Source: Sulfurimonas sp. HSL3-2
GTDB lineage: Bacteria > Campylobacterota > Campylobacteria > Campylobacterales > Sulfurimonadaceae
NCBI RefSeq assembly: GCF_039645965.1
Contig: NZ_CP147917.1
Span: 868,001-932,000 of the forward strand
Reading direction: 5' to 3'
Length of the DNA: 64,000 nt
Both the position numbers and the translations under genes were made by a program. Shown here in pieces: positions 1 to 64,000 of this stretch (its first letter is position 1; each line of letters begins with the position of its first letter). Below the pieces are notes generated by a model. It was not told where the DNA came from and did not search any database. It saw only the letters and a program-made list of their open reading frames with translations.

Positions 1-1
1 T

Positions 2-1105
2 GAAGACCCGAGAAAAGGGTTCCATCCCGAGTGGGGCAGTGCTATTTTTAACTATGACAGAAACGAAGTACGCGCTTTTTTAATCAGTTCAGCAATGTTT
101 TGGCTTGAGTTTTATCATCTTGACGGTATCAGAGTCGATGCCGTTGCATCTATGCTGTATCTTGATTATGCAAGAAAAGAGGGTGAATGGGTGCCAAACG
201 AGGATGGCAGTAATATAAACCGTGGTGCCGTCACTTTCTTAAAACAGCTCAATACTACTACTTACGGTGCATTTAATGACATCATGATGTTTGCCGAAGA
301 GTCTACAAACTACTCGATGGTAAGCAGACCCGTAGATGTCGGCGGACTTGGATTCGGATATAAATGGAACATGGGCTGGATGCACGATATCTTGAAATAT
401 ATGAAGATAGATCCGCTTTTTAGACAGCATCACCATCATCATCTGACATTTAGTTTTGTTTACATGTACAACGAAAACTATCTTCTTCCTTTGAGCCATG
501 ATGAGGTCGTTCATATGAAGGGTTCGCTCATTAATAAAATGCCCGGAAGCAACGATAAAAAGTTTGCAAACCTTAGAGCGCTTTATGCGTTGATGTTCGC
601 TCATCCCGGTAAAAAACTGCTCTTTATGGGTGCAGAGTTTGCACAGTTTGCAGAATGGAATTTCCAGCAGAGTCTTGACTGGCATCTACTAGAGTATAAA
701 GAGCACAGAGGCATAAATAATATTTTAAAGACACTTAACAGACTTTATATAGATCTGCCGGCACTGCATAAAAACGATGTGCAAAGCAGCGGTTTTGAGT
801 GGATAGACGAAAATGATTATACGGCAAATGTGATCTCCTTTGTTCGTAAGGGCGGCAGGGGTGTCAAGTCTCTTCTTATTATCTGTAATTTTTCAGACAA
901 AGAGCACACAAGCTACAGGATCGGAGTTCCGAATAAGGGCGAATATATAGAGGTCTTTAACTCTGATGATGAGTCTTTTGGCGGTGAGGGAAGAGTAAAC
1001 GCTAAATCTATGACATCAGAGACAAAGATATGCCATGGAAGGAAAAATAGCCTTCAGGTGACACTTCCGCCTCTGAGCGTCGTCTATCTGCAAAAGGCAA
1101 AATAG
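2..1105 (+). CDS. glgB: 1,4-alpha-glucan branching enzyme, 3' part (5' end outside window)
   Basis: The frame is open from the window edge, so about 367 C-terminal residues are visible; the N-terminal carbohydrate-binding and early barrel parts lie upstream. The enzyme makes alpha-1,6 branches in glycogen (GH13 family). Visible motifs include [10 protein letters not shown] with the catalytic nucleophile Asp, MFAEEST with the acid/base Glu, and [14 protein letters not shown] with the third catalytic Asp, followed by the C-terminal all-beta domain. A run of five His follows FRQ; the E. coli enzyme has RQYHHD at this place, so it is probably natural loop variation. It is convergent with the ATPase gene, with 2 bases between the stop codons. 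Phosphoglucomutase lies 3.5 kb away on the other strand, consistent with glycogen metabolism. Identification is very secure. Confidence 0.97.
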
Positions 1106-1107
1106 TC

Positions 1108-3789
1108 TCAGTCGATATTGAGATACTGCATTTTTTTAAGTCTAAGATACTTATATGTCTCGTGGGAGATCAGTATCAAGACGGGAAATGGAAGCAGTAT
1201 CCATAGATCTGTTGTCGGCACATGGGCCGTATTAAACACTTTTTGAACCGCTTCCACGTTTAAGAGCATATATATCCACACTAAAACGGCGCCCCATGCG
1301 AATAGTAGTGTTTTGTTTGACTTCCAACTGATCGTCCAGATATTAAAATCCCAGCTTCTCATCGTCCATACATTTGCCAGCTGGCTGGTCACAGCTCCTA
1401 AAAGTGTCATAGTCATCGCTTGAGCGTGAAAGACTGGATCGCTTAAGTTTACATCTCCATACTGCCATCCGTGAGAGAAAAGAAAGCTCATAAAGGCAAA
1501 CATCGCCGCACTTGCTTCGATGATACCTATAAAGAAATATCCCCGTTTAAAGACTTCCCAGTCGAGGATCTTTTCATCCTTGCCAACAGGCGGTCTTTTC
1601 ATGATGTTCTTTTCAGGCTTCTCGCTTCCAAGAGCAAGACCCGGTAGCATATCTGAACCAAGGTCGATAGAGAGGATCTGGATAACTGAGAGCGGGTTTG
1701 GTATCTTTAAAAAGAAGGAGAGGATGTAGGGCACGATCTCTGGTACGTTTGATGAGAGTATATAGGTCACAAACTTTTTGATATTGAAGTATACGGTTCT
1801 TCCCTCTTCGATCGCCGAGACGATGGAGTTGAAGTTGTCATCAAGAAGTATCATGTCGCTTGACTCTTTTGCCACGTCGGTACCGCTTCCCATAGCGATG
1901 CCAATGTCCGCTTTTTTCAGTGAAGGGGAGTCATTGACTCCGTCTCCCGTCATCGCTACGACTTCACCGTTTTTTTGCAGAGCATCAGCGATCTTTAGTT
2001 TTTGATTACTTGCCATTCTTGCAAAGATAAGAGTCTTCTCTTCCAGCAGCTCTTGAAGCTCTTCAGTGCTCATCTGCGCTACTTTATCGCCTGTGATGAC
2101 ACCGTCATACTGAAGTCCTATCTGTCTGCCGATAGCCGCTGCCGTATTGGCATTGTCTCCGGTGATCATAATAGTCCTGATGCCTGCACTATAGCACTTA
2201 GCAAGTGCATCTTTGACTTCAGGTCTTGCAATATCCATTATGGCGACAAGGCCAATAAGTGTCAGATCCTCCTCTTCATCCCTATCACTTATGGCGATCG
2301 CCAGGACTCTATATGCTCTGTCTTCAAAATCTTCAAGCTCTTTTTGGATAGCCTTTCTTGCATCGTCGTCTAACTTTTTGATCTCATCTGTGTCTTGATA
2401 ATGTGTTGCTTTTGTAAAGATCACCTCCGGAGCACCTTTTACGAGTAAAATCTCTTTGCCCTCAATTTTTCCAAAGGTAGACATCATCTTTCTTTCAGAG
2501 CTAAAAGGGTTCTCTTTTATCTTTTCAAAATCCTCTTTTAGATCATATTTTTTAGCTGCTGCTACAATGGCGAGTTCAGTCGGATCACCGATTATCTTGT
2601 CATCTTCGATGCTTGCTCTTGAGTTAAATAGCCCGGCTTGTAAGAGTCTCTTTATATATCTGTCTGAATTGTCATTTTTGTTATTTATTGTAAACTCGCC
2701 CTTGATCTCATACCCGTCTCCGCTGATAGATACTTTTTCTCCGCTGGTGAGATAGATCTCCTTTAAGGTCATCTCGTTTTTTGTGAGAGTCCCCGTCTTG
2801 TCCGTACATATCGTTGTGACACTTCCAAGAGTCTGAACAGAAGCAAGGTTTTTTATAAGTGCATTTTTTTTTGCCATCCTTTGTGAGGCAAGAGAAAGTG
2901 ATAAAGTGATAGTCGGCAGCAGGCCTTCAGGCACATTGGCGACGATAAGCGAGAGTGCGAAGATGGCAGCGATAAGTATCCCTTTACCCGAAAAGTATCC
3001 AAGAAGAAAAAACACGACTCCTGCTATAAGTGCCAGTACGGTCAGTATCTTGGTCATATTGATTATCTCTTTTTCAAGAGGAGTCAGCCCTTTTTCGATA
3101 TTGCTTGTAAGAGTTGCGATCTTTCCGAATTCCGTAGCCATACTTGTAGCTACGACCACGGCTTCTCCGCTCCCGTTAACAACGCTTGTTCCTGCAAAGA
3201 CCATGTTTTTAGCATCTATCTCACGTTTTGCATCCTTACATGTAAGCTCTCTTTTACTCGGTTTTGATTCGCCGTTAAGAGAAGAGGTATTGATGTAAAG
3301 TTCGTTCGACTCAAGTAAAACACCGTCAGCGGCTATCTTATCACCCTCTTCAAGGATGATGATGTCTCCGGGAACTAGCTCACCTGCATCGACTTCTAAA
3401 ACTTTTCCTTCGCGTTTGACTTTTATGATGGTCGGCATGAGTTTTAAAAGAGCTTCCATCGCTTTATCGGCTTTGAAGTTCTGCCAAAACGTGAAAGTCG
3501 CATTGATAATAACAGCTCCAAAGATGGCGTATCCCAAGATATCGTTTCCCTGATCCGGCTGATAGTACTCGGCTATAAAAGCCAGGACTCCTGCGATTTC
3601 AAGCAGGATAGGAAAAAACTCTATGTACTGTTTAAAATACTCTTTATAGTAGTTTTTCTCTTTTTTCCTTTCGATTATATTTTTTCCAAAGTCGGCCTGT
3701 CTTTTTTTTATATCACTAAGTGCCAGTCCGTTGCCGGTTGTTCGGAACTCTTTTAATAATCTATCGGCGCTTAACTCATAAGCCCTCAT
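1108..3789 (-). CDS. P2-type cation-transporting P-type ATPase
   Basis: This 893-residue protein is a complete P-type ATPase that pumps a cation across the inner membrane. An N-terminal cation-ATPase domain is followed by membrane pairs, the actuator loop with LNGES near residue 171, the TM4 ion-site motif NVPEGLLPT near 285, the phosphorylation motif TDKTGTLT (Asp about 330), the nucleotide domain, the hinge motif TGDGVNDSPSL and a C-terminal membrane bundle. PEGLLPT resembles the P2 class (Ca2+, Na+/K+ types) and there is no heavy-metal CxxC domain, so a light cation is more likely than copper or zinc; the ion cannot be decided from sequence. Its ATG overlaps the stop of the upstream universal-stress-protein gene as ATGA, so the two are probably translationally coupled. 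Confidence 0.93.
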   Translation of the reverse strand: MRAYELSADRLLKEFRTTGNGLALSDIKKRQADFGKNIIERKKEKNYYKEYFKQYIEFFPILLEIAGVLAFIAEYYQPDQGNDILGYAIFGAVIINATFTFWQNFKADKAMEALLKLMPTIIKVKREGKVLEVDAGELVPGDIIILEEGDKIAADGVLLESNELYINTSSLNGESKPSKRELTCKDAKREIDAKNMVFAGTSVVNGSGEAVVVATSMATEFGKIATLTSNIEKGLTPLEKEIINMTKILTVLALIAGVVFFLLGYFSGKGILIAAIFALSLIVANVPEGLLPTITLSLSLASQRMAKKNALIKNLASVQTLGSVTTICTDKTGTLTKNEMTLKEIYLTSGEKVSISGDGYEIKGEFTINNKNDNSDRYIKRLLQAGLFNSRASIEDDKIIGDPTELAIVAAAKKYDLKEDFEKIKENPFSSERKMMSTFGKIEGKEILLVKGAPEVIFTKATHYQDTDEIKKLDDDARKAIQKELEDFEDRAYRVLAIAISDRDEEEDLTLIGLVAIMDIARPEVKDALAKCYSAGIRTIMITGDNANTAAAIGRQIGLQYDGVITGDKVAQMSTEELQELLEEKTLIFARMASNQKLKIADALQKNGEVVAMTGDGVNDSPSLKKADIGIAMGSGTDVAKESSDMILLDDNFNSIVSAIEEGRTVYFNIKKFVTYILSSNVPEIVPYILSFFLKIPNPLSVIQILSIDLGSDMLPGLALGSEKPEKNIMKRPPVGKDEKILDWEVFKRGYFFIGIIEASAAMFAFMSFLFSHGWQYGDVNLSDPVFHAQAMTMTLLGAVTSQLANVWTMRSWDFNIWTISWKSNKTLLFAWGAVLVWIYMLLNVEAVQKVFNTAHVPTTDLWILLPFPVLILISHETYKYLRLKKMQYLNID
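3236..3245. repeat. TTACATGTAA palindrome, copy 1
   Basis: Exact copy, extended to CTTACATGTAAG, inside the P-type ATPase gene. Confidence 0.8.
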
Positions 3790-4592
3790 AGTTCATCCTT
3801 GTAGGGGATAAAATATATGATGTTTAACATAGGATTTTTAAACAGGATATCGATGGGGTGCTGCCCGAAAAAACTTCTGTCATGATGCCCGCCCACTATT
3901 GCCAGGTCATATCCGTGATTTGCTATATGAGCTTTTACTCTGTCGCCTTCGGCTAAAGCGTATTCATGCTTTATGGAGAACTTATAATCCAGCAGTTTTT
4001 CGATTCTAAGATAGTGTCTAAGATTGAAGATGATCTCTTTAAGCCTGTTCCTTTCTTGCTGAACATCGATAGTTGCCATCTTGCCTTTGGATACTTTATC
4101 GATCGAGTATATCTCTGCTTTTGCATCATATGCAAGTGCAAATGTGGTGAAAAATGAGAATTTTTTGACGGAGAGTTTGGAACTTCTTATAGGCATGACT
4201 ATTTTATCTACGCTGTGCTGCATCGAAAGTTTTACTATCTTGACGACAGCCAGGTCTACTGCCATTTGGGCTCTTATGAGGACTTGAACAAATGATTTGT
4301 CGAAGATAGAGTGGTTTTGTCTGGTGGAACAAAATATTATATCGATATCTTTCTCTTGTATATATGTCTTGAACTCTTTAAAGTTATCAAACATGATAAA
4401 TTCGTTCTCAACATCTAAAGACGCAGCTATAGCACTTATATCTTCAACACTTTCTCTTACTTCATTTAAAGAATCAGTCCCTTTAATATGGACGAGATCC
4501 AATGTAGCACCGAGTTTTTTTGCATAGTTTAAAGCGTAAACGGATGAATTCTCCGAGATCAAAGATCCGTTTATCAGACTAATAACTCTCAT
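3786..4592 (-). CDS. Tandem universal stress protein (UspA-like)
   Basis: This 268-residue protein has no signal peptide or membrane segment. It begins with an alpha/beta strand (MRVISLINGSLISEN) like the Usp fold, and a second Usp-like unit starts near residue 130 at VDKIVMPIRSS. The late segment AIVGGHHDRSFFGQHP looks like the nucleotide loop GxxGH(9-10)G(S/T) of ATP-binding Usp proteins but is degenerate. It is the first gene of a two-gene unit with the P-type ATPase (ATGA overlap), which suggests that it senses or regulates something for the pump. Usp domains are known as regulatory partners of some ion transporters; applying that here is inference. Fold assignment is fairly sure, role unknown. 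Confidence 0.75.
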   Translation of the reverse strand: MRVISLINGSLISENSSVYALNYAKKLGATLDLVHIKGTDSLNEVRESVEDISAIAASLDVENEFIMFDNFKEFKTYIQEKDIDIIFCSTRQNHSIFDKSFVQVLIRAQMAVDLAVVKIVKLSMQHSVDKIVMPIRSSKLSVKKFSFFTTFALAYDAKAEIYSIDKVSKGKMATIDVQQERNRLKEIIFNLRHYLRIEKLLDYKFSIKHEYALAEGDRVKAHIANHGYDLAIVGGHHDRSFFGQHPIDILFKNPMLNIIYFIPYKDEL

Positions 4593-4652
4593 ATTAAACC
4601 CCTAAGTGTAAATTTAATTTGGCAGCAGCTACATAATCAGTGTCCACAAAGA

Positions 4653-6254
4653 CTAAAACAATGAATTTACGATATCTTGTGCCTCTTTTTGAATACTTTT
4701 TAGATGGACTTCATCTATAAAACTCTCCGCATATATCTTATATACATCTTCAGTACCCGACGGTCTGATGGCAAACCATCCGTTTTTCGCGACTACCTTT
4801 AGCCCGCCTATTTTTGCTCCGTTATCTGCGACTGTGAGTATCTTTTCGATCTTCTCGCCTGCCAGTGTAGTCGTTTTGATATCATCCGGCGATAAGTTTT
4901 TAAGTATCTTTTTTTGTTCGAAGTTTGCGGGTGCGTCTATCCTTGCATAGACCGGACTACCGAATTTTTTTGTCAGATTCTCATAATACTCTCCGGGATC
5001 AATTCCGGTCTTTGCCAGTATCTCTGCACTTAAAAGTGTCATGATAATGCCGTCTTTATCCGTGCTCCAGAGTCCTTGATCTTTTCTAAGAAAACTTGCT
5101 CCTGCACTCTCTTCACCGCCAAAGAATATCTCTTTGTTTATCATAGGCTCGACAAACCATTTAAAACCGACCGGCGTTTCAAACACTTTAATCCCGTTGT
5201 CCACACAGACTCTGTCTATCATTGAACTGCTTACAAGTGTCTTGCCTACGCCTAGTCCTTTAAAGTCTCTTTGTTTTGCCAGATAGTCTATGGCGACGGC
5301 AAGGTAGTGGTTTGGATTTAAAAGCCCTTTGCTTTTTGTGACGATGCCGTGTCTGTCGAAGTCCGTGTCGTTTCCAAAGGCGATGTCATACTTGTCTTTG
5401 AGCTCTATAAGACCTGCCATCGCATAGGGACTTGAACAGTCCATACGTATTTTGCCGTCTTTATCACAGTGCATAAATGAGAAGGTAAAGTCGGGAGTGT
5501 CGTTTAGGACAGTCATATCCAGCCCGTAATGCTTTTTGATCGCGTTGTAATAGTCCATACCCGAACCGCCAAGCGCGTCTGCACCTATCTTTATGCCTGA
5601 GCATTTAATTGCATCCATATCGATCACGTCTTTGAGAGCTTCTACATAAGGCGTGATAAAATCATATTCGATCAGGTATTCAGATCTTAGGGCCTCCTCA
5701 TACGGGATGCGTTTTACATCTCTAAGACCGTTTTTTAATATCTCGTTGGCTCTGTTTTCTATCCATGATGTCGCATCTTCAGCAGCTGGACCGCCGTTAG
5801 TAGAGTTATACTTGAACCCTCCGTCTTCAGGTGGGTTATGTGAAGGGGTGACGACGATACCGTCTGTATTTTCATGAGTGAGAATGGCATTTGATATGAC
5901 CGGTGTAGGCGTGTACTTTAAGCTGTAGTAGGTGGTGATTTTGTTGGCAGCGAGTACCTCTAAAGCAGTTTTGTGTGCAGGAGTAGAAAGTCCGTGCGTA
6001 TCCATCCCTATAAACAAGGCGCCACTCACTTTATCTTTTCTGTACTCAACGACTGCCTGAGTGATGGCTAAGATATGATCTTCGTTAAAACTTCCGTTAA
6101 AAGCTGTACCTCTGTGACCTGAAGTTCCAAATGAGACCATACTTTCCTGTTTTGATAAGTCAGGTTTTTTCATATAATATGAATTGATCAGATCTTCAAT
6201 ATTTACTAAAATTTCTTTAGGTGCTTTTTTTCCGGCTAGTTGATTTAATGACAT
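4653..6254 (-). CDS. pgm: Phosphoglucomutase (alpha-D-glucose type)
   Basis: This 533-residue cytoplasmic enzyme interconverts glucose-1-phosphate and glucose-6-phosphate, feeding glycogen synthesis. Motifs include SFGTSGHRGTAFNGSF near residue 42, the phosphoserine loop VVTPSHNPPEDGG near 135, the metal loop FGNDTDFDRHG near 300, sugar-binding GGEESAGASF and C-terminal IRPSGTEDVYKIY. The order and length fit the E. coli Pgm family rather than the smaller PgmB or ManB types. It is monocistronic on the minus strand and divergent from rpsA across a 240-base AT-rich gap that must hold both promoters. Near glgB it suggests glycogen storage. Confidence 0.95.
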   Translation of the reverse strand: MSLNQLAGKKAPKEILVNIEDLINSYYMKKPDLSKQESMVSFGTSGHRGTAFNGSFNEDHILAITQAVVEYRKDKVSGALFIGMDTHGLSTPAHKTALEVLAANKITTYYSLKYTPTPVISNAILTHENTDGIVVTPSHNPPEDGGFKYNSTNGGPAAEDATSWIENRANEILKNGLRDVKRIPYEEALRSEYLIEYDFITPYVEALKDVIDMDAIKCSGIKIGADALGGSGMDYYNAIKKHYGLDMTVLNDTPDFTFSFMHCDKDGKIRMDCSSPYAMAGLIELKDKYDIAFGNDTDFDRHGIVTKSKGLLNPNHYLAVAIDYLAKQRDFKGLGVGKTLVSSSMIDRVCVDNGIKVFETPVGFKWFVEPMINKEIFFGGEESAGASFLRKDQGLWSTDKDGIIMTLLSAEILAKTGIDPGEYYENLTKKFGSPVYARIDAPANFEQKKILKNLSPDDIKTTTLAGEKIEKILTVADNGAKIGGLKVVAKNGWFAIRPSGTEDVYKIYAESFIDEVHLKSIQKEAQDIVNSLF

Positions 6255-6457
6255 ATTTTCTCTCTCCTGTTAAATTATACTCAGATTTTTATTTATTTTT
6301 TTAGTTTGTATGTCGGCATTTACATCGATAAGACAGTTTTTAAATAGATGAATTGTTTTCATTGAAATTGTACTAAAGTTTTTATGGTTCGACCTGTATG
6401 AAATGATTTTTTGCCTAGTAAATTATGAAATTAATGTATATGTAACAGTTTTTTCGT

Positions 6458-6463
6458 TATAAT
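6458..6463 (+). promoter_or_regulatory. Candidate -10 box of rpsA
   Basis: A perfect TATAAT lies in an AT-rich stretch of the pgm/rpsA gap, about 35 bases before the rpsA start, giving a short leader that contains the AAGGG ribosome-binding site. No convincing -35 is seen, which is usual for Campylobacterota sigma-70 promoters. Confidence 0.6.
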
Positions 6464-6498
6464 CACACAATTTTATTTATGTAACAAGGGAAATGTGT

Positions 6499-8154
6499 AT
6501 GGCAATCGATAACGAACCATTAGAAGAAGAAAATTTTGCTGAGATGTTTGAAGCTTCGCTAAAGGAGCAAGAGTCAAATCGTATAACTGAAGGCGAAATC
6601 GTAGAGATACAAGCAGAAGATAACAGAGCTTTAGTAGGCGTAGGCGATAAATTAGAAGGTATTCTAAGTTTAGATGAATTACGTGATGAAAACGGAGAAC
6701 TTGCGTTTAAAGTAGGTGATAAGATCACTGTTATGGTGACTGGTCACTACAATGAGCGTCCAAAGATATCTTATAAAAAGGTACTTGAGCAGAAGAAAAC
6801 TCTAGACTTCATCGAAGCAAATAAAGAAAACTTCGAGGACTTAATAATAGAAGGTACTATTACTAAGAAAAACCGTGGTGGTTACGTTGTTGAAGCAGAT
6901 GATGTGTCATTCTTTATGCCTCGTTCACTAGCAGCATTCAAAGATAATGAAGATGTTGTAGGACGTAAAATAAAAGCTCAAGTCGTTAAGATCGATGATG
7001 CTGAGAACACTATTGTTGTTTCACGTCGTAAACTGTTTAACGAAGAGCGTAAGCGTAAAAAAGAGATCATCGATGCATTGATGCAAGAAGATGTTATCGT
7101 TGAAGGTACTATCAAAAAGATCACTAGCTACGGTATGTTCGTAGATGTTGGTGGTGTTGACGGTCTAGTACACTACAACGAGATCTCTTATAAAGGTCCT
7201 GTTAACCCGTCTAAACTTTATAAAGAGGGCGATGTAGTAACAGTTAAAGCTATATCTTACGATAAAGATAAACGTCACCTTTCACTTTCTATCAAAGCGG
7301 TTCAACCGGATCCATGGGCAGAAGTTGAAGATGAGTTGGATGAAGGCGATACAATCACGGTAACTGTAAGTAATGTAGAAGCTTACGGTGTATTTGTTGA
7401 CCTTGGAAACGATATCGAAGGTTTCCTACACATTTCTGAGATTACTTGGGACAAAAACGTTAAAAACCCTGCAGATTATTTAACTGTCGGTCAAGAGATA
7501 GATGTTGAAGTTATTGAGATCAACCCTAAGACTCATAAACTACGTGTATCATTAAAACGTCTTTTACCAAAACCTTTTGATGAGTTCGTTAAAAACTTTC
7601 ACGAAGGTGATGTTGTAGACGGTACTGTTACATCATTAACTGATTTCGGTGCATTCGTTCGTATCGGTGGTGTTGAAGGTCTACTTCATAACCAAGATGC
7701 TAGCTGGGAAAAGAACGTTAAATGTAAAGATGTTCTAAAAGTCGGTGACGAAGTGAAAGTAAAAATAGCGAAGATCAATAAAGAGGATCAAAAGATCTCT
7801 TTAAACTCTAAAGCTTTACAAGAAAGCCCGATCGATAAATTTGCTACGACTCATAAAGTAAACCAAGTTGTGCGCGGTAAGATCCGTGATATAAAAGATT
7901 TCGGTATCTTTGTTCAACTTGAAGACGGTATCGATGCACTTATCCGTGATGAAGATCTGTCTCCTTTAGTAAAAGAGGAACTAGAGATCGGTTCAGATAT
8001 CGAAGCTGCAATCGCTGCAATAGATACTCGCCGTGACCGTATTCGTTTATCAGTTAAAAAACTGGATTATATTAAAAATCAAGAGTTAATGAATGAGATT
8101 AATGACAATGAGTCTCACTCTTTAGGTGATTTAATAAAAGATCAACTACAATAA
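6499..8154 (+). CDS. rpsA: 30S ribosomal protein S1
   Basis: This protein of about 551 residues consists of repeated S1/OB RNA-binding domains. Repeats carry the usual patterns, for example SYGMFVDVGGVDGLVH, AYGVFVDLGNDIEGFLH, DFGAFVRIGGVEGLLH and DFGIFVQLEDGIDALI. It binds mRNA on the small ribosomal subunit for initiation. Two in-frame ATGs are present (6493 and 6499); AAGGG at 6486-6490 is only 2 bases from the first but 8 from the second, so MAIDNEPLEE is the likelier start. It is followed after one base by the small membrane protein and then serA, an order I recall from C. jejuni. Codons such as CGT and GGT are frequent, as expected for a highly expressed gene. Confidence 0.96.
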   Translation: MAIDNEPLEEENFAEMFEASLKEQESNRITEGEIVEIQAEDNRALVGVGDKLEGILSLDELRDENGELAFKVGDKITVMVTGHYNERPKISYKKVLEQKKTLDFIEANKENFEDLIIEGTITKKNRGGYVVEADDVSFFMPRSLAAFKDNEDVVGRKIKAQVVKIDDAENTIVVSRRKLFNEERKRKKEIIDALMQEDVIVEGTIKKITSYGMFVDVGGVDGLVHYNEISYKGPVNPSKLYKEGDVVTVKAISYDKDKRHLSLSIKAVQPDPWAEVEDELDEGDTITVTVSNVEAYGVFVDLGNDIEGFLHISEITWDKNVKNPADYLTVGQEIDVEVIEINPKTHKLRVSLKRLLPKPFDEFVKNFHEGDVVDGTVTSLTDFGAFVRIGGVEGLLHNQDASWEKNVKCKDVLKVGDEVKVKIAKINKEDQKISLNSKALQESPIDKFATTHKVNQVVRGKIRDIKDFGIFVQLEDGIDALIRDEDLSPLVKEELEIGSDIEAAIAAIDTRRDRIRLSVKKLDYIKNQELMNEINDNESHSLGDLIKDQLQ

Positions 8155-8155
8155 A

Positions 8156-8656
8156 ATGCAAAGTGCTTTTAAATGGCTGACTCCGATCGTAACAGTTGGA
8201 GTCGCTATTTTTATTGTTATATTTTTGATAGATATAAATCCGTCTGAAGATATGCAAGCGGTAGATGAATTAAAAATAAAAAATACAAAAATAAAAGATG
8301 AGAAGCCTGAGACTTTATGGTTAAATCATCTCTCCAAAAGTGAGCAGGGTGGATACTTCTATCCTGTAAACGAGATTTTTGTCGATCTGGACCTTTCTCA
8401 ACAGATCGTTTTAACAAAAATTTATCAACTGAATGCATCTATCTCTGACCCGTATCAATTTTTTTGTTTGCAAGAAGTATTGAAACAGCATAAAATGCGA
8501 TATTATCTTAAAAAAGATCATTTAGATACCAAACTTCTTATTTACTCTGAGCAAAAGAGTAAATTAGATTCATTAGTAAAAGCTTTACAAACTTATGATA
8601 TAAATGCAAAAATTTTGCCTTATAAAGAGGAGAAACAATGGAAAAAAGTACAGTAA
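8156..8656 (+). CDS. Small single-pass membrane protein of the rpsA-serA operon
   Basis: I do not recognise a named family. The 166-residue protein has one N-terminal membrane anchor (about residues 8-27, ITVGVAIFIVIFLID-like) and a soluble part predicted to face the periplasm. The last 60 residues read like a small alpha/beta domain with paired hydrophobic strands (residues about 115-155), loosely like SPOR or ACT-sized folds, but no motif decides this. It starts one base after the rpsA stop and overlaps the serA start by 19 bases, so it belongs to one transcript. A gene of similar size lies between rpsA and serA in C. jejuni as I remember it, so it appears to be a conserved gene without a known function. 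Confidence 0.7.
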   Translation: MQSAFKWLTPIVTVGVAIFIVIFLIDINPSEDMQAVDELKIKNTKIKDEKPETLWLNHLSKSEQGGYFYPVNEIFVDLDLSQQIVLTKIYQLNASISDPYQFFCLQEVLKQHKMRYYLKKDHLDTKLLIYSEQKSKLDSLVKALQTYDINAKILPYKEEKQWKKVQ

Positions 8657-10224
8657 TAGTTTGTGATCATATTCATGAAGCTGGACTTAAAATGCTTCAG
8701 GATGATGAAAACATAAACTATGTTTTTGCTGCAGATGTTGATAAAACAGAACTTTTAAATATGTTAGTAGATGCTGATGTAGCTATTACACGTAGTTCTA
8801 CTGATGTTGATGAAAAATTTATAGCACATGCTAAAAATATGAAAGCTATCGTTCGTGCAGGTGTGGGTGTTGATAATGTCGATATCGAAGGCTGTTCTAA
8901 AGAGGGTATCATCGTTATGAACGTACCAACAGCAAACACTATTGCTGCAGTCGAACTTACAATGGCTCATATGCTTTCATGTATGAGAATGTTCCCATAC
9001 TCTCATGACCACCTTAAAAATCAACGTATCTGGAAACGTGAAAAATGGTACGGTTATGAACTAAAAGGCAAAAAACTAGGTGTTATCGGTTTTGGTAATA
9101 TCGGTTCACGCGTTGCAAAACGTGCGAAAGCTTTTGAGATGGATATCGTTGCATACGATCCATATATTCATCCGTCAAAAGTAACTGATCTTGATATGGT
9201 ATATACTGAAAACTTTGATGATATCCTAGCTTGTGACGTTATCACGATCCATACTCCGAAAAACAGTGAGACTATCGATATTATTAATGAAAAAGAGATC
9301 GCTAAGATGAAAGACGGCGTAGTTTTAGTGAACTGTGCTCGTGGTGGTCTTTACAATGAGGAAGCTCTTTATAACGGTTTAAAATCTGGTAAGATCCGTT
9401 TTGCAGGTATAGACGTTTTCGTTAAAGAACCGGCTACAAGCAATCCTTTACTAGACTTAGATAATATTATCGTTTCTCCTCACTTAGGTGCAAATACGTA
9501 TGAATCTCAGTACAACATCGGTGTACAAGCGGCTGATCAGGCTATTCAAGCTGCAAAAGGTATGGCATATCCAAATGCATTCAATCTTCCTATAGATGAA
9601 AGCAAAATACCTGCATTTGTAAAACCGTATATGGAGATGGGACAAAAGTTAGGTTTCCTTGCTTCTCAAAAGAACCGTGCTCCGATCGTTTCTATCAAAG
9701 TAAGCGGACAGGGTGCTATAGCAGAGTTTGTTGATTCTCTTTCAACATTCGTTACAGTTGGAGCTTTAGCTGAAAACAGCGGAGATACTATCAACTATGT
9801 AAATGCTGATTTTATTGCAAAAGAGAAAGGTATTAAAGTCGAGACTGAGGCTCTAGCTGACTCATCTGTGTATAAAAACCTTATCACCGTAAAACTAACG
9901 ACAGATAAAACAGTAACGACTATCAGAGCGACAATATTCGACGATAATATCCAACGTATCGTAGAGATCGACGGATTTAGTGTTGATGTTGCTTTAAAAG
10001 GCAACTTGATATTCTTTAAAAATACCGACGTTCCGGGAGTGATCGGAAGTGTCGGTACGATACTAGCAAGCCATAACGTAAATATCTCGGATTTCCGTCT
10101 TGGAAGAAACTCTAAAGCAGAGGCACTTGCAGTGATCATCGTTGACAGCGCTGTCAGCGATACAGTACTAAAAGAACTTAGCAACCTTGAAGCTTGCATC
10201 AGCGTAAGTTACGCAAGAATATAA
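8638..10224 (+). CDS. serA: D-3-phosphoglycerate dehydrogenase
   Basis: This 528-residue enzyme oxidises 3-phosphoglycerate with NAD as the first step of serine synthesis. The N-terminal substrate domain is interrupted by a Rossmann domain with LGVIGFGNIGSRVAKR near residue 148, followed by NCARGGLYNEEAL (catalytic Arg), DVFVKEPA (Glu) and SPHLGANTYES (catalytic His). The C-terminus has the extra ASB domain and a final ACT domain (FKNTDVPGVIGSVGTIL), so it is the long, serine-regulated type. AGAGGAGAAACAATG gives a strong ribosome-binding site within the preceding gene. An intrinsic terminator follows. Confidence 0.97.
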   Translation: MEKSTVIVCDHIHEAGLKMLQDDENINYVFAADVDKTELLNMLVDADVAITRSSTDVDEKFIAHAKNMKAIVRAGVGVDNVDIEGCSKEGIIVMNVPTANTIAAVELTMAHMLSCMRMFPYSHDHLKNQRIWKREKWYGYELKGKKLGVIGFGNIGSRVAKRAKAFEMDIVAYDPYIHPSKVTDLDMVYTENFDDILACDVITIHTPKNSETIDIINEKEIAKMKDGVVLVNCARGGLYNEEALYNGLKSGKIRFAGIDVFVKEPATSNPLLDLDNIIVSPHLGANTYESQYNIGVQAADQAIQAAKGMAYPNAFNLPIDESKIPAFVKPYMEMGQKLGFLASQKNRAPIVSIKVSGQGAIAEFVDSLSTFVTVGALAENSGDTINYVNADFIAKEKGIKVETEALADSSVYKNLITVKLTTDKTVTTIRATIFDDNIQRIVEIDGFSVDVALKGNLIFFKNTDVPGVIGSVGTILASHNVNISDFRLGRNSKAEALAVIIVDSAVSDTVLKELSNLEACISVSYARI

Positions 10225-10228
10225 TCAT

Positions 10229-10268
10229 TTTAAGTAGAAGTTATCTTCTACTTAAATCTTCTCTTTTT
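10229..10268 (+). terminator. Rho-independent terminator after serA
   Basis: A perfect 12-base inverted repeat (TTTAAGTAGAAG, loop TTAT, CTTCTACTTAAA) is followed by a T-rich run ending in TTTTT. It lies directly after the serA stop and closes the rpsA-serA operon. Confidence 0.85.
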
Positions 10269-10381
10269 AAATCCCGTTATAATTTTCTTATTCTCTTCAA
10301 ATTTATGTAAATAATTGTAAAATGTAATAATTTAATTTAGGGTTTGTAAATCTATAGTTTTAAAAGTAAAGGTAGTTCGAG

Positions 10382-11158
10382 ATGGAAATAGACGGTCGTT
10401 TTTGGCTTACGAAAGATGGACGAAGCTTTTTAGGCTCAGGGAGGATAGAACTTCTAAATCTGATTGAAAAAACCGGTTCCATAAATGCAGCGGCAAAAGA
10501 GATGAAGATGAGCTATAAAGCTGCATGGGAACGCATTAACAGTATGAATGAGCTTGCAGATGAGCCGATCATTCAAAGAAAAGTAGGCGGTAAAGGCGGC
10601 GGCGGAACTACACTTACACCATATGCTCATGAGCTGATACAAACATATAATAGATTACATGAACTTCACCGTCAATTTATCGACCGCTTTAGTGAAGCAG
10701 GAGATAGTCCTGAACTGCTTGCCAAGATTCTTAACAGGACTTTCCTTACGACAAGTGCTAGAAATCAAATACCGGCAAAAATATCAAAGATCGATGTAAA
10801 TGAACTCAGTTCCATTATCACGATAGACCTTTCCGGCGGGAGTAAGATACTCTCTACTATTACTTCTAAATCGGTCAACAGTATGAACCTGCATGTAGGC
10901 AGTGATATCTATGCGATCATAAAATCCAGTGACATCAAGATACATGCTACAGCGCCAAAAGAGACGGATAACTTAAATATACTAGAGGGAACGATTGAAT
11001 CGATACAAAGTACGGAATTAAACTCCGAACTTGCACTTCGTATCAATGACAAGACTCTCTTGGTGACACTTTTGGGTAAAGACGAGTTAGACTCTTTTCG
11101 TGTGGGTAAAAAAGCATTTGCAAGTATTGCCTGTAATAATATAATCGTAGGACTATAA
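10382..11158 (+). CDS. modE: ModE-type molybdate-responsive regulator
   Basis: This 258-residue protein has a full ModE architecture. The N-terminal LysR-like winged helix holds GSINAAAKEMKMSYKAAW (about residues 31-48) and the glycine-rich wing GGKGGGGTTLTPY. Two C-terminal TOBE/Mop-like units follow, starting near ARNQIPAKISKID and LEGTIESIQS. In the characterised family, molybdate binding at the Mop domains makes the dimer repress transport genes and activate molybdoenzyme genes. No mod transporter gene is in the window, so the regulator stands alone here. It is convergent with the diguanylate cyclase gene and the 3' ends overlap by 6 bases, so there is no space for a terminator. Confidence 0.9.
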   Translation: MEIDGRFWLTKDGRSFLGSGRIELLNLIEKTGSINAAAKEMKMSYKAAWERINSMNELADEPIIQRKVGGKGGGGTTLTPYAHELIQTYNRLHELHRQFIDRFSEAGDSPELLAKILNRTFLTTSARNQIPAKISKIDVNELSSIITIDLSGGSKILSTITSKSVNSMNLHVGSDIYAIIKSSDIKIHATAPKETDNLNILEGTIESIQSTELNSELALRINDKTLLVTLLGKDELDSFRVGKKAFASIACNNIIVGL

Positions 11159-12259
11159 AAACTCTACGCGGTTTCTCCCCTCGCTTTTTGCTTTGTAGAG
11201 TGCTTCATCCGCTCTTGTTGTTATGGAGTAGACATCATCATCGTTTTTATTTACGGTTACACCAATACTTACCGTTTTTGATCCGACTGTCTTAAAGGGA
11301 GTTTTTTCTACGTTTTGTCTTATATTTTGAGCAAGTGTGATAGCATCCTGCTTATCTGTTTCCAAACAGATTATTACAAACTCCTCTCCGCCCCATCTTA
11401 TTAATGTATCTGATGAACGAGTAGACTTTTTAATAACATTAGTCAATTCGACTAAAAAGTCATCACCTATGAGATGTCCATAGGTGTCGTTTATATCTTT
11501 AAAATAATCTATATCTAAAATAAGCATACCAAAAGTACGGCCATACCTTTTACTTTGATCTAGTTCACTCTTGAGTACCTCTTCTAATTTTGCGCGGTTG
11601 TATAGACCGGTTAATTTATCGGTCGATGCAAGTTTTTCAAGCTCCTCCTGTTTTAAAAAAGTGGATCTGTTCGAGTCCTCTAAAAGATAACCGTCTAAAA
11701 AGCCAAATGACAAAGATGCAAGCATCCAAAAGATATGCATTATAAACTCATGTATCTGCGCAGGATATATATTGTATATAGTCACGGCAGATAGTGTAAA
11801 CACGCTCAAAGCACTTAGTGTAGCATGAAAAAGTTTTAATCCTGATACCGTGAATATCCAGAATATTATAAGATAGATCTCAGTTATATAGATCGTATAT
11901 CCCTCAAATTCGGATGCGATCATCAAGTTTCCCATAGCTGCAAGTACAGGAGCTATGATGAGCAGTGATGTCATCCAAAAGCAGTATCTCTTGAGATATG
12001 CCATTAACGATATCAGAAAAAGAATGGAAGGGATAGCGTAGAGGTGGATGGTTATCATCAAGTCTACGGTTTGTGCAGGTGCTACCAGTCTATCTAAAAA
12101 GGCGTATAGTATGTATAGTGATGCTGTTAAGATCGTTATTCTAGAGGTCTGTCTAAATCTTGAAGGTTCTCTCCAATCATTAAACCTCTTTTGCATCTTT
12201 TTGTCTTTAAAACTAAAAAGATCATAGTTACAAAACTTGTATTTGAGGCTATCGAGCAT
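11153..12259 (-). CDS. Membrane-bound diguanylate cyclase (GGDEF)
   Basis: This 368-residue protein has about six predicted membrane segments in residues 40-195, then a linker and a GGDEF domain. The active-site motif is RWGGEEFVII; GGEEF is an accepted active variant. The allosteric I-site RxxD is present as RSSD, five residues before GGEEF, so product feedback by cyclic di-GMP is likely. The sensor is purely transmembrane without a PAS or HAMP unit and resembles unclassified membrane sensors. Upstream, a 30-bp perfect palindrome lies between this gene and the efflux operon. Confidence 0.92.
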   Translation of the reverse strand: MLDSLKYKFCNYDLFSFKDKKMQKRFNDWREPSRFRQTSRITILTASLYILYAFLDRLVAPAQTVDLMITIHLYAIPSILFLISLMAYLKRYCFWMTSLLIIAPVLAAMGNLMIASEFEGYTIYITEIYLIIFWIFTVSGLKLFHATLSALSVFTLSAVTIYNIYPAQIHEFIMHIFWMLASLSFGFLDGYLLEDSNRSTFLKQEELEKLASTDKLTGLYNRAKLEEVLKSELDQSKRYGRTFGMLILDIDYFKDINDTYGHLIGDDFLVELTNVIKKSTRSSDTLIRWGGEEFVIICLETDKQDAITLAQNIRQNVEKTPFKTVGSKTVSIGVTVNKNDDDVYSITTRADEALYKAKSEGRNRVEFL

Positions 12260-12377
12260 ATATGATTAACTTTTATTGTTAAATTTGAATTGAAACAGTC
12301 AATTTGGATTTATTATATCATATATAAATCTCTTTTAGGAGTCTGAGGCTTTATGTGAATAGTCATTGATAGATTAA

Positions 12378-12407
12378 TTTCGTACATGTAAGCTTACATG
12401 TACGAAA
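12378..12407. repeat. 30-bp perfect palindrome with two fused TACATGTA cores
   Basis: The half-site TTTCGTACATGTAAG is followed directly by its exact reverse complement, with no spacer. It contains two near copies of the TTACATGTAA palindrome joined at AAGCTT. It is intergenic, 5 bases beyond the stop of the RND permease gene and about 120 bases upstream of the diguanylate cyclase start. No T-run follows on either strand, so a standard intrinsic terminator is unlikely; a processing hairpin, cruciform or protein-binding site remain possible. Confidence 0.85.
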
Positions 12408-12411
12408 CAGT

Positions 12412-14124
12412 TTATAGAGGATCTGTTATAGATACAGCTTTTTTCTCATGGAAATGGAAATGTTTTTCCAAGTCTGCATTGTATAGCAGTATCGGTACAA
12501 CCATAAGTGATGCGATCACAGCTGCGATAGTCCCGAATATCAAAGAGACTCCAAGTCCACCGAATACCGCATCTCCTGCTAGAAGTGTCGAAGCAAGGAT
12601 GATCGCCGTTGCCGTAAGGAAAATCGGTTTTGCACGTGTTGCAGTTGCGTAAGCGATGGCATCGGCTTTATGCATACCTTTGTCATGCATAAGAGATTTT
12701 GTAAAATCGATAAGCAGCAGCGAGTTACGAGAGCTGATACCGATAAGAGCGATAAATCCGATAAGAGAAGTCGCTGTTAAAAAGAAAGTATCCGTCGTAA
12801 ATATATCCATTATCCAGTGACCGACGATAACACCTATGATAGAAAGGAAACTTCCGATCAGGATGATGCCGCTGAGTGTATAGCTTTTGTAATACACGAC
12901 CATTAACAGGAAAATAAGTACTAACGCTGCTATAAAAGCACCGCCGAGATCTCTAAAAGTATCAAGCGTCACTTTCATTTCGCCATCCCATTTCAGTTCG
13001 TAGACTTTACCGCTTTTTTTGTCTTTGAGTTCCAGATCAAACAGTCCAGTCTTTGTTATATCATAATCGTTGCTTAACTCTTTTAGTATCTGGGCTCTAG
13101 CATCGATAAGAGGATAGACCTGAGAGACCATATCAGTTTCGGCCATCACATTGGTCATCTGGTGCAGGTCTTTACTCATTATAGTCGGATTCGATTTTGT
13201 TGATACGATACTGACCATCTCTGTTATAGGAACCATCATGCCGAATTTATTCATAAGTTTCAAGCTTGAAAGTTTCGCTCTTAAAGCATCCAGATCTTTT
13301 GTCGTAAACCTTTTTGAGCTGTCGCTGAGTGATAAAAATATAGGTATCTGATCATTATATTTCGGAGAGTTCTTAACAGCTATATCCATCCCTTCAAATG
13401 CTAGGTACATGATATCGTTGATCTGTTTTATACTGACACCCGAACGTGCAGCTTTTTCAGGGTTGACTTTGATATCAAAAGTATCATAGATAGCATCTTC
13501 CATAGTATCGACGTCAACGAGACCTTTGGTCTTTTTAAATATACCATCGACTTTATCAGCTAACTCTCTGATCCCTTTAGCATCGTTTCCGTATATCTCT
13601 GCAACGATTGCTGCAAGTGTCGGCGGACCGGCAGGAGGCTCGACAAAAGAGATATCGCTCTCTTTTACGATAGATTGACAGCTTTTTAATATGACAGGAC
13701 GAAGGCGTTGTACCATCATATATGACGGTTCTTCTCTTTCATGTTTTTTTGTCAGATTGACAACTAGTTCTGCGACATTTTCAGAGTTCTTAAACTGTGA
13801 GCCTTTGATCAGTCCTGCAAAGTCAAGCGGTGATCCCATGCCTAAAAACACTTCTAGATCCGTTACTTCTTTCTCTTTTTGTATAATAGATGCAACACAG
13901 TTCGTCACGCTGTTCGTCTGCTCGATCGAGCTTCCCTGAGGGAGTTTTACATAGATGTTAAATGTATCATTGTTTTTACCCGGCAGCATCTTCGCTAAAA
14001 CGAGCTCCGTAGGTATCATCATAATCGATAAAAAAAGTGCAGCAATGGTACCGAGAATAATGTATTTTCTTTGCTTCTGACTTTGAATACCTTTTAATAC
14101 AGCTTGTTCAAATTTTGCAAACAT
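12412..14124 (-). CDS. RND efflux permease, C-terminal half (TM7-TM12)
   Basis: This 570-residue protein matches the second half of AcrB/CzcA-type RND permeases. It begins with the TM7 region (KQRKYIILGTIAALFLSIMM), then a periplasmic porter/docking loop of about 340 residues (LPGKNNDTFNIYVKLPQGSS onwards), and TM8-TM12 near the end, including IALIGISSRNSLLLIDF and the closing FGTIAAVIASLMVVPILL. A whole RND permease has about 1,040 residues in one chain; here the other half is the gene just upstream. The stop and start overlap as TAATG and GAGGAG stands 8 bases before this ATG, so the split is a designed gene boundary, not a sequencing frameshift. The two chains presumably assemble as one protomer. 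Substrate not predictable. Confidence 0.9.
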   Translation of the reverse strand: MFAKFEQAVLKGIQSQKQRKYIILGTIAALFLSIMMIPTELVLAKMLPGKNNDTFNIYVKLPQGSSIEQTNSVTNCVASIIQKEKEVTDLEVFLGMGSPLDFAGLIKGSQFKNSENVAELVVNLTKKHEREEPSYMMVQRLRPVILKSCQSIVKESDISFVEPPAGPPTLAAIVAEIYGNDAKGIRELADKVDGIFKKTKGLVDVDTMEDAIYDTFDIKVNPEKAARSGVSIKQINDIMYLAFEGMDIAVKNSPKYNDQIPIFLSLSDSSKRFTTKDLDALRAKLSSLKLMNKFGMMVPITEMVSIVSTKSNPTIMSKDLHQMTNVMAETDMVSQVYPLIDARAQILKELSNDYDITKTGLFDLELKDKKSGKVYELKWDGEMKVTLDTFRDLGGAFIAALVLIFLLMVVYYKSYTLSGIILIGSFLSIIGVIVGHWIMDIFTTDTFFLTATSLIGFIALIGISSRNSLLLIDFTKSLMHDKGMHKADAIAYATATRAKPIFLTATAIILASTLLAGDAVFGGLGVSLIFGTIAAVIASLMVVPILLYNADLEKHFHFHEKKAVSITDPL

Positions 14125-15710
14125 TATTTGTGCTCCTCATTATGCTTAGGTCTTTTGAGTATTCTTACTGCTAAGTAAGGGGTAAATATATAAGCTACAA
14201 AAAGTGAAGCTATCAGTGCGACAGGGACATTTGCAGGGATCGGTTTCATAAACTGACCCATCATCTGTCCGACAAAAGCCATCGGTATCATCGTCATAAT
14301 GATCGCCAGTGTCGCTATGTTCGTCGGTGCACCGATCTCATCCGTTGCTTCGATCATCAACTCGTCTTTATCTTTATGCGCCGAATCGGCAGAATGATAA
14401 TGACGGTGAATGTTCTCGATCACGATGATGGCTGCATCGACTAAAAGTCCAAGGCTCAGCAGGAATGCAAAGAGCGTGATCCTGTTGATCGTCTGACCGC
14501 TTAGATAAGCTACAAACAGTGTAATAGCGAGGATCGCAGGGACCGTAAATGTGACAATAAGCGATTCTCTCCATCCAAGGACGAAAATCAGCAAAATAGC
14601 GATGATAATGATAGAGAGGATCAAGTGAAATACCAGTTCATTAACGGCGTCGTTGGCACGTTCGCCGTCATTTCTCGTGATCACGTAGTTGATGCCGTTT
14701 TTAGCAAGCATATCTTTGTACTTGCTAAGCTCCTCTTTTACCGCATCTGCTATCACGACGGCATTCGTACCTTGAAGTTTCGATATTGTCAGCGTCACTT
14801 GGTTTTGAAGTTTACTAAACTTATGGTCTGCACTTTGGATACTGATCTGTGCTGATTTGAAGTTTTGATAGTTATATCCGTCCGTGACATCAGCGACTTG
14901 TTTTAGATAGATAGGCGATCCCATATAGTCTGCGACGATGATATTGTTAATATCTTCTATGCTTTGAACTGCATTTTTGACACCGAATATGACAATCTGA
15001 TTGTCTTTTGTTCTGTTTTTAATGTTGGGTACATTGTATGAGAGTGATTGAACCGCTTTTGTTATCTGACCTAAAGAAAGATTATAACCGGCTAACCTAT
15101 TTATATCTACTTCTATGTTGTATTGGTGCTTATGACCGCCTTTTAAGTCTGTAACCGCGACGTTTGGAAGACCGTTTATATAGTGCTGCATAGTTTTGAC
15201 ATTATCATAAAGATCTGTTTCGGTCATATTTTTATCATTACTGTAAAATGCAACGGAGACGATAGGGATATCGACATCTATATCGAGCGGTTTTATAACA
15301 GGATTCATAGCACCTTTAGGGAACATATTTGAGTTTTGCATGATCTTGTCGTAGACTTTTAGATTTGAGTCTTCTTTGTTCTCACCGATGAAAAAGGCAG
15401 CATTTACGATACCGACGTTATCCATAGCTGTGCCGTAGATATGCTCGACACCTTTTACCTCTTTAAGTTTTCTCTCCAGAGGTTTTACTATGACACGTTC
15501 TACTTCAGCAGCAGTAGCACCCGGAAGTGCGACGATGACGGTCGAACCGCTGACGACCATTTGAGGATTCTCTTCACGCGGCATGACCTCTAATGAGATA
15601 TACCCAAGTGCAAGCAGAAATATACCCAGTACCATAGTAAGAGGATTTTGTATAAATGTTTTAGCTAGTTTACCTGCTACGTCTTTAGGTTCGTATGGCT
15701 TATGTTTCAT
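14124..15710 (-). CDS. RND efflux permease, N-terminal half (TM1-TM6)
   Basis: This 528-residue protein is the first half of an RND permease. TM1 is at about residues 25-43 (TMVLGIFLLALGYISLEVMP), followed by the porter loop with GATAAEVERVIVKPLE, and TM2-TM6. TM4 carries GLLVDAAIIVIENI; AcrB has two adjacent Asp here, this protein has Asp-Ala, a pattern known from HME/CusA-like and other RND pumps. The chain ends just after TM6 (LAVRILKRPKHNEEHK), the point where the two internal repeats of an RND protein meet. It starts 9 bases after the membrane-fusion gene, with an SD-like TAAGGTAGGA. Confidence 0.92.
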   Translation of the reverse strand: MKHKPYEPKDVAGKLAKTFIQNPLTMVLGIFLLALGYISLEVMPREENPQMVVSGSTVIVALPGATAAEVERVIVKPLERKLKEVKGVEHIYGTAMDNVGIVNAAFFIGENKEDSNLKVYDKIMQNSNMFPKGAMNPVIKPLDIDVDIPIVSVAFYSNDKNMTETDLYDNVKTMQHYINGLPNVAVTDLKGGHKHQYNIEVDINRLAGYNLSLGQITKAVQSLSYNVPNIKNRTKDNQIVIFGVKNAVQSIEDINNIIVADYMGSPIYLKQVADVTDGYNYQNFKSAQISIQSADHKFSKLQNQVTLTISKLQGTNAVVIADAVKEELSKYKDMLAKNGINYVITRNDGERANDAVNELVFHLILSIIIIAILLIFVLGWRESLIVTFTVPAILAITLFVAYLSGQTINRITLFAFLLSLGLLVDAAIIVIENIHRHYHSADSAHKDKDELMIEATDEIGAPTNIATLAIIMTMIPMAFVGQMMGQFMKPIPANVPVALIASLFVAYIFTPYLAVRILKRPKHNEEHK

Positions 15711-15719
15711 AGTCCTACC

Positions 15720-16508
15720 TTACTCAGCAGTAATAGTAGCGTACATACCGGGATATACGACACCATTATTGTTTTTAAAAGATACTTTGATCTTAAACGA
15801 GTGTGTCATAGGATTTGAGTTTGGTATGATAGCCGTTACTTTACCTATAGTCGATATTCCCGTTGAAGGGATCTCGACTTTTACTTTTTTACCGTACGGG
15901 AACTTTTTTAGATCACTTTCTGCTATCTCAACAGATATCTTAAGGTCGGTAAGATCTGAAAGGACGATCGCAGGCATACCCGGCATTGCCATCTCTCCCA
16001 CTTTGATGTTCTTAGCGATGACGACACCATTGTTCGGAGCTTTGATATTAAGATACTGGTATTGGTTTTTAACTTCTGCAAGACGTGCTTTGGCTTGTTC
16101 TACCTGTTTTGTTGCAATAGATATCATGTCTTCCAGGTTTTTAGCTGCAAGAGCAAGGTTTTCGACATCATATTTTGAGACCATATCTTTTTCTAAAAGA
16201 CGCTTATGACGCTCTAAATTTAGTTTAACGTTTTCATACTGGTTTTGGTACATCTGAAGTGACAGCTGTGCCTGAGAGATCCCGAGTTCGACTTGGTTGA
16301 GTGCCGAATCTATCTCTTTTGAATCGATCGTATAAAGAAGTTGCCCTTTTTTTACTTTTTCTCCCTCTGACACATTGACTTGTGTTACAAACCCCATAAA
16401 ACGGCTGGTGATCATTTTTTGGTTATCTGAAATAACACTTCCAGAAAGTGTGATCGGTTCAGCAAAAAGTGCCGAACCAAGAAGTAGAATTGCTATAATA
16501 TATTTCAT
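15720..16508 (-). CDS. RND periplasmic adaptor (membrane fusion protein)
   Basis: This 262-residue HlyD/AcrA-type adaptor links the inner-membrane pump to the outer-membrane channel. A signal peptide (MKYIIAILLLGSALFA, cleavage before EP) is followed by the first lipoyl half (FVTQVNVSEGEKVKKGQLLY), a helical hairpin of about residues 70-150, the second lipoyl half (IKAPNNGVVIAKNIKVGE) and a beta-barrel domain. It is short for the family and lacks the long C-terminal membrane-proximal domain. Its ATG overlaps the upstream stop codon as TAATG with GGAG 8 bases before it, so it is coupled to the TolC-like gene. Confidence 0.93.
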   Translation of the reverse strand: MKYIIAILLLGSALFAEPITLSGSVISDNQKMITSRFMGFVTQVNVSEGEKVKKGQLLYTIDSKEIDSALNQVELGISQAQLSLQMYQNQYENVKLNLERHKRLLEKDMVSKYDVENLALAAKNLEDMISIATKQVEQAKARLAEVKNQYQYLNIKAPNNGVVIAKNIKVGEMAMPGMPAIVLSDLTDLKISVEIAESDLKKFPYGKKVKVEIPSTGISTIGKVTAIIPNSNPMTHSFKIKVSFKNNNGVVYPGMYATITAE

Positions 16509-17878
16509 TATTTGTCTCCGTTTGATATGTTTTCTAAGGCAAAAATACGTTCGTTTCTTTTGTTTCTTACCTCTTGTAGTTGTAGTATTTTTTCAATCTG
16601 TTCAGATTGTTTGATGATCACATCGCTCATAGATGCAAGCTGTTCACGGTACCTTGCTTCGTAGTTTTTGTATATCTGATCTGCAAGTTTCAGCTCTTGT
16701 TTCAAAGATGCTATATCATCATCATAAGACTGTATCTGTGTCTTTATTTTTGCTACTTGAAGGACTATCCCTTTTTTTGCAAGTTCGACTTGTGTCTGAG
16801 TCTTTAAGCTTTCGATGCGGGCTTTCTGTACAGACGAAGAATCGATCCCTCCGTTAAAGATGTTCCATGTCAGTCTGGCTCCGACTGTATATGCTTTGTG
16901 GTCATCGGCATTGCCTAAAAATGTGTTATCAGCCGTAGAGACCTCTGCAAATGCACCAATAGTAGGATAGTATGCAGATTGCTCGGCAGTGACCATGTTT
17001 TTTCTTATATCCAGTCCAGTCGATGCTTTTTGAATATCGATGTTATTTGTTATGATATCCGTATCACTGATAGAAGGCATTTTGATATCCTGATAAGGAG
17101 TCTCGATGGAAGTGACTTTACGATTTAATAAAAAACTTAGGTAGTGATATAGAAGTTTTTCATTAGAAGTCATCTGGTTTACAAGACGTTCGACATTACC
17201 TTTTTTTGCTTGGACTTCCAAGAGGTCGACATTTTTCGCATAACCCTCTTTGATCATACTTTTGGTCATATTTTCTAGAGTATTGATATTGTTCAAAATT
17301 ATATTAAGGTTTTTTACGGCATCTTTTAAAAGTGCCATATCGTAGTAGCTTTTTCTGATCTGATAAATTTTTTCATTTAAAAGCTGGTCTTTGTCAAGAG
17401 TTTTCATCTTTTTCATAGCTTCTGCGATATTTTTATAACTTGATATCTTAAAACCTGTAAAGAGAGCTACTTCATATTTTAGTTTACTTTGGAAAAAATT
17501 GTGGTCCGCCGGATAGTTTAGATCTTTAGGAGGTGTTACATAATCTGGATGACCTGCTAAAAAGTTAGTCATAAATTCTTGTGCCCCAAAGTCACCGAAA
17601 GTAGCTTCACGTGATGCAAGTTTAAAACCAAAGACATTTCCTGCATCGTTACTTCTGGCCACATCTTGTATAAGGTTTAAGCTTCCGTAGTTGTAGCCAC
17701 TCGCGATATCACTCTCTTCTGTAGCGATCTCTTTATCGAATTCAGCTACTTTTATTTCAAGGTTATCCGACTTTACAATCTCTAAAGCCTGTGAAAGAGA
17801 CAGCGAATCCGGATAGGTGATACTGTTTGCAAATAAAATCATTGTGGCAGATAGTAAGCCTACAATTTTTTTCATCAA
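16508..17878 (-). CDS. TolC-family outer membrane efflux channel
   Basis: This 456-residue protein has an N-terminal signal peptide (MMKKIVGLLSATMILFANS) and two repeats of long coiled-coil helices typical of TolC/CusC proteins, with LSLSQALEIVKSDNLEIKV at the start of the first repeat and GARLTWNIFNGGIDSS opening a strand pair in the second. It lacks a lipobox. It is the first gene of a four-gene operon (channel, adaptor, two permease halves), and an Rrf2 regulator is divergently placed 0.7 kb upstream, which may be its regulator; that link is inference from position. Confidence 0.92.
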   Translation of the reverse strand: MMKKIVGLLSATMILFANSITYPDSLSLSQALEIVKSDNLEIKVAEFDKEIATEESDIASGYNYGSLNLIQDVARSNDAGNVFGFKLASREATFGDFGAQEFMTNFLAGHPDYVTPPKDLNYPADHNFFQSKLKYEVALFTGFKISSYKNIAEAMKKMKTLDKDQLLNEKIYQIRKSYYDMALLKDAVKNLNIILNNINTLENMTKSMIKEGYAKNVDLLEVQAKKGNVERLVNQMTSNEKLLYHYLSFLLNRKVTSIETPYQDIKMPSISDTDIITNNIDIQKASTGLDIRKNMVTAEQSAYYPTIGAFAEVSTADNTFLGNADDHKAYTVGARLTWNIFNGGIDSSSVQKARIESLKTQTQVELAKKGIVLQVAKIKTQIQSYDDDIASLKQELKLADQIYKNYEARYREQLASMSDVIIKQSEQIEKILQLQEVRNKRNERIFALENISNGDK

Positions 17879-18049
17879 TTCTCCTTATGGAAATATATTT
17901 ATAATCTTAACATATAATACTTATAACTATATTAGATAGTTGGAGTCATTTTTCTCTTTTAAAATACTATGGAGTAGATTATATTATATTTCATAAGAAT
18001 TACAAATCAAATTTAAGTGATATTTAATGAAAGTCATAATCCTTAGTAA

Positions 18050-18067
18050 ACAAGTATGGATACTTGT
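18050..18067. promoter_or_regulatory. Inverted repeat in the divergent efflux/DUF4395 gap
   Basis: ACAAGTAT, two bases GG, then ATACTTGT form a perfect 8-base inverted repeat about 57 bases before the DUF4395 start. The size and symmetry fit a dimeric winged-helix regulator such as the Rrf2 protein encoded two genes downstream. The rest of the 245-base gap is AT-rich with no other clear element. Confidence 0.5.
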
Positions 18068-18123
18068 AATTAAACTATAAAAAGATTACTATTACATAAA
18101 TAAAAATTATAAAAGGCTCTATT

Positions 18124-18567
18124 ATGTCAAAAGCATGTCCTTTAATATTTAGACAGATCGACGGAACTATTGCCCGGGTCAGCGCTGTATTTGTATCGTT
18201 CTTTGTAGTAATGTTCTTATTGACGTCACAAGTGCTGTTCTTGTATTTTATAAGCGTGGATTTTTTGATGAGACTTTACGGATTAAAAGAATACAGCCTG
18301 ATTCAGTATCTTTCTCTTTTTACGCAAAGAGTTTTATCTTTAAAATCAGAGATGACAGATGCAGGTGCAAAAAGACTGGCAGCAGGATTTGGATTCTTTT
18401 TTATGCTGCTTCTTATAATCGAGTATCATTTTAAACTGGATACGGCTATTTTCTTTACGGCAGGAGCTTTCTTAGTCTGCAGCTTTTTAGAGATCGCTTT
18501 TAGTTATTGTATCGGTTGTAAAGTTTATTTTATAGTTAAAAAAATATATCCCGCGTTTATGGAGTAG
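18124..18567 (+). CDS. DUF4395 membrane protein
   Basis: This 147-residue protein has about four membrane segments. It opens with ACPLIFRQIDGTIARVSA, the family pattern Cys-Pro-x-x-F/Y-R-x-[VI]-[DN], and ends with FSYCIGCKVYF, where the paired cysteines CxxC sit at the membrane edge. These features match DUF4395 as I know it, a family without an established function, sometimes found near thioredoxin-like and sulfur-related genes. It is cotranscribed with the Rrf2 gene 3 bases downstream; AAAAGG gives a ribosome-binding site. A redox role through the CxxC is possible but unproven. Confidence 0.75.
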   Translation: MSKACPLIFRQIDGTIARVSAVFVSFFVVMFLLTSQVLFLYFISVDFLMRLYGLKEYSLIQYLSLFTQRVLSLKSEMTDAGAKRLAAGFGFFFMLLLIIEYHFKLDTAIFFTAGAFLVCSFLEIAFSYCIGCKVYFIVKKIYPAFME

Positions 18568-18570
18568 TGT

Positions 18571-18975
18571 ATGGTCGGTGTCAGTTCAAAAGGTTTATAC
18601 GGTCTAGCAGCAATGCATGTTCTTTCTCATGCAGTCAACGGAAGGACTATGCAGGTTAGAGAGATCGCGGCGATGACGTCACTTTCACATAGTTATCTTG
18701 AACAGCTTCTTTCTCAGCTCAGAAAAGCAGGTCTGTTAGTTAGTGTCCGCGGATCGAGCGGCGGTTATAAGCTTTCCCGTCCGGCTCATGAGATAACGGT
18801 CTTAGAGATCATAGAATCTTTAGAGGGTGCTATCTTTGAAGTAGATAAAAATGTAGGCTCAAGTATTATCTTAGAATCGTTTTGGTTTGACATCCAAAAG
18901 AGGGTTCAAGAGCTGTTTTCTTTAAAACTTTCTGAGATAGATCAGTCATATCAACCATTTTCATATTCGATTTAG
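18571..18975 (+). CDS. Rrf2-family regulator without cluster cysteines
   Basis: This 134-residue protein has the Rrf2 winged helix: SKGLYGLAAMHVLSHA, MQVREIAAMTSLSHSYLEQLL (recognition region), and the wing RGSSGGYKLSRPAHEITVLEI. IscR and NsrR bind an Fe-S cluster with three cysteines near residues 90-105; this protein contains no cysteine at all, so it cannot use that ligand set and probably senses something else or works as a cluster-free variant like CymR. GGAG of the ribosome-binding site lies in the end of the DUF4395 gene. It may act on the nearby inverted repeat. Confidence 0.88.
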   Translation: MVGVSSKGLYGLAAMHVLSHAVNGRTMQVREIAAMTSLSHSYLEQLLSQLRKAGLLVSVRGSSGGYKLSRPAHEITVLEIIESLEGAIFEVDKNVGSSIILESFWFDIQKRVQELFSLKLSEIDQSYQPFSYSI

Positions 18976-18998
18976 GAGATATATAAAGGAAGTTGTTA

Positions 18999-19004
18999 TA
19001 TAAT
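18999..19004 (+). promoter_or_regulatory. Candidate -10 box of the HDOD gene
   Basis: A perfect TATAAT in the 53-base gap before the HDOD gene, 28 bases upstream of its ATG, with TAAGG between them as ribosome-binding site. Confidence 0.55.
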
Positions 19005-19031
19005 AGGTCTAAAAATATCTAAGGTACTTTG

Positions 19032-19841
19032 ATGAAAATTTCTATACTTGAAAGTATAAAATCGCTTCCGCCACTTCCAAAGACTATCACAGAGATACAA
19101 AGGATATTCCTTGATCCAGATAGTTCTATCGCTGATCTGGTAAAAGTTATAGAAGATGATCCGATGATCATTGCTAACTTATTGAAGGCTGCGAACTCAC
19201 CACTTTACAGTTTTAAAAAAGATATTAAAAATGTTTCTCAGGCAGTTTCATTATTTGGTATGAGTATGACAAGGTCTATTATTTTAGGACATTCTGTCAG
19301 AAAGCTTTTAAATGTCGATATGGAGCCATATGCAACTACATCTGAAAAGTTTGCAGAGGTCTCTTCAAAACAGGCTGCTCTTATGCATTGCTGGTATAAA
19401 AAGATAGACAGAGCAAAGGCTGATCAACTTTTTCTGGCATCGTTACTGCAAGAGACCGGAAAGATATTGATCGCAAGTTACATCATACAACAAGATGAGA
19501 CTACGACTTTCAAGTCAGAGGTCGAGATGACACACAACATAGCTGCAGTAGAAAAGTCGTACGTAGGCGAGACGACGGCCTCTGTTACAGCGGCAATATT
19601 TGAACACTGGGGATTTGATGCTGATTTTGTCGAGATGATACGTTATTCGGATTTCCCGCAATTGGCGTCACAACATATGCTTGAGTTTGCAACGGCACTC
19701 AATATTGTCAAGACTATCATTCCGGTAAACAATCCGCTTAGCGAGATGTCTATAAATTTAGGACTAAAAAAAGCCAGTGATGCAGGATATAACCACGAAC
19801 TGCTGGAAGATTGTATCGACGATATGTTAGATACACTCTAA
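19032..19841 (+). CDS. HDOD-domain signalling protein
   Basis: The protein of 269 residues is a single HDOD domain, a non-catalytic relative of HD phosphohydrolases. It begins with SIKSLPPLPKTITEIQRIF and contains IEDDPMIIANLLKAANSPLY and VSQAVSLFGMSMTRSII, which match the family well. HDOD proteins act in chemotaxis and second-messenger signalling, but no direct activity is known. ATG at 19032 is preferred over the TTG one codon earlier because TAAGG lies about 9 bases before it. No output domain is fused. Confidence 0.9.
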   Translation: MKISILESIKSLPPLPKTITEIQRIFLDPDSSIADLVKVIEDDPMIIANLLKAANSPLYSFKKDIKNVSQAVSLFGMSMTRSIILGHSVRKLLNVDMEPYATTSEKFAEVSSKQAALMHCWYKKIDRAKADQLFLASLLQETGKILIASYIIQQDETTTFKSEVEMTHNIAAVEKSYVGETTASVTAAIFEHWGFDADFVEMIRYSDFPQLASQHMLEFATALNIVKTIIPVNNPLSEMSINLGLKKASDAGYNHELLEDCIDDMLDTL

Positions 19842-20046
19842 AAACATTCCATTTCCTCTTTAGGAAGTGGCTTAAAATAGTCATTTCCTTGAATAAAACC
19901 ACATCCATTTCCACATTAAATTTCAATAATATAGTTCGTATGATTTATAGCAGACAGCGTTTTATATTTCTATCTGCAATGGATTAAATAAAGATAAATT
20001 AAGATTAGATATACTTCTATTTAGATTTATTTATAGGGATTTTTTT

Positions 20047-22773
20047 ATGTCAAAGACAGTAACGATAATAGATACTTTTGGATTCTTTTTTAGAAGTTTT
20101 TATGCACTTCCGCAACATCTCAGTAACAAGGACGGTTTTCCGACCGGACTTTTGACAGGATTTGTCAACTTCATCTCATCGCTTCAAAAAGAACACAGCA
20201 GCGATTATCTTGTGTTTGCTATCGACTCTAAGGGCAATACGTTTAGAAACGAGATAGACCCCAACTATAAAGCAAACCGCACCGCACCTCCTCATGAACT
20301 GACACTGCAGCTTCCAGTGGCAATAGAGTGGATAGACAAGATGGGTTTTCGTACTCTTGGCATGGTCGGATATGAAGCCGATGATATGATTGCTACCGTT
20401 GCAAAGTTGGCTGTTGAAAAAGGCTATAACGTAAAAATAGTCTCGCATGACAAAGATCTTTATCAGTTGATAGACGATGACAAGGTCGTGCTTGTAGATG
20501 CTATCAAAAGAAAGACGATAAACGAAGATGAGTGTATGCAGAAATATGGTGTCACTCCCAAGCAGTTTATCGATTTTCAGTCACTGCTTGGTGACAGCGC
20601 AGATAATGTCCCTGGTGTAAAAGGGATAGGCAAGGTGACGGCGCAAAAACTTATCTCTACTTACGGAAGTTTGGAAAACATCTATGAAAATATAGATACG
20701 GTCACTCCTGCAGGCGTCCAAAAGAAACTGATCGAGAACAAAGAGAACGCTTTTATGTCTAAGCAGCTTGTCACACTTAAAAGAGATGTATTTGACGAGT
20801 TTGACTTTGATGAGTATGAGATGCATTATGAGAACCCTTTTGTCCCGATCTATGATGAACTCGTACATTATGAGATGAACGGGATACTCCGAGCCCTTCA
20901 TGCAAAAGGAGTGATGCAGGAACAAAAGCCAAGCAGTACTCAAAACGGTGTCGAGGTAGTCTACGAGACTATCAAAGAGCCAAAGTTGGAGGATTTCAAG
21001 ACGACTCTGATAACGGAGAAAAAAGCGCTAGAAAGTGTATTGTCAGCTCTTACCGGTAATGAGATCGTAGCTTTTGATACGGAGACAACAGGGCTTGATC
21101 CTTATAAAGACACGCTTGTCGGATTCAGTTTTTGTTTTGATGAGAAACAGGCCTTTTATGTGCCGCTTGCCCATTCATACCTTGGAGCACCGGAGCAGAT
21201 AGGTTCAGATGATGCAAAAGAGGCTATCAAAAAGATCTTTACATGTAAGGTAGTAGGGCACAACATCAAGTTCGATCTTCACTTTGTGACAAAGTATCTG
21301 GGAATGGACCTTGATATCTACGGCGACAGTATGATCCTTGCATGGCTTCATAACCCTGAGGGAAAACTCTCACTTGATCATCTCTCATCAACGATGCTAA
21401 ATCATACTATGATCTCTTTTAAAGACACGGTCAAAAAAGGTGAGACTTTTGCTTCTGTAGAACTTGACGATGCCTGTAAATATGCAGCAGAAGATGCGCT
21501 CATCACGCTTCGTCTGTACAACCAGCTAGTCCAAAAGTTTAAACACAACTCTACAGAGTACCTTTTAGATGAAGCAGCCAACGTTGAGTACCCGTTTATC
21601 TCTACGCTTCTCAGAATGGAGCAAAGCGGTATAGCCGTTGACAGCGGATTTTTATCCGAATTTTTAGAAGAGGTGAAGACAAGACTTACCTCGCTTACAA
21701 AAGAGATATACGCTATAGCGGGATGCGAATTCAACCTTAACTCTCCGCAGCAGCTTGGAGGTATCTTGTTTGAAACACTTGCTCTTCCTTCTGGTAAAAA
21801 GACAAAGACAGGCTACTCGACTGATGAGAAGGTGTTAAGCTCTCTTGTCGATGAGCATGAGATCATAAGACATATACTTGATTATAGAGAGGTTCATAAG
21901 CTCTATTCTACATATATCGAGCCGCTTTTAAAACTTTCACAAGAGAGCGATGACAGCCGTGTGCATACCTCTTTTATACAAACAGGAACGGCAACGGGAC
22001 GTCTGAGCTCAAAAAATCCAAATCTTCAAAATATCCCTGTTAGAAGTGACCTTGGTGTCAAGATACGCAGAGGTTTCGTGGCACCAAAAGGCAAAAAGCT
22101 TGTAGGAATAGACTACTCGCAGATAGAGCTTAGACTTCTTGCACACTTTAGTGAAGACAAAGTACTCGTCCATGCGTTTAAAGAGGATAAAGATATCCAC
22201 CTTCAGACAGCTATAGTACTTTTTGGAGAGGACGAAGCACCGAGTAAGAGAAATATCGCAAAGACCGTAAACTTCGGACTTCTGTACGGGATGGGGCAGA
22301 AGAAGCTCTCAGATACTCTTGGTATAACTACAAAAGAGGCAAAAGATATCATCACGACCTATTTTGAAAAGTTTCATAACGTCAAAGAGTATTTTAATTA
22401 TATCATCGAAGACAGCAAAGAGAAGGGATATGTAGAGACATTGCTTCGCCGCAGACGCTATTTTGACTATGCAAAAGCGACGCCGATGCTAAAAGCCGCA
22501 TTTGAGAGAGAAAGTGTAAATACTAAGTTTCAAGGCAGCGTGTCTGACCTTATAAAACTTTCTATGAACAAAATAGACAGGATCATAAAAGAGGAAGGGT
22601 TAAAAGCGAAGATGCTTTTACAGATCCACGATGAACTGATATTCGAGGTAGATGAGGATGTTGCACAGGAACTTGGAGAAAGATTTCAGAAGATCATGGA
22701 AGATATTTATGAGCTCAATATCCCTCTCAAAGCATCCTTAAATATAGGTGATAACTGGGGAGAACTTAAATAA
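20047..22773 (+). CDS. polA: DNA polymerase I
   Basis: This 908-residue protein has all three classic parts. The 5'-3' exonuclease/flap domain is at about 1-290 (DTFGFFFRSFYALP, GYEADDMIATVA, LLGDSADNVPGVKGIGKVTA). The 3'-5' exonuclease domain at about 320-510 keeps the catalytic AFDTETTGLDP and VGHNIKFDLHF, so proofreading is probably active. The polymerase A domain has TGRLSSKNPNLQNIPVR, VGIDYSQIELRLLAH, RNIAKTVNFGLLYGM and QIHDELIFEV. It acts in Okazaki-fragment processing and repair. The preceding gap of 205 bases contains only a weak hairpin. Confidence 0.97.
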   Translation: MSKTVTIIDTFGFFFRSFYALPQHLSNKDGFPTGLLTGFVNFISSLQKEHSSDYLVFAIDSKGNTFRNEIDPNYKANRTAPPHELTLQLPVAIEWIDKMGFRTLGMVGYEADDMIATVAKLAVEKGYNVKIVSHDKDLYQLIDDDKVVLVDAIKRKTINEDECMQKYGVTPKQFIDFQSLLGDSADNVPGVKGIGKVTAQKLISTYGSLENIYENIDTVTPAGVQKKLIENKENAFMSKQLVTLKRDVFDEFDFDEYEMHYENPFVPIYDELVHYEMNGILRALHAKGVMQEQKPSSTQNGVEVVYETIKEPKLEDFKTTLITEKKALESVLSALTGNEIVAFDTETTGLDPYKDTLVGFSFCFDEKQAFYVPLAHSYLGAPEQIGSDDAKEAIKKIFTCKVVGHNIKFDLHFVTKYLGMDLDIYGDSMILAWLHNPEGKLSLDHLSSTMLNHTMISFKDTVKKGETFASVELDDACKYAAEDALITLRLYNQLVQKFKHNSTEYLLDEAANVEYPFISTLLRMEQSGIAVDSGFLSEFLEEVKTRLTSLTKEIYAIAGCEFNLNSPQQLGGILFETLALPSGKKTKTGYSTDEKVLSSLVDEHEIIRHILDYREVHKLYSTYIEPLLKLSQESDDSRVHTSFIQTGTATGRLSSKNPNLQNIPVRSDLGVKIRRGFVAPKGKKLVGIDYSQIELRLLAHFSEDKVLVHAFKEDKDIHLQTAIVLFGEDEAPSKRNIAKTVNFGLLYGMGQKKLSDTLGITTKEAKDIITTYFEKFHNVKEYFNYIIEDSKEKGYVETLLRRRRYFDYAKATPMLKAAFERESVNTKFQGSVSDLIKLSMNKIDRIIKEEGLKAKMLLQIHDELIFEVDEDVAQELGERFQKIMEDIYELNIPLKASLNIGDNWGELK
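21239..21248. repeat. TTACATGTAA palindrome, copy 2
   Basis: Exact copy inside polA, reading Thr-Cys-Lys in frame. Confidence 0.8.
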
Positions 22774-22774
22774 G

Positions 22775-22927
22775 ATGATAAATATAAGTTTTTTAAATTT
22801 AATGAAGCTTAACAAATTTGTTTTTTCAGCTCCTTTAATGGTGTGTTTACTATGTTTTATTACAATGCTGACTCAATTAATGAATTTAGCCAATTATGAC
22901 GACATAAAAGCCGTCGTAGTTAGCTGA
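22775..22927 (+). CDS. Possible 50-residue small membrane protein
   Basis: An open frame starts one base after the polA stop and encodes 50 residues beginning MINISFLNLMKLNKF, with a hydrophobic segment rich in Leu, Met, Cys and Phe (about residues 15-38) and a short polar tail YDDIKAVVVS. This is the layout of a single-pass small membrane protein. It fills most of the gap before ccsBA. The ribosome-binding site is poor: the nearest GGGGAG is about 13 bases from the ATG. I recognise no family, and a chance open frame is not excluded. Confidence 0.35.
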   Translation: MINISFLNLMKLNKFVFSAPLMVCLLCFITMLTQLMNLANYDDIKAVVVS

Positions 22928-22953
22928 ATTTTGTACAAAAAAAAGGCGGTATG

Positions 22954-25900
22954 ATGAAAAAGATATTATCTTTTATGGGCTCGATGAAAACAATGGCTGT
23001 TTTGATGCTCATTTTTGCATTCTCTATAGGATACGCGACTATCATAGAGAATGACTTTGGAACTATGACGGCAAAAGCCGATATCTACAACACAAGATGG
23101 TTTGAACTCCTTATGGGATTGCTTGCGATCAATCTATTTTTAAATATTATTAACTTTAAGATGTACACAAAAAGCAAAGCGCTTGTACTGACATTTCACA
23201 TCTCATTTTTTGTGATACTTATCGGTGCTGCAGTAACACGTTATACTGGCTTTGAAGGGATGATGCACATCCGCGAGGGACAGACATCATCAGTAATGAC
23301 GAGTTCTGAACCTTACTTAAACATCAAAGCAAGCGACGGCAGCAGTAACGTTGAGAGTGCAAAAGTACTTTATCTTTCAAAAAGATCATCTAACAGCTAT
23401 GACCAAGACTTAAAAGTCGGATCAAAAGAGTTACATGTAAAACTTACCGAATATATTCCTGATGCGGTCGTACAGCTTGTTGAAGATAAAAACGGCGGAC
23501 CTATCGCTAATATGATGATCACGTTAAACGGGCAGGGTGAGAGTGTTCAGCTTTCACAAGGCGAGTTTTTTGAGACGGGTGATTTAGTGCTTGATTTTGG
23601 TTCAGGTAAAAAGTTTGACAAGCCTGTTATCGAGATGTTTGTCGAGAACGGTAAACTGTATATCAACCATCCGATGGATCTGACATACCTGAAAATGGAC
23701 GACAGAAGCAGTGGAGACCTAAAAGCTAACGCAAAAGAGGAGTTTCTGACACGTACGCTTCATACATATAAATCTACAAATATCGTACTTCGTCAGTTCT
23801 ATGCATCTGCATCGAAGAAGCTTATTCGCAATCCAAATGCAAAAGCTAAAAATCCTGGAATGGATGCACTGCGTTTTGAGATAAGTGATGCAAATGACAA
23901 AAAATCTGTTCTTATTTACGGTAAACCGGGTGAAGTAGGAGATGATGTGAGTGTTGATGTAGACGGTGTGAAAGTCTCACTCAATTACGGTGCGAAGATC
24001 ATTAACCTGCCTTTTGGCATAAAACTTAACGATTTCCAGCTTGAACGTTATCCCGGTTCTATGTCTCCGGCGTCTTACGCGAGTGAAGTGACACTGATCG
24101 ATAGAGAACAAAACATGGAAGAGCCTTACCGCATCTATATGAATCATATACTTGATCATCGCGGATATAGATTTTTTCAATCTTCATACGACCAAGATGA
24201 AAGGGGAACCGTGCTTTCTGTAAATAACGATCCGGGTACGATAATAACTTATATAGGATACCTGATGCTTGCAATCGGTATGTTTGGTTCACTTCTTATG
24301 CCAAACGGAAGGTTTGCAAAACTTTCTAAAAAAGCAAAAGAGATAAGTGCAAGCAGAACTGCTGCAGCATTTTTGGCACTGGCGATGATGTTCACATACA
24401 GCAGTTCTCATGCTGAAGAGTTAAATCCTATTATCAAGACCGTAAAATCTATTGATAAAGCCCATGCACAAAAGTTCGGTGAACTTATCGTTCAAGACAG
24501 CAGCGGACGTATGAAACCTCTTGATACTCTTTCTATGGAGATTTTAAATAAGATACATAGAGGTAATTCTATCCTTGGTCTTGATGCAAATCAGGTTATT
24601 CTTGGGATGATGGTTCGTCCGGATGTCTGGCGTGAGATAAAGATGATCAATACGTCAAATAAAGAGATAAACAAAGTTCTTGGTATTCCTGAAGGAGAAA
24701 AATATGCATCGTTCTCGCAGTTTTTCGATTTTCCAAACGATATGCAGGGATATAAACTTGAAAAATATGCTGATGAAGCGATACGTAAAGCACCAAAGAA
24801 CAGAGATAAGTTCGATAAAGCAGTGCTGGCTGTAGATGAACGTGTGAATGTCGCATTTATGGTCTATACAGGTCAGATCATCAAGATATGGCCAAAACCA
24901 AACGATGTAAGCCATAAATGGTTTGCAACGGTAGACGCACTGCAGAACTTTAATCAGATGACATCGTTAAGCATTAGAAATATAGCTATCAACTACTTTA
25001 CAAGTATCGATAAAGCTATCCAATCGGGAGATTGGAGCAAAGCTAACGAAGCTTTAACAGGGATAGAAAAATATCAGAAGTTTTATGGTGCATCCGTGTA
25101 CCCTGATGACAGAAAGATCTCTTTAGAGATAGCATATAACCACTCAAACGTATTTGAAAAACTTTGGCCTTTATACTTTTTAGTCGGTTTTGTTCTTTTA
25201 GGACTATCGTTTATCAAGATACTGAGACCGTCGTTCAATATAAGTATCTTCAGCAAATCTGCGATGTTCCTGCTTATAGCGTTCTTTATAGCGCATACTA
25301 TGGGTCTTGCAGTGAGATGGTATATCTCTGGTCACGCACCGTGGTCAAATGGTTTTGAGTCTATGGTCTACATCGCATGGGCAACTGTGCTGGCAGGATT
25401 TATCTTCTCTAAACACTCGCCGATCACACTTGCTTCGACATCGATACTTGCAGGTCTGATCCTGTTTGTCGCACACCTGAGCTGGATGGATCCGAAAGTG
25501 ACTAACCTTGTGCCTGTACTTCAGTCATACTGGTTAAGCATCCACGTTTCTATGATCACTGCTAGTTACGGTTTCTTAGGGCTTGGAGCACTTTTAGGAT
25601 TTATCACGGTCATCTTGTTTGTGTTGAAAAACAAGAAAAACGAGAAGCGCATCAGCAGCTCTATCTTGGAGCTTAATGCTATCAATGAGATGAGTCTGCT
25701 TATCGGTCTTGCTCTGCTTACAGTCGGTAACTTCTTAGGCGGTGTCTGGGCAAATGAGAGCTGGGGACGCTACTGGGGATGGGATCCAAAAGAGACTTGG
25801 GCACTTGTGACGATCCTTGTATATGCAGTCGTTGTGCACTTGAGATTTATAAAAGCGATATATAATCCTTTTAATTACAGTGTTATCTCATTGTTGGCGT

Positions 25901-26067
25901 TTACATCGGTCATCATGACATATTTCGGTGTAAACTATTACCTTGCAGGTATGCACTCATATGCAAAAGGAGATCCGGTTCCGATCCCTGATTTCGTGCC
26001 TGTGACATACCTGATCATCTTTGCTCTTATTGCACTGGCATTTAGAAACAGACAGCTAGCAAAGTAG
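22954..26067 (+). CDS. ccsBA: ResB-CcsA fusion cytochrome c biogenesis protein
   Basis: The protein of about 1,037 residues joins the two halves of the System II haem exporter and cytochrome c synthetase. The N-terminal CcsB/ResB part has membrane segments near residues 10-30, 50-65 and 75-95 and a long periplasmic region, and the C-terminal CcsA part holds a bundle of membrane helices with the haem-handling WWD motif GGVWANESWGRYWGWDPK. It attaches haem to CXXCH proteins in the periplasm. The fused form is characteristic of Campylobacterota and some Bacteroidetes. Two adjacent ATGs exist; AAGGCGG is better spaced for the second. Confidence 0.95.
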   Translation: MKKILSFMGSMKTMAVLMLIFAFSIGYATIIENDFGTMTAKADIYNTRWFELLMGLLAINLFLNIINFKMYTKSKALVLTFHISFFVILIGAAVTRYTGFEGMMHIREGQTSSVMTSSEPYLNIKASDGSSNVESAKVLYLSKRSSNSYDQDLKVGSKELHVKLTEYIPDAVVQLVEDKNGGPIANMMITLNGQGESVQLSQGEFFETGDLVLDFGSGKKFDKPVIEMFVENGKLYINHPMDLTYLKMDDRSSGDLKANAKEEFLTRTLHTYKSTNIVLRQFYASASKKLIRNPNAKAKNPGMDALRFEISDANDKKSVLIYGKPGEVGDDVSVDVDGVKVSLNYGAKIINLPFGIKLNDFQLERYPGSMSPASYASEVTLIDREQNMEEPYRIYMNHILDHRGYRFFQSSYDQDERGTVLSVNNDPGTIITYIGYLMLAIGMFGSLLMPNGRFAKLSKKAKEISASRTAAAFLALAMMFTYSSSHAEELNPIIKTVKSIDKAHAQKFGELIVQDSSGRMKPLDTLSMEILNKIHRGNSILGLDANQVILGMMVRPDVWREIKMINTSNKEINKVLGIPEGEKYASFSQFFDFPNDMQGYKLEKYADEAIRKAPKNRDKFDKAVLAVDERVNVAFMVYTGQIIKIWPKPNDVSHKWFATVDALQNFNQMTSLSIRNIAINYFTSIDKAIQSGDWSKANEALTGIEKYQKFYGASVYPDDRKISLEIAYNHSNVFEKLWPLYFLVGFVLLGLSFIKILRPSFNISIFSKSAMFLLIAFFIAHTMGLAVRWYISGHAPWSNGFESMVYIAWATVLAGFIFSKHSPITLASTSILAGLILFVAHLSWMDPKVTNLVPVLQSYWLSIHVSMITASYGFLGLGALLGFITVILFVLKNKKNEKRISSSILELNAINEMSLLIGLALLTVGNFLGGVWANESWGRYWGWDPKETWALVTILVYAVVVHLRFIKAIYNPFNYSVISLLAFTSVIMTYFGVNYYLAGMHSYAKGDPVPIPDFVPVTYLIIFALIALAFRNRQLAK
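23431..23440. repeat. TTACATGTAA palindrome, copy 3
   Basis: Exact copy inside ccsBA, reading Leu-His-Val in frame, a different phase from the polA copy. Confidence 0.8.
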
Positions 26068-26073
26068 GGTAAA

Positions 26074-26769
26074 ATGGGTTTTAACGGATTTTCAAAAGAG
26101 GTGATCCCTTTTTTAAAAGAGATCCGTGACAACAATAACAAAGAGTGGTTTTTAACACAGAAATCACGCTATGAACAGCTTATACTAGAACCATCCCGCG
26201 ACTTTGTCGAGGAGATGGGAGAACACCTCATGGCCATAGAGCCTACAATCAACGCTATCCCCAAGATCAACGCATCGCTCTTTCGTATATACAAAGACAT
26301 AAGAAGAAACAAAACAGCACTAAGCGACCCCATAAAGACACGTATAGGCTACATCTTTTGGCAGGGAGAGGGAAAACGTCTTCAATGCAGCAGTTTTTAT
26401 ATGCACTACGGCATAGAAGAGCTGTTTGTAGCTGTAGGAATACGATGGTTTGAAAAAGAGATACAAGACGCCTACAGAGAGTATATAAAAGACGATGAGC
26501 ACAGAGCAGAACTGGCAGCTATCTTAAAAGATCTGCAAGAAAAAGGCTATAAGCTTTTAGAACCTTCGATGAAAAGATTTCCAAAAGGCTTTACCTCTGC
26601 GATGCCTCATGCAGAACTTTCACTTTATAAAGAGATGGCGGCATATAAGATATACGATCCTCATCTCATAGAGGATGGTGACAGATTGATAGATACTCTT
26701 TTTAAAGACTACGAAACGATGGCACCCCTTCATAGATGGCTTTATGAGATGAGTCTTTCTTCTAAATGA
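26074..26769 (+). CDS. DUF2461 family protein
   Basis: This 231-residue soluble protein matches DUF2461: it starts GFNGFSKEVIPFLKEIRDNN and has NNKEWFLTQKSRYEQLI, the segment FRIYKDIRRNKTALSDPIKT, FYMHYGIEELFVAVG and a late PKGF motif. The family has no established activity. It begins 6 bases after the ccsBA stop, so it probably shares that transcript. It is convergent with the gene behind dnaJ, with only 26 bases between the stops. Confidence 0.88.
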   Translation: MGFNGFSKEVIPFLKEIRDNNNKEWFLTQKSRYEQLILEPSRDFVEEMGEHLMAIEPTINAIPKINASLFRIYKDIRRNKTALSDPIKTRIGYIFWQGEGKRLQCSSFYMHYGIEELFVAVGIRWFEKEIQDAYREYIKDDEHRAELAAILKDLQEKGYKLLEPSMKRFPKGFTSAMPHAELSLYKEMAAYKIYDPHLIEDGDRLIDTLFKDYETMAPLHRWLYEMSLSSK

Positions 26770-26795
26770 TAGTTTTTAGAGTGTTTTTAAAAGAG

Positions 26796-27140
26796 TTATT
26801 GAGAAAGTTTATTATGGATATCGTCTATAGATGTAAGATTATTTTTTGCATAGTATTTTAGTAGAAGATTATTCAGCTTATTCTGGTTAAATCTCCAAAA
26901 GTGTTCTTTGTCAAAATCATTGTGTTCTGTTATAGCGATAAAAAGCTCATTATGAGTTGGCGGGGTGTCGTAGTTTTTGATAACAGCTAACATAATACAT
27001 GTTAACTGTTCGATAGATTCTATAGTGTTATCGTCATCTTCAAGTTGCTTGTTTGGCAGAAATTTATAAACTTTCCAGAGACTCAGCACCAAAAAGAGTA
27101 TAAATCCTGCCATCATCAAAGATGGGATATGCTCTTTCAC
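26796..27140 (-). CDS. Small membrane-anchored protein downstream of dnaJ
   Basis: This 114-residue protein has one N-terminal membrane segment ([19 protein letters not shown], about residues 9-27) and a cytoplasmic-sized helical domain with [20 protein letters not shown]. No family is recognised. Its ATG overlaps the dnaJ stop as ATGA, so it is translated from the dnaJ message. A tie to the chaperone system is only positional. Confidence 0.65.
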
Positions 27141-28264
27141 TTAAACCAGCTTTTCATCTTGTCGATCGCAGAATCTAACACACTTTCATGCGGTTTTGAT
27201 TCTATACCGAAAGACTCTTGCAGCTTTGATAGAAGCTGACGCTGTTCTTCGGTAAGCTTTTTCGGGTAAGTGATATTGACCTGTGCGATCAGATCACCTT
27301 TTCCGTGACCGTGAACATCCTCTATACCTTCATTTCTGAATTTAAACTGCTGTTTATCGCGTGTTCCTACATCAAGTTGCAGTTTTAGCTCACCTGTGAG
27401 TGAAGGGATAGTGATCTCATCACCCGTTATCGCCTGAGTGAAAAATACAGGTATCTCGATGTAGACGTCGTTTTCACTTCTGATGAAGTGTTTGTCTGCT
27501 TTTACTTTAAATGTGACATACAGGTCACCGCGATGTCCATTTTTACCAATGTTACCGCGTCCGCCGACTCTGAGTCTATTGCCGTTATCAATCCCTTTTG
27601 GTACATTGATCTTTACGCTTTCTTTGACCTCTGTGTATCCGCTGCCGTGGCAATCAGTACACTTCTCTGAAGGCATGCTTCCTTCGCCGTTACACACCGG
27701 ACATGTTTGAGAAAAGGTCATAAACCCTTGACGGATATAGACCTGACCCTTTCCTTGACACTGGCTACAAGTTGAAAGTTTTCCATCTTTTGCACCCGTG
27801 CCTTTACAGCTTTGGCATGCTTTTTTATATTTGTAATTTATCTCTTTTTCACAACCAAATACTGCCTCGTTAAAACTGATCGTTATATCTACGTTCATAT
27901 CAAGAGGGTATTTGTCCATATCTGCACGAGAACGTCTGGAACCGCCGCCGAAACCGCCGCCGAACATCTCTTCAAAGATGCTTCCAAGGTCTTCGAATCC
28001 ACCCATACCTGATGATGAACGACCGCCGCCGCCCATGCCTTGAAGACCTTCTTTACCGTATCTGTCGTAGATAGACCTTTGTTTATCATCGCTTAGAACT
28101 TGGTAGGCTTCGTTGATATATTTGAATTTTGCTTCAGCCTCTGGATCACCTTGGTTCTTGTCAGGGTGATGCTCTTTTGCAAGTCTTCTATAAGCTTTTT
28201 TGATTACAGTTTTATCTGCATTTTGGTCTATCTCTAATATTTCGTAATAACTTAAATTTTCCAA
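27137..28264 (-). CDS. dnaJ: Chaperone protein DnaJ
   Basis: This 375-residue Hsp40 is a complete type I DnaJ. The J domain has the HPD motif in [15 protein letters not shown], followed by a Gly/Phe-rich linker (about 75-110) and the zinc domain with four cysteine repeats ([32 protein letters not shown]), then two client-binding domains. It delivers unfolded proteins to DnaK and stimulates its ATPase. No dnaK or grpE is in the window. It is divergent from the LtaS-like gene. Confidence 0.97.
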
Positions 28265-28384
28265 AACACTTTCTCCGTAACTTTAATAAATTTTTTTGGA
28301 ATTATAACGAAAGTAGTTGATGTATTACTTATATATTAACTATAACTTGCTACAATAATAAAAATTATTTCAAGGTATCAAATC

Positions 28385-30388
28385 GTGTTTCGACTCCCTC
28401 ACTTACTTCGTTTCTTAGCTATTTTTATAGCATCTATGACACTGTTTTTAACAGTTTTACGATTAGCGTTTTATTACTATTTTTCTGATCCGCTTTCACC
28501 TTTGTCTACATACGATTTTTGGATGTCTCTCTGGCTTGGAGGAAGGTTCGACCTTAGAATGGTTATTCTTATGATTGCACCGCTCTTCTTTATAGGGTGG
28601 ATACCATATCTTTCCCCGTTTAAAAACAAGATAGCAAAATATTTCTGGCTTACGTATCTGACACTTATGTTCACTGCATATATGTTTTTTTATGCCGTGG
28701 ATTTCGGATATTACGCTTATCTTGGGACTAGACTCGATTTTACTGCAACAAGACTGCTTATTGACTTCGGTACTGCCATGGAGATGGTCTGGGAAAGTTA
28801 CCATGTCATATGGATATTTATAGGTTATACAGCAGCTGTGGGAGCATTCGCTTGGCTAGTAAACAAACTGTTTTTATACATACAAAAAAGGGAGAATGTT
28901 CATTATTCACTGCTTCAAAAAATAATCGTAGGCTTTGTAAGCTTTTTTATCGTCTTTGCGATGGGTTGGGGAAAACTCAATCAATATCCGCTCAGATGGT
29001 CTGATGCTTCTTTTTCCAAGCATCCTTTTGCTGCACAATTGACATACAATCCAATTCATTATTTCTTTGATACATGGAAGAACGGCCGTATATCTTATGA
29101 TGCTAACAAGGTTAGAAAGTATTACGATGTAATGGCATCATATCTTGGTGTCGTTCATAAAGATAAAGACAAACTTTACTTCAAACGTGAAGCAAAACCT
29201 ATAAATCCTGTCGGTAGCAAGCCTAATGTCGTTATTGTTATTATGGAGTCTTTCGCATCTTACAAGTCAAGTGTATCGGGAAATCCTATCGATCCTTCAC
29301 CATATCTAAAAAAATATGCCGACAAAGGATGGTATTTTAAAAACTATTTTACGCCTACTGTCGGTACGGCTAGAAGTATCTATGCGACACTGACTTCACT
29401 TCCTGATGTCGAGCTGCACGGGACATCAAGCCGTAACCCGCTAATAGTAAACCAACATAGTATCTTGGAAGATTTCAAAGGGTATAGAAAACTTTATTTT
29501 ATCGGTGGTTCTGCATCTTGGGGAAATATCCGCGGGATGTTAAACGAGTCCATGGATAATCTTGATCTTTACGAAGAGGAGAGATACAGTGCACCTCGTA
29601 CGGATGTATGGGGTATCTCTGATGCAGATTTGGCTATTGAAGCAAATAAGGTCTTAGTTAAAGAAAAAGAGCCGTTTGTAGCTGTTATACAGACATCCGG
29701 TAACCACAGACCATATACTATTCCCGAAAATGATCATGGTTTTAAAGTACGTAAAGATATACCGCTAAAAGAGGTTAAAAAGTATGGCTTTAGATCATTA
29801 GAAGAGTATAATTCCTTTAGATTTTTAGATTATTCGGTTGGGTTATTTATGAAAGAAGCCGAAAAGAGCGATTATTTTAAAAATACGATATTCGTATTTT
29901 GGGGAGACCACGGTATAGACGGGTATTCAAATCATGTTTCTCCGGGTGAGAGTACATCAAATCTTGATCTAGGTTCATACAGAGTCCCGTTTGTCATCTA
30001 CTCACCGATGATTAAAAACCATAAAGTCTTTGACACTGTTATGTCGGAACTTGATGCACTGCCGTCGATTGCATCACTTGTAGGGATCGATTATACGGCT
30101 ACGACATTGGGACGTAATATCTTTGATCCGCAGTTTAAGGACAGTCACTTTGCATATACGATGTTAAATAGAGCTGATCCGACTTTAGGACTTGTAGGAA
30201 AAGAGTTCTATTATAGAAAGGCAGGGAAGTTTGAGGGGCTTTACAAAATAGATAGCAAAGACCCGATGACAGATCATAGTAAAGAACATCCTGAGCTTTT
30301 TAATGAGATGAAAACACTAACACACGGGATATTTGAGACAGCTAAATATATACCGTACTTCAATAAGCGTCAAGACGCTCACGAATAA
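28385..30388 (+). CDS. LtaS-like membrane phosphoglycerol/phosphoethanolamine transferase (sulfatase superfamily)
   Basis: The 667-residue protein has about five N-terminal membrane segments (residues 10-205) and a large extracytoplasmic sulfatase-fold domain. Active-site features of the LtaS family are visible: VVIVIMESFAS (metal Glu), FTPTVGTARSIYATLTSLP (nucleophile Thr in VGTARS) and FVFWGDHGIDGYSNH (metal Asp-His). Lipoteichoic acid is not made by Gram-negative bacteria, so the product is more likely a phosphoglycerol or similar transfer to a periplasmic or surface glycan, as in OpgB; the substrate is unknown. Translation begins at GTG (28385), with AAGG 9 bases before it. The 3' end overlaps truA by 10 bases, convergently. 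Confidence 0.85.
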   Translation: MFRLPHLLRFLAIFIASMTLFLTVLRLAFYYYFSDPLSPLSTYDFWMSLWLGGRFDLRMVILMIAPLFFIGWIPYLSPFKNKIAKYFWLTYLTLMFTAYMFFYAVDFGYYAYLGTRLDFTATRLLIDFGTAMEMVWESYHVIWIFIGYTAAVGAFAWLVNKLFLYIQKRENVHYSLLQKIIVGFVSFFIVFAMGWGKLNQYPLRWSDASFSKHPFAAQLTYNPIHYFFDTWKNGRISYDANKVRKYYDVMASYLGVVHKDKDKLYFKREAKPINPVGSKPNVVIVIMESFASYKSSVSGNPIDPSPYLKKYADKGWYFKNYFTPTVGTARSIYATLTSLPDVELHGTSSRNPLIVNQHSILEDFKGYRKLYFIGGSASWGNIRGMLNESMDNLDLYEEERYSAPRTDVWGISDADLAIEANKVLVKEKEPFVAVIQTSGNHRPYTIPENDHGFKVRKDIPLKEVKKYGFRSLEEYNSFRFLDYSVGLFMKEAEKSDYFKNTIFVFWGDHGIDGYSNHVSPGESTSNLDLGSYRVPFVIYSPMIKNHKVFDTVMSELDALPSIASLVGIDYTATTLGRNIFDPQFKDSHFAYTMLNRADPTLGLVGKEFYYRKAGKFEGLYKIDSKDPMTDHSKEHPELFNEMKTLTHGIFETAKYIPYFNKRQDAHE

Positions 30389-31104
30389 AATATCTTAGCC
30401 AGATACAGCCCGTTTGACGGGGCTGGCTTTATGGCTATCTTCCTCTTACATGTAAGCTGATCTTGCAGATCTTCTAAGCTGAGTTTTTCATCATTGATCC
30501 CCAAAAGCATAGCTACCATAAGTCGTATCTGCGAACGGAGAAAACCGTTTGCTTCAAAGTAAAGTACGGTCAATCCCTTATACTGATAGACACGGGTCTT
30601 GTATATAGTTCTGACAGTCGTCTTGTTGTCGCTTCCTGTTTTATAAAACTGTTTGAAGTCATGTGTGCCTTCAAAGAGTTTTATGGCATCTCTTAAACTG
30701 TCTATGTCTATCTTATCTACAAAAGTGATGAACTCATCCTCAAAGGGGTTTGAATCTCCTTCTTTAAGGATATATCTGTAAACACGCCTCGTTGCACCGT
30801 AGCGTGCGTGGAAATCATCATTTGTGAGTTCTATCTTTCTTACACGTATGGATGTCGGAAGTTTGAAGTTTATTATCTCTAAAAGCTTTTTAGTATCGCT
30901 CCAAAATTCGGGAACCTCAAAGTCGATCACCTGACCTGTCGCATGAACACCTCTGTCTGTTCTGCCCGAGGCTTCTATTTTACCGACGATTCCCATCGAT
31001 TTTAAAACATTTTGCAAAGTCCCGTTTACAGTGACTTTCTTATCTTGAACCTGAGAACCGTAGAACTTTGTTCCGTTGTAAGCTATTGTCGCTTTTACTT
31101 TCAA
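30379..31104 (-). CDS. truA: tRNA pseudouridine synthase A
   Basis: This 241-residue enzyme makes pseudouridine at positions 38-40 of the tRNA anticodon arm. The catalytic Asp lies in ASGRTDRGVHATGQVIDF near residue 51, with RRVYRYIL and the late SQIRLMVAMLLGI also typical. It is the last gene of a chain of overlapping genes running from coaBC; its start overlaps the stop of the YjgP/YjgQ gene. Confidence 0.95.
   Translation of the reverse strand: MKVKATIAYNGTKFYGSQVQDKKVTVNGTLQNVLKSMGIVGKIEASGRTDRGVHATGQVIDFEVPEFWSDTKKLLEIINFKLPTSIRVRKIELTNDDFHARYGATRRVYRYILKEGDSNPFEDEFITFVDKIDIDSLRDAIKLFEGTHDFKQFYKTGSDNKTTVRTIYKTRVYQYKGLTVLYFEANGFLRSQIRLMVAMLLGINDEKLSLEDLQDQLTCKRKIAIKPAPSNGLYLAKIFYS
30446..30455. 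repeat. TTACATGTAA palindrome, copy 4
   Basis: Exact copy, extended to CTTACATGTAAG, inside truA. Confidence 0.8.
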
Positions 31105-32120
31105 AATCTTGCCAATATTTTCTTATGATAAATATAGTAACTAAGCAGAAGCGATGTGAAAAATACTACAGGAATAGTATAAAAGCTGATAACATCTATA
31201 AGCCCGATCGTTGCACCGTAGTAAAGTGTGATAGCTATGAAAAGGTAGAGGTAGACATACCCTTTTTGATGTCTTACATGTACGACACCGATCGCAACGA
31301 CTAGAAACAAAGAGATTAGAGGGAATAGACTTAAAAGGCTGTCTGTGATAAACATATGTCTTTTACTTTCAGCTCTATCTTCGCTTAACCAATACTCAAG
31401 GGGTTTCCTATAGGTATGAAGGTCGGCTTTCATCATATCGTTGATGATCATAGTCTTATAATTGATCTGTGAGAGAGTATCGGTAGTATAGCTGTAACCT
31501 TCTCCGCTGTGAAGTTTGAGCTTTAGTATACCCTTTTGATTGATGACCTCTGCATTTTTCGCATTTATAAGGATCTCATCGTCTTTTTCTTTATTGAACA
31601 AAAAGACATCCCCGAATGTCCCGTCGTCGTTGTTCTTCCCGACATATAAAAGCCAGTTACCAAAGTTATTTCCAAACTCGGAAGCTTTGATGTTGAACTT
31701 GGCTTCGCTTTTTTTGTAAGAGATAAAGTTGCTTGACAATACTGTCGCATGCGGGAAAAGTATGAAAAAATCAAATGCTAAAAGTAAAGACAACAGTAAA
31801 GCAGGTTTAAAAAGTGTTCTGATCAGAAATTCCGGTTTGATCCCGAGTGCAAAGATGACGATCATCTCATTATCATTAGAGAGTCTAAAAAGTGTCAGTG
31901 TTGCCGAGATAAAAAAAGTAACAGGCAGTGTATAAAAAAGTATCTCGGGAAGTACGAACATATAAAGTTTTAGCATCTCAAAAAACGTTAGCTGGATAAC
32001 AGCAGTGTATGTTGCCAGTTTTATCATGAATATGACCGATGCGATAGCAAAAAGAGGTAAGAATATGGATAAAAACAGAATAGAGAAATTGTTTATGATA
32101 TAGCGTCTTAGTTTATGCAT
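31101..32120 (-). CDS. LptF/LptG family LPS export permease (YjgP/YjgQ)
   Basis: This protein of 339 residues is an inner-membrane permease of the YjgP/YjgQ family: three N-terminal membrane segments (near 10-30, 45-75, 85-110), a beta-jellyroll periplasmic domain (LLYVGKNNDDGTFGDVFLF onwards) and three C-terminal segments. With LptB it forms the transporter that extracts LPS for the Lpt bridge. LptF and LptG cannot be told apart safely here. ATG at 32120 (MHKLRRYII) is chosen over an ATG 12 codons upstream because GGAAAGCC precedes it and the overlap with the peptidase gene is then 8 bases. Confidence 0.85.
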   Translation of the reverse strand: MHKLRRYIINNFSILFLSIFLPLFAIASVIFMIKLATYTAVIQLTFFEMLKLYMFVLPEILFYTLPVTFFISATLTLFRLSNDNEMIVIFALGIKPEFLIRTLFKPALLLSLLLAFDFFILFPHATVLSSNFISYKKSEAKFNIKASEFGNNFGNWLLYVGKNNDDGTFGDVFLFNKEKDDEILINAKNAEVINQKGILKLKLHSGEGYSYTTDTLSQINYKTMIINDMMKADLHTYRKPLEYWLSEDRAESKRHMFITDSLLSLFPLISLFLVVAIGVVHVRHQKGYVYLYLFIAITLYYGATIGLIDVISFYTIPVVFFTSLLLSYYIYHKKILARF

Positions 32121-32931
32121 ACAGGCTTTCCAGATAGTTATAGATTTGTGAGTCAAAAAGATAGGTAATAAAAGTTCCCAGAGCTAAAAAAGGGATGAAG
32201 GGTACTCTTTGTTCTTCTGCCGAACGGTTCATGACTAAAAGCATAACAGGAAGTGCCAACACTGCTGCTAAAAAGATCGCAGCAAGAGTAAGCTTTAGGC
32301 CTAAAAGCGCACCCATCGTCGCAGCTATCATGATGTCCGCTTCGCCCATGGCTTCTATAAACGGGTACCTGTGATAGTGCTTCGTCCAAGCGGTTTCACT
32401 TTTTTTTGCAGCTCTGTGTGCCGTTGATGTCAATATATACGAGAGTGCAAACCTAAGCAGGGTAAATCCGCCGGCAAAGAGCAGGGCGTTTTGAAAGTTT
32501 AAAATCAGCATATCCAAAGAATATGCGCTAAGGATCGCAAACACAAGTGCTAAAAGGTTCAGACTGTCAGGTGCCATCTTGTATCTGAAATCTATCATAG
32601 AAAGAGCCAGCAGCATTAAAAAAGTAAGTGCTACAAAAGCAGATGAGATACTTATTCCCATTTTGTAAGCGATGATAACAAATATCACTCCGCTTAAAAG
32701 TTCTATAGCCGGATACTGCATAGAGATGGGTGCTTTACAGAACGAACATTTTCCTCTTAGAAATATCCATGAGATCAGGGGGATGTTATGCCATGGCTTC
32801 AGAGGTGTACCGCATGAAAAACAATGTGATGCAGGAAAGGCGATGCTTTCATCTTTAGGAATACGCAAGATAACGACGTTTAAAAAAGAGCCGATCAATG
32901 TACCGAATATAAATACTAAAAAAAGCTCCAT
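32113..32931 (-). CDS. Prepilin peptidase (PilD/GspO type)
   Basis: This 272-residue inner-membrane aspartic protease cleaves and usually methylates type IV prepilins or pseudopilins. It has the N-terminal domain with two zinc cysteine pairs (CFSCGTPL, CSFCKAPI) and both catalytic Asp motifs: ALSMIDFRYKMAPD and EAMGEADIMIAATMG (GxGD variant, here GEAD). Eight membrane segments are plausible. No pilin genes are in the window. A PilD-like gene sits next to uppS in C. jejuni as I recall it, so it is a conserved housekeeping position. Confidence 0.92.
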   Translation of the reverse strand: MELFLVFIFGTLIGSFLNVVILRIPKDESIAFPASHCFSCGTPLKPWHNIPLISWIFLRGKCSFCKAPISMQYPAIELLSGVIFVIIAYKMGISISSAFVALTFLMLLALSMIDFRYKMAPDSLNLLALVFAILSAYSLDMLILNFQNALLFAGGFTLLRFALSYILTSTAHRAAKKSETAWTKHYHRYPFIEAMGEADIMIAATMGALLGLKLTLAAIFLAAVLALPVMLLVMNRSAEEQRVPFIPFLALGTFITYLFDSQIYNYLESLYA

Positions 32932-33608
32932 TAATTTAATCCTCCGAACCTGCGTTCTCTTTTTGTAAATTCTTCCATAATGTTCTTTAACTCTTTCGTA
33001 CTAAAGTCAGGCCATAAAGTGTCAGTAAAAAACAGTTCGGCATAGCTTATCTGCCAAAGAAGAAAGTTCGATATCCTATGGTCACCGCCGGTCCTGATCA
33101 TAACGTCTACCTGATGTTTACAATCAAGAGCATTAGATAACATCTCGTTTGTTATATCTTTTTTCTCATCTCTTAGTTTGTTGACTGCGCGTAGTATCTC
33201 ATCGTGAGATCCGTAGTTTAGTGCAAGGCTTTGTACCAGACCGTCACAGTGGGCAGTCTTTTGTTTTACCTCTTTTATCAGCTTCTGTAAAGATGCAGAA
33301 AATGCTCTGGTATCACCGATCGGTTCAAACCTGATATTGTTTTTTATATAGACTTCCAGCTCGTTTTTGAGGTATTTTTCCAAAAGCTTCATCAAAAACT
33401 CGACTTCCAGGCGCGGACGTTTCCAGTTTTCAGTCGAAAAAGCGTAAAGAGTGAGTCTCTCTATCTCTTTATGAGCGGCACAATATTCTGTTATCTCGCG
33501 TACGACTTTTGCTCCCTGCTCATGTCCTTTGACTCTTTTTTCTCCACGCTTTTCTGCCCAGCGTCCGTTTCCGTCCATGATGATCGCTACATGTAAAGCC
33601 TGTTTCAT
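32931..33608 (-). CDS. uppS: Undecaprenyl diphosphate synthase
   Basis: This 225-residue cis-prenyltransferase makes the C55 carrier for peptidoglycan and surface sugars. The catalytic Asp lies in HVAIIMDGNGRWAEKRG at the N-terminus; ALNYGSHDEILRAV and the C-terminal RTGGDHRISNFLLWQISYAELFF region, shortened here in citation, are family signatures. Its start overlaps the upstream gene as ATGA and its stop overlaps the peptidase start as TAATG. Confidence 0.96.
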   Translation of the reverse strand: MKQALHVAIIMDGNGRWAEKRGEKRVKGHEQGAKVVREITEYCAAHKEIERLTLYAFSTENWKRPRLEVEFLMKLLEKYLKNELEVYIKNNIRFEPIGDTRAFSASLQKLIKEVKQKTAHCDGLVQSLALNYGSHDEILRAVNKLRDEKKDITNEMLSNALDCKHQVDVMIRTGGDHRISNFLLWQISYAELFFTDTLWPDFSTKELKNIMEEFTKRERRFGGLN

Positions 33609-34357
33609 ACGTTTATATCCAAGATAGTGTTATTTTGTACATTATAAAGAGGTTCTATCTCCTCTTTTAGATGAATGTTTAGTTTATATCTAATAGTGTT
33701 CAAATTATCTTCCAAAAAAAGTTTAGTCATTTTAAATGCTACGTCCAGATCTACGATGATCTCATCTTCTATCAGCATTATAGTTCCGTTGATCGGCCCC
33801 AGATTGTGAAGTGCAGCGTAGAAATCTATTTGAGATTTTTTTGTAGTTTTATTGTATCGTTTTTTCATTTGAAAAAGCCCAAAATATTGCTGATACTGCA
33901 AGGGAATCGTCATAGTGTTCTGCATTAATGATAAAAGCAGATTAGAAAGCTGAGTAAACTCATCTTTTGAAGAGGCATGCGAGAGATGCTCTAAGAGTCT
34001 GCCTTTGATGTTTTCAAGCGGTTTTTCATGTGTCAGGATACTGTGCAGTTCTTTCGCATCAAATACGATCGGCAGGCTTTGCAGATGTTTTAAGATAGCC
34101 GGATGTTTGATGAGCTTAGAAAGTACCGGTAACGAGTTTTGTTTCGTCTCAAGCTGAGCCCAGTATCTTCCTCCCTCTTGCAGCTTGCTCTCACTGTTTG
34201 CTGTCAGTTCTTTAGAAACTGTCTGGATGATGTATTTACTCTCTCCCAAAGATTTTGTGACATCGATCGTAAGCAGTTTTATGAGTGCTTTAGCCTCTGC
34301 AGGTGAAGCGGAGGACAGCTTTAGTATTGTAGAGAGGTCACTTACGGTAAAACTCAT
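33605..34357 (-). CDS. Unknown protein of the coaBC-uppS operon
   Basis: I do not recognise a family with certainty. The 250-residue protein is soluble with no signal peptide. The N-terminal 140 residues are helical and rich in Ser, Lys and Leu. The last 90 residues, with FYAALHNLGPINGTIMLI and NTIRYKLNIHLKEEIEP, resemble in pattern the C-terminal domain of flagellar hook-length proteins (FliK: a 'LGPxxxxxxxxxxxVxVxF' pattern followed by a helix). It is joined on both sides by ATGA overlaps to coaBC and uppS. A gene at the same place exists in C. jejuni as I remember. The FliK idea is weak. Confidence 0.6.
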   Translation of the reverse strand: MSFTVSDLSTILKLSSASPAEAKALIKLLTIDVTKSLGESKYIIQTVSKELTANSESKLQEGGRYWAQLETKQNSLPVLSKLIKHPAILKHLQSLPIVFDAKELHSILTHEKPLENIKGRLLEHLSHASSKDEFTQLSNLLLSLMQNTMTIPLQYQQYFGLFQMKKRYNKTTKKSQIDFYAALHNLGPINGTIMLIEDEIIVDLDVAFKMTKLFLEDNLNTIRYKLNIHLKEEIEPLYNVQNNTILDINV

Positions 34358-35622
34358 AGCTCTTTTGCATTCTCCAGTATCTGAAATGAGAGTGAAAGTT
34401 TGTTTGTACGGGGAAGTGTGACAGAGTTTTTCTTTGTAATGAACTCTATCTCGTTATCATCTGTTCCAAAGCTTTTATCGTCGGATAAAACATTCAGACA
34501 AACGGCATCGACTCCTTTGTTCGTTATAAGCGAAGTTGCATTTGCTTTTGCATTGGCAGCATCCATCTCAGCTTTAAAACCGACTACTTTTATCCCATCT
34601 TTGTCTAGACTCTTTAAGATGTCGACATTTTGTTTTAGTTCTAAGTTCCAAGAGCTTCCAAGCATCTCTTTTTTCAGTTTGCCGTTTTGTGCATATGCCG
34701 GGACATAGTCGCTAACAGCCGCTGCCATAAACAGATATGGCTCTTTTTGGATGAGTTCTATCGGTTTATCCGTGATAAGTGACGGTTTTGAAAGCTTGCC
34801 TTTTTTTGCGATACGAACCGAGTCGGTCACAAACTCCTGCATCTCTTCACTTGAGCTCACATCTATCTTATGCATAGATTTTGGAAGGTCGGTATCGAAT
34901 TTTGTAGCTATAAGGTTAACATCCGCGCCTTTACAAAACAGGGCAGTCGCAAGCGCACTTGCCATCTTACCGCTTGAAAAATTGGAGATATAACGTACAT
35001 CGTCTATCTTCTCTAGCGTTCCTCCGCCTGTCACTATAACGCGTCTGTCTTCCCAAAACTCCTCTTTTAGAAGTTCTTTTGTAATATGCCAGAAGATCTC
35101 TATGGGTTCAGCCATGGCACCGTCACCGACAGTCTTGCAAGCAAGTTCTTTCGTCTGCGTCGAGATCACTTCATAGTTTGCAATGGCAAGCATCTTCAGG
35201 TTTGCCTGAGTTATAGGGTTTGAGAGCATATTCGTGTTTGCAGACGGTGAAATGATCTTTTTACCGCTAAATGCTAGAGCGCATTGAAGCAGCATATTGT
35301 CGGCAATCGCGTTAGCCAGTTTTGCTATGGTATTTGCACTGCACGGAGCGATAACAAAGATATCTGCCCACTGAGTCGTTTTTATGTGGTTATGGTCATC
35401 CGACCAAGATTCACTTTGTTCATCCAGTACTTTGTTCGTAGAAAGTGTCTCAAAAGTAAGAGGAGTCACGAATTTTTTTGCCGCATCACTCATCACTACT
35501 CTTACATCTGCTCCCGCTTTTGTCAGTAGTCGTACAAGCTCGAGCGATTTATAGATAGCAATAGAGCCGGTGACTCCTAAAAGTACTTTTTTACCTTTTA
35601 ATAGATCAGACGGTATAACCAT
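34354..35622 (-). CDS. coaBC: Bifunctional phosphopantothenoylcysteine decarboxylase/synthetase
   Basis: This 422-residue enzyme catalyses two steps of coenzyme A synthesis. The N-terminal FMN decarboxylase half has LLGVTGSIAIYKSLELVRLL, VIAPCSANTIAKLANAIAD and SPSANTNMLSNPI; the C-terminal CTP-dependent ligase half starts near residue 195 with VIVTGGGTLEKIDDVRYISN, FSSGKMASALA and VGFKAEMD. It heads a chain of six overlapping genes ending with truA. Pantothenate kinase (coaX) is elsewhere in the window. Confidence 0.95.
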   Translation of the reverse strand: MVIPSDLLKGKKVLLGVTGSIAIYKSLELVRLLTKAGADVRVVMSDAAKKFVTPLTFETLSTNKVLDEQSESWSDDHNHIKTTQWADIFVIAPCSANTIAKLANAIADNMLLQCALAFSGKKIISPSANTNMLSNPITQANLKMLAIANYEVISTQTKELACKTVGDGAMAEPIEIFWHITKELLKEEFWEDRRVIVTGGGTLEKIDDVRYISNFSSGKMASALATALFCKGADVNLIATKFDTDLPKSMHKIDVSSSEEMQEFVTDSVRIAKKGKLSKPSLITDKPIELIQKEPYLFMAAAVSDYVPAYAQNGKLKKEMLGSSWNLELKQNVDILKSLDKDGIKVVGFKAEMDAANAKANATSLITNKGVDAVCLNVLSDDKSFGTDDNEIEFITKKNSVTLPRTNKLSLSFQILENAKEL

Positions 35623-35730
35623 TTTCAGCCTTGTGTTATATAATAATCTAGTTTATAGTGGAATATTTCTTATAAAATAATATGGATTATATTTTAGCAT
35701 TAAATGGCTTAATAGGTTTAATTTAAGAGT

Positions 35731-36963
35731 TTAGCTCTGTGCAATCTCATATTTGATACCGGCTTTTTCATAGCAGGACTCTAAATTCTCTTTTAACTTC
35801 TTGACGATAGTAAAGTCCAGTTTTCCGTCCTCACACATCTGGTATAAGATATCATAGGCTTCATTCATATCAAGCCCTTGTCTGTAGGGTCTTTCTTGTA
35901 TGAGAGCCTGAAATATATCGGCTACAGTTATGATTCTTGCTTCAATAGGGATATCTGATGGATTGAGATTATAGGGGTATCCTTTGGCATCTAATGTCTC
36001 ATGATGAAGAGATGCCAAATGGGCTATCTCTTTAAAGCCTTTGATATGTCTGAGTATGATAAATGAATCAAATCCGTGACGGTTCATTATCAACCTTTCA
36101 TCGGTATCTAATTTTGAAGGTTTATCTAAAATAGCGTCATCGACTCTCAGTTTTCCAAGGTCATGCAGCAATCCTGCCAGTTCTATCTTCTCGCGGCTCT
36201 CTTGCGGCAGTTCAAACAGATCGGCCAGATAACGCGACAAGTTGCTTACGCCGATGGAATGTTCAGAAGTAAACGTACTTTTTGCATCTACGACAGCGGC
36301 AAACATGAGAGATATCTCTTTAACCTCTTCAAATGAGAAGTCCTCATCAAAACCTTTTTCGACCCACTCAGTAAAGTATTCTTCCAACGCTTCATTTTCA
36401 AGATAAAACCAAAAGGAATCGCGGGAAGAGACATTTAAAAAGCCTTCCACCAGTCTTGGTGAAAACATGGTGTCTGAATATTTATTTATGGTTTCCTGCA
36501 TCGAATGCATAGATTTGATTCCGCTGCTTTTCATCTGAGCGTTGAGGGCGTCTACTCTGTCTACCAGATAGATAAGATTGGATATCTCTTTTTCATGGTC
36601 GCTAAGTGCTTCGGGCAGGTCATGCCAGTGAGTATGGTGATATCGTACATAAGTGGCAAATTTCTTGTAAGCTTTTGTCATCTTTAGCAGAACTTCTCCT
36701 CGGATAGAATGCACCTGAGAGTTGTTCCAGTCCAGTTCTGTCACGAGGTGGGTATGGACATCTGTGGATGAGACGCCGCAGTCATGGAGCATACCCGTAA
36801 AGATGATATCATCGATAAGCGCTTTGTCCCAAGATAGTTCTTTAGCGAGTTCAGCTGCCATATATGCCACTCTTTTGCCATGCAGAGTGTCGTCTATGCC
36901 GACAAAATCAAGCGCTCCTGAGAGGGCATACGTCACCTCTCGTATATTTAATGAATACTCCAC
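35731..36963 (-). CDS. Tandem HD / HD-GYP domain protein
   Basis: This 410-residue cytoplasmic protein holds two HD domains. The first (residues about 20-150) has GKRVAYMAAELAKEL and FTGMLHDCGVSS; the second (about 240-400) is an HD-GYP unit with HSIGVSNLSRYLA, LAGLLHDLGKLRVDD, HHETLDAKGYPYNL and ITVADIFQALIQERPYR. The canonical motif is HHExxDGxGYP; here the first Gly is Ala, but the metal ligands and the GYP triplet remain. Likely substrate is cyclic di-GMP, opposing the diguanylate cyclase in this window; activity is not certain. It stands alone with a 108-base gap before coaBC on the same strand. Confidence 0.88.
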   Translation of the reverse strand: MEYSLNIREVTYALSGALDFVGIDDTLHGKRVAYMAAELAKELSWDKALIDDIIFTGMLHDCGVSSTDVHTHLVTELDWNNSQVHSIRGEVLLKMTKAYKKFATYVRYHHTHWHDLPEALSDHEKEISNLIYLVDRVDALNAQMKSSGIKSMHSMQETINKYSDTMFSPRLVEGFLNVSSRDSFWFYLENEALEEYFTEWVEKGFDEDFSFEEVKEISLMFAAVVDAKSTFTSEHSIGVSNLSRYLADLFELPQESREKIELAGLLHDLGKLRVDDAILDKPSKLDTDERLIMNRHGFDSFIILRHIKGFKEIAHLASLHHETLDAKGYPYNLNPSDIPIEARIITVADIFQALIQERPYRQGLDMNEAYDILYQMCEDGKLDFTIVKKLKENLESCYEKAGIKYEIAQS

Positions 36964-37030
36964 CGCATACCTCGTAAAATATTAAAAAAGTTTATGTGTA
37001 AAGTGTACATCAAAAACTATTTTTTCATAC

Positions 37031-38263
37031 TTAAGTATTGCATTTACAAAATTCTGTAAACGCATATATCTCATCTTTTATCTCTGTATACTCTTTAAGA
37101 CCTCTCTTTAACGACTCGGATATCTCTTTGCTCGAGGCACCTGAGAGAAGACCGAGTATCATCCCTCTGTGTACATTATCTCCGCCTGCGTTTGCATTGT
37201 CAAAAAGCGAAGAGTTGAAATCAAAACGGTTCTTATATAAAAAGTAAAGTATCAGAGGCACACCGTGTTCCGGGTAACATGCCGTGGCAAAACGTTTTGT
37301 TATCATATTCTCATCAGTGGCAGAAGAAAGTATCTTGTCCAGATACTCATCTGAAAACTCGGTATGGATCTTCCACATCAGCTCTTTTGGAATGTTACCC
37401 GGACCTTGATGATCATGGTACATCTTTGTCAGTTCACTGCCGTGTATCTTGATGAGCGGTACCTGTTTAGCATACACACCGAGTAGTCTCATCGGTTCAT
37501 CTCCATGAAGCAGATCCGCTAAGAAAGGGACTAACACACCAAGTGCGGAGGAGACGTTCTGCGATCTGTGAGTCAGCTCCTGATGGGTGAGGGCAACACC
37601 CAACCCCTCGTATGAACTTTTACAGAGCAGGGAAAGTACAAGCGGACGGATGATGCCTCCATGCGCGCCTATGGACCATTTTTCTCTTTGACTTTGCGCA
37701 CACAGTTCAGGAGGAAGTCCTTTAGAATAGTTCTCAAACCAGTCACGTATATAGATCTCCAAATAGGGATCACGGTTTCTCCCGGGTGAACTCATATACT
37801 CTATAAAATCATCCAAAAAGCTCTTTTCATCATAACCGCCGTTTTTGATGACAGAGCGCATCAGAACTCTGACAAGATTGGCTCCAAGAGTGTTCTCTCC
37901 CGCTTTTAAAGCGTGATGGTAATGATACCGTTCATCAAGCTTTGGCATAAGGTTGCCGTGTTCTCCTGAGTGTTCCAGAGAGCTTACATGTAAGTGGTTA
38001 TATGAGGTGTTATAAAAGCGGATATGTTCATGCAGGATGTCATATGGACGGCCGAGCCTTTTGGCATTTTCTATATCGGGAAAGTAGGGATTTGCTACCA
38101 TAAACGATTCGGGATGAGGGTGGGGTGCGTCGTTGTAGCCTGTGATGCTGCCGAAATCTTTTTTGAGATAATCCAGATCATAGTACCAGTGTGCAGGCAT
38201 ACAGATGGCATCTGAGATAAACAGTCCCCAGAGCGCATTCTCAATTGGCAGAGTGTCTTTCAT
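37031..38263 (-). CDS. ADP-ribosylglycohydrolase family protein
   Basis: This 410-residue all-helical cytoplasmic protein matches the DraG/ARH family: the start IENALWGLFISDAICMPAHWY resembles the GAxxGDAxGxP motif, and the end has DNANAGGDNVHRGMILGLLSG, the metal-binding NxGGDxD/NxxR-type loop. In the known family two magnesium ions position ADP-ribose for removal from proteins or nucleic acids. Here the first motif is altered (SDAICMP) and the second has Asn-Val-His after GGD where many active enzymes have Asp/Thr, so activity needs testing. It is a single gene. Nothing nearby suggests a matching ADP-ribosyltransferase. Confidence 0.8.
   Translation of the reverse strand: MKDTLPIENALWGLFISDAICMPAHWYYDLDYLKKDFGSITGYNDAPHPHPESFMVANPYFPDIENAKRLGRPYDILHEHIRFYNTSYNHLHVSSLEHSGEHGNLMPKLDERYHYHHALKAGENTLGANLVRVLMRSVIKNGGYDEKSFLDDFIEYMSSPGRNRDPYLEIYIRDWFENYSKGLPPELCAQSQREKWSIGAHGGIIRPLVLSLLCKSSYEGLGVALTHQELTHRSQNVSSALGVLVPFLADLLHGDEPMRLLGVYAKQVPLIKIHGSELTKMYHDHQGPGNIPKELMWKIHTEFSDEYLDKILSSATDENMITKRFATACYPEHGVPLILYFLYKNRFDFNSSLFDNANAGGDNVHRGMILGLLSGASSKEISESLKRGLKEYTEIKDEIYAFTEFCKCNT
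37984..37993. repeat. TTACATGTAA palindrome, copy 5
   Basis: Exact copy, extended to CTTACATGTAAG, inside the ADP-ribosylglycohydrolase family gene, read as Leu-His-Val-Ser on the minus strand. Confidence 0.8.
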
Positions 38264-38344
38264 GTCGCAACCTTTTTTCTAAAAGTTTGAACCGTATGTG
38301 ACCATTATATTCTACAAATCAAAAAGGAGTTTAAAAAGATAAAC

Positions 38345-39583
38345 CTACTTCTGCTCTTTAAGTGCTTTTTCTCTGGCTTTGTCTTTTTTACTTTTGCCTT
38401 TGCCCTTAACAGGAGCAGGGCCTTTCTCTTTTTTGATAGGCTCACCAGTGAGCTCGAACCCCTCTATCTGTTCTCTTTGGAGTTTTATGCCTGAGCGTTT
38501 TTCTATAAGACGGAAGTGCTGTGCATCTTCATGTCCGATAAAAGAGATGGCGATCCCTTTCTTTCCTGCTCTTGCCGTTCTACCGATGCGGTGGATATAG
38601 TCAGCAGGTGAGCGTGGAAGGTCGAAGTTTATGACACAGGTGATGTCGTTTATATCAAGTCCTCTTGCCACTAAGTCGGTTGCAAAAAGGATGTTGAACT
38701 CTTTTTTCTTAAAAGAATCAAGTGTATAGTTACGGTCTTCCTGATGCAGGTCACCGTGAAACGACTCCGCTTTAAACCCGTGTTTTCTAAACTTTGCGGC
38801 GATATTGTCAGCGGCTCTTTTACCCGACATAAACACTAGCACGCTTTCCCAATTTTCCGTGCTTAGCAGATGTCTGAGAAGAGGAGCTCTATTTTCGGGA
38901 TTGACCTCTATGACGCGCTGCGTGATGTTTTGTACAGTCGGTTCTTCATGCTCTATGGAGACCATGGTAGGGTTTTGTGTGATCCTTGAAGCAATCTCCT
39001 GCATCTTTGGCGGATATGTCGCAGAGAAAAGCAGGTTATGACGCTTTTGCGGCAGTTCTACAAGGATCTGGTCAAGCTCTTCGGCAAATCCAAGGTCAAG
39101 CATCTTGTCTGCTTCATCAAGAACGAAGAACTCGACATAAGAGAGGTTCATCTGCTTTTTGCTGAGGATGTCTACAAATCTGCCTGAGGTCGCTACCAGA
39201 ACATCGCAGCCCTTTTGTATGGCAAAGAGCTGATCGCCTATGCTCTCACCGCCGATCACGCCTACGACCTTCGGTTTTTTAGGCAAATCTGCACCAAATG
39301 TATTGAACGCTTCGACTATCTGCAGAGTGAGCTCTCTTGTGGGAGTAAGAACAAGGACTTTTATCTTTGCTTTGCCCTCATACTCTTCACGAGATAAAAG
39401 CTCAAGTATCGGCAGGACAAAGCTGGCGCTTTTACCGCTTCCCGTCTGAGCTTTTGCTATGACATCATCTCTGTTTAGTACAAGTGGGATCACTTTTTCC
39501 TGAATAGGAGTAGGGTCTGTAAAGCCGCTTTTTTTGATTGAAAGTAGTAAGTTCTTTGAAAGTCCCAGTTTGGAAAATGGCAT
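38345..39583 (-). CDS. DEAD-box RNA helicase (RhlE-like)
   Basis: This 412-residue ATP-dependent RNA helicase contains the whole motif series: Q motif (FSKLGLSKNLL, DPTPIQEKVIP), Walker A AKAQTGSGKSASF, PTREL, FVLDEADKMLDLG, SATYP, and the second-lobe ATDLVARGLDIND and YIHRIGRTARAGKKG. The C-terminus is a short basic, Lys-rich tail (about 40 residues) as in RhlE/CsdA-like proteins. It probably acts in ribosome assembly or RNA decay. It is separated by gaps from its neighbours. Confidence 0.93.
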   Translation of the reverse strand: MPFSKLGLSKNLLLSIKKSGFTDPTPIQEKVIPLVLNRDDVIAKAQTGSGKSASFVLPILELLSREEYEGKAKIKVLVLTPTRELTLQIVEAFNTFGADLPKKPKVVGVIGGESIGDQLFAIQKGCDVLVATSGRFVDILSKKQMNLSYVEFFVLDEADKMLDLGFAEELDQILVELPQKRHNLLFSATYPPKMQEIASRITQNPTMVSIEHEEPTVQNITQRVIEVNPENRAPLLRHLLSTENWESVLVFMSGKRAADNIAAKFRKHGFKAESFHGDLHQEDRNYTLDSFKKKEFNILFATDLVARGLDINDITCVINFDLPRSPADYIHRIGRTARAGKKGIAISFIGHEDAQHFRLIEKRSGIKLQREQIEGFELTGEPIKKEKGPAPVKGKGKSKKDKAREKALKEQK

Positions 39584-39700
39584 ATTATTTGTCCCGGAGT
39601 TAGTTATCCGTATTTTATGCTATTTTGGCTTTAGGAGAGGTTTGAAGAGTCTGGTATCTTCACCATACAAGAGTATAGATTCGATACCATCATGAAAAGA

Positions 39701-40903
39701 TTATTTTTTTAACGCCTTGAACATCTCAAGAGAGTCCAGTTTTTCCCAAGGGTAGTCACTTTGACCTACTTGGCCGCGTGAAGCTACGTCAGCATAAAGG
39801 AAAGTCTCTGCACTCGGTTTGTCAAGAGAGAACTTTCTTGTTATCCAGTTAGGAGTCAATGCAAAGTTTTCGATAACGAAAGTCGATAAGATATCGTCAT
39901 TCAGTCCCTCGATAACAGTCCCGTATGAATCAACAGAGACAGATGTCGGTTTAGCAACACCGATCGCGTAAGAGATCTGTACAGTCGCTTTTTTTGCAAG
40001 ACCTGCTGCTACGATGTGTTTAGCGATCCAGCGAGCTGCATAAAGTCCGCTTCTGTCTACTTTTGTATAGTCTTTTGAAGACTGTGCACCGCCGCCGATA
40101 GGTGCATATCCGCCAAAGCTGTCGACGATCAGTTTTCTTCCAGTCAGACCGCTGTCATGAAGCGGACCGTGGTTTACGTATCTGCCTGTCGGGTTTAGGT
40201 GGATGATCGTGTTGTTTGGATCATAAAGGTTTGTAGGAAGACCTGCATCGTCTATCATCCCTTTTAGAAGTGCTCTTACCTCTGTAATATCCATATTCTC
40301 AACACTTGGTGCGCTGATGACGATAGTATGGATCTTTTGAGGTTCACAGTTCTCAAAGTTCTCTTTTGTCCCGTAGTCCATAGTGACCTGCGTCTTAATG
40401 TCTACACCCAGTTTATGGTTGTGTTTTAGTGCGAAATGGTACACTTTCTCACATAACACTCTTGCATATGTGATAGCCGAAGGCATAAAGTCCGCCGTCT
40501 CGTTTGAAGCAAAACCAAACATGATCCCCTGATCGCCAGCTCCTGTCTCTCCGCCTTCCTGATCAACACCCTGGTTGATATCAGGTGACTGCTGATTTAA
40601 AAGGACTTGTACTTTTACGTCATCGGGATGAAGTGTCTGAGTTCTGTCGAAAGTAGATTTTCCGTCATAACCGATCTTTGCAAGTGCATCTTTTACTATT
40701 TTTACATAATCTTTATCAGTTAAGTTTGCTTTAGAAGTGACCTCACCGCCTATTATCACATTTTTTCCGGCTACAAATACTTCACTTGCCACACGAGCGT
40801 TAGGATCAGCTATGATATGAGCATCGACGATACTGTCGGCTATGATATCCGCACATTTGTCAGGATGCCCCGGGCTTACTACTTCACTTGTAAAAAGATA
40901 CAT
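39701..40903 (-). CDS. metK: S-adenosylmethionine synthetase
   Basis: This 400-residue enzyme makes SAM from methionine and ATP. It starts MYLFTSEVVSPGHPDKCAD and contains the hallmark loops GAGDQGIMFGFA and GGGAQSSKDYTKVDRS (the variant of GGGAFSGKD found in many bacteria), with NPTGRYVNHGP also typical. The tetrameric cytoplasmic enzyme feeds the methyltransferases of this window. AAGGAA is a good ribosome-binding site. The upstream 130 bases are AT-rich; no SAM riboswitch is visible. Confidence 0.96.
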   Translation of the reverse strand: MYLFTSEVVSPGHPDKCADIIADSIVDAHIIADPNARVASEVFVAGKNVIIGGEVTSKANLTDKDYVKIVKDALAKIGYDGKSTFDRTQTLHPDDVKVQVLLNQQSPDINQGVDQEGGETGAGDQGIMFGFASNETADFMPSAITYARVLCEKVYHFALKHNHKLGVDIKTQVTMDYGTKENFENCEPQKIHTIVISAPSVENMDITEVRALLKGMIDDAGLPTNLYDPNNTIIHLNPTGRYVNHGPLHDSGLTGRKLIVDSFGGYAPIGGGAQSSKDYTKVDRSGLYAARWIAKHIVAAGLAKKATVQISYAIGVAKPTSVSVDSYGTVIEGLNDDILSTFVIENFALTPNWITRKFSLDKPSAETFLYADVASRGQVGQSDYPWEKLDSLEMFKALKK

Positions 40904-41036
40904 CTACATTCCTTACTTTATATTATTCGATTTTACAATAAATTGATATTTTGTCGAAATTGTACCGAATGTTAAATTAGTTTATTCTATAGTCTGCATC
41001 TTTTTTTATATTGTTTCTTTTTACAGGTTGTTATAT

Positions 41037-41954
41037 TTATTGTTTATTACTCATCGCACTTCCCAGATATCCGAGTGAACCGACAGCACCTGCCAGACTT
41101 TCCTGCCAGTCTGAAGGCATAAATACGACTTTAGAGTTCTCTGAATCAGCTAGACTTTTTACACTGTCTATATAACGTTGGGCAAGAAGATAGTGTGGAG
41201 CTGTCTCTCCGCTTGCCAGTCCTTGCGTCACGATTATCATAGCTTTACGATCTCCGTCAGCCAGTTCAGCTTTCGCTTGTGCTTCAAGTTTGGATGCTTC
41301 AAGTCTTCCTTGAGCTTCTAGGATCGCAGCTTCTTTTTGTCCTTCGGCTTTTGCGATAGATGCTTTTTTCTCTCCGTCAGCGATCAGGATCGTCGCTTCT
41401 CTTTCGCGGTCAGCCGCAGCTTGACGCTCCATCGCTTCTTGAAGACTTGCACTAGGACGAATGTCTTGAACCTCTAGATTTCCAAGAGTCAGACCCCAGC
41501 CACTGAGTGAATCACGGATCTTTAACGCCACTTCGGCTTTGATCTGATCACGTTGAGAAAGTGAATCGTTTAACGTCATTCCTCCAATGACAGCACGGAG
41601 TGTCGTGGTCGTCATGTTTGCTACCGCTTTTTCAAAGTTACTGATCGAATATGAAGCTTTTTTCGGGTCGGTAACACGGTAAAAGACGACTGCACTGATG
41701 ATGACTACGGCGTTGTCTTTTGTGATCACTTCTTGATCGCGAGTCTGCTGGATAAGCTCTTTTGTCGTGATCTGGTATGATACAGAGTCTACGACAGGGA
41801 TAAGAATGTTGAGTCCCGGCAATAAGGTCTTACTGTATTTCCCAAGTCTCTCTACTACCCACTCTTCACCTTGAGGGACGATTCTTACCATTCTTGAAAG
41901 AGTATAGATTACTCCGACGACTAAAACGAGTGAAAATGTGATACCTACATCCAT
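41037..41954 (-). CDS. SPFH-domain membrane protein (stomatin/QmcA-like)
   Basis: This 305-residue protein has one N-terminal membrane anchor (about 5-23), the SPFH/band-7 domain (VPQGEEWVVERLGKYSKTL to about residue 190) and an Ala/Glu-rich coiled coil (residues 165-240) for oligomerisation, then a mobile C-terminus. SPFH proteins build large membrane rings and act with NfeD partners; the NfeD gene lies 12 bases upstream on the same strand, which supports this pair. Its role is in membrane organisation or protease control in general, but the client here is unknown. Confidence 0.93.
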   Translation of the reverse strand: MDVGITFSLVLVVGVIYTLSRMVRIVPQGEEWVVERLGKYSKTLLPGLNILIPVVDSVSYQITTKELIQQTRDQEVITKDNAVVIISAVVFYRVTDPKKASYSISNFEKAVANMTTTTLRAVIGGMTLNDSLSQRDQIKAEVALKIRDSLSGWGLTLGNLEVQDIRPSASLQEAMERQAAADREREATILIADGEKKASIAKAEGQKEAAILEAQGRLEASKLEAQAKAELADGDRKAMIIVTQGLASGETAPHYLLAQRYIDSVKSLADSENSKVVFMPSDWQESLAGAVGSLGYLGSAMSNKQ

Positions 41955-41966
41955 ATTGTTTTCCTT

Positions 41967-42401
41967 TTATTTTTTTTCTACGACGAGAGTGTTCCCGCGA
42001 AGTTGTGTGATCTTGATCTCCGTACCGGCTTCCAGTGTGCCTTCAAGACAGACAGCAGGCCATCGGCGGCTTCCTACGATCGGCTCTAAAAGTTCTACTT
42101 CACCTTCGGTGTGTGATGAGAGTGAAGTTGTGACGATCCCCCCGATCCCGATGAACTCATTGTGTGTCCCGACCTCCGAAGTCTCAGTATCGGCGATCTG
42201 TTTTCTTTTAAATACGATTACACCGACGATCATAAAAATAGATGCGACGATGAGTTGCAAGAAAAGTGACTCAGGCTGTAAATATGCCACAACTGCTGCC
42301 ACAAGAAAGCCTATGCCTGCAAACAGCGCGAAAAAAGTGGGCATCATCATCTCTAAGACAAATGCTATGACACCGAGTATCAACCAGATAAAATATGACA
42401 T
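41967..42401 (-). CDS. NfeD family protein
   Basis: This 144-residue protein has two to three membrane segments in residues 1-75 and a C-terminal OB-fold domain with GGIVTTSLSSHTEGEVELL and RWPAVCLEGTLEAGTEIKI, the standard short NfeD layout (NfeD1b type, without a ClpP-like protease domain). It is followed by the SPFH gene, and the two products are expected to form one complex. Confidence 0.9.
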   Translation of the reverse strand: MSYFIWLILGVIAFVLEMMMPTFFALFAGIGFLVAAVVAYLQPESLFLQLIVASIFMIVGVIVFKRKQIADTETSEVGTHNEFIGIGGIVTTSLSSHTEGEVELLEPIVGSRRWPAVCLEGTLEAGTEIKITQLRGNTLVVEKK

Positions 42402-42914
42402 CTATTCACCTTGTACTGAGATGGACTCATATTTTGCAGAGAGTTTGTTAAGCTCTTGTAAACGCGGTCCGTTAGCTAGCATAAAAAAGACACCTGCTGT
42501 GATTAAAGCCAGAGATACAGTCAACTTTCCTGTTGTTAAAAAAAGTATGATCCCTGCGATTGCTATTACTTCTATAATAGCCCATACTACAAAAAGTGAT
42601 GAGATATAGTTTCCAATAAACGGCGGTCTGTCAGGACCTTTTTTTGTCTCTTCTCTTTTTATAAATATTGAGTCAGAAGCAAGCATCTTGTTACGTATTA
42701 TTTTAGCAATGACTACAATACTCAGCACATATGGAACAGAAGCATATTCAAGGTTGCTGATTAGTTGGATATCTGTCAGACTGGGAGGAACAGGAGCATA
42801 CAGGTATATGTAATATATGACAATCCCATAGATGACATTCGCCATAACCATAGTAAAATGTATCACTTTAATTGTCCGTAACTGCTCTTTGATCAACATA
42901 CTTATTTCGGTCAT
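42402..42914 (-). CDS. Four-helix membrane protein upstream of nfeD
   Basis: This 170-residue protein has about four hydrophobic segments (roughly 18-38, 55-72, 103-128, 132-150) and no recognised motif. Its stop is immediately before the nfeD ATG, so it is the first gene of a three-gene unit with NfeD and the SPFH protein. A contribution to their membrane complex is inferred from position only. A divergent antiporter gene starts 123 bases away. Confidence 0.65.
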   Translation of the reverse strand: MTEISMLIKEQLRTIKVIHFTMVMANVIYGIVIYYIYLYAPVPPSLTDIQLISNLEYASVPYVLSIVVIAKIIRNKMLASDSIFIKREETKKGPDRPPFIGNYISSLFVVWAIIEVIAIAGIILFLTTGKLTVSLALITAGVFFMLANGPRLQELNKLSAKYESISVQGE

Positions 42915-43025
42915 ATCTCATCTCCTAAATTGTGATTTAAATAAGTATATAATATTAAAACTTAACAATAAACAACTTTTAAGCATAACAAAGATTTTTC
43001 TGTTTTTTCTATTTGAAGAACATAG

Positions 43026-43031
43026 TATAAT
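43026..43031 (+). promoter_or_regulatory. Candidate -10 box directly before the antiporter start
   Basis: TATAAT ends only 6 bases before the ATG at 43038, so transcription would start at or about the start codon, as for a leaderless mRNA. No AGGAG-like site is seen in front of the ATG. Confidence 0.4.
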
Positions 43032-43037
43032 ATTCCC

Positions 43038-44237
43038 ATGCAAGCACATGACTTTTTTTTAGTACTTTTTTTAATCCTCATCGTAGCCAGAATATTGGGG
43101 GAGGTCTTTGCCAGACTCGGCATCCCTTCCGTTCTCGGCGAACTTTTTGCGGGCGTACTGCTGGGCTCATCGGTACTAGGGATTATAGAACCGAATGAGA
43201 TCCTCAAGATCCTTGCAGAGATAGGGATCATCCTGCTTTTGTTCGAAGTAGGGATAGAGACCGATTTCACGCGCTTGAAAAATGCCGGAACAAAGTCTTT
43301 GGTGGTCGCTGTCTTGGGTGTTATCCTCCCTCTTAGTTTCGGGCTTTTGATCTCCTACTATCTTTTCGGACTGGCTTTTGACATCTCTTTGTTTATAGGC
43401 GGTACGCTTACGGCGACGAGCATCGGTATCACACTTAGAGTACTGCGCGATATCCATATGGAAAATACCAACATAGCTCAGATAGTCATCGGTGCGGCGG
43501 TGATAGACGATATCATCGGTATCATCCTTTTAGTCTTTATATACGACTTTTCCATCTCTCACGAAGCGAACTTCAAACATACCATTTCAGTTGCAGGGAT
43601 GGTCTTGATGTTCTTGGTACTTGCACCCATCTTGGCTAAGACGCTCTCATTTCTTATCCATAAGTTTCACGGCAGACATTTGGTGCCTGGTTACATCCCG
43701 ACCATCATCATCTCTCTTATCCTGCTTTTTGCATACCTTTCGCATCTGGTAGGTGCACCTGCCATCCTTGGTTCTTTTGCAGCCGGCGTAGCGCTTTCAC
43801 GAAGGTTCTTCCTTCCTTTTGGAGCATTTTTAAGTACGAACGAGTTGCTTCTTGACGAGGTAAGAAAGAACATGACGCCTATCATCCAGATATTTACGCC
43901 CATCTTCTTTGTCATGGTCGGTCTGTCGATGGATCTTAAAGTCATAGACTTCACGTCGCCTTCGTTTTGGATGATGGCGCTCACCTTTGTCTCCATCGCT
44001 TTTATTACCAAGTTCATAGGTGCTTTTTTCATCATCCAGAGCTGTGCAAGAAACAATGCGCTCATCGGTATCTCCATGATACCAAGAGGCGAAGTAGGGC
44101 TCATATTTGCAGAGATGGGAAGGGTCAACGGCATCCTGCCAAATGAGATATACGCCATGCTTATCTTCGTCATCATAGCTACTACGGTCATCCCTCCGTT
44201 CTTGCTTAAAAAGTATTTTAAAGCTGAGTGCGTCTAA
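43038..44237 (+). CDS. CPA2-family cation:proton antiporter
   Basis: This 399-residue protein has about 12 membrane segments and no TrkA-N domain. It shows the Kef/GerN pattern: RILGEVFARLGIPSVLGELFAG at the start, EVGIETDFTRL in TM3, AVIDDIIGIILL with the two adjacent Asp of the ion site, PAILGSFAAGVALS and the late RGEVGLIFAEMGR. It exchanges Na+ or K+ for protons across the inner membrane; the ion is not decided by sequence. The start must be near 43038 because the first helix begins at residue 5. Confidence 0.93.
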   Translation: MQAHDFFLVLFLILIVARILGEVFARLGIPSVLGELFAGVLLGSSVLGIIEPNEILKILAEIGIILLLFEVGIETDFTRLKNAGTKSLVVAVLGVILPLSFGLLISYYLFGLAFDISLFIGGTLTATSIGITLRVLRDIHMENTNIAQIVIGAAVIDDIIGIILLVFIYDFSISHEANFKHTISVAGMVLMFLVLAPILAKTLSFLIHKFHGRHLVPGYIPTIIISLILLFAYLSHLVGAPAILGSFAAGVALSRRFFLPFGAFLSTNELLLDEVRKNMTPIIQIFTPIFFVMVGLSMDLKVIDFTSPSFWMMALTFVSIAFITKFIGAFFIIQSCARNNALIGISMIPRGEVGLIFAEMGRVNGILPNEIYAMLIFVIIATTVIPPFLLKKYFKAECV

Positions 44238-44351
44238 GGGGTAGGTATCTGTAAATATAGAAAGATGATATAATCATCACAGTTTTAGAATATCAAATAA
44301 TGTAATAACAAACTATGTACACTATCTAGCTGTAAAGAGAGAAGAGGTATT

Positions 44352-46730
44352 ATGGATCACACTTTAGATATATCACAACTTTATCATGCATGCGACAGCT
44401 CGCTTTTTTCATTTAAGAACACTGATGAGCTTGAACCGTTAAAACAGCCTATCGGGCAGGAAAAAGCTTTTGAAGCCGTGGATTTTGCCACGGACATCAA
44501 ACAAAACGGGTATAACGTTTATGCCATGGGACCTTCAGGAAGCGGAAAGTTCTCTACTATCATGAGCTATCTGGAGAACAAGGCAGCAGGTGAGAGGGTC
44601 CCAAACGACTGGTGTTATGTCAACAATTTTAAAGACTCGAGAAAGCCCATCGCCATAGAACTCCCCGCAGGAAAAGCCGCGCAGTTCAAAGATGATATCA
44701 ACGAGCTCATCGAGCTTTTAAAAGAGATCCTCCCCACTACCTTTGAGAGCAATGCCTACCACAATGCAAGAGAAGCGATAGTCGAAAAGTATATGAACCA
44801 GCAAAACGGCATCTTCAAGCATCTTCAAGAGGAAGCGGTCAAACATGATGTAGCGATGGACGCATCTTCCATAAGCCGTGTGACTTTCGTACCTGTGGTA
44901 AACGGCAAGAAACTCTCGGCAGAAGAGTTCAAAGCCATACAAGGCGAACAAAAAGATGAGATAAACCGTAAACTTACCGAATATGAAGCGATACTCAAAG
45001 AGGGGCTTCGAAAGGTAAGTGATCTGGCAAAGGCACAGCAAAAAGAGTTCAGAGCACACGATAAAAAAACGACAGAGGACGCCGTATCGTCACTGATAGA
45101 CGAAGTCCGAAACAAATACGGCAGTTTAGAGAAGGTGCTTGAGTACCTTGATGCGCTTAAACAGGATGTCATCCATAACGTAAGGGACTTCCTTGTAAAA
45201 ATGGACGAGATGAACGTCCCGCCTTTTATGCAGGAGTTTTATACGCCTTCATTTGCAAGGTACGAGGTAAACCTTCTTATCTCCCATGAAGAGAGTTCCT
45301 CGGCACCCGTCATCTTTGAAGACAATCCTACGCACCAAAACATCATAGGAAAGATAGAACATATCTCTCAGGTGGGAACACTCATAACGGACTTCACGAT
45401 GATAAAACCGGGAGCACTGCATAAGGCAAACGGAGGGTATCTTATCCTCAACGCCAGAAAACTGCTGATGCAGCCTTTTGCCTACGAAGAACTCAAACGT
45501 GTCCTGCGTTCAAAAGAGATCCGCATAGAGTCGCTCGTCGAGCAGTACTCGCTTATCAGCACGACCTCGCTTGAGCCCGAACCGATCCCCGTAGATGTCA
45601 AAGTCGTCCTTATAGGCGAGAGAGTACTCTACTACTTACTGCATCACTACGATCCAGATTTTGAGGAGCTGTTTAAAGTCAGTGCAGACTTTGAGGACGA
45701 TATGCCGCGCTCAGAGGAGAACATCCAGCTTTATGCACGCATGATAGGCACCATAGCAAAGCGCGACGGACTGCTTCCTTTGACTCCAAATGCCGTGGCA
45801 AGAGTGATAGAGGAGAGCTCCCGCGAAGTCGAACACGCTCTGAAGTTCTCTACGCATCTAAGAACGCTCTCAGACCTGCTTAAAGAGGCTGACTACTGGT
45901 CGAAAAAAGATGGCGCTGAAACGATAGACAAAGAACACATCGACAAAGTCCTCCTAACGCGTAAAGAGCGTCTCAACCGCATCCAAAGAAAGCTTTATGA
46001 GATGATAGACGAGGGCATCATCATGATAAAGGTGAGCGGAAGCGTAGTAGGGCAGATAAACGCTCTGAGCTACATCTCACTGGGCGGTTACAGTTTCGGT
46101 GTCGCATCCCGCATCACTGCACGTACGCGCATCGGCAAAGGGGAGGTCATAGATATCGAGCGCAAAGTGGAACTCGGCGGTCCTATTCACTCCAAGGGAG
46201 TGCTGATCCTCAGTTCTTACCTTGGTTCGACGTACGCCAAAGACCTGCCGCTGAGCCTCTCTGTCTCGCTTGTGTTCGAGCAGTCTTACAGCATGGTCGA
46301 GGGCGACAGCGCGTCATCTACGGAGCTTTATGCCATCCTCTCATCTCTGAGCGATCTTCCCATAAAGCAAAACATCGCCGTGACGGGCTCGGTCAACCAG
46401 TTCGGAGAAGTGCAGGCCATCGGCGGGGTAAACGAGAAGATAGAGGGATTCTTTGACATCTGTATGCGTCAAGAGCCCAAAGCCTCTTACGGAGTGATGA
46501 TCCCTCATGCAAACGTCAAACACCTGATGTTAAAAGCAGAGGTGCTTGAAGCGGTCAAAAACGGCACTTTTGCCATACATGCGGTCAAGACCATAGACGA
46601 AGGGATATCCATCCTCACGGGTGAAGATGCAAAAGTCGTCAATGAGAAGGTCGTAGAGCGTTTAGTAGAACTCTCCAAGATAGTAAAAGAGTTCAACAAG
46701 TCTAAACACAAAGATGAAGAGAAAGAGTGA
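44352..46730 (+). CDS. Lon-related ATP-dependent protease (S16, AAA_32/LonB-like)
   Basis: The 792-residue protein combines an AAA-type ATPase with a long coiled-coil insertion (about 180-300) and a C-terminal S16 protease domain. The proteolytic Ser lies in EGDSASSTELYAIL near residue 657 and the partner Lys in GGVNEKIEGFFDI near 700, so it is probably an active Ser-Lys protease. The Walker A loop is GPSGSGKFSTI: the residue after GK is Phe rather than Thr/Ser; relatives in this family also deviate here. It lacks the N-terminal substrate domain of LonA. It is cotranscribed with pgeF, which starts 2 bases after its stop. Confidence 0.87.
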   Translation: MDHTLDISQLYHACDSSLFSFKNTDELEPLKQPIGQEKAFEAVDFATDIKQNGYNVYAMGPSGSGKFSTIMSYLENKAAGERVPNDWCYVNNFKDSRKPIAIELPAGKAAQFKDDINELIELLKEILPTTFESNAYHNAREAIVEKYMNQQNGIFKHLQEEAVKHDVAMDASSISRVTFVPVVNGKKLSAEEFKAIQGEQKDEINRKLTEYEAILKEGLRKVSDLAKAQQKEFRAHDKKTTEDAVSSLIDEVRNKYGSLEKVLEYLDALKQDVIHNVRDFLVKMDEMNVPPFMQEFYTPSFARYEVNLLISHEESSSAPVIFEDNPTHQNIIGKIEHISQVGTLITDFTMIKPGALHKANGGYLILNARKLLMQPFAYEELKRVLRSKEIRIESLVEQYSLISTTSLEPEPIPVDVKVVLIGERVLYYLLHHYDPDFEELFKVSADFEDDMPRSEENIQLYARMIGTIAKRDGLLPLTPNAVARVIEESSREVEHALKFSTHLRTLSDLLKEADYWSKKDGAETIDKEHIDKVLLTRKERLNRIQRKLYEMIDEGIIMIKVSGSVVGQINALSYISLGGYSFGVASRITARTRIGKGEVIDIERKVELGGPIHSKGVLILSSYLGSTYAKDLPLSLSVSLVFEQSYSMVEGDSASSTELYAILSSLSDLPIKQNIAVTGSVNQFGEVQAIGGVNEKIEGFFDICMRQEPKASYGVMIPHANVKHLMLKAEVLEAVKNGTFAIHAVKTIDEGISILTGEDAKVVNEKVVERLVELSKIVKEFNKSKHKDEEKE

Positions 46731-46732
46731 CG

Positions 46733-47437
46733 ATGAGGTTAGAGAGTTTTACAGAGATACTTTACAGCTTTACCACAAGAGAAACAGGGGGCAACCTTGC
46801 TTTTCATGTGGGTGACGACATCGAAGCGGTAAACGAACACCACACATCGCTCTCAGAGGAACTGGGCTACGATAAAGACGCTTTGGTACATATGAAGCAG
46901 ATACACTCCGACATCGTCCATGTGGTGAGTGAGCAGGATGACTTTCACACTCCGCCGACCTGCGACGCGCTTGTCACAAACAAAAAGAACGTCCCGCTTA
47001 TGGTGATGGTCGCAGACTGTACGCCGGTGCTTTTTTACGACCCTACATGTAAGGCTATCGGCGTGGCACATTCAGGACGCGCGGGAACGTTTGGCAACAT
47101 TGTAAAAAACGTGGTGGAGACGATGAAAAAAGAGTACGGCTCAAAGCCAGAAGATATCATCGTAAGCATAGGCTCTGCCATCGGCGCATGCTGTTACGAA
47201 GTGGGTGCAGAGATATATGAAGAGGCGAAAGAGTTTCATTATGCGTTTGAAAAACGCGGGGAGAGCTACTACCTCGACATAAACAAGATCATCCTCAAGC
47301 AGCTAAAAGAGTGCGGCATAAAAGAGGAGCACATCCAAAACGAGGGTATCTGCTCGTCGTGCAACACCGAACAGTACTTCTCATACAGGGCAGAGGGACA
47401 GACGGGCAGGTTCGCAGGCATATTGATGATGAAGTGA
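46733..47437 (+). CDS. pgeF: Peptidoglycan editing factor PgeF / purine nucleoside phosphorylase (YfiH/DUF152)
   Basis: This protein of 234 residues matches the DUF152/YfiH family (laccase-domain fold). The metal site is visible as VHMKQIHSDIVHVV (His), MVADCTPVLFYD (Cys) and IGVAHSGRAGTFGN (His), with GSAIGACCYEVG further on. Family members are reported as peptidoglycan-editing factors and as zinc-dependent purine phosphorylases; which activity matters here is unknown. ATG at 46733 is preferred over a GTG two codons upstream, because GAAAGAG precedes it and the upstream gene ends at 46730. Confidence 0.92.
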   Translation: MRLESFTEILYSFTTRETGGNLAFHVGDDIEAVNEHHTSLSEELGYDKDALVHMKQIHSDIVHVVSEQDDFHTPPTCDALVTNKKNVPLMVMVADCTPVLFYDPTCKAIGVAHSGRAGTFGNIVKNVVETMKKEYGSKPEDIIVSIGSAIGACCYEVGAEIYEEAKEFHYAFEKRGESYYLDINKIILKQLKECGIKEEHIQNEGICSSCNTEQYFSYRAEGQTGRFAGILMMK

Positions 47438-47443
47438 ATCTGT

Positions 47444-47449
47444 TATAAT
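47444..47449 (+). promoter_or_regulatory. Candidate -10 box of the small lipoprotein gene
   Basis: TATAAT lies 7 bases after the pgeF stop and 21 bases before the ATG of the small lipoprotein gene, whose AAAGGG ribosome-binding site follows. Confidence 0.5.
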
Positions 47450-47470
47450 TACGAAAAAATAAAGGGATCT

Positions 47471-47578
47471 ATGATGAAACAACTGCTGATAGCGACACTT
47501 GTACTTTTAGGTATGACAGCGTTCATGGGTGGATGCGAGAGAAACGACTACCAACACCCGCTTCACAGAAGCAAGTGA
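47471..47578 (+). CDS. Very small lipoprotein (35 residues)
   Basis: The open frame encodes 35 residues: MMKQLLIATLVLLGMTAF, then MGGC as a lipobox-like site, and a 15-residue polar tail (ERNDYQHPLHRSK) after the Cys. The signal segment and Cys position are those of small anchored lipoproteins. It has its own promoter-like TATAAT and AAAGGG 5 bases before the ATG. Such tiny lipoproteins are common but rarely annotated. It ends 7 bases before the convergent Mut7-C gene. Confidence 0.65.
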   Translation: MMKQLLIATLVLLGMTAFMGGCERNDYQHPLHRSK

Positions 47579-47585
47579 TCTTCTC

Positions 47586-48062
47586 TTAAAACTTTGTCTC
47601 TTTTTTGTTTTGGGCGATGAACTCGTCCACGAACTTTAGCATGTTCTTGTAGTGGTCGCCGTGCCAGTACACGGTGCCGCACTCTTTGCACTTTTCAAAG
47701 GTGTCGAAGTACTTTCTGGTCTTAGCTTTTAGCTCCTCGATGATTTCGAGTTTCTCTATCTTCTCAAGCTCGCCGTTACACTTTATGCATCTACTCAGCG
47801 GTCTGGTCTTGTCAAAAAGCTTGTAGTGGTGAAATATCTCTTTTAACTGCTCCTCAAATCCTGCATGGACAAGATACAAAGCGTCGTGATGTTTCATCCT
47901 CTGGAAGAGTATCTTGTCGCTCGTGAGAAGAAAACGCTCCTCTTTTTGCGCGATCTCTATGATGTCGTCATCGTCGATGCTCTGAAAGTAAAGTGTGTTA
48001 AAGCCAAATATCCGCAGATACTTGGCGATCTTCCCTAAATGGCAGTCAGCTATGAATTTCAT
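47586..48062 (-). CDS. Mut7-C RNase domain protein with zinc ribbon
   Basis: The 158-residue protein matches the Mut7-C family (PIN-like RNase fold): MKFIADCHLGKIAKYLRIFG with the acidic start, the central DDDDIIEIAQKEERFLLTSDK and a C-terminal zinc ribbon with CIKCNGELEK and CKECGTVYWHGDHYKNM. It probably cleaves RNA, though bacterial members are uncharacterised. The ATG at 48062 is chosen over a TTG 10 codons upstream because the conserved domain starts at this Met. It is the first gene on the left side of the accessory region. Confidence 0.87.
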   Translation of the reverse strand: MKFIADCHLGKIAKYLRIFGFNTLYFQSIDDDDIIEIAQKEERFLLTSDKILFQRMKHHDALYLVHAGFEEQLKEIFHHYKLFDKTRPLSRCIKCNGELEKIEKLEIIEELKAKTRKYFDTFEKCKECGTVYWHGDHYKNMLKFVDEFIAQNKKETKF

Positions 48063-48163
48063 GAGATTATTATAGCTTATATGGAAGTTCAAACTGCTTT
48101 GGAATCGTGAATTTAATGATACAATTATCTAACCTCTTGTTCGTTCTAAAAGGAAAGTGACCT

Positions 48164-48733
48164 ATGATCCCGTTTAACTATCTAGGATTTGTCTTTAAAC
48201 ACTTTAGCTCTTCTTTATACCCAAAGAAGGTGGTGGAAGAACTTTGCATGTTTATAAAACCGTTATGTGACGATGCATCCGTTTTAGACATCGGGGCAGG
48301 GACAGGCATGATGTGCGAGTTTGCATACAGATGCAATCCCAAGCTGAGATATGTAGCAGTAGACCCGGCGAAAGGTATGCTCAAATATACCGAGGACTAT
48401 GTAGAAGTACATACGGCAACGGCAGAAGCGCTGCCTTTTGATGATGATAGTTTTGATGCCGTACTCATGGGAGAGTCACTCCACCACCTTGCTGATCCGG
48501 ATACCGCTATGAAAGAAGTTGTAAGGGTTCTCAAAAAAAACGGAAAACTCTTTATTTATGATTTCGACAAGGGAACATTTCTGGGCAAGAGCCTCTGGGC
48601 TATGGAAAAACTTCTCGGTGAACCTGCTCATTTTTATGAAGTAGATGCACTGAAAAAGATGCTTGAAGAGCATGGTTTTCATGTACATGTAAGTCAACAT
48701 AAGTGGCGTTACAGTGTGAGTGCTAGTTTATAA
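48164..48733 (+). CDS. Class I SAM-dependent methyltransferase
   Basis: This 189-residue protein has a Methyltransf_11-type fold: SAM motif I SVLDIGAGTGMMCEFA near residue 40, YVAVDPAKGMLKYT (motif II Asp) and AEALPFDDDSFDAVLMGESLHH (motif IV region). The substrate is not predictable. A TACAAT box at 48120-48125 and AAGGAAAG before the ATG support an own promoter. The end is convergent with the toxin-antitoxin pair, 12 bases apart. Confidence 0.9.
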   Translation: MIPFNYLGFVFKHFSSSLYPKKVVEELCMFIKPLCDDASVLDIGAGTGMMCEFAYRCNPKLRYVAVDPAKGMLKYTEDYVEVHTATAEALPFDDDSFDAVLMGESLHHLADPDTAMKEVVRVLKKNGKLFIYDFDKGTFLGKSLWAMEKLLGEPAHFYEVDALKKMLEEHGFHVHVSQHKWRYSVSASL

Positions 48734-48745
48734 ATATTTTATCTT

Positions 48746-49021
48746 TTAAATAAGCTGTATCTTTAACTCTTTTCCCAGTATATGCGCGAAGTTCTGCAAA
48801 GTGGAGAGCTTGATGTCTTGTGCGTGATTTTCTATTCTTGATATGGCTGATTTTTTCGTATGAAGCTTTTGCGCTATCTCTTCTTGTGTCAGTCCGATTT
48901 CCACTCTTGCTCGCTTGAGCATCTCTCCTATCTTAAACTCTTCATATCCTGTTTCAAGACCATTGGCGAACTCCAAATCTTCTACTTTTCTTTTTTGGAT
49001 ATATTTTTTTAGATCACTCAT
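48746..49021 (-). CDS. HigA-like antitoxin (XRE helix-turn-helix)
   Basis: This 91-residue protein is the antitoxin of a reversed-order toxin-antitoxin pair. The helix-turn-helix is clear: GLTQEEIAQKLHTKKSAISRIE in residues about 40-60, with the Arg-Ile-Glu ending typical of XRE proteins, and an N-terminal 35 residues that may contact the toxin. It overlaps the toxin gene by 8 bases, so it is expressed after and with it. It probably binds the operator in front of the toxin gene. Confidence 0.9.
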   Translation of the reverse strand: MSDLKKYIQKRKVEDLEFANGLETGYEEFKIGEMLKRARVEIGLTQEEIAQKLHTKKSAISRIENHAQDIKLSTLQNFAHILGKELKIQLI

Positions 49022-49358
49022 TTGTCAAATACTCCTTTTTTCTTTTCTGGGCAAGCTCTATCTCTTTTTTTGGAACTTTTTGGTCTTTTTTTCTAAAAGC
49101 GTTTGTCAGCACGACAAAAGTACCGTTATGTTCAAAGCCCATGAGTCTAAAGTTATTATTTCCGTGTTGGACTCTTACTTCGACGATGCCATCACTGTTT
49201 GACAACTGTTTATAAAACTTTGTCGATACGATAGACTCTTCCTCCATCAACTGCAATACCCAAACGACCTTTTGAGCCTCTTTGGCGGAAAGACCATCCA
49301 AAAACTCTTCTATCGGGCTTTTTCCCGAGCTGAGTTTATAAAAGATGATCTCTTTCAT
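49014..49358 (-). CDS. HigB/Gp49-like toxin of RelE superfamily
   Basis: This 114-residue protein matches the phage-derived Gp49/HigB family: the basic start MKEIIFYKLSSGKSPIEEFLD, EVRVQHGNNNFRLMGFEHN, and the conserved end VVLTNAFRKKDQKVPKKEIE-like block. In the family it is a ribosome-dependent mRNA interferase. It comes first in the operon, followed by the antitoxin, as in HigBA. Probable function is stabilisation of the neighbouring accessory genes or phage response. Confidence 0.9.
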   Translation of the reverse strand: MKEIIFYKLSSGKSPIEEFLDGLSAKEAQKVVWVLQLMEEESIVSTKFYKQLSNSDGIVEVRVQHGNNNFRLMGFEHNGTFVVLTNAFRKKDQKVPKKEIELAQKRKKEYLTNE

Positions 49359-49364
49359 GGCATA

Positions 49365-49393
49365 ATGTTAACATATAAGTTAACTTTTGTCAA
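49365..49393 (-). promoter_or_regulatory. Promoter and operator of the toxin-antitoxin operon
   Basis: On the minus strand, TTGACA (49393-49388) is followed after 17 bases by TAACAT (49370-49365), a usable -35/-10 pair ending 6 bases before the toxin ATG. Two identical palindromic sites GTTAAC (49367-49372, 49379-49384) lie over the -10 and spacer and form a 6-base inverted repeat with 6-base spacing. This is the arrangement of an autorepressed toxin-antitoxin promoter. Confidence 0.6.
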
Positions 49394-49516
49394 TTTACAT
49401 CTATTGTGTCGCATCGTAGAAATCCTATTTTATAGATAGGATAAATTATATAAGAGTTCAAAAAGTCGGAATGAAAATATGACAGAATGAAATGGTTTGT
49501 AATGATTTGTTTTTGT

Positions 49517-49533
49517 GGTCACAATTTGTGACC
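49517..49533. repeat. Inverted repeat GGTCACA-ATT-TGTGACC in the gap after the SIR2-HerA operon
   Basis: A perfect 7-base inverted repeat with 3-base spacer in the 269-base gap between toxin and third defence gene. No T-run follows on either strand, so it is not a standard terminator; an operator is possible. The rest of the gap is AT-rich and holds a weaker hairpin ATCCTAT...ATAGGAT near 49427-49446. Confidence 0.45.
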
Positions 49534-49627
49534 TCAAGTTTGTATATTAATTTAGAAAAGTGGAGATTCATTCACTGGGGTGTAAATCTAAGATTACGGG
49601 TGTAGAAAGATTTAGAGGTATTTATAA

Positions 49628-50470
49628 TTAGACAACTGTGACATATGCTATATTCTGTAATTTTAAAAATATTTTATTATTCTTTGATTTATTTAGTTTA
49701 CCTATAGCCAAGATATACTTACCAGATAAATCTTCTAATTCTTTTATTTTAAATCTTTCCAAAAAGGACTTTGATATTTTTTCATCAATTAATATACTTA
49801 CTGTGTCATTACCACCTGTATTTATCCATATGCTTTCTATCGTTTTCTTATCAAGCTGAGCATCTGAAATCATACCCCAAATTGCTCTCCTTGTATTAGG
49901 TTTATTATTTAAAATATCATCTACATATTCATTTGTCAATTCATTGAAATTTTTAAATAGATTTTTTGATGAATAAGAATAACCTTCTAAATCAATTTTT
50001 AAATTTGAACTGTTAAAATAGTTTTCATCTTCCATTAATGCTTTCAATATCGTACTTAGTCTTCTATGCGATTTTGCAGGGGCTTGTCCATTTTTATTAG
50101 AATGATGTCCTGCTCTACTTTTGTTATCTAGATTGTCTTCGTCAGTATCATCAATATGTCTACTTATTTGGGCTCCAAAGTTTAAGTCCAAAACCAATTC
50201 TTTTCCCGAATTGAAATATTCTTTTTCGTCATCAGATAAAGCTCCAGTTACAGTTTCACTTTCTTGAGCAGCTAAATCACATCCTTCCTTATGCGGTCTT
50301 GCACCAAAACATGCTGCCTGACCACTTGTCGATGCTTTTCTAAAAAAAGCAGAACCCCCACATTGACATTGTAAAAATCTTCTTTTATATGCTAACTCTG
50401 ATTCCTCTAGTTTTTGAAATTCATGTGCTTTATATTTTTTATTATCTATTGTGCATATTGCAAAATCCAT
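49628..50470 (-). CDS. Third protein of SIR2-HerA operon, candidate zinc-binding, unknown
   Basis: I do not recognise this 280-residue protein. Visible from the ATG at 50470: residues 30-67 hold RRFLQCQCGGSAFFRKAST and ACFGARPHKEGCDLAAQ, with C35, C37, C54, H60 and C64 as possible zinc ligands; the spacing faintly recalls the N-terminal zinc region of CoiA-like competence proteins. Residues about 95-140 are polar and probably disordered (HIDDTDEDNLDNKSRAGHH). Residues 150-280 are mixed; the end LSGKYILAIGKLNKSKNN has an OB-fold rhythm. GGAG directly after the herA stop (TAAGGAG) fixes the start; a TTG seven codons earlier is rejected. Thirteen bases separate it from herA. AT-rich codon use equals its two partners. 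It may bind nucleic acid or regulate HerA; that is inference. Confidence 0.72.
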   Translation of the reverse strand: MDFAICTIDNKKYKAHEFQKLEESELAYKRRFLQCQCGGSAFFRKASTSGQAACFGARPHKEGCDLAAQESETVTGALSDDEKEYFNSGKELVLDLNFGAQISRHIDDTDEDNLDNKSRAGHHSNKNGQAPAKSHRRLSTILKALMEDENYFNSSNLKIDLEGYSYSSKNLFKNFNELTNEYVDDILNNKPNTRRAIWGMISDAQLDKKTIESIWINTGGNDTVSILIDEKISKSFLERFKIKELEDLSGKYILAIGKLNKSKNNKIFLKLQNIAYVTVV

Positions 50471-50483
50471 TATTAGTAACTCC

Positions 50484-52166
50484 TTAAACAAATAACTTTG
50501 GTGTAAGTGACGTAGGTTTAATATTAGGTTCTTTAATCTTAATTATGATTGGCATGGGCATTTCAATGCTTATTAAAAGTGCTTCACCTGATTGTAAAGT
50601 AGGTAAATATGACAATGAACTTTTATTTCCTTCTGAACACGCTTTTTCTATTACACTTCTATCTGTTTCATTTATAAGTCTATGAACTATAAAAGTTCCC
50701 ATTTGACTTAAGGTACCTACTGGGATATCTCTAGGCGTTTGAGTAGATATACATAAAAATAGTCCATGTTTTCTACATTCTTTAGCAATTTTATCAAAAG
50801 CGTCAAGTTCCAAGTCTTGAAAAAAATCATCAGAAATAGTTTTTTTTAGAAATTGATGTGCTTCATCTACAAATAAAACAAGTGGATTTTCTTTAAATTT
50901 ATATTGTCTTGCTTCATCAAGCAAATAGTTGCCAATTGCATTCGTTAGAATTTCTCTCAAACCTTTTTCAAAAGATGCATCTTTTAAAGAAATAATAAAT
51001 AATGTTTGTTCAGTTTGTCCTTCATCTAAGAAGTTTTCTAACTCTTGATTAAATTCATTTTCATCATTTAATTGTTTATTAAATCCAAATATATTTCTAA
51101 ATTCTGGTTGTAGTCTTAAATGTTCAATTCTACTAATTAATGAGCGAACATTTGCAATAGCAGTACCATCAGATGCACCAAAATTATTATGATCTCCATG
51201 TTTGATACATTCTTCATTAATCTGTTGTGTTAAATTAGATAAATTAAAATCACTTTTATCAGATTCAATAATATTTCTATATGTTCCTATTTTAGTAAAG
51301 TAATTACTTTTTGGTTGATTCTCTTTAGGAAAAATATTTTGTCTATAATCTTCATGTATTTGCAACTGTTTAACAAGTTTTAAACTTTTAATTGCATCTA
51401 TTAACTTTGGTTTTTGTACATTTTCACTTGGTCGAAATAAAGCTACTAAATCCATTGTTCTAAGTCTTGAATAGTGAAAAAATGTATCTTCATCATTCGT
51501 ACCAAATTTTACCGTTTTGACATTGTCTAAATCATAAAAGTTTTCATATTCTCCAGTAGCATCGATTAAAATTGCTTTTGATTTATTTAAATGTAAAAAT
51601 TCTTCAAGTATCCTTGATATAGTATAACTTTTCCCACCTCCAGTAGTACCAACTATTGCACAATGTCGTCCAAATAACTGGTTGGGATTTAATGGAAGAT
51701 CAGTTTCCAAACTATTTGTAAGTTTTGCTATGTCAAAAGATATACTATTATCGGAATTATCACTTACAAATAATGTTTTTATTAAGTCTGCTGAACATAA
51801 ATATACTTTAGAACCAACAGCAGGATATTTATCAAGACCTTTGTCTATTTTTGTAGAATAATAGTTAAATGATAATAATAATTCTATTTTGCCCTGTGGA
51901 TGAAAACTTGAATCATAAAAAGCATGTTCACCTAGAAAATTTTGTTCTTTTTCAGGTAAAGACACTTCTTGTAATTTTCCTAAAAAACCGAAATTTTCAC
52001 CTTCAATTACAACATAGTTGCCAACTATACCGCCAGATAATTCATCTTCATAGTGCCAAAATTTTTTCAAAAGTGTGGGAGTTGGAAAATGAATGTTAGT
52101 GTAGTTAGGTGTAACTTTTGAAATATAACCTACAAACTTTTCATTAACAAAAATGTGTTTGTTCAT
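50484..52166 (-). CDS. HerA-type hexameric ATPase, SIR2 partner
   Basis: This 560-residue protein is a HerA/FtsK-like ATPase. An N-terminal HAS-barrel (about 1-100) precedes Walker A AIVGTTGGGKSYTIS (residues 170-183), the HerA element ILIDATGEYENF (199-210), Walker B PLVLFVDEAHQFL (428-440) and the sensor FLCISTQTPRDIPVGTL. All catalytic residues are kept. In known SIR2-HerA defence modules the HerA hexamer and SIR2 form one large complex. The start overlaps the SIR2 stop as TAATG. The archaeal NurA nuclease that usually works with HerA is missing here. Confidence 0.94.
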   Translation of the reverse strand: MNKHIFVNEKFVGYISKVTPNYTNIHFPTPTLLKKFWHYEDELSGGIVGNYVVIEGENFGFLGKLQEVSLPEKEQNFLGEHAFYDSSFHPQGKIELLLSFNYYSTKIDKGLDKYPAVGSKVYLCSADLIKTLFVSDNSDNSISFDIAKLTNSLETDLPLNPNQLFGRHCAIVGTTGGGKSYTISRILEEFLHLNKSKAILIDATGEYENFYDLDNVKTVKFGTNDEDTFFHYSRLRTMDLVALFRPSENVQKPKLIDAIKSLKLVKQLQIHEDYRQNIFPKENQPKSNYFTKIGTYRNIIESDKSDFNLSNLTQQINEECIKHGDHNNFGASDGTAIANVRSLISRIEHLRLQPEFRNIFGFNKQLNDENEFNQELENFLDEGQTEQTLFIISLKDASFEKGLREILTNAIGNYLLDEARQYKFKENPLVLFVDEAHQFLKKTISDDFFQDLELDAFDKIAKECRKHGLFLCISTQTPRDIPVGTLSQMGTFIVHRLINETDRSVIEKACSEGNKSSLSYLPTLQSGEALLISIEMPMPIIIKIKEPNIKPTSLTPKLFV

Positions 52167-53371
52167 TAGCTATCTCCATTAAAGTCTAAATATTGACTAG
52201 ACGGTAAATTAGTTACAAAATCTTTAAAAAACTCACCAATGATGAGGACTTGAGTGGTTTTTTTTGACAATTCAAATAACTTTTTAAAGTTTTCATTGAT
52301 ATTAGGATTGATAAATGGTTCAATAATCACAATATTTAGACTAGGGTTTTGATTAAGTGCTTCAATTGTCATGGTAAAAATATGTTTATCTGCAAAACTA
52401 AAGCCAACAGTAATTAAAGTAGTAGTCCCTCCCTTCCTAAGTTCACTTTGAAATCTACTCATCATTTCAAAATAAGGTTGTTCATATGATGACTCATATT
52501 TATTGCTATTCGGATATATCATCATAGCTTTTGATGGTTTATCTACTTGAAAGATTTCATTATTCTGTTTTTCCCAATTGACCGAGCCATGTAATTTATA
52601 TAAATGAAATACATTGTTAGCAAAATTTTCAGTAGATGAAGTTCGACTGTTCTCTCTAATGACAATATCATAATCAAAATACTTACCACTAAATTTTCTT
52701 GGCTGAGTAAATGAAAAACCATCAACAATTACATATCCACCTTCTGCTCCAGCCTCTTCAAATGCTCTATCATAGTTAGTGGTAAATATTTTTACTCTTG
52801 ACTGTTTTGTTTTTCGGCTTGTCATTTTTTTGATAAATTCCAAATGTATTGATTTATCTATTAATGAAAAACTACATAATTCTAAAATTTTATTTTCTAT
52901 TAGATCAACTAGTTTTTTTACTCGATGTTCATTTGGGTGAAATTCTAAATATAATTTGGCTTTTGATAATACAATTTCTAAATCTTTTTTTGTTATAACA
53001 TCAAGATCAATATCTAATTTATTTAACATGTTTTCAAAAGTAAATCTTCTATAATATAATGATGAAACTGCGTCCCATAACTCTGTCATAAGTTTTCCAC
53101 CAAATAAGACATCATCCTTCGAACTACCTGCACCTGTCAGAACAAGTAGTTTATCAGCAGACATTAGTTTTTCAAGGGATTTGATATAATAGTTTCGAGT
53201 TAGTTCAAAAGCTTTCGTTACTAATCTATGTTCAGGCATACTATCAGATAGTTTATATTCTATAGTTTCATCGCCTTGTTTTTCTTTTAATAAAACATTG
53301 TTAATTCTTAAGTCATCTTCTTTAATATCTAGCATTTTATTTTTTGTACTTAAAAATATTTTGTCAGTCAT
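52166..53371 (-). CDS. SIR2-domain defence NADase
   Basis: This 401-residue protein has an N-terminal helical extension (about 1-70) and a SIR2 fold. NAD-site motifs are VLTGAGSSKDD (77-87), IFTTNYDRAF (195-204, N199), LYKLHGSVNW (257-266, catalytic H261) and TVGFSFADKH (321-330). In anti-phage systems such SIR2 enzymes degrade NAD+ upon activation and stop phage growth by cell arrest. It is the first gene of the operon, only 20 bases after the sbcC stop, with AAGGAATAAACATG as start. Adjacent HerA gives the known SIR2-HerA pair. The DNA is AT-rich compared with sbcC upstream. Confidence 0.94.
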   Translation of the reverse strand: MTDKIFLSTKNKMLDIKEDDLRINNVLLKEKQGDETIEYKLSDSMPEHRLVTKAFELTRNYYIKSLEKLMSADKLLVLTGAGSSKDDVLFGGKLMTELWDAVSSLYYRRFTFENMLNKLDIDLDVITKKDLEIVLSKAKLYLEFHPNEHRVKKLVDLIENKILELCSFSLIDKSIHLEFIKKMTSRKTKQSRVKIFTTNYDRAFEEAGAEGGYVIVDGFSFTQPRKFSGKYFDYDIVIRENSRTSSTENFANNVFHLYKLHGSVNWEKQNNEIFQVDKPSKAMMIYPNSNKYESSYEQPYFEMMSRFQSELRKGGTTTLITVGFSFADKHIFTMTIEALNQNPSLNIVIIEPFINPNINENFKKLFELSKKTTQVLIIGEFFKDFVTNLPSSQYLDFNGDS

Positions 53372-53391
53372 GTTTATTCCTTTTATTTAAT

Positions 53392-55761
53392 TTACAACTC
53401 CACAACCCGCTCAAACATCTCTTTTATCTCCATCTCGTGGCTTATTAGAAATATCTGTCGGTATTGCTCTTTGATGGTGTGGAAGGCTTCTAGTATCTCC
53501 ATCCGTCTGTTTTCGTCCTGACTTCCAAACACTTCGTCAAATGCCAGAAACTCCACGCTGGAAGCACCGCTGAGTTCTGTGAGAGTCTTTGAGATGGCGA
53601 TGCGCAGGACTAGGTTCGCGAGGTCTACCTCTCCGCCTGAAAATCGTTCTATCGGGTACTTTTTGCCCTCGTCGTAGATGAAGAAGTCGAAGTCGTTGCT
53701 CACCTCTATGTGCTGGTACTTGCCTTTGGTGATGCGCGCATACATCTCCGAGGCGATGCTCGATATCCTCGGTGCTACCTGAGAGTTGAGGCGGGTCTTG
53801 AACTCGGCTAGGCTTGTCTTGATCTTCTCGTAGTCCGTGAGGTCGTCTTTTTTGCCTTGCACCTTTTTGAGCTGTGCATCGTTGTTGTCCAGAGAGTTTT
53901 GGATGCTCTTTATCTCCCCTTCGATGCGCGCTATTTGCACTTTTAGCTCGTTTATGACCGCCGTTTTCTCATCTATGGTCTTTATGATGACATCGTGCTC
54001 TTCAAGTGTCTTTTCGTGATGTTTCTCATCGTAGATGATGTTTTTAAACTCTGCGTCTTTGTTCTTACATGTAAGGGCTAGTTCGGCTATCTTTTTGTTG
54101 ACGTTTTCCAAGTCCGACTTCACAAGCACGAGGCGTTTTAGCTCCGTCTCTAGGCTGATGGCGTGTTTGTACTGCGGCTCTATGGCGTTCAGGCTGTTTT
54201 TGAGCTCATTGTGCAGTTTCTCGTCGTAACTGTAGGCTTCGAGTGCTTTTAGCTCCTCTTTGTTTTTTACCCCTTTTTGCTCCACTTGGGTGAAGTGCTC
54301 TTTTGCTTTTTTGAGGTCTATGAGCTTGCTCTGGATGATCTTGATCTTGCCGCTCAGCTCTGCGAACTCTTTGTCTTTGACTTTCTTCTGTGCTTCGAGG
54401 TCTGCTTTTTGGGTCTGTACGGCTTGGAGCTGTTTTTTGTACTCGTCTACCTTTTTCTGGTGGGTGTTGTTGACGATGTCTACAAGCGACTTGATGACGT
54501 TGTCATACTCCTCTAAAAGCGGTCTTGTACATGTAGGACAAGCCGACTCGCTTCCGAGCTTCTCTAGGTTTGCTATCTTGGCATTTGTGCTGTCTATGAG
54601 TTTCTGTTCGCCCGCCATCTCTGCAAGGAGTTCGCGCTCTATGGTGTGCTTGACCTCTATGTTGTCCTGACGTATGGAGAGCTCCTGCTCCAGATTCTTT
54701 GCATCAAAGGTGTACTGGTCGTACATCTCGCACTCTTTTTCAAGTACATGGATGTCGGCTTTTGATTTGTGCCATTCGTCCGTGAGGGCTTTTTGCTCTT
54801 TGAGGATACCCTCTTTTTTGAGGTGGAACTCTCTGAGCTGTTCTTGCTGTTTGAGCTGTTCTTGCAGCTGTGTGAACTGCGCTTTGAGCGGTTCGAGTGT
54901 TTTTAGTTCAGCTTGTTTGTGTTCGAGCTGATGCAGTTCTGCGGTGAGTTTGACCTGGTTCATCACCTCGGAGTCGTGTGCCTGCTGGGCGCGTTCAAAC
55001 TCTGCAAAGAGCTTTTGTTTCTGCTCTTTTGTCTTGGTAAGGAGGGAGAGCTCTTGTTTGAGATGCTGTTCTCTTTGTCTGATGTGAGAGAGCTCTTCGC
55101 TTTTGATCTTCTCATCTTTTAAAAGGGCAGATCTGTTCGCTTCATCGGCTTTTATCTGCTCGAGCTTCTGCTTTATCTCATCATCGCCGAGGAGTACCTC
55201 TTTAAACGCTTCTATCTCGCGTTTGAGCTGACGGCTCTTTTCTATGAGGCTGTTTTCTACGAAGTCTATCTTCTCCAGTCCCAAGAGCTTGCGTATCATC
55301 TTTTTTCTGTCTTCGTTTTTAAGAGTGCTAAGGCTCGTGAGCTCTTTTTGTGAGGCGAAGAGGGTGTGCATGAAGGCGTCTTTGCTCATCTTGGTTATCT
55401 TGACGATGGAGGAGGTCACCTCTTTTGCTCCGCTTGTTATGAGCTCTTCGTTCTTAAAGAGCTTGGCGTTTGCAGTGAGCGTCTTTCCACGAAACTCTCT
55501 AACGACCCGAAACGTCGCACCCTCATACTCAAACACAAGCTCTACCACGACTGCGTCTTTTGCAGAAGCGTCGGCGTTACGTATGAGATCTTTGTTTCCT
55601 CGGCTTTTCATCTCGCCGTAGAGGGCTAAAAGGATCGCTTCAAAGATGGTGGACTTTCCGCTTCCGTTCTTGCCGATGATACCCATAAGACCCTCTCCGA
55701 ACTCGATGTCAAAAGCGGTGTACTTTTTGAAGTTTTCCAAGTGGAGGCTAGAGAGTATCAT
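53392..55761 (-). CDS. sbcC: SbcC/Rad50-type SMC-like ATPase
   Basis: The 789-residue protein has Walker A GIIGKNGSGKSTIFEAILLA at the N-terminus, two long coiled-coil arms joined by the zinc hook SACPTCTRPLL (CxxC, near residue 400), the signature RFSGGEVDLANLVLRIA and Walker B EFLAFDEVFGSQDENRR. With SbcD it opens and cuts hairpin and end-blocked DNA. Its length is normal for Campylobacterota and shorter than E. coli SbcC. ATG 55761 (MILSSLHLENFKK) has GAGGAGG 6-7 bases before it and is preferred over an ATG 8 codons upstream. It overlaps the sbcD stop by 14 bases. Confidence 0.95.
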   Translation of the reverse strand: MILSSLHLENFKKYTAFDIEFGEGLMGIIGKNGSGKSTIFEAILLALYGEMKSRGNKDLIRNADASAKDAVVVELVFEYEGATFRVVREFRGKTLTANAKLFKNEELITSGAKEVTSSIVKITKMSKDAFMHTLFASQKELTSLSTLKNEDRKKMIRKLLGLEKIDFVENSLIEKSRQLKREIEAFKEVLLGDDEIKQKLEQIKADEANRSALLKDEKIKSEELSHIRQREQHLKQELSLLTKTKEQKQKLFAEFERAQQAHDSEVMNQVKLTAELHQLEHKQAELKTLEPLKAQFTQLQEQLKQQEQLREFHLKKEGILKEQKALTDEWHKSKADIHVLEKECEMYDQYTFDAKNLEQELSIRQDNIEVKHTIERELLAEMAGEQKLIDSTNAKIANLEKLGSESACPTCTRPLLEEYDNVIKSLVDIVNNTHQKKVDEYKKQLQAVQTQKADLEAQKKVKDKEFAELSGKIKIIQSKLIDLKKAKEHFTQVEQKGVKNKEELKALEAYSYDEKLHNELKNSLNAIEPQYKHAISLETELKRLVLVKSDLENVNKKIAELALTCKNKDAEFKNIIYDEKHHEKTLEEHDVIIKTIDEKTAVINELKVQIARIEGEIKSIQNSLDNNDAQLKKVQGKKDDLTDYEKIKTSLAEFKTRLNSQVAPRISSIASEMYARITKGKYQHIEVSNDFDFFIYDEGKKYPIERFSGGEVDLANLVLRIAISKTLTELSGASSVEFLAFDEVFGSQDENRRMEILEAFHTIKEQYRQIFLISHEMEIKEMFERVVEL
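54065..54074. repeat. TTACATGTAA palindrome, copy 6
   Basis: Exact copy, extended to CTTACATGTAAG, inside sbcC, read as Leu-Thr-Cys-Lys. Confidence 0.8.
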
Positions 55762-56866
55762 CTGCTGCCTCCTCATACTCTGCAAAGAGCTCTTGGACTT
55801 TGTGTTTCAGTCTTTCAAACTCCTTCTCTTCGCTCTCCTCTTTGATATGTTCGAGAAAAAACTCTTCTAAAGACAGCGCTTCGACATCACGGGCACTGCT
55901 CTCGTTTGTTCCCTGTTTAAACTCCCGTTTGACGCTTACATGTAAGGCATCAGGGAAGAGCTCTTTTATGGCAGAGTTTTGGATGTCGATGGACTGCAGA
56001 GCCGTGAGGTTTGTGAGGCGTACCTCCACGAGCGCGTCTTTGACGTCGCTTGTGTCGAGCTTTGAGACGGAGCTTTCATACTCCTCGCAGTCTATCTCTT
56101 TTTGCACTATGGGTCGGATGGCTATCTCTTTGTACTCTACCGACAAAGTCTCTTTTAACGTTAGAAGGACAAACCCTTTGGAGTTGCGTTTGTCGCCCAG
56201 ACTTGTGCGCTCTGTCGAGCCGCTGTAGTAGACGTTTTCATGTTTGCCCACCTGCCCGAAACCGTGCCAGTGACCAAGAGCGACGTAGTCCATCATCTTG
56301 AAGATGTACTCTTTATCAGACGGATAGACCCACTCGCCAAACTCCTGCATCAAGTATGTCGCACCCACGGAGCAGTGCATCATCATGATGTTCTTTTTGC
56401 TTTTGTCGATGTTTGCTTCGCAGAGTTCTATCTGAGAGAGGGCTTTTGTCTCGTCGTTCATGTGGGGCAGGGTGTGAAAGAGGACATCGTTAAACTCTAC
56501 TTTTTTATATGCCTGCTCGTAGGAAAGGTAGACGTTTTTAAAGTTCTCGAATATCTTGAGTATGGGTGAGCTCAGATTTGTCCTGGGCGTGGAGTGGTTT
56601 CCCGCTATGAGTATGAAGGGGATGTCAAGAGAGTCTATGATCTTAAACTGTTCAAGTGCGAAAGTGATGGCACGGTTTGACGGGTGCGAGCGGTGAAAAA
56701 GGTCGCCCGTGTGGATGATGTAATCGGGTTTTATCTCTTTTATCTGCTGTACTACCTGAGAAAAAGCGTCGTAAAAGTCCGCTTCTCTTTGGTTGATATT
56801 GTCATCGTTTAAGACATCGAGGTCGTTAAAACCCAGATGCGTATCGCTGAAATGTATGATCTTCAA
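55748..56866 (-). CDS. sbcD: SbcD/Mre11-type nuclease
   Basis: This 372-residue metallophosphoesterase is the nuclease half of the SbcCD complex. The metal motifs are HFSDTHLGFND (1), IIHTGDLFHRSHPS (2), LIAGNHSTPRTN (3), followed by MMMHCSVGATY and LGHWHGFGQ. All His and Asp ligands are kept, so it should cut DNA. The C-terminal part (about 290-372) is helical and meets SbcC. It is the first gene of the sbcDC unit, and its downstream region leads directly into the SIR2-HerA block. Confidence 0.95.
   Translation of the reverse strand: MKIIHFSDTHLGFNDLDVLNDDNINQREADFYDAFSQVVQQIKEIKPDYIIHTGDLFHRSHPSNRAITFALEQFKIIDSLDIPFILIAGNHSTPRTNLSSPILKIFENFKNVYLSYEQAYKKVEFNDVLFHTLPHMNDETKALSQIELCEANIDKSKKNIMMMHCSVGATYLMQEFGEWVYPSDKEYIFKMMDYVALGHWHGFGQVGKHENVYYSGSTERTSLGDKRNSKGFVLLTLKETLSVEYKEIAIRPIVQKEIDCEEYESSVSKLDTSDVKDALVEVRLTNLTALQSIDIQNSAIKELFPDALHVSVKREFKQGTNESSARDVEALSLEEFFLEHIKEESEEKEFERLKHKVQELFAEYEEAADDTL
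55936..55945. repeat. TTACATGTAA palindrome, copy 7
   Basis: Exact copy, extended to CTTACATGTAAG, inside sbcD, read as Leu-His-Val-Ser on the minus strand. Confidence 0.8.
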
Positions 56867-56909
56867 ATAGAGTTTCCCGATAGAGTTTTAAACATTCTAT
56901 CTAAAAACA

Positions 56910-58043
56910 TTAAACATTCTCTATTTGAGTGCCGCAAGATGAACAAAACGGCAGTCCTCTGATGGTCTGCTCTTTACAGTTGGGACATTCACGGTGGAGT
57001 TTAAAACCGCAGTTTGGACAGTGTTCTTTACTGTAGTCCACTTTGACGTAACACATACTGCACTTGTTCTCTGCGATGATGTTCTTGATGTTTACTTTTG
57101 CTTTAAGAGCTCTTTGTGCGGCTACCTTTTTTTGTATGAAGTAGATAGCAACTCCAAAAGCAAGCACCACCAGCGCTATGACAATGTAGTTAAACACCGC
57201 CATAAGCCCGATGCTCACGAAGAATGCAACGATGTTGGCAAGAAGCGTCTTAGGGATGATGTGGTAGATGAGATACAGTACGTTTGCGATCGTCGGCAAA
57301 AACAGCAGCAGCATGATGTGTGCGCTGATGATATGTACGATTTCTCTTGATGACCTTCTATAAAAAAGAAGCGCGATAAGAAAAAGAGGGACGACAAAAG
57401 TGAGCAGTCTTGCAAACTTGTAAAACGGCTGCCAGAACTTGTAGTCGTCGTACTGCTGTTTGAAGTCGGACTTGTGATAGGTGATAAAACTCTCATACTC
57501 TTTGTAACCGTTATATGAAGCGATGGCAGGCAGAGCGTTTATCTTAGCGTTTAGGTCGTCGAGTTCTTTAACAAGTGTTTCATACTCAAGCTTTGCCTGG
57601 TATATCTTCACACCGTCCGATTCGTTGGCTATCTTTTCAAAAAGTCTGGTGTTATAGCTGTTTTGTATTCTTTGCGTTTTTCTTAGGTTCTCTCTTTTTA
57701 GGCGTTCGAGTTTGTTATAAAGATTCTTGTTCTTGATGAACTCGGGATCGGTCGTGATAAGTGAGACTTTCTGGTTAAGATCAAGACATACCTGCGAAGT
57801 CTCATTGTATGTACGTATGTTTATAAAGTCGTTATACCGTGTCTGCGGGTATGTAAAATGTTTTGAACAAGAGGTCGGAAAATATGTGTAAGGCGAAGGT
57901 GACTTCTTCTCTTCGTTTCGGATGCCGTCAAGTATGGCAATAAATAAAAAGATATCGAGTATAACTAAAAGCAGGATGGAGAGCGGACTTAACGGCTCGT
58001 TCTTAAAAGTAAGAAGCTCTTTTTTGAAGTTGAAAAATCTCAT
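56910..58043 (-). CDS. Membrane protein with C-terminal double zinc ribbon
   Basis: I recognise no family for the whole 377-residue chain. It has one N-terminal membrane segment (about 20-40), an extracytoplasmic or cytoplasmic coiled region with many Lys, Asp and Asn (about 95-190), three or four hydrophobic helices (200-310) and a C-terminal pair of zinc ribbons: CSMCYVKVDYSKEHCPNCG and CPNCKEQTIRGLPFCSSCG. The double ribbon suggests a cytoplasmic tail binding protein, lipid or nucleic acid. It lies upstream of sbcD on the same strand, 43 bases before its ATG; cotranscription is possible. Confidence 0.65.
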   Translation of the reverse strand: MRFFNFKKELLTFKNEPLSPLSILLLVILDIFLFIAILDGIRNEEKKSPSPYTYFPTSCSKHFTYPQTRYNDFINIRTYNETSQVCLDLNQKVSLITTDPEFIKNKNLYNKLERLKRENLRKTQRIQNSYNTRLFEKIANESDGVKIYQAKLEYETLVKELDDLNAKINALPAIASYNGYKEYESFITYHKSDFKQQYDDYKFWQPFYKFARLLTFVVPLFLIALLFYRRSSREIVHIISAHIMLLLFLPTIANVLYLIYHIIPKTLLANIVAFFVSIGLMAVFNYIVIALVVLAFGVAIYFIQKKVAAQRALKAKVNIKNIIAENKCSMCYVKVDYSKEHCPNCGFKLHRECPNCKEQTIRGLPFCSSCGTQIENV

Positions 58044-58133
58044 CGGCCGACCTTTTACATGTGATAAAAGATTGTAGCCGTAGAAATCTTACTTATGACT
58101 TAATGAGTGATTTTGTGGTTTTATATTGTATTG

Positions 58134-59432
58134 CTATTTTTTTCCGAAAAACTTGTAGTAAAAACCTTCTACAAATCTCATTTTCGTTCTGCTGATAGCA
58201 AGAGATCCTTTTGCGACTTTGCCGCTTGTGACCGTCGTTCCCGCGGCTATCATCACGTCGTCTTCTATCTCTACGGGTGCTACGAGCTGGGAGTCGCTTC
58301 CCACAAAGACGTTTTTGCCGATCTTGGTCTTGTATTTGTTGATGCCGTCGTAGTTACAAGTGATGACGCCCGCACCGATATTCGTGCCTTCATCCACTTC
58401 GCTGTCGCCGATGTAGCTCAGGTGTCCTGCTTTTACGCCTTTAAGCGTACTTTTCTTGACCTCTACGAAGTTTCCGATGTGCGTTCCTTCGATGTACGAA
58501 GCAGGGCGAAGATGGGCAAGCGGTCCAACGTCGGAGTCGATGACGGTAGACTCCTCGATGACGCTTGAAGACTTGATGATAGAGTTGATGATGAGGCTTT
58601 CACCCGTGATGCGGCAGTTGTTCTCCACCAGACACTCTCCCTCAAAACGCACTCCCTCTTCGATGTAGATAGTGTGTGGAAGGTTCATGCTCACACCTTC
58701 GCTCATCCATCTCTCTCTAATGCGCTCCTGCATGATCACTTCCGCGCTTGCAAGGTCTACTTTAGAGTTTACGCCTTTGAAATGCTCCTCATCGACTAAA
58801 AGAGGCTTGATGACAAGACCGTCCTCTTTTGCCATCTTGATGACGTCTGTGAGGTAGTACTCGTTTTGTGCATTGGCATTGCTAAGGCGCGGTATGTAAC
58901 TCTCTAACACCTCTTTTTTGAAAGAGTAGATTCCTGCGTTTACATGAGTGATGGCAAGCTCATACTCGTTCGCGTCTTTTTGTTCTACGATGTAGCTTAC
59001 TTCGCCGTCGTCTATCTTTACGCGGCCGTAACCGCTCGGGTCTTCAAGGTCGAAGATGGAAAGTACGATGTCAGCACTTGTGTGCAAAAAGCCCCCAAGC
59101 GCTTCTGCTGTGATAAGCGGCATATCTCCGTTAAGCACTAAGACATGAGAGTTCTTTGCCGTGACATTTTTCATCGCTCCGCCCGTTCCCGGAAAGTTCA
59201 CGTCGTCTTGTTCGATAAATGTTATGTTTGAAAAATGTTTTTGTATCTCCTCTATCACTGCGTCTTTTTGGTGAGCCACGACGATACTGACATCGTCACT
59301 TACTTTTAAAGACTCTTTTACGATGTGGTAAAGCATCGGTTTGCCGCTGATGTTGTGCAGGACCTTTGCTTTGTTCGACTTCATACGGCTGCCTTTTCCC
59401 GCAGCAAGGATGACTATAGAGATATTGTTCAT
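58134..59432 (-). CDS. glmU: Bifunctional GlcNAc-1-P uridyltransferase / glucosamine-1-P acetyltransferase
   Basis: This 432-residue enzyme makes UDP-GlcNAc for peptidoglycan and LPS. The N-terminal nucleotidyltransferase has [18 protein letters not shown] and [11 protein letters not shown]; the C-terminal left-handed beta-helix has hexapeptide repeats with [20 protein letters not shown] and [14 protein letters not shown]. Start is ATG 59432 with only an AT-rich 47-base leader to the divergent small gene. All key residues are present. Confidence 0.96.
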
Positions 59433-59473
59433 TTGTTATACTTTTTCATTGAATTTTATAAGTGTGATTATAC

Positions 59474-59479
59474 TATAAT
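59474..59479 (+). promoter_or_regulatory. Candidate -10 box of the unknown-coaX-hisG operon
   Basis: TATAAT just upstream of the small gene. Since it coincides with an in-frame TTG at 59479, that TTG cannot be the start if this box is used, which supports ATG 59512. Confidence 0.55.
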
Positions 59480-59511
59480 TGCATAACCAATATAAGAAGG
59501 CAGCCATAAAG

Positions 59512-59835
59512 ATGCAAGCAGTAGTCGACTCGTTAAGAGAAAACGGTAACTTATATAAAAAAATGATAGAGATCAAGCCCTCGCAGCTGGGCGTGAGAAA
59601 CAAGATCAGGATCTATCATGCGACAGACAGAAAAGGGTACTTTACAGCCATCTTCGCAGTGTCACAAAAAAGCAGACTTTTGATGAAAGATGTCAAAAAG
59701 TTTGAGGAGATCTACCAAAAACTCGTGATATTCAGCGATCACAACTTTAAGTACAAGATCCTTTTTATAGACGCGCCGCTTTGTTCTAAAGCAAGAGAAG
59801 CCTTTATAAGCTGCGGATGGAGTCTGGAAGATTGA
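59512..59835 (+). CDS. Unknown 107-residue protein, first gene of the coaX-hisG operon
   Basis: I recognise no family. The soluble protein begins MQAVVDSLRENGNLYKKM and has a basic middle (IKPSQLGVRNKIRIYHATDR) with predicted beta strands (YFTAIFAVSQ, KYKILFID) and two cysteines near the end (APLCSKAREAFISCGW). It overlaps the coaX start by 19 bases, so it is translated within this operon. AAGAAGG lies 11 bases before the ATG. The compact alpha/beta pattern suggests a small binding protein. Confidence 0.6.
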   Translation: MQAVVDSLRENGNLYKKMIEIKPSQLGVRNKIRIYHATDRKGYFTAIFAVSQKSRLLMKDVKKFEEIYQKLVIFSDHNFKYKILFIDAPLCSKAREAFISCGWSLED

Positions 59836-60449
59836 TCCTCTGCGACATAGGAAACACGACGTTCGACTTTTACCGCGACGGTGTAAAAGAGAAGGTATTT
59901 ATAACCGATTATGAACTAAAAAAGAGCGAAGAGAAGATATTTTATATCTGCGTGAACGAAAAAATAGCTCAAGAGCTGAAAAACTTTCCAAACTGGATAG
60001 ACCTCAAAGCTTTCGTAGATATGAAAAACTACTACGAGACGATGGGCATAGACCGCATAGCAGGGTGTGAAGCAATCCTTAACGGCGTCATCATAGATGC
60101 GGGAAGCGCCATCACGGTCGATGTGGTAAAAGAGGGTGTTTTTGTAGGCGGCTATATCACTTTGGGCTTACATGCAAGCCGTGAAGCGTACAAAGAAATC
60201 TCCCCGAGACTGGACTACTCATATAACTTTGAGATAGATTTGGATAAAATACCGAAAAATTCTGGGGATGCACTCACTTACGGACAGTTAGGACTGCTTT
60301 ACCGTGACGTTATGAGTCATGCTTTGCCTGTTTATCTGACAGGCGGAGACGCATCAAAACTCAAAAACATCTTTAAAGACGCCGTCTTGGATGACGAGCT
60401 GATCTTTAAAGGGATGAAAAATATTATGAAAAAGGCTGATCTATGCTAA
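59817..60449 (+). CDS. coaX: Type III pantothenate kinase
   Basis: This 210-residue ASKHA-fold enzyme phosphorylates pantothenate, the first step of CoA synthesis. Motifs are LILCDIGNTTFDFY (phosphate 1), MGIDRIAGCEAI, IIDAGSAITVDVV (phosphate 2) and GGYITLGLHASREAY. The type III form is short in Campylobacterota, as here, and is not inhibited by CoA. The ATG at 59817 lies within the preceding gene; a TTG five codons later is an alternative start. It overlaps hisG by 7 bases. Confidence 0.92.
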   Translation: MESGRLILCDIGNTTFDFYRDGVKEKVFITDYELKKSEEKIFYICVNEKIAQELKNFPNWIDLKAFVDMKNYYETMGIDRIAGCEAILNGVIIDAGSAITVDVVKEGVFVGGYITLGLHASREAYKEISPRLDYSYNFEIDLDKIPKNSGDALTYGQLGLLYRDVMSHALPVYLTGGDASKLKNIFKDAVLDDELIFKGMKNIMKKADLC

Positions 60450-61069
60450 CTGTTGCACTTCCAAAAGGGCGTATCGCTGAAGAGACATTAGAGATCTTTG
60501 CAAATATCTTCGGTGATACTTTTGCATTTGATGACAGAAAACTGATACTGGAGACTGAAAAGTTCAAGTTTTTACTCGTACGTAACCAAGACGTTGCGAC
60601 ATACGTGTACCATCAAGCAGCAGACATCGGCGTAGTAGGACTGGATACTTTAGAGGAGCAGGGTCTGGATGTCATCCGTCTTCTTGACCTTCGCCGCGGC
60701 GTCTGTAAAGTGGCTATCGGGATGAAAAAAGGCGAGAAACTCGACCTTAGCAAGCCTGAGATAAAAGTAGCGACGAAGATGGTAAACATCACAAAACGTT
60801 ACTTTGCAGACCGTGCGATCGCAGCTGACGTCATCAAGCTTTACGGTTCTATCGAACTAGCTCCTTTAGTGGGACTTGCAGATATGATCGTCGACATCGT
60901 AGAGACTGGTACGACTATGAAGCAAAACGGTCTTGAAGTGGTCGAGGATATCATGGAATCTTCTACTTACCTTATAGCGAACAAAAACAGCTTCTTCGAG
61001 AAGAAAAGCGAAGTGCTTGATATCTACGAGAAGATAGAAAAAGTGATAAAAGCGGAACAAGCAAAGTAA
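60443..61069 (+). CDS. hisG: ATP phosphoribosyltransferase, short form
   Basis: This 208-residue enzyme makes the first step of histidine synthesis. The family is visible in VALPKGRIAEETLEIF, VRNQDVATYVYHQAADIGVVG-type block and the PRPP loop DIVETGTTMKQNGL. It lacks the C-terminal regulatory domain, so it is the short HisG(S) form which needs the HisZ subunit; no hisZ is in the window. Its stop overlaps the following methyltransferase start as TAATG. Confidence 0.95.
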   Translation: MLTVALPKGRIAEETLEIFANIFGDTFAFDDRKLILETEKFKFLLVRNQDVATYVYHQAADIGVVGLDTLEEQGLDVIRLLDLRRGVCKVAIGMKKGEKLDLSKPEIKVATKMVNITKRYFADRAIAADVIKLYGSIELAPLVGLADMIVDIVETGTTMKQNGLEVVEDIMESSTYLIANKNSFFEKKSEVLDIYEKIEKVIKAEQAK

Positions 61070-61755
61070 TGACAAACCTTGATCTTTACGCAAAAGCCGA
61101 GCATCTTTTAGGCATAGAAGAAGCAACGGAAGCGCTTTACAATCTCTACCGCTCCGAGCTTGACGATTACAATGTAAAGACACTTCTTGATGTGGGCTGC
61201 GGACGCGGCGGTTTTATGCGCCGTATGATAAGCGACGGCGTTACATGTAAGGGTGTCGATCTGAGTCAGGTGATGGTCGATGAGTGTAAAGAGATCGGTC
61301 TTGACGCAGAGTGCATCGATGTCAGCGAAGTAGAGGGCAAATACGACGCAGTCGTGGCCATATTTGACGTTTTGAACTTTATGGACAAAGAGGGACTTCT
61401 GAAGTTCATGGAAGCGGTCGCTTCAAAACTGAACGATGAGGGTGTCTTTATAGCCGATATCAACACTCTTTACGGTTTTAGCGATGTCGCTGAAGGCACG
61501 ATGAGCAACGAAGAGGATGATGAGTTTCTTATCGTGGATGCCGTGTTTGAAAATGATGAACTGCACACGAAGTTTACTCTTTTTGAAAAAGAGAGCGACG
61601 GCAGATATAAAAAGTACCAAGATACGATAGTGCAGTACTTTCACAAGATACAGCTGTTTCAAAAGATACCGTCTCTTAAGCTTGTCGATAAACAGACCTT
61701 CTCACTGTATGATGAACACGATAAGACGCTTTTGATCTTTAAAAAGAGGGATTAG
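61069..61755 (+). CDS. Class I SAM-dependent methyltransferase
   Basis: This 228-residue protein has motif I TLLDVGCGRGGFMRRM (near residue 40), motif II CKGVDLSQVMVDECKE and DAVVAIFDVLNFMDKE. The fold is clear and the substrate is unknown. It closes the operon unknown-coaX-hisG-methyltransferase and ends in a bidirectional terminator. Confidence 0.9.
   Translation: MTNLDLYAKAEHLLGIEEATEALYNLYRSELDDYNVKTLLDVGCGRGGFMRRMISDGVTCKGVDLSQVMVDECKEIGLDAECIDVSEVEGKYDAVVAIFDVLNFMDKEGLLKFMEAVASKLNDEGVFIADINTLYGFSDVAEGTMSNEEDDEFLIVDAVFENDELHTKFTLFEKESDGRYKKYQDTIVQYFHKIQLFQKIPSLKLVDKQTFSLYDEHDKTLLIFKKRD
61241..61250. repeat. TTACATGTAA palindrome, copy 8
   Basis: Exact copy inside the methyltransferase gene, reading Val-Thr-Cys-Lys. 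Confidence 0.8.
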
Positions 61756-61762
61756 GAGAGCT

Positions 61763-61794
61763 CTTACGGGAGGGGTGATCACTCCTCCCGTAAG
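61763..61794. terminator. Bidirectional terminator between methyltransferase and Lys-rich gene
   Basis: A 32-base near-palindrome with arms CTTACGGGAGGGGTGA and TCACTCCTCCCGTAAG (one G-U pair) lies between two convergent genes, 8 bases after one stop and 3 bases from the other. It is GC-rich with T-rich flanks on both sides. Confidence 0.85.
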
Positions 61795-61796
61795 AT

Positions 61797-62171
61797 TTAT
61801 TTCATTTCATTTTCGTTTTCGTCTTCAGTCTTTTCTACTTTTTTAGCTTTTTCAGCTTTCATCTCTTTTTTGGTTTTCATCTCTTTTTTAACATGTTTCT
61901 TTTTCTCAGTTTTTGCTTTTTTGTGATCTTTTTTTGCTTTAGCTTCTTTTTTGCTTTTCTTTACTTTTTTCTTTTCTGTTTTTTTTGCTTTTTCAGCCTT
62001 CTTTGACTTTTCGGCTTTTTTTGCTTTTTCAGCTTTCTCTGTTTCCGCTTTTTTGGTCATCTTCTCATGCTTTTCAGCTTTGACCGAAGCGTCAGTATTT
62101 GATGCAGCCATATCGACCGCCGACAATGAAGTAAGCCCTAGTATAAGTACAAGTGCAACGATTTTTTTCAT
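61797..62171 (-). CDS. Secreted lysine-rich low-complexity protein
   Basis: The 124-residue protein has a signal peptide (MKKIVALVLILGLTSLSA) and then about 95 residues dominated by Lys, Glu and Ala with imperfect repeats of the type KAEKAKKAEKSKKAEKAKK, ending in an acidic tail EDENENEMK. It is probably helical and highly basic in the middle, like histone H1 or TolA-type linkers. ATG 62171 starts a normal signal peptide and is preferred over an ATG 14 codons upstream. Function not known; it may bind cell-wall anions or nucleic acid in the periplasm. Confidence 0.75.
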   Translation of the reverse strand: MKKIVALVLILGLTSLSAVDMAASNTDASVKAEKHEKMTKKAETEKAEKAKKAEKSKKAEKAKKTEKKKVKKSKKEAKAKKDHKKAKTEKKKHVKKEMKTKKEMKAEKAKKVEKTEDENENEMK

Positions 62172-62306
62172 GAAATTCTCCTGTGAGACAAATAAACACA
62201 ATTGTGTTATCAAAATTCTATCCCAGAATTTGTAAACGTGCGGAAGCTATTTTTACAGAGTGATTGGGAGTGTAAAAAATAGAGATCTATCATCTTGAAA
62301 TTGTAG

Positions 62307-62312
62307 TACAAT
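62307..62312 (+). promoter_or_regulatory. Candidate -10 box of the multi-pass membrane protein gene
   Basis: TACAAT 38 bases before the ATG at 62351. It supports the ATG rather than the TTG at 62324. Confidence 0.45.
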
Positions 62313-62350
62313 CATAGATAAGTTTGATCATCTTGCATCAGGAGGCTGCG

Positions 62351-63004
62351 ATGCCTTTAAAAAATTATTCTAGTATTTTTGTCGAGATAAAAAAGAGCAG
62401 ATTTGTACGGATCCAGTCGCTGGTACTCTTCATCATAACCTACATAGACTGGACTATCTTGCCCTTTATAACAAAGCTTGAAGGTACTTATCTTCCCGTA
62501 TATATGATCAGCATCTTTATGCTCATAGGAGCACTCGACGGCTTCATTCAGCCGCTTTTTAAGAACATACGCATCTATCATATCTATCTCTTTTCGATCC
62601 TCTTGGATATCGTGCAGATAGGCAGTTATCTGGTGTTTAGCGCTTCTATCATCATCTTTACCTACATTATCCTCAGTATATTTACGATCCAGGGTATCAC
62701 GTTTGAGATAGCAAGGGTACATACGGTCGATTTTATGCAGGATGAGGATGTGGAACTCAAAGACTACCTGATGATAAGATCGTTCATCATCTCAGGTGCG
62801 ATCATCGTCGGCGGTATAAGCAGTATTGTCTTTGACTATTTCAAGACAGATCTGAACATAATACTTATCTATCTTTCTGTTTTGGGAGTCATAGGGATCT
62901 TTTTCCAGTATAAGCTGTATAGAAAGTTTAAACACAAGAGCCTGAACTCTACAGTAGAGCTGCAAAAAGATAGAAAAGAGATATTTGAGAAGATAAGATA
63001 CTAA
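62351..63004 (+). CDS. Multi-pass membrane protein, unknown
   Basis: This 217-residue protein has about six membrane segments and a basic C-terminal tail (KFKHKSLNSTVELQKDRKE). The layout with ISIFMLIGALDGFIQPLF resembles one half of a major facilitator protein (12 helices), but no MFS signature is visible and the length is half. AGGAGG 6 bases before ATG 62351 fixes the start. No partner gene for a second half was found in the window. Confidence 0.6.
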   Translation: MPLKNYSSIFVEIKKSRFVRIQSLVLFIITYIDWTILPFITKLEGTYLPVYMISIFMLIGALDGFIQPLFKNIRIYHIYLFSILLDIVQIGSYLVFSASIIIFTYIILSIFTIQGITFEIARVHTVDFMQDEDVELKDYLMIRSFIISGAIIVGGISSIVFDYFKTDLNIILIYLSVLGVIGIFFQYKLYRKFKHKSLNSTVELQKDRKEIFEKIRY

Positions 63005-63017
63005 GATATCTTATCTT
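62990..63017. terminator. Hairpin between convergent membrane protein and NifX-type genes
   Basis: A perfect 11-base stem (AAGATAAGATA / TATCTTATCTT) with 6-base loop overlaps the stop of one gene and lies 6 bases from the other. It has few Ts behind it, so termination may be weak. Confidence 0.5.
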
Positions 63018-63023
63018 AGAAGG

Positions 63024-63416
63024 TTATATGAATTTAGCGGATACCTCTTTTAAAATAGCATCGGCTTTTGGTGACATACCTTCATACTTCACTATTTTGA
63101 CTCCGTAGTTTTTCATAGCGTTCGCAGTATTTTTACATGCGCGCTTTACTACGAGGTAGTCGCAGTCTTCTAAGACCTCTCCCATCTTAAAGTGCTGTGC
63201 TACATGTTCTGCATCATCGTCCCCGTGATCGCATACATGATCTTCATCATGTTCATGCTCGTCAAGATCGGTTCTAGGGTTGTTGCGTACCTCTTCGAGT
63301 TTAAATGAGCGGAACATCCCCGCTCCGTTCATATCAAAGACAGCAAATGCGGGTGTATGTCCGGCATTGCCAAAAAAAGTCAGAGTGTCATCTTTCACAG
63401 GAATAGCAATTTTCAT
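63024..63416 (-). CDS. NifX/NifB-type dinitrogenase iron-molybdenum cofactor family protein with His-rich insertion
   Basis: This 130-residue protein matches the NifX/NafY/YbdB fold: MKIAIPVKDDTLTFFGNAGHTPAFAVFD at the start, split here in citation, and DYLVVKRACKNTANAMKNYGVKIVK in the second half. Between them, residues 48-75 are a His/Asp-rich loop (HEHDEDHVCDHGDDDAEH). The fold binds FeMo-cofactor precursors or related metal clusters; the loop is a metal-site candidate, for nickel or zinc. Nitrogenase genes are not in the window. ModE in the same window fits molybdenum use. Confidence 0.85.
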   Translation of the reverse strand: MKIAIPVKDDTLTFFGNAGHTPAFAVFDMNGAGMFRSFKLEEVRNNPRTDLDEHEHDEDHVCDHGDDDAEHVAQHFKMGEVLEDCDYLVVKRACKNTANAMKNYGVKIVKYEGMSPKADAILKEVSAKFI

Positions 63417-63517
63417 ATTTTTACCTTATAATATAATCTATATATGAGTATATCATAATTTGCTCTAATGACTATTATAAAACAGGTGGAATAATTTTAC
63501 AGATCGGGAGGCGGCTT

Positions 63518-64000
63518 ATGGGTTTTAAAAGATCATTTAAAAACAAGATAGCTGCCGTAGAAAGACTCTATAAAAAACTGCATCTGGACAATGATATAGA
63601 ACTGCTGCATAAGTACCGCATAAACTTAAGAAAGCTCTACGCATACAGCGAGGTCTACGGTAAAAAAGCAGATAAAAAAAGCTCCGAAGAACTCTCAAGG
63701 ATCTTAAAAAAACTTCTAAAACCGACATCTGCTTTGCGTGATCTGGATCTCTTTTTAGTCGAGATTGAACAGATGGAATGTGTGCCAAAAACGAAAACGA
63801 AACTCCATAAGATATTTACCTCCAAACGAGAGAAAAGGTTCCGCTCTTTTTTAAATGATGAAGAGTATAAGAAAAATATTAAGCAACTGAACTTCATGCT
63901 TAAAAAAAGCAAGCTGTTTATCTATAAGCTCGAAGATATCGATAAATATGCGATAATAAGCAAGATGGGCAGAAAAATATATGACAAGTTTCATAAAATC
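63518..64000 (+). CDS. CHAD-domain protein, 5' part
   Basis: The frame is open to the window end with 161 codons visible. GGGAGG 8 bases before ATG 63518 gives the start. The helical CHAD pattern is visible: LLHKYRINLRKLYAYSEVYG and KPTSALRDLDLFLVEIEQM, with many Lys and Arg as in the polyphosphate-binding members. It lacks an N-terminal CYTH domain, so it is a CHAD-only protein. The 3' end is outside the window. Confidence 0.85.
   Translation, partial: MGFKRSFKNKIAAVERLYKKLHLDNDIELLHKYRINLRKLYAYSEVYGKKADKKSSEELSRILKKLLKPTSALRDLDLFLVEIEQMECVPKTKTKLHKIFTSKREKRFRSFLNDEEYKKNIKQLNFMLKKSKLFIYKLEDIDKYAIISKMGRKIYDKFHKI

Follow-up and report, generated by a model that had tools for sequence, protein, structure and literature searches.

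A permease gene in two open reading frames

The window, the whole 64,000-nucleotide stretch of the Sulfurimonas sp. HSL3-2 genome analysed here, carries an efflux operon read in one direction, from a TolC-type gene through an adaptor gene to the N-half and then the C-half of an RND permease (Table 1). The initial annotation had described two open reading frames that meet at a TAATG junction with the motif GAGGAG 8 bases upstream, and we confirmed this arrangement at the coordinates given in Table 1. The window junction sequence is AATGAGGAGCACAAATAATG.

Table 1. Genes and junction features of the split efflux pump (positions in the window)
Feature	Coordinates	Strand	Content and evidence
RND permease N-half, 528 aa	14124..15710	minus	TM1, first porter/docking domains, TM2-TM6; PF00873 positions 2-498 (3.6e-80); AcrB-type model alignment
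RND permease C-half, 570 aa	12412..14124	minus	I-alpha, TM7, second porter/docking domains, TM8-TM12 (I-alpha and TM7 as predicted by the model); PF00873 positions 525-1016 (5.5e-45)
TAATG stop/start overlap	14122..14126	minus	TAA 14126-14124 and ATG 14124-14122; base 14124 common to both
GAGGAG Shine-Dalgarno-like motif	14133..14138	minus	8 bases before the C-half ATG
Periplasmic adaptor (membrane fusion protein), 262 aa	15720..16508	minus	HlyD_D23 2.4e-29; TIGR01730 RND_mfp 129.8 bits (cut-off 94.9)
TolC-type outer membrane efflux protein, 456 aa	16508..17878	minus	OEP PF02321 1.8e-31; TTG start as listed, then ATG

By their coverage of ACR_tran (PF00873, 1021 positions), the two halves jointly span one complete permease, end to end. 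ACR_tran and a weak MMPL match were their only Pfam matches (E of at most 0.001), and the SecD/SecF families were absent. The best NCBIfam RND subfamily model, NF033617, gave 230.5 and 103.5 bits for the separate halves against a cut-off of 1250, which is set for full-length chains and is hardly reachable by halves. The locus has in common with HAE/AcrB-type pumps ACR_tran matches over both repeats, the AcrB fold (in the models described below), relay residues, and an operon with an adaptor and an outer membrane channel. It lacks the single 12-TM polypeptide of that class; because there are two open reading frames in place of one chain, we regard it as a split variant and not as a canonical HAE/AcrB-type member. 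Besides this pump, the HSL3-2 genome (2.24 Mb, one contig) encodes a further six AcrB-type permeases, each of them a single chain 1015-1042 aa long; two weak matches fall in frames that are 814 and 531 aa long.

We note that a phosphoglycerate dehydrogenase-like gene, named from a reading of its protein, is found close to the pump (window positions 8638-10224), and that serA lies directly upstream of the pump on a Sulfurovum mangrovi plasmid (L221). The recurrence of such a gene beside the pump is possibly an old gene neighbourhood.

Position of the cut and predicted fold of each half

We built AlphaFold models from alignments of the window halves with their relatives (mean pLDDT 80.1 for the N-half and 78.6 for the C-half). 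In the N-half model, TM2-TM6 occupy residues 348-517. The model aligns with AcrB-type chains from residue 1 to about 499-511 at Z of about 24-26; the best score, 25.7, was obtained with MdtF (rmsd 6.0, 458 aligned), with AcrB rows tied. Residue 1 of the C-half model corresponds to AcrB residue 523 by alignment (Z about 23-26), and the best score was obtained with MexY (Z 25.6, rmsd 4.5, 493 aligned), AcrB rows again being tied. Identity to AcrB over the aligned model was about 23% for the N-half and 17% for the C-half.

The C-half model begins with a short helix (residues 2-14), followed by TM7 at 16-36. We take this helix to be I-alpha, which lies between TM6 and TM7 in AcrB. On the models, the cut coincides with the border between the internal repeats: TM6 stands on one side of it and I-alpha on the other. 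The C-half is predicted to open with I-alpha and then TM7. The initial annotation had the N-half end just after TM6 and the C-half begin with TM7, at the repeat border. The end of the N-half and the repeat border agree with our models, but the C-half starts with I-alpha, not TM7, as judged from the alignment to AcrB residue 523 and the model.

I-alpha is an amphipathic helix; its name appears in PMC4359379, where a passage cites Eda, Yoneyama and Nakae (2003) for a MexB that was artificially divided at the N-terminal end of I-alpha, and whose halves were functional together. The natural split and the engineered MexB cut fall at the same place.

Presumed proton relay residues

The alignment equivalents of the AcrB relay residues, which we take to be Asp407, Asp408, Lys940, Arg971 and Thr978, are Asp425 and Ala426 in the N-half and Arg466, Arg497 and Thr504 in the C-half. 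Asp425 in TM4 was present in all 110 split rows. Arg466 (TM10), Arg497 and Thr504 (both TM11) were each found in 108 of the 108 split rows with a residue at the position, the other 2 of 110 being gapped. The exception was position 426, where AcrB has its second TM4 Asp: of the 110 split rows, 91 have Ala there, 18 have Asp and 1 has Ser. Ala also occupies this position in 9 of the 51 homologues that are single chains. Since the second TM4 Asp is mostly Ala, the presumed relay is not exactly that of AcrB.

These residues suggest a presumed proton relay that is shared between two chains. With the TM4 Asp on one chain and the TM10 and TM11 Arg and Thr on the other, neither half should transport alone.

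Distribution among relatives

We searched 100 relatives' genomes with the N-half, and all had some RND match. Of the strong places, 95 were taken and, with the window, made 96 loci that were read for gene architecture. A C-half match lay downstream on the same strand in 95 of the 96, and the last locus stops at a contig edge. Nine of the 96 are single frames (L121-L124, L126, L128-L131). These single-chain Campylobacterales homologues are 44-49% identical to the window N-half and 39-43% identical to the C-half.

Scanning named genomes yielded 80 loci, some of them on the same contigs as in the first search (e.g., L054/L140 and L112/L158). The split was present in named Sulfurimonas, Sulfuricurvum, Sulfurovum, Arcobacter, Malaciobacter halophilus, Nitratiruptor and Sulfurospirillum. 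Split named loci come from the families Sulfurimonadaceae, Sulfurovaceae, Arcobacteraceae, Nitratiruptoraceae and Sulfurospirillaceae. The search of related genomes for the same split, which the initial annotation had proposed as a check, thus found it across many Campylobacterales families. Across 298 genomes of the class, the N-half profile matched 104 places at 650 bits or more. The frame is at most 604 aa long at 96 of them and 1126-1181 aa long at the other 8. Among the loci of the named-genome scan, nearly all from other phyla were single-chain, the exceptions showing an early stop or frameshift (L203, L212) or running off their contigs (L173, L199, L214). In RefSeq, N-half and C-half each have a gene annotation of their own on a plasmid of Sulfurovum mangrovi ST1-3 and on one of Sulfuricurvum kujiense DSM 16994, under a generic name.

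Several individual loci deserve mention. In L125/L167 and L134 the N-half is interrupted or the frame is odd, and L117, which is split, has a TAA in frame ahead of the ATG. A Lys/Glu-rich N-terminal stretch ahead of TM1 is found in L121, L122, L126, L128, L130 and L131, and the window N-half is without it. The Sulfuricurvum kujiense plasmid pSULKU01 (NC_014754.1) carries a divergent split copy (L222) behind a TetR-type regulator, with a MarR-type one adjoining and no adaptor gene directly upstream. On one contig, two equally scoring copies of the N-half are separated by 7 kb (G301:C73:13924-15501 and 21149-22726), probably a tandem duplication.

Number and direction of events

We computed a FastTree tree of 168 rows, 163 of them different, leaving out L115, L117, L125, L134, L136, L167, L173, L199, L203 and L214, and also L056, L118, L152 and L159, which were shorter than 900 aa. 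The 110 split Campylobacterota rows formed one clade with support 100, beside nine single-chain Campylobacterales rows and within single-chain rows of other phyla. In an IQ-TREE analysis of 43 chosen rows, all 22 split rows again formed one clade (100/100), which grouped with six single-chain Campylobacterales rows (99/100); that those six form one sister group was supported at 76/87 only. L127 is a very long branch whose exact position is unsure. No re-fusion was seen inside the split clade in these trees.

The initial annotation considered split RND pumps uncommon compared with single-chain ones. As far as we have seen this holds: the paralogues in the same genome are single chains, as are 42 of the 43 homologues on the 168-row tree from outside Campylobacterota, and the one exception resembles a frameshift. 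This exception, L212, comes from a non-Campylobacterota MAG (about 2142-2200). We considered it as a second independent fission and rejected this, because its C frame already encodes the I-alpha homology upstream of the putative ATG; its apparent split is probably a recent frameshift in the MAG. We excluded L212 from the split counts (with it, the tree table has 111 split rows and 2 changes), and L203, which has an early stop, was dropped.

All other RND chains in our sets are single, L212 apart, and the N-half and the C-half each match their counterpart within single chains; the direction of change is therefore fission. The trees point to one ancient gene fission, in an ancestor of much of Campylobacterales.

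Inheritance of the two halves

Separate chains would permit exchange of halves, and the initial annotation had raised this, together with unequal stoichiometry, as a consequence of the split. Several genomes have two split operons (e.g., G008, G026, G044 and G066), so partners for such mixing between paralogous pumps exist. We compared half-trees from 103 N/C pairs. Their distances correlate at 0.92, and at support 0.95 they have 38 bipartitions in common (of 51 in the N tree and 57 in the C tree). Nearest neighbours were the same in 69 of the 103 pairs, and the mismatches were mostly by close ranks.

Two N-tree bipartitions were in conflict, and every listed conflict involves one locus, L120. 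Its N-half resembles one paralogue group to about fragment residue 240 and from there on the copy of its own genus. Because this switch lies inside the N-half, at a locus at a contig end, it indicates recombination or mis-assembly within the gene and not a swap of halves. Besides L120, larger neighbour differences were seen in five rows (L069, L075, L077, L127 and L160).

Among 97 C-half matches of at least 358 bits in the 100 genomes there were no orphan halves; each has an N-half as its neighbour, belongs to a fused frame or, in G027, is at the edge of its contig. G061 and G045 contain short C-half pieces. Given the agreement of the half-trees and the C-half downstream in 95 of 96 loci, half-exchange found no support, and we consider it very unlikely that the halves are semi-independent, whether by mixing between pumps or by an unequal assembly ratio.

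Junctions and translation of the C-half

We examined 108 distinct junctions, leaving out L115, L117, L125, L134, L136, L167, L173, L199, L203, L214, L212, L118 and duplicates. The C-half start was taken as the codon nearest the expected beginning of the BLAST match, and a few starts may be some codons off. Relative to the N-half stop, the start lies at -1 in 46 junctions and at -4 in 31 (together 77 of 108), and positions from -17 to +9 occur. The C-half starts with ATG at 98 junctions, with GTG at 7 and with TTG at 3. A Shine-Dalgarno-like motif precedes the C-half start at 92 of the 108 junctions; the corresponding figures for internal ATGs are 126 of 1977 (6.4%) in frame and 152 of 2225 out of frame.

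The kept start codon, the Shine-Dalgarno-like motif and the 1- or 4-base overlaps suggest that the C-half is translated by re-initiation, at about an equal ratio to the N-half. Re-initiation is less sure at the few junctions where the start lies up to 9 bases past the stop. The unequal stoichiometry that had been suggested is not supported, as the overlaps at most junctions fit coupled translation at about 1:1.

Alternatively, recoding by a programmed frameshift or by read-through of the stop codon could fuse the two frames into a full-length chain. Start and stop share one frame at 9 of the 108 junctions, and at L117; at some of these (L149, L154, L156 and L166) the stop codon directly precedes the ATG, and read-through there would give a full-length protein. 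However, the relative frame of the two open reading frames varies (the three phases have 85, 14 and 9 of the 108 junctions), the C frame in the window is open for only 4 codons before the ATG (574 versus 570 aa), and the conserved element is instead a start codon with a Shine-Dalgarno-like motif. No slippery heptamer was seen at the window junction. We regard recoding as highly improbable.

We note that the four junctions just named, L113 and L117 have both frames the same and a lone stop codon directly before the C-half ATG, so that a single codon separates the split from the fused form.

Against four relatives, dN was 0.020-0.064 for the N-half and 0.053-0.102 for the C-half, and dS was 1.28 to 3.0, which is near or past saturation. 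With dN far below dS, these sequence comparisons indicate purifying selection on both halves. That the split is a sequencing error or a decaying pseudogene has next to no probability: although the distant L212 is apparently split, with I-alpha homology before the putative ATG as in a recent frameshift, the same split occurs in about a hundred genomes, single-contig ones among them, both halves are under purifying selection, and the ribosome-binding site is conserved. For the window locus, relatives with the same split refute this explanation. Neither a sequencing error hiding one continuous frame nor a recent mutation of this strain, the two outcomes that the initial annotation had set against itself, can account for a split that relatives carry, and its view of a natural split at the repeat border, not error or decay, is borne out by the shared split, the low dN and the conserved Shine-Dalgarno motif.

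Proposed mechanism

We consider it highly probable that the locus arose by one fission of an AcrB-type permease gene and that its paired halves, at about 1:1, make up one protomer. An AcrB-type (HAE-like) RND gene in a Campylobacterales ancestor would have undergone a single fission between TM6 and I-alpha. The overlapping open reading frames of one operon would be translated into two chains. The C-half would use a ribosome-binding site of its own and would probably be read by ribosomes coming directly off the N-half, a coupling that would give about equal amounts. N-half and C-half would then pair in the membrane, most likely as one AcrB-like protomer in a ratio of about 1:1. The pump would consist of three of these pairs together with the adaptor and the TolC-type channel; we infer the trimer and the transport likewise. 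Each half alone would be inactive, as the putative relay residues are divided between the chains.

A further proposal, which we think unlikely, is that selection, and not neutral drift, has kept the split, because putting the protomer together from separate repeats would in itself serve as a point of control, at insertion, pairing or turnover. Selection for two chains, if true, would explain roughly a hundred split genes without re-fusion, some of them one stop codon from the fused form.

Comparison with known systems and significance

The split pump resembles the HAE-type permeases AcrB and MexB (PF00873) in the folds of its halves, domain order, TM4 Asp, and TM11 Arg and Thr, and its operon resembles theirs in having an adaptor and a TolC-type channel. 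AcrB and MexB are single chains of about 1000-1050 aa, whereas the window pump has two chains. It also differs from AcrB in having Arg for Lys in TM10, and in the second TM4 Asp, mostly Ala in the split rows. Its nearest relatives, the single-chain Campylobacterales homologues (L121-L124, L126, L128-L131), have the same operon partners but are one frame of 1077-1171 aa, several with the extra Lys/Glu-rich N-terminus.

SecD and SecF are members of the RND superfamily and are two proteins in many bacteria. They are like the window pump in this two-protein make-up but differ as a protein-export factor of other Pfam families. To our knowledge, they have no adaptor or TolC partner. The part of PMC8277102 on these proteins describes a fused SecD/SecF in Thermus thermophilus, and the same source describes MdtB-MdtC as two different RND chains in a heterotrimer. 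Each of the MdtB-MdtC chains is full-length (1025-1040-position models) and the window chains are half-length, so the pump is not of the MdtBC type. The divided MexB of Eda, Yoneyama and Nakae (2003), as cited in the relevant passage of PMC4359379, is engineered and of another subfamily, whereas the window pair is natural and a putative pump. We found no description of a natural AcrB-type RND split in the open-access literature; this is weak evidence of novelty, as few subscription journals were covered.

Most RND permeases are single chains, and they are thought to stem from a tandem duplication inside an ancestral gene, according to a section of PMC2891726. The split that we describe is the reverse of this duplication step. 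It has persisted in much of an order, and it sits at the joint at which MexB was cut artificially and, as cited, stayed functional. Annotators should bear in mind that AcrB-type genes labelled 'truncated' in these sulfur bacteria belong to complete pumps. The pair offers a natural system in which to study the need for a covalent link between the repeats, the folding and insertion of each repeat, and the contacts that hold them together, with the nearest single-chain relatives as ready controls.
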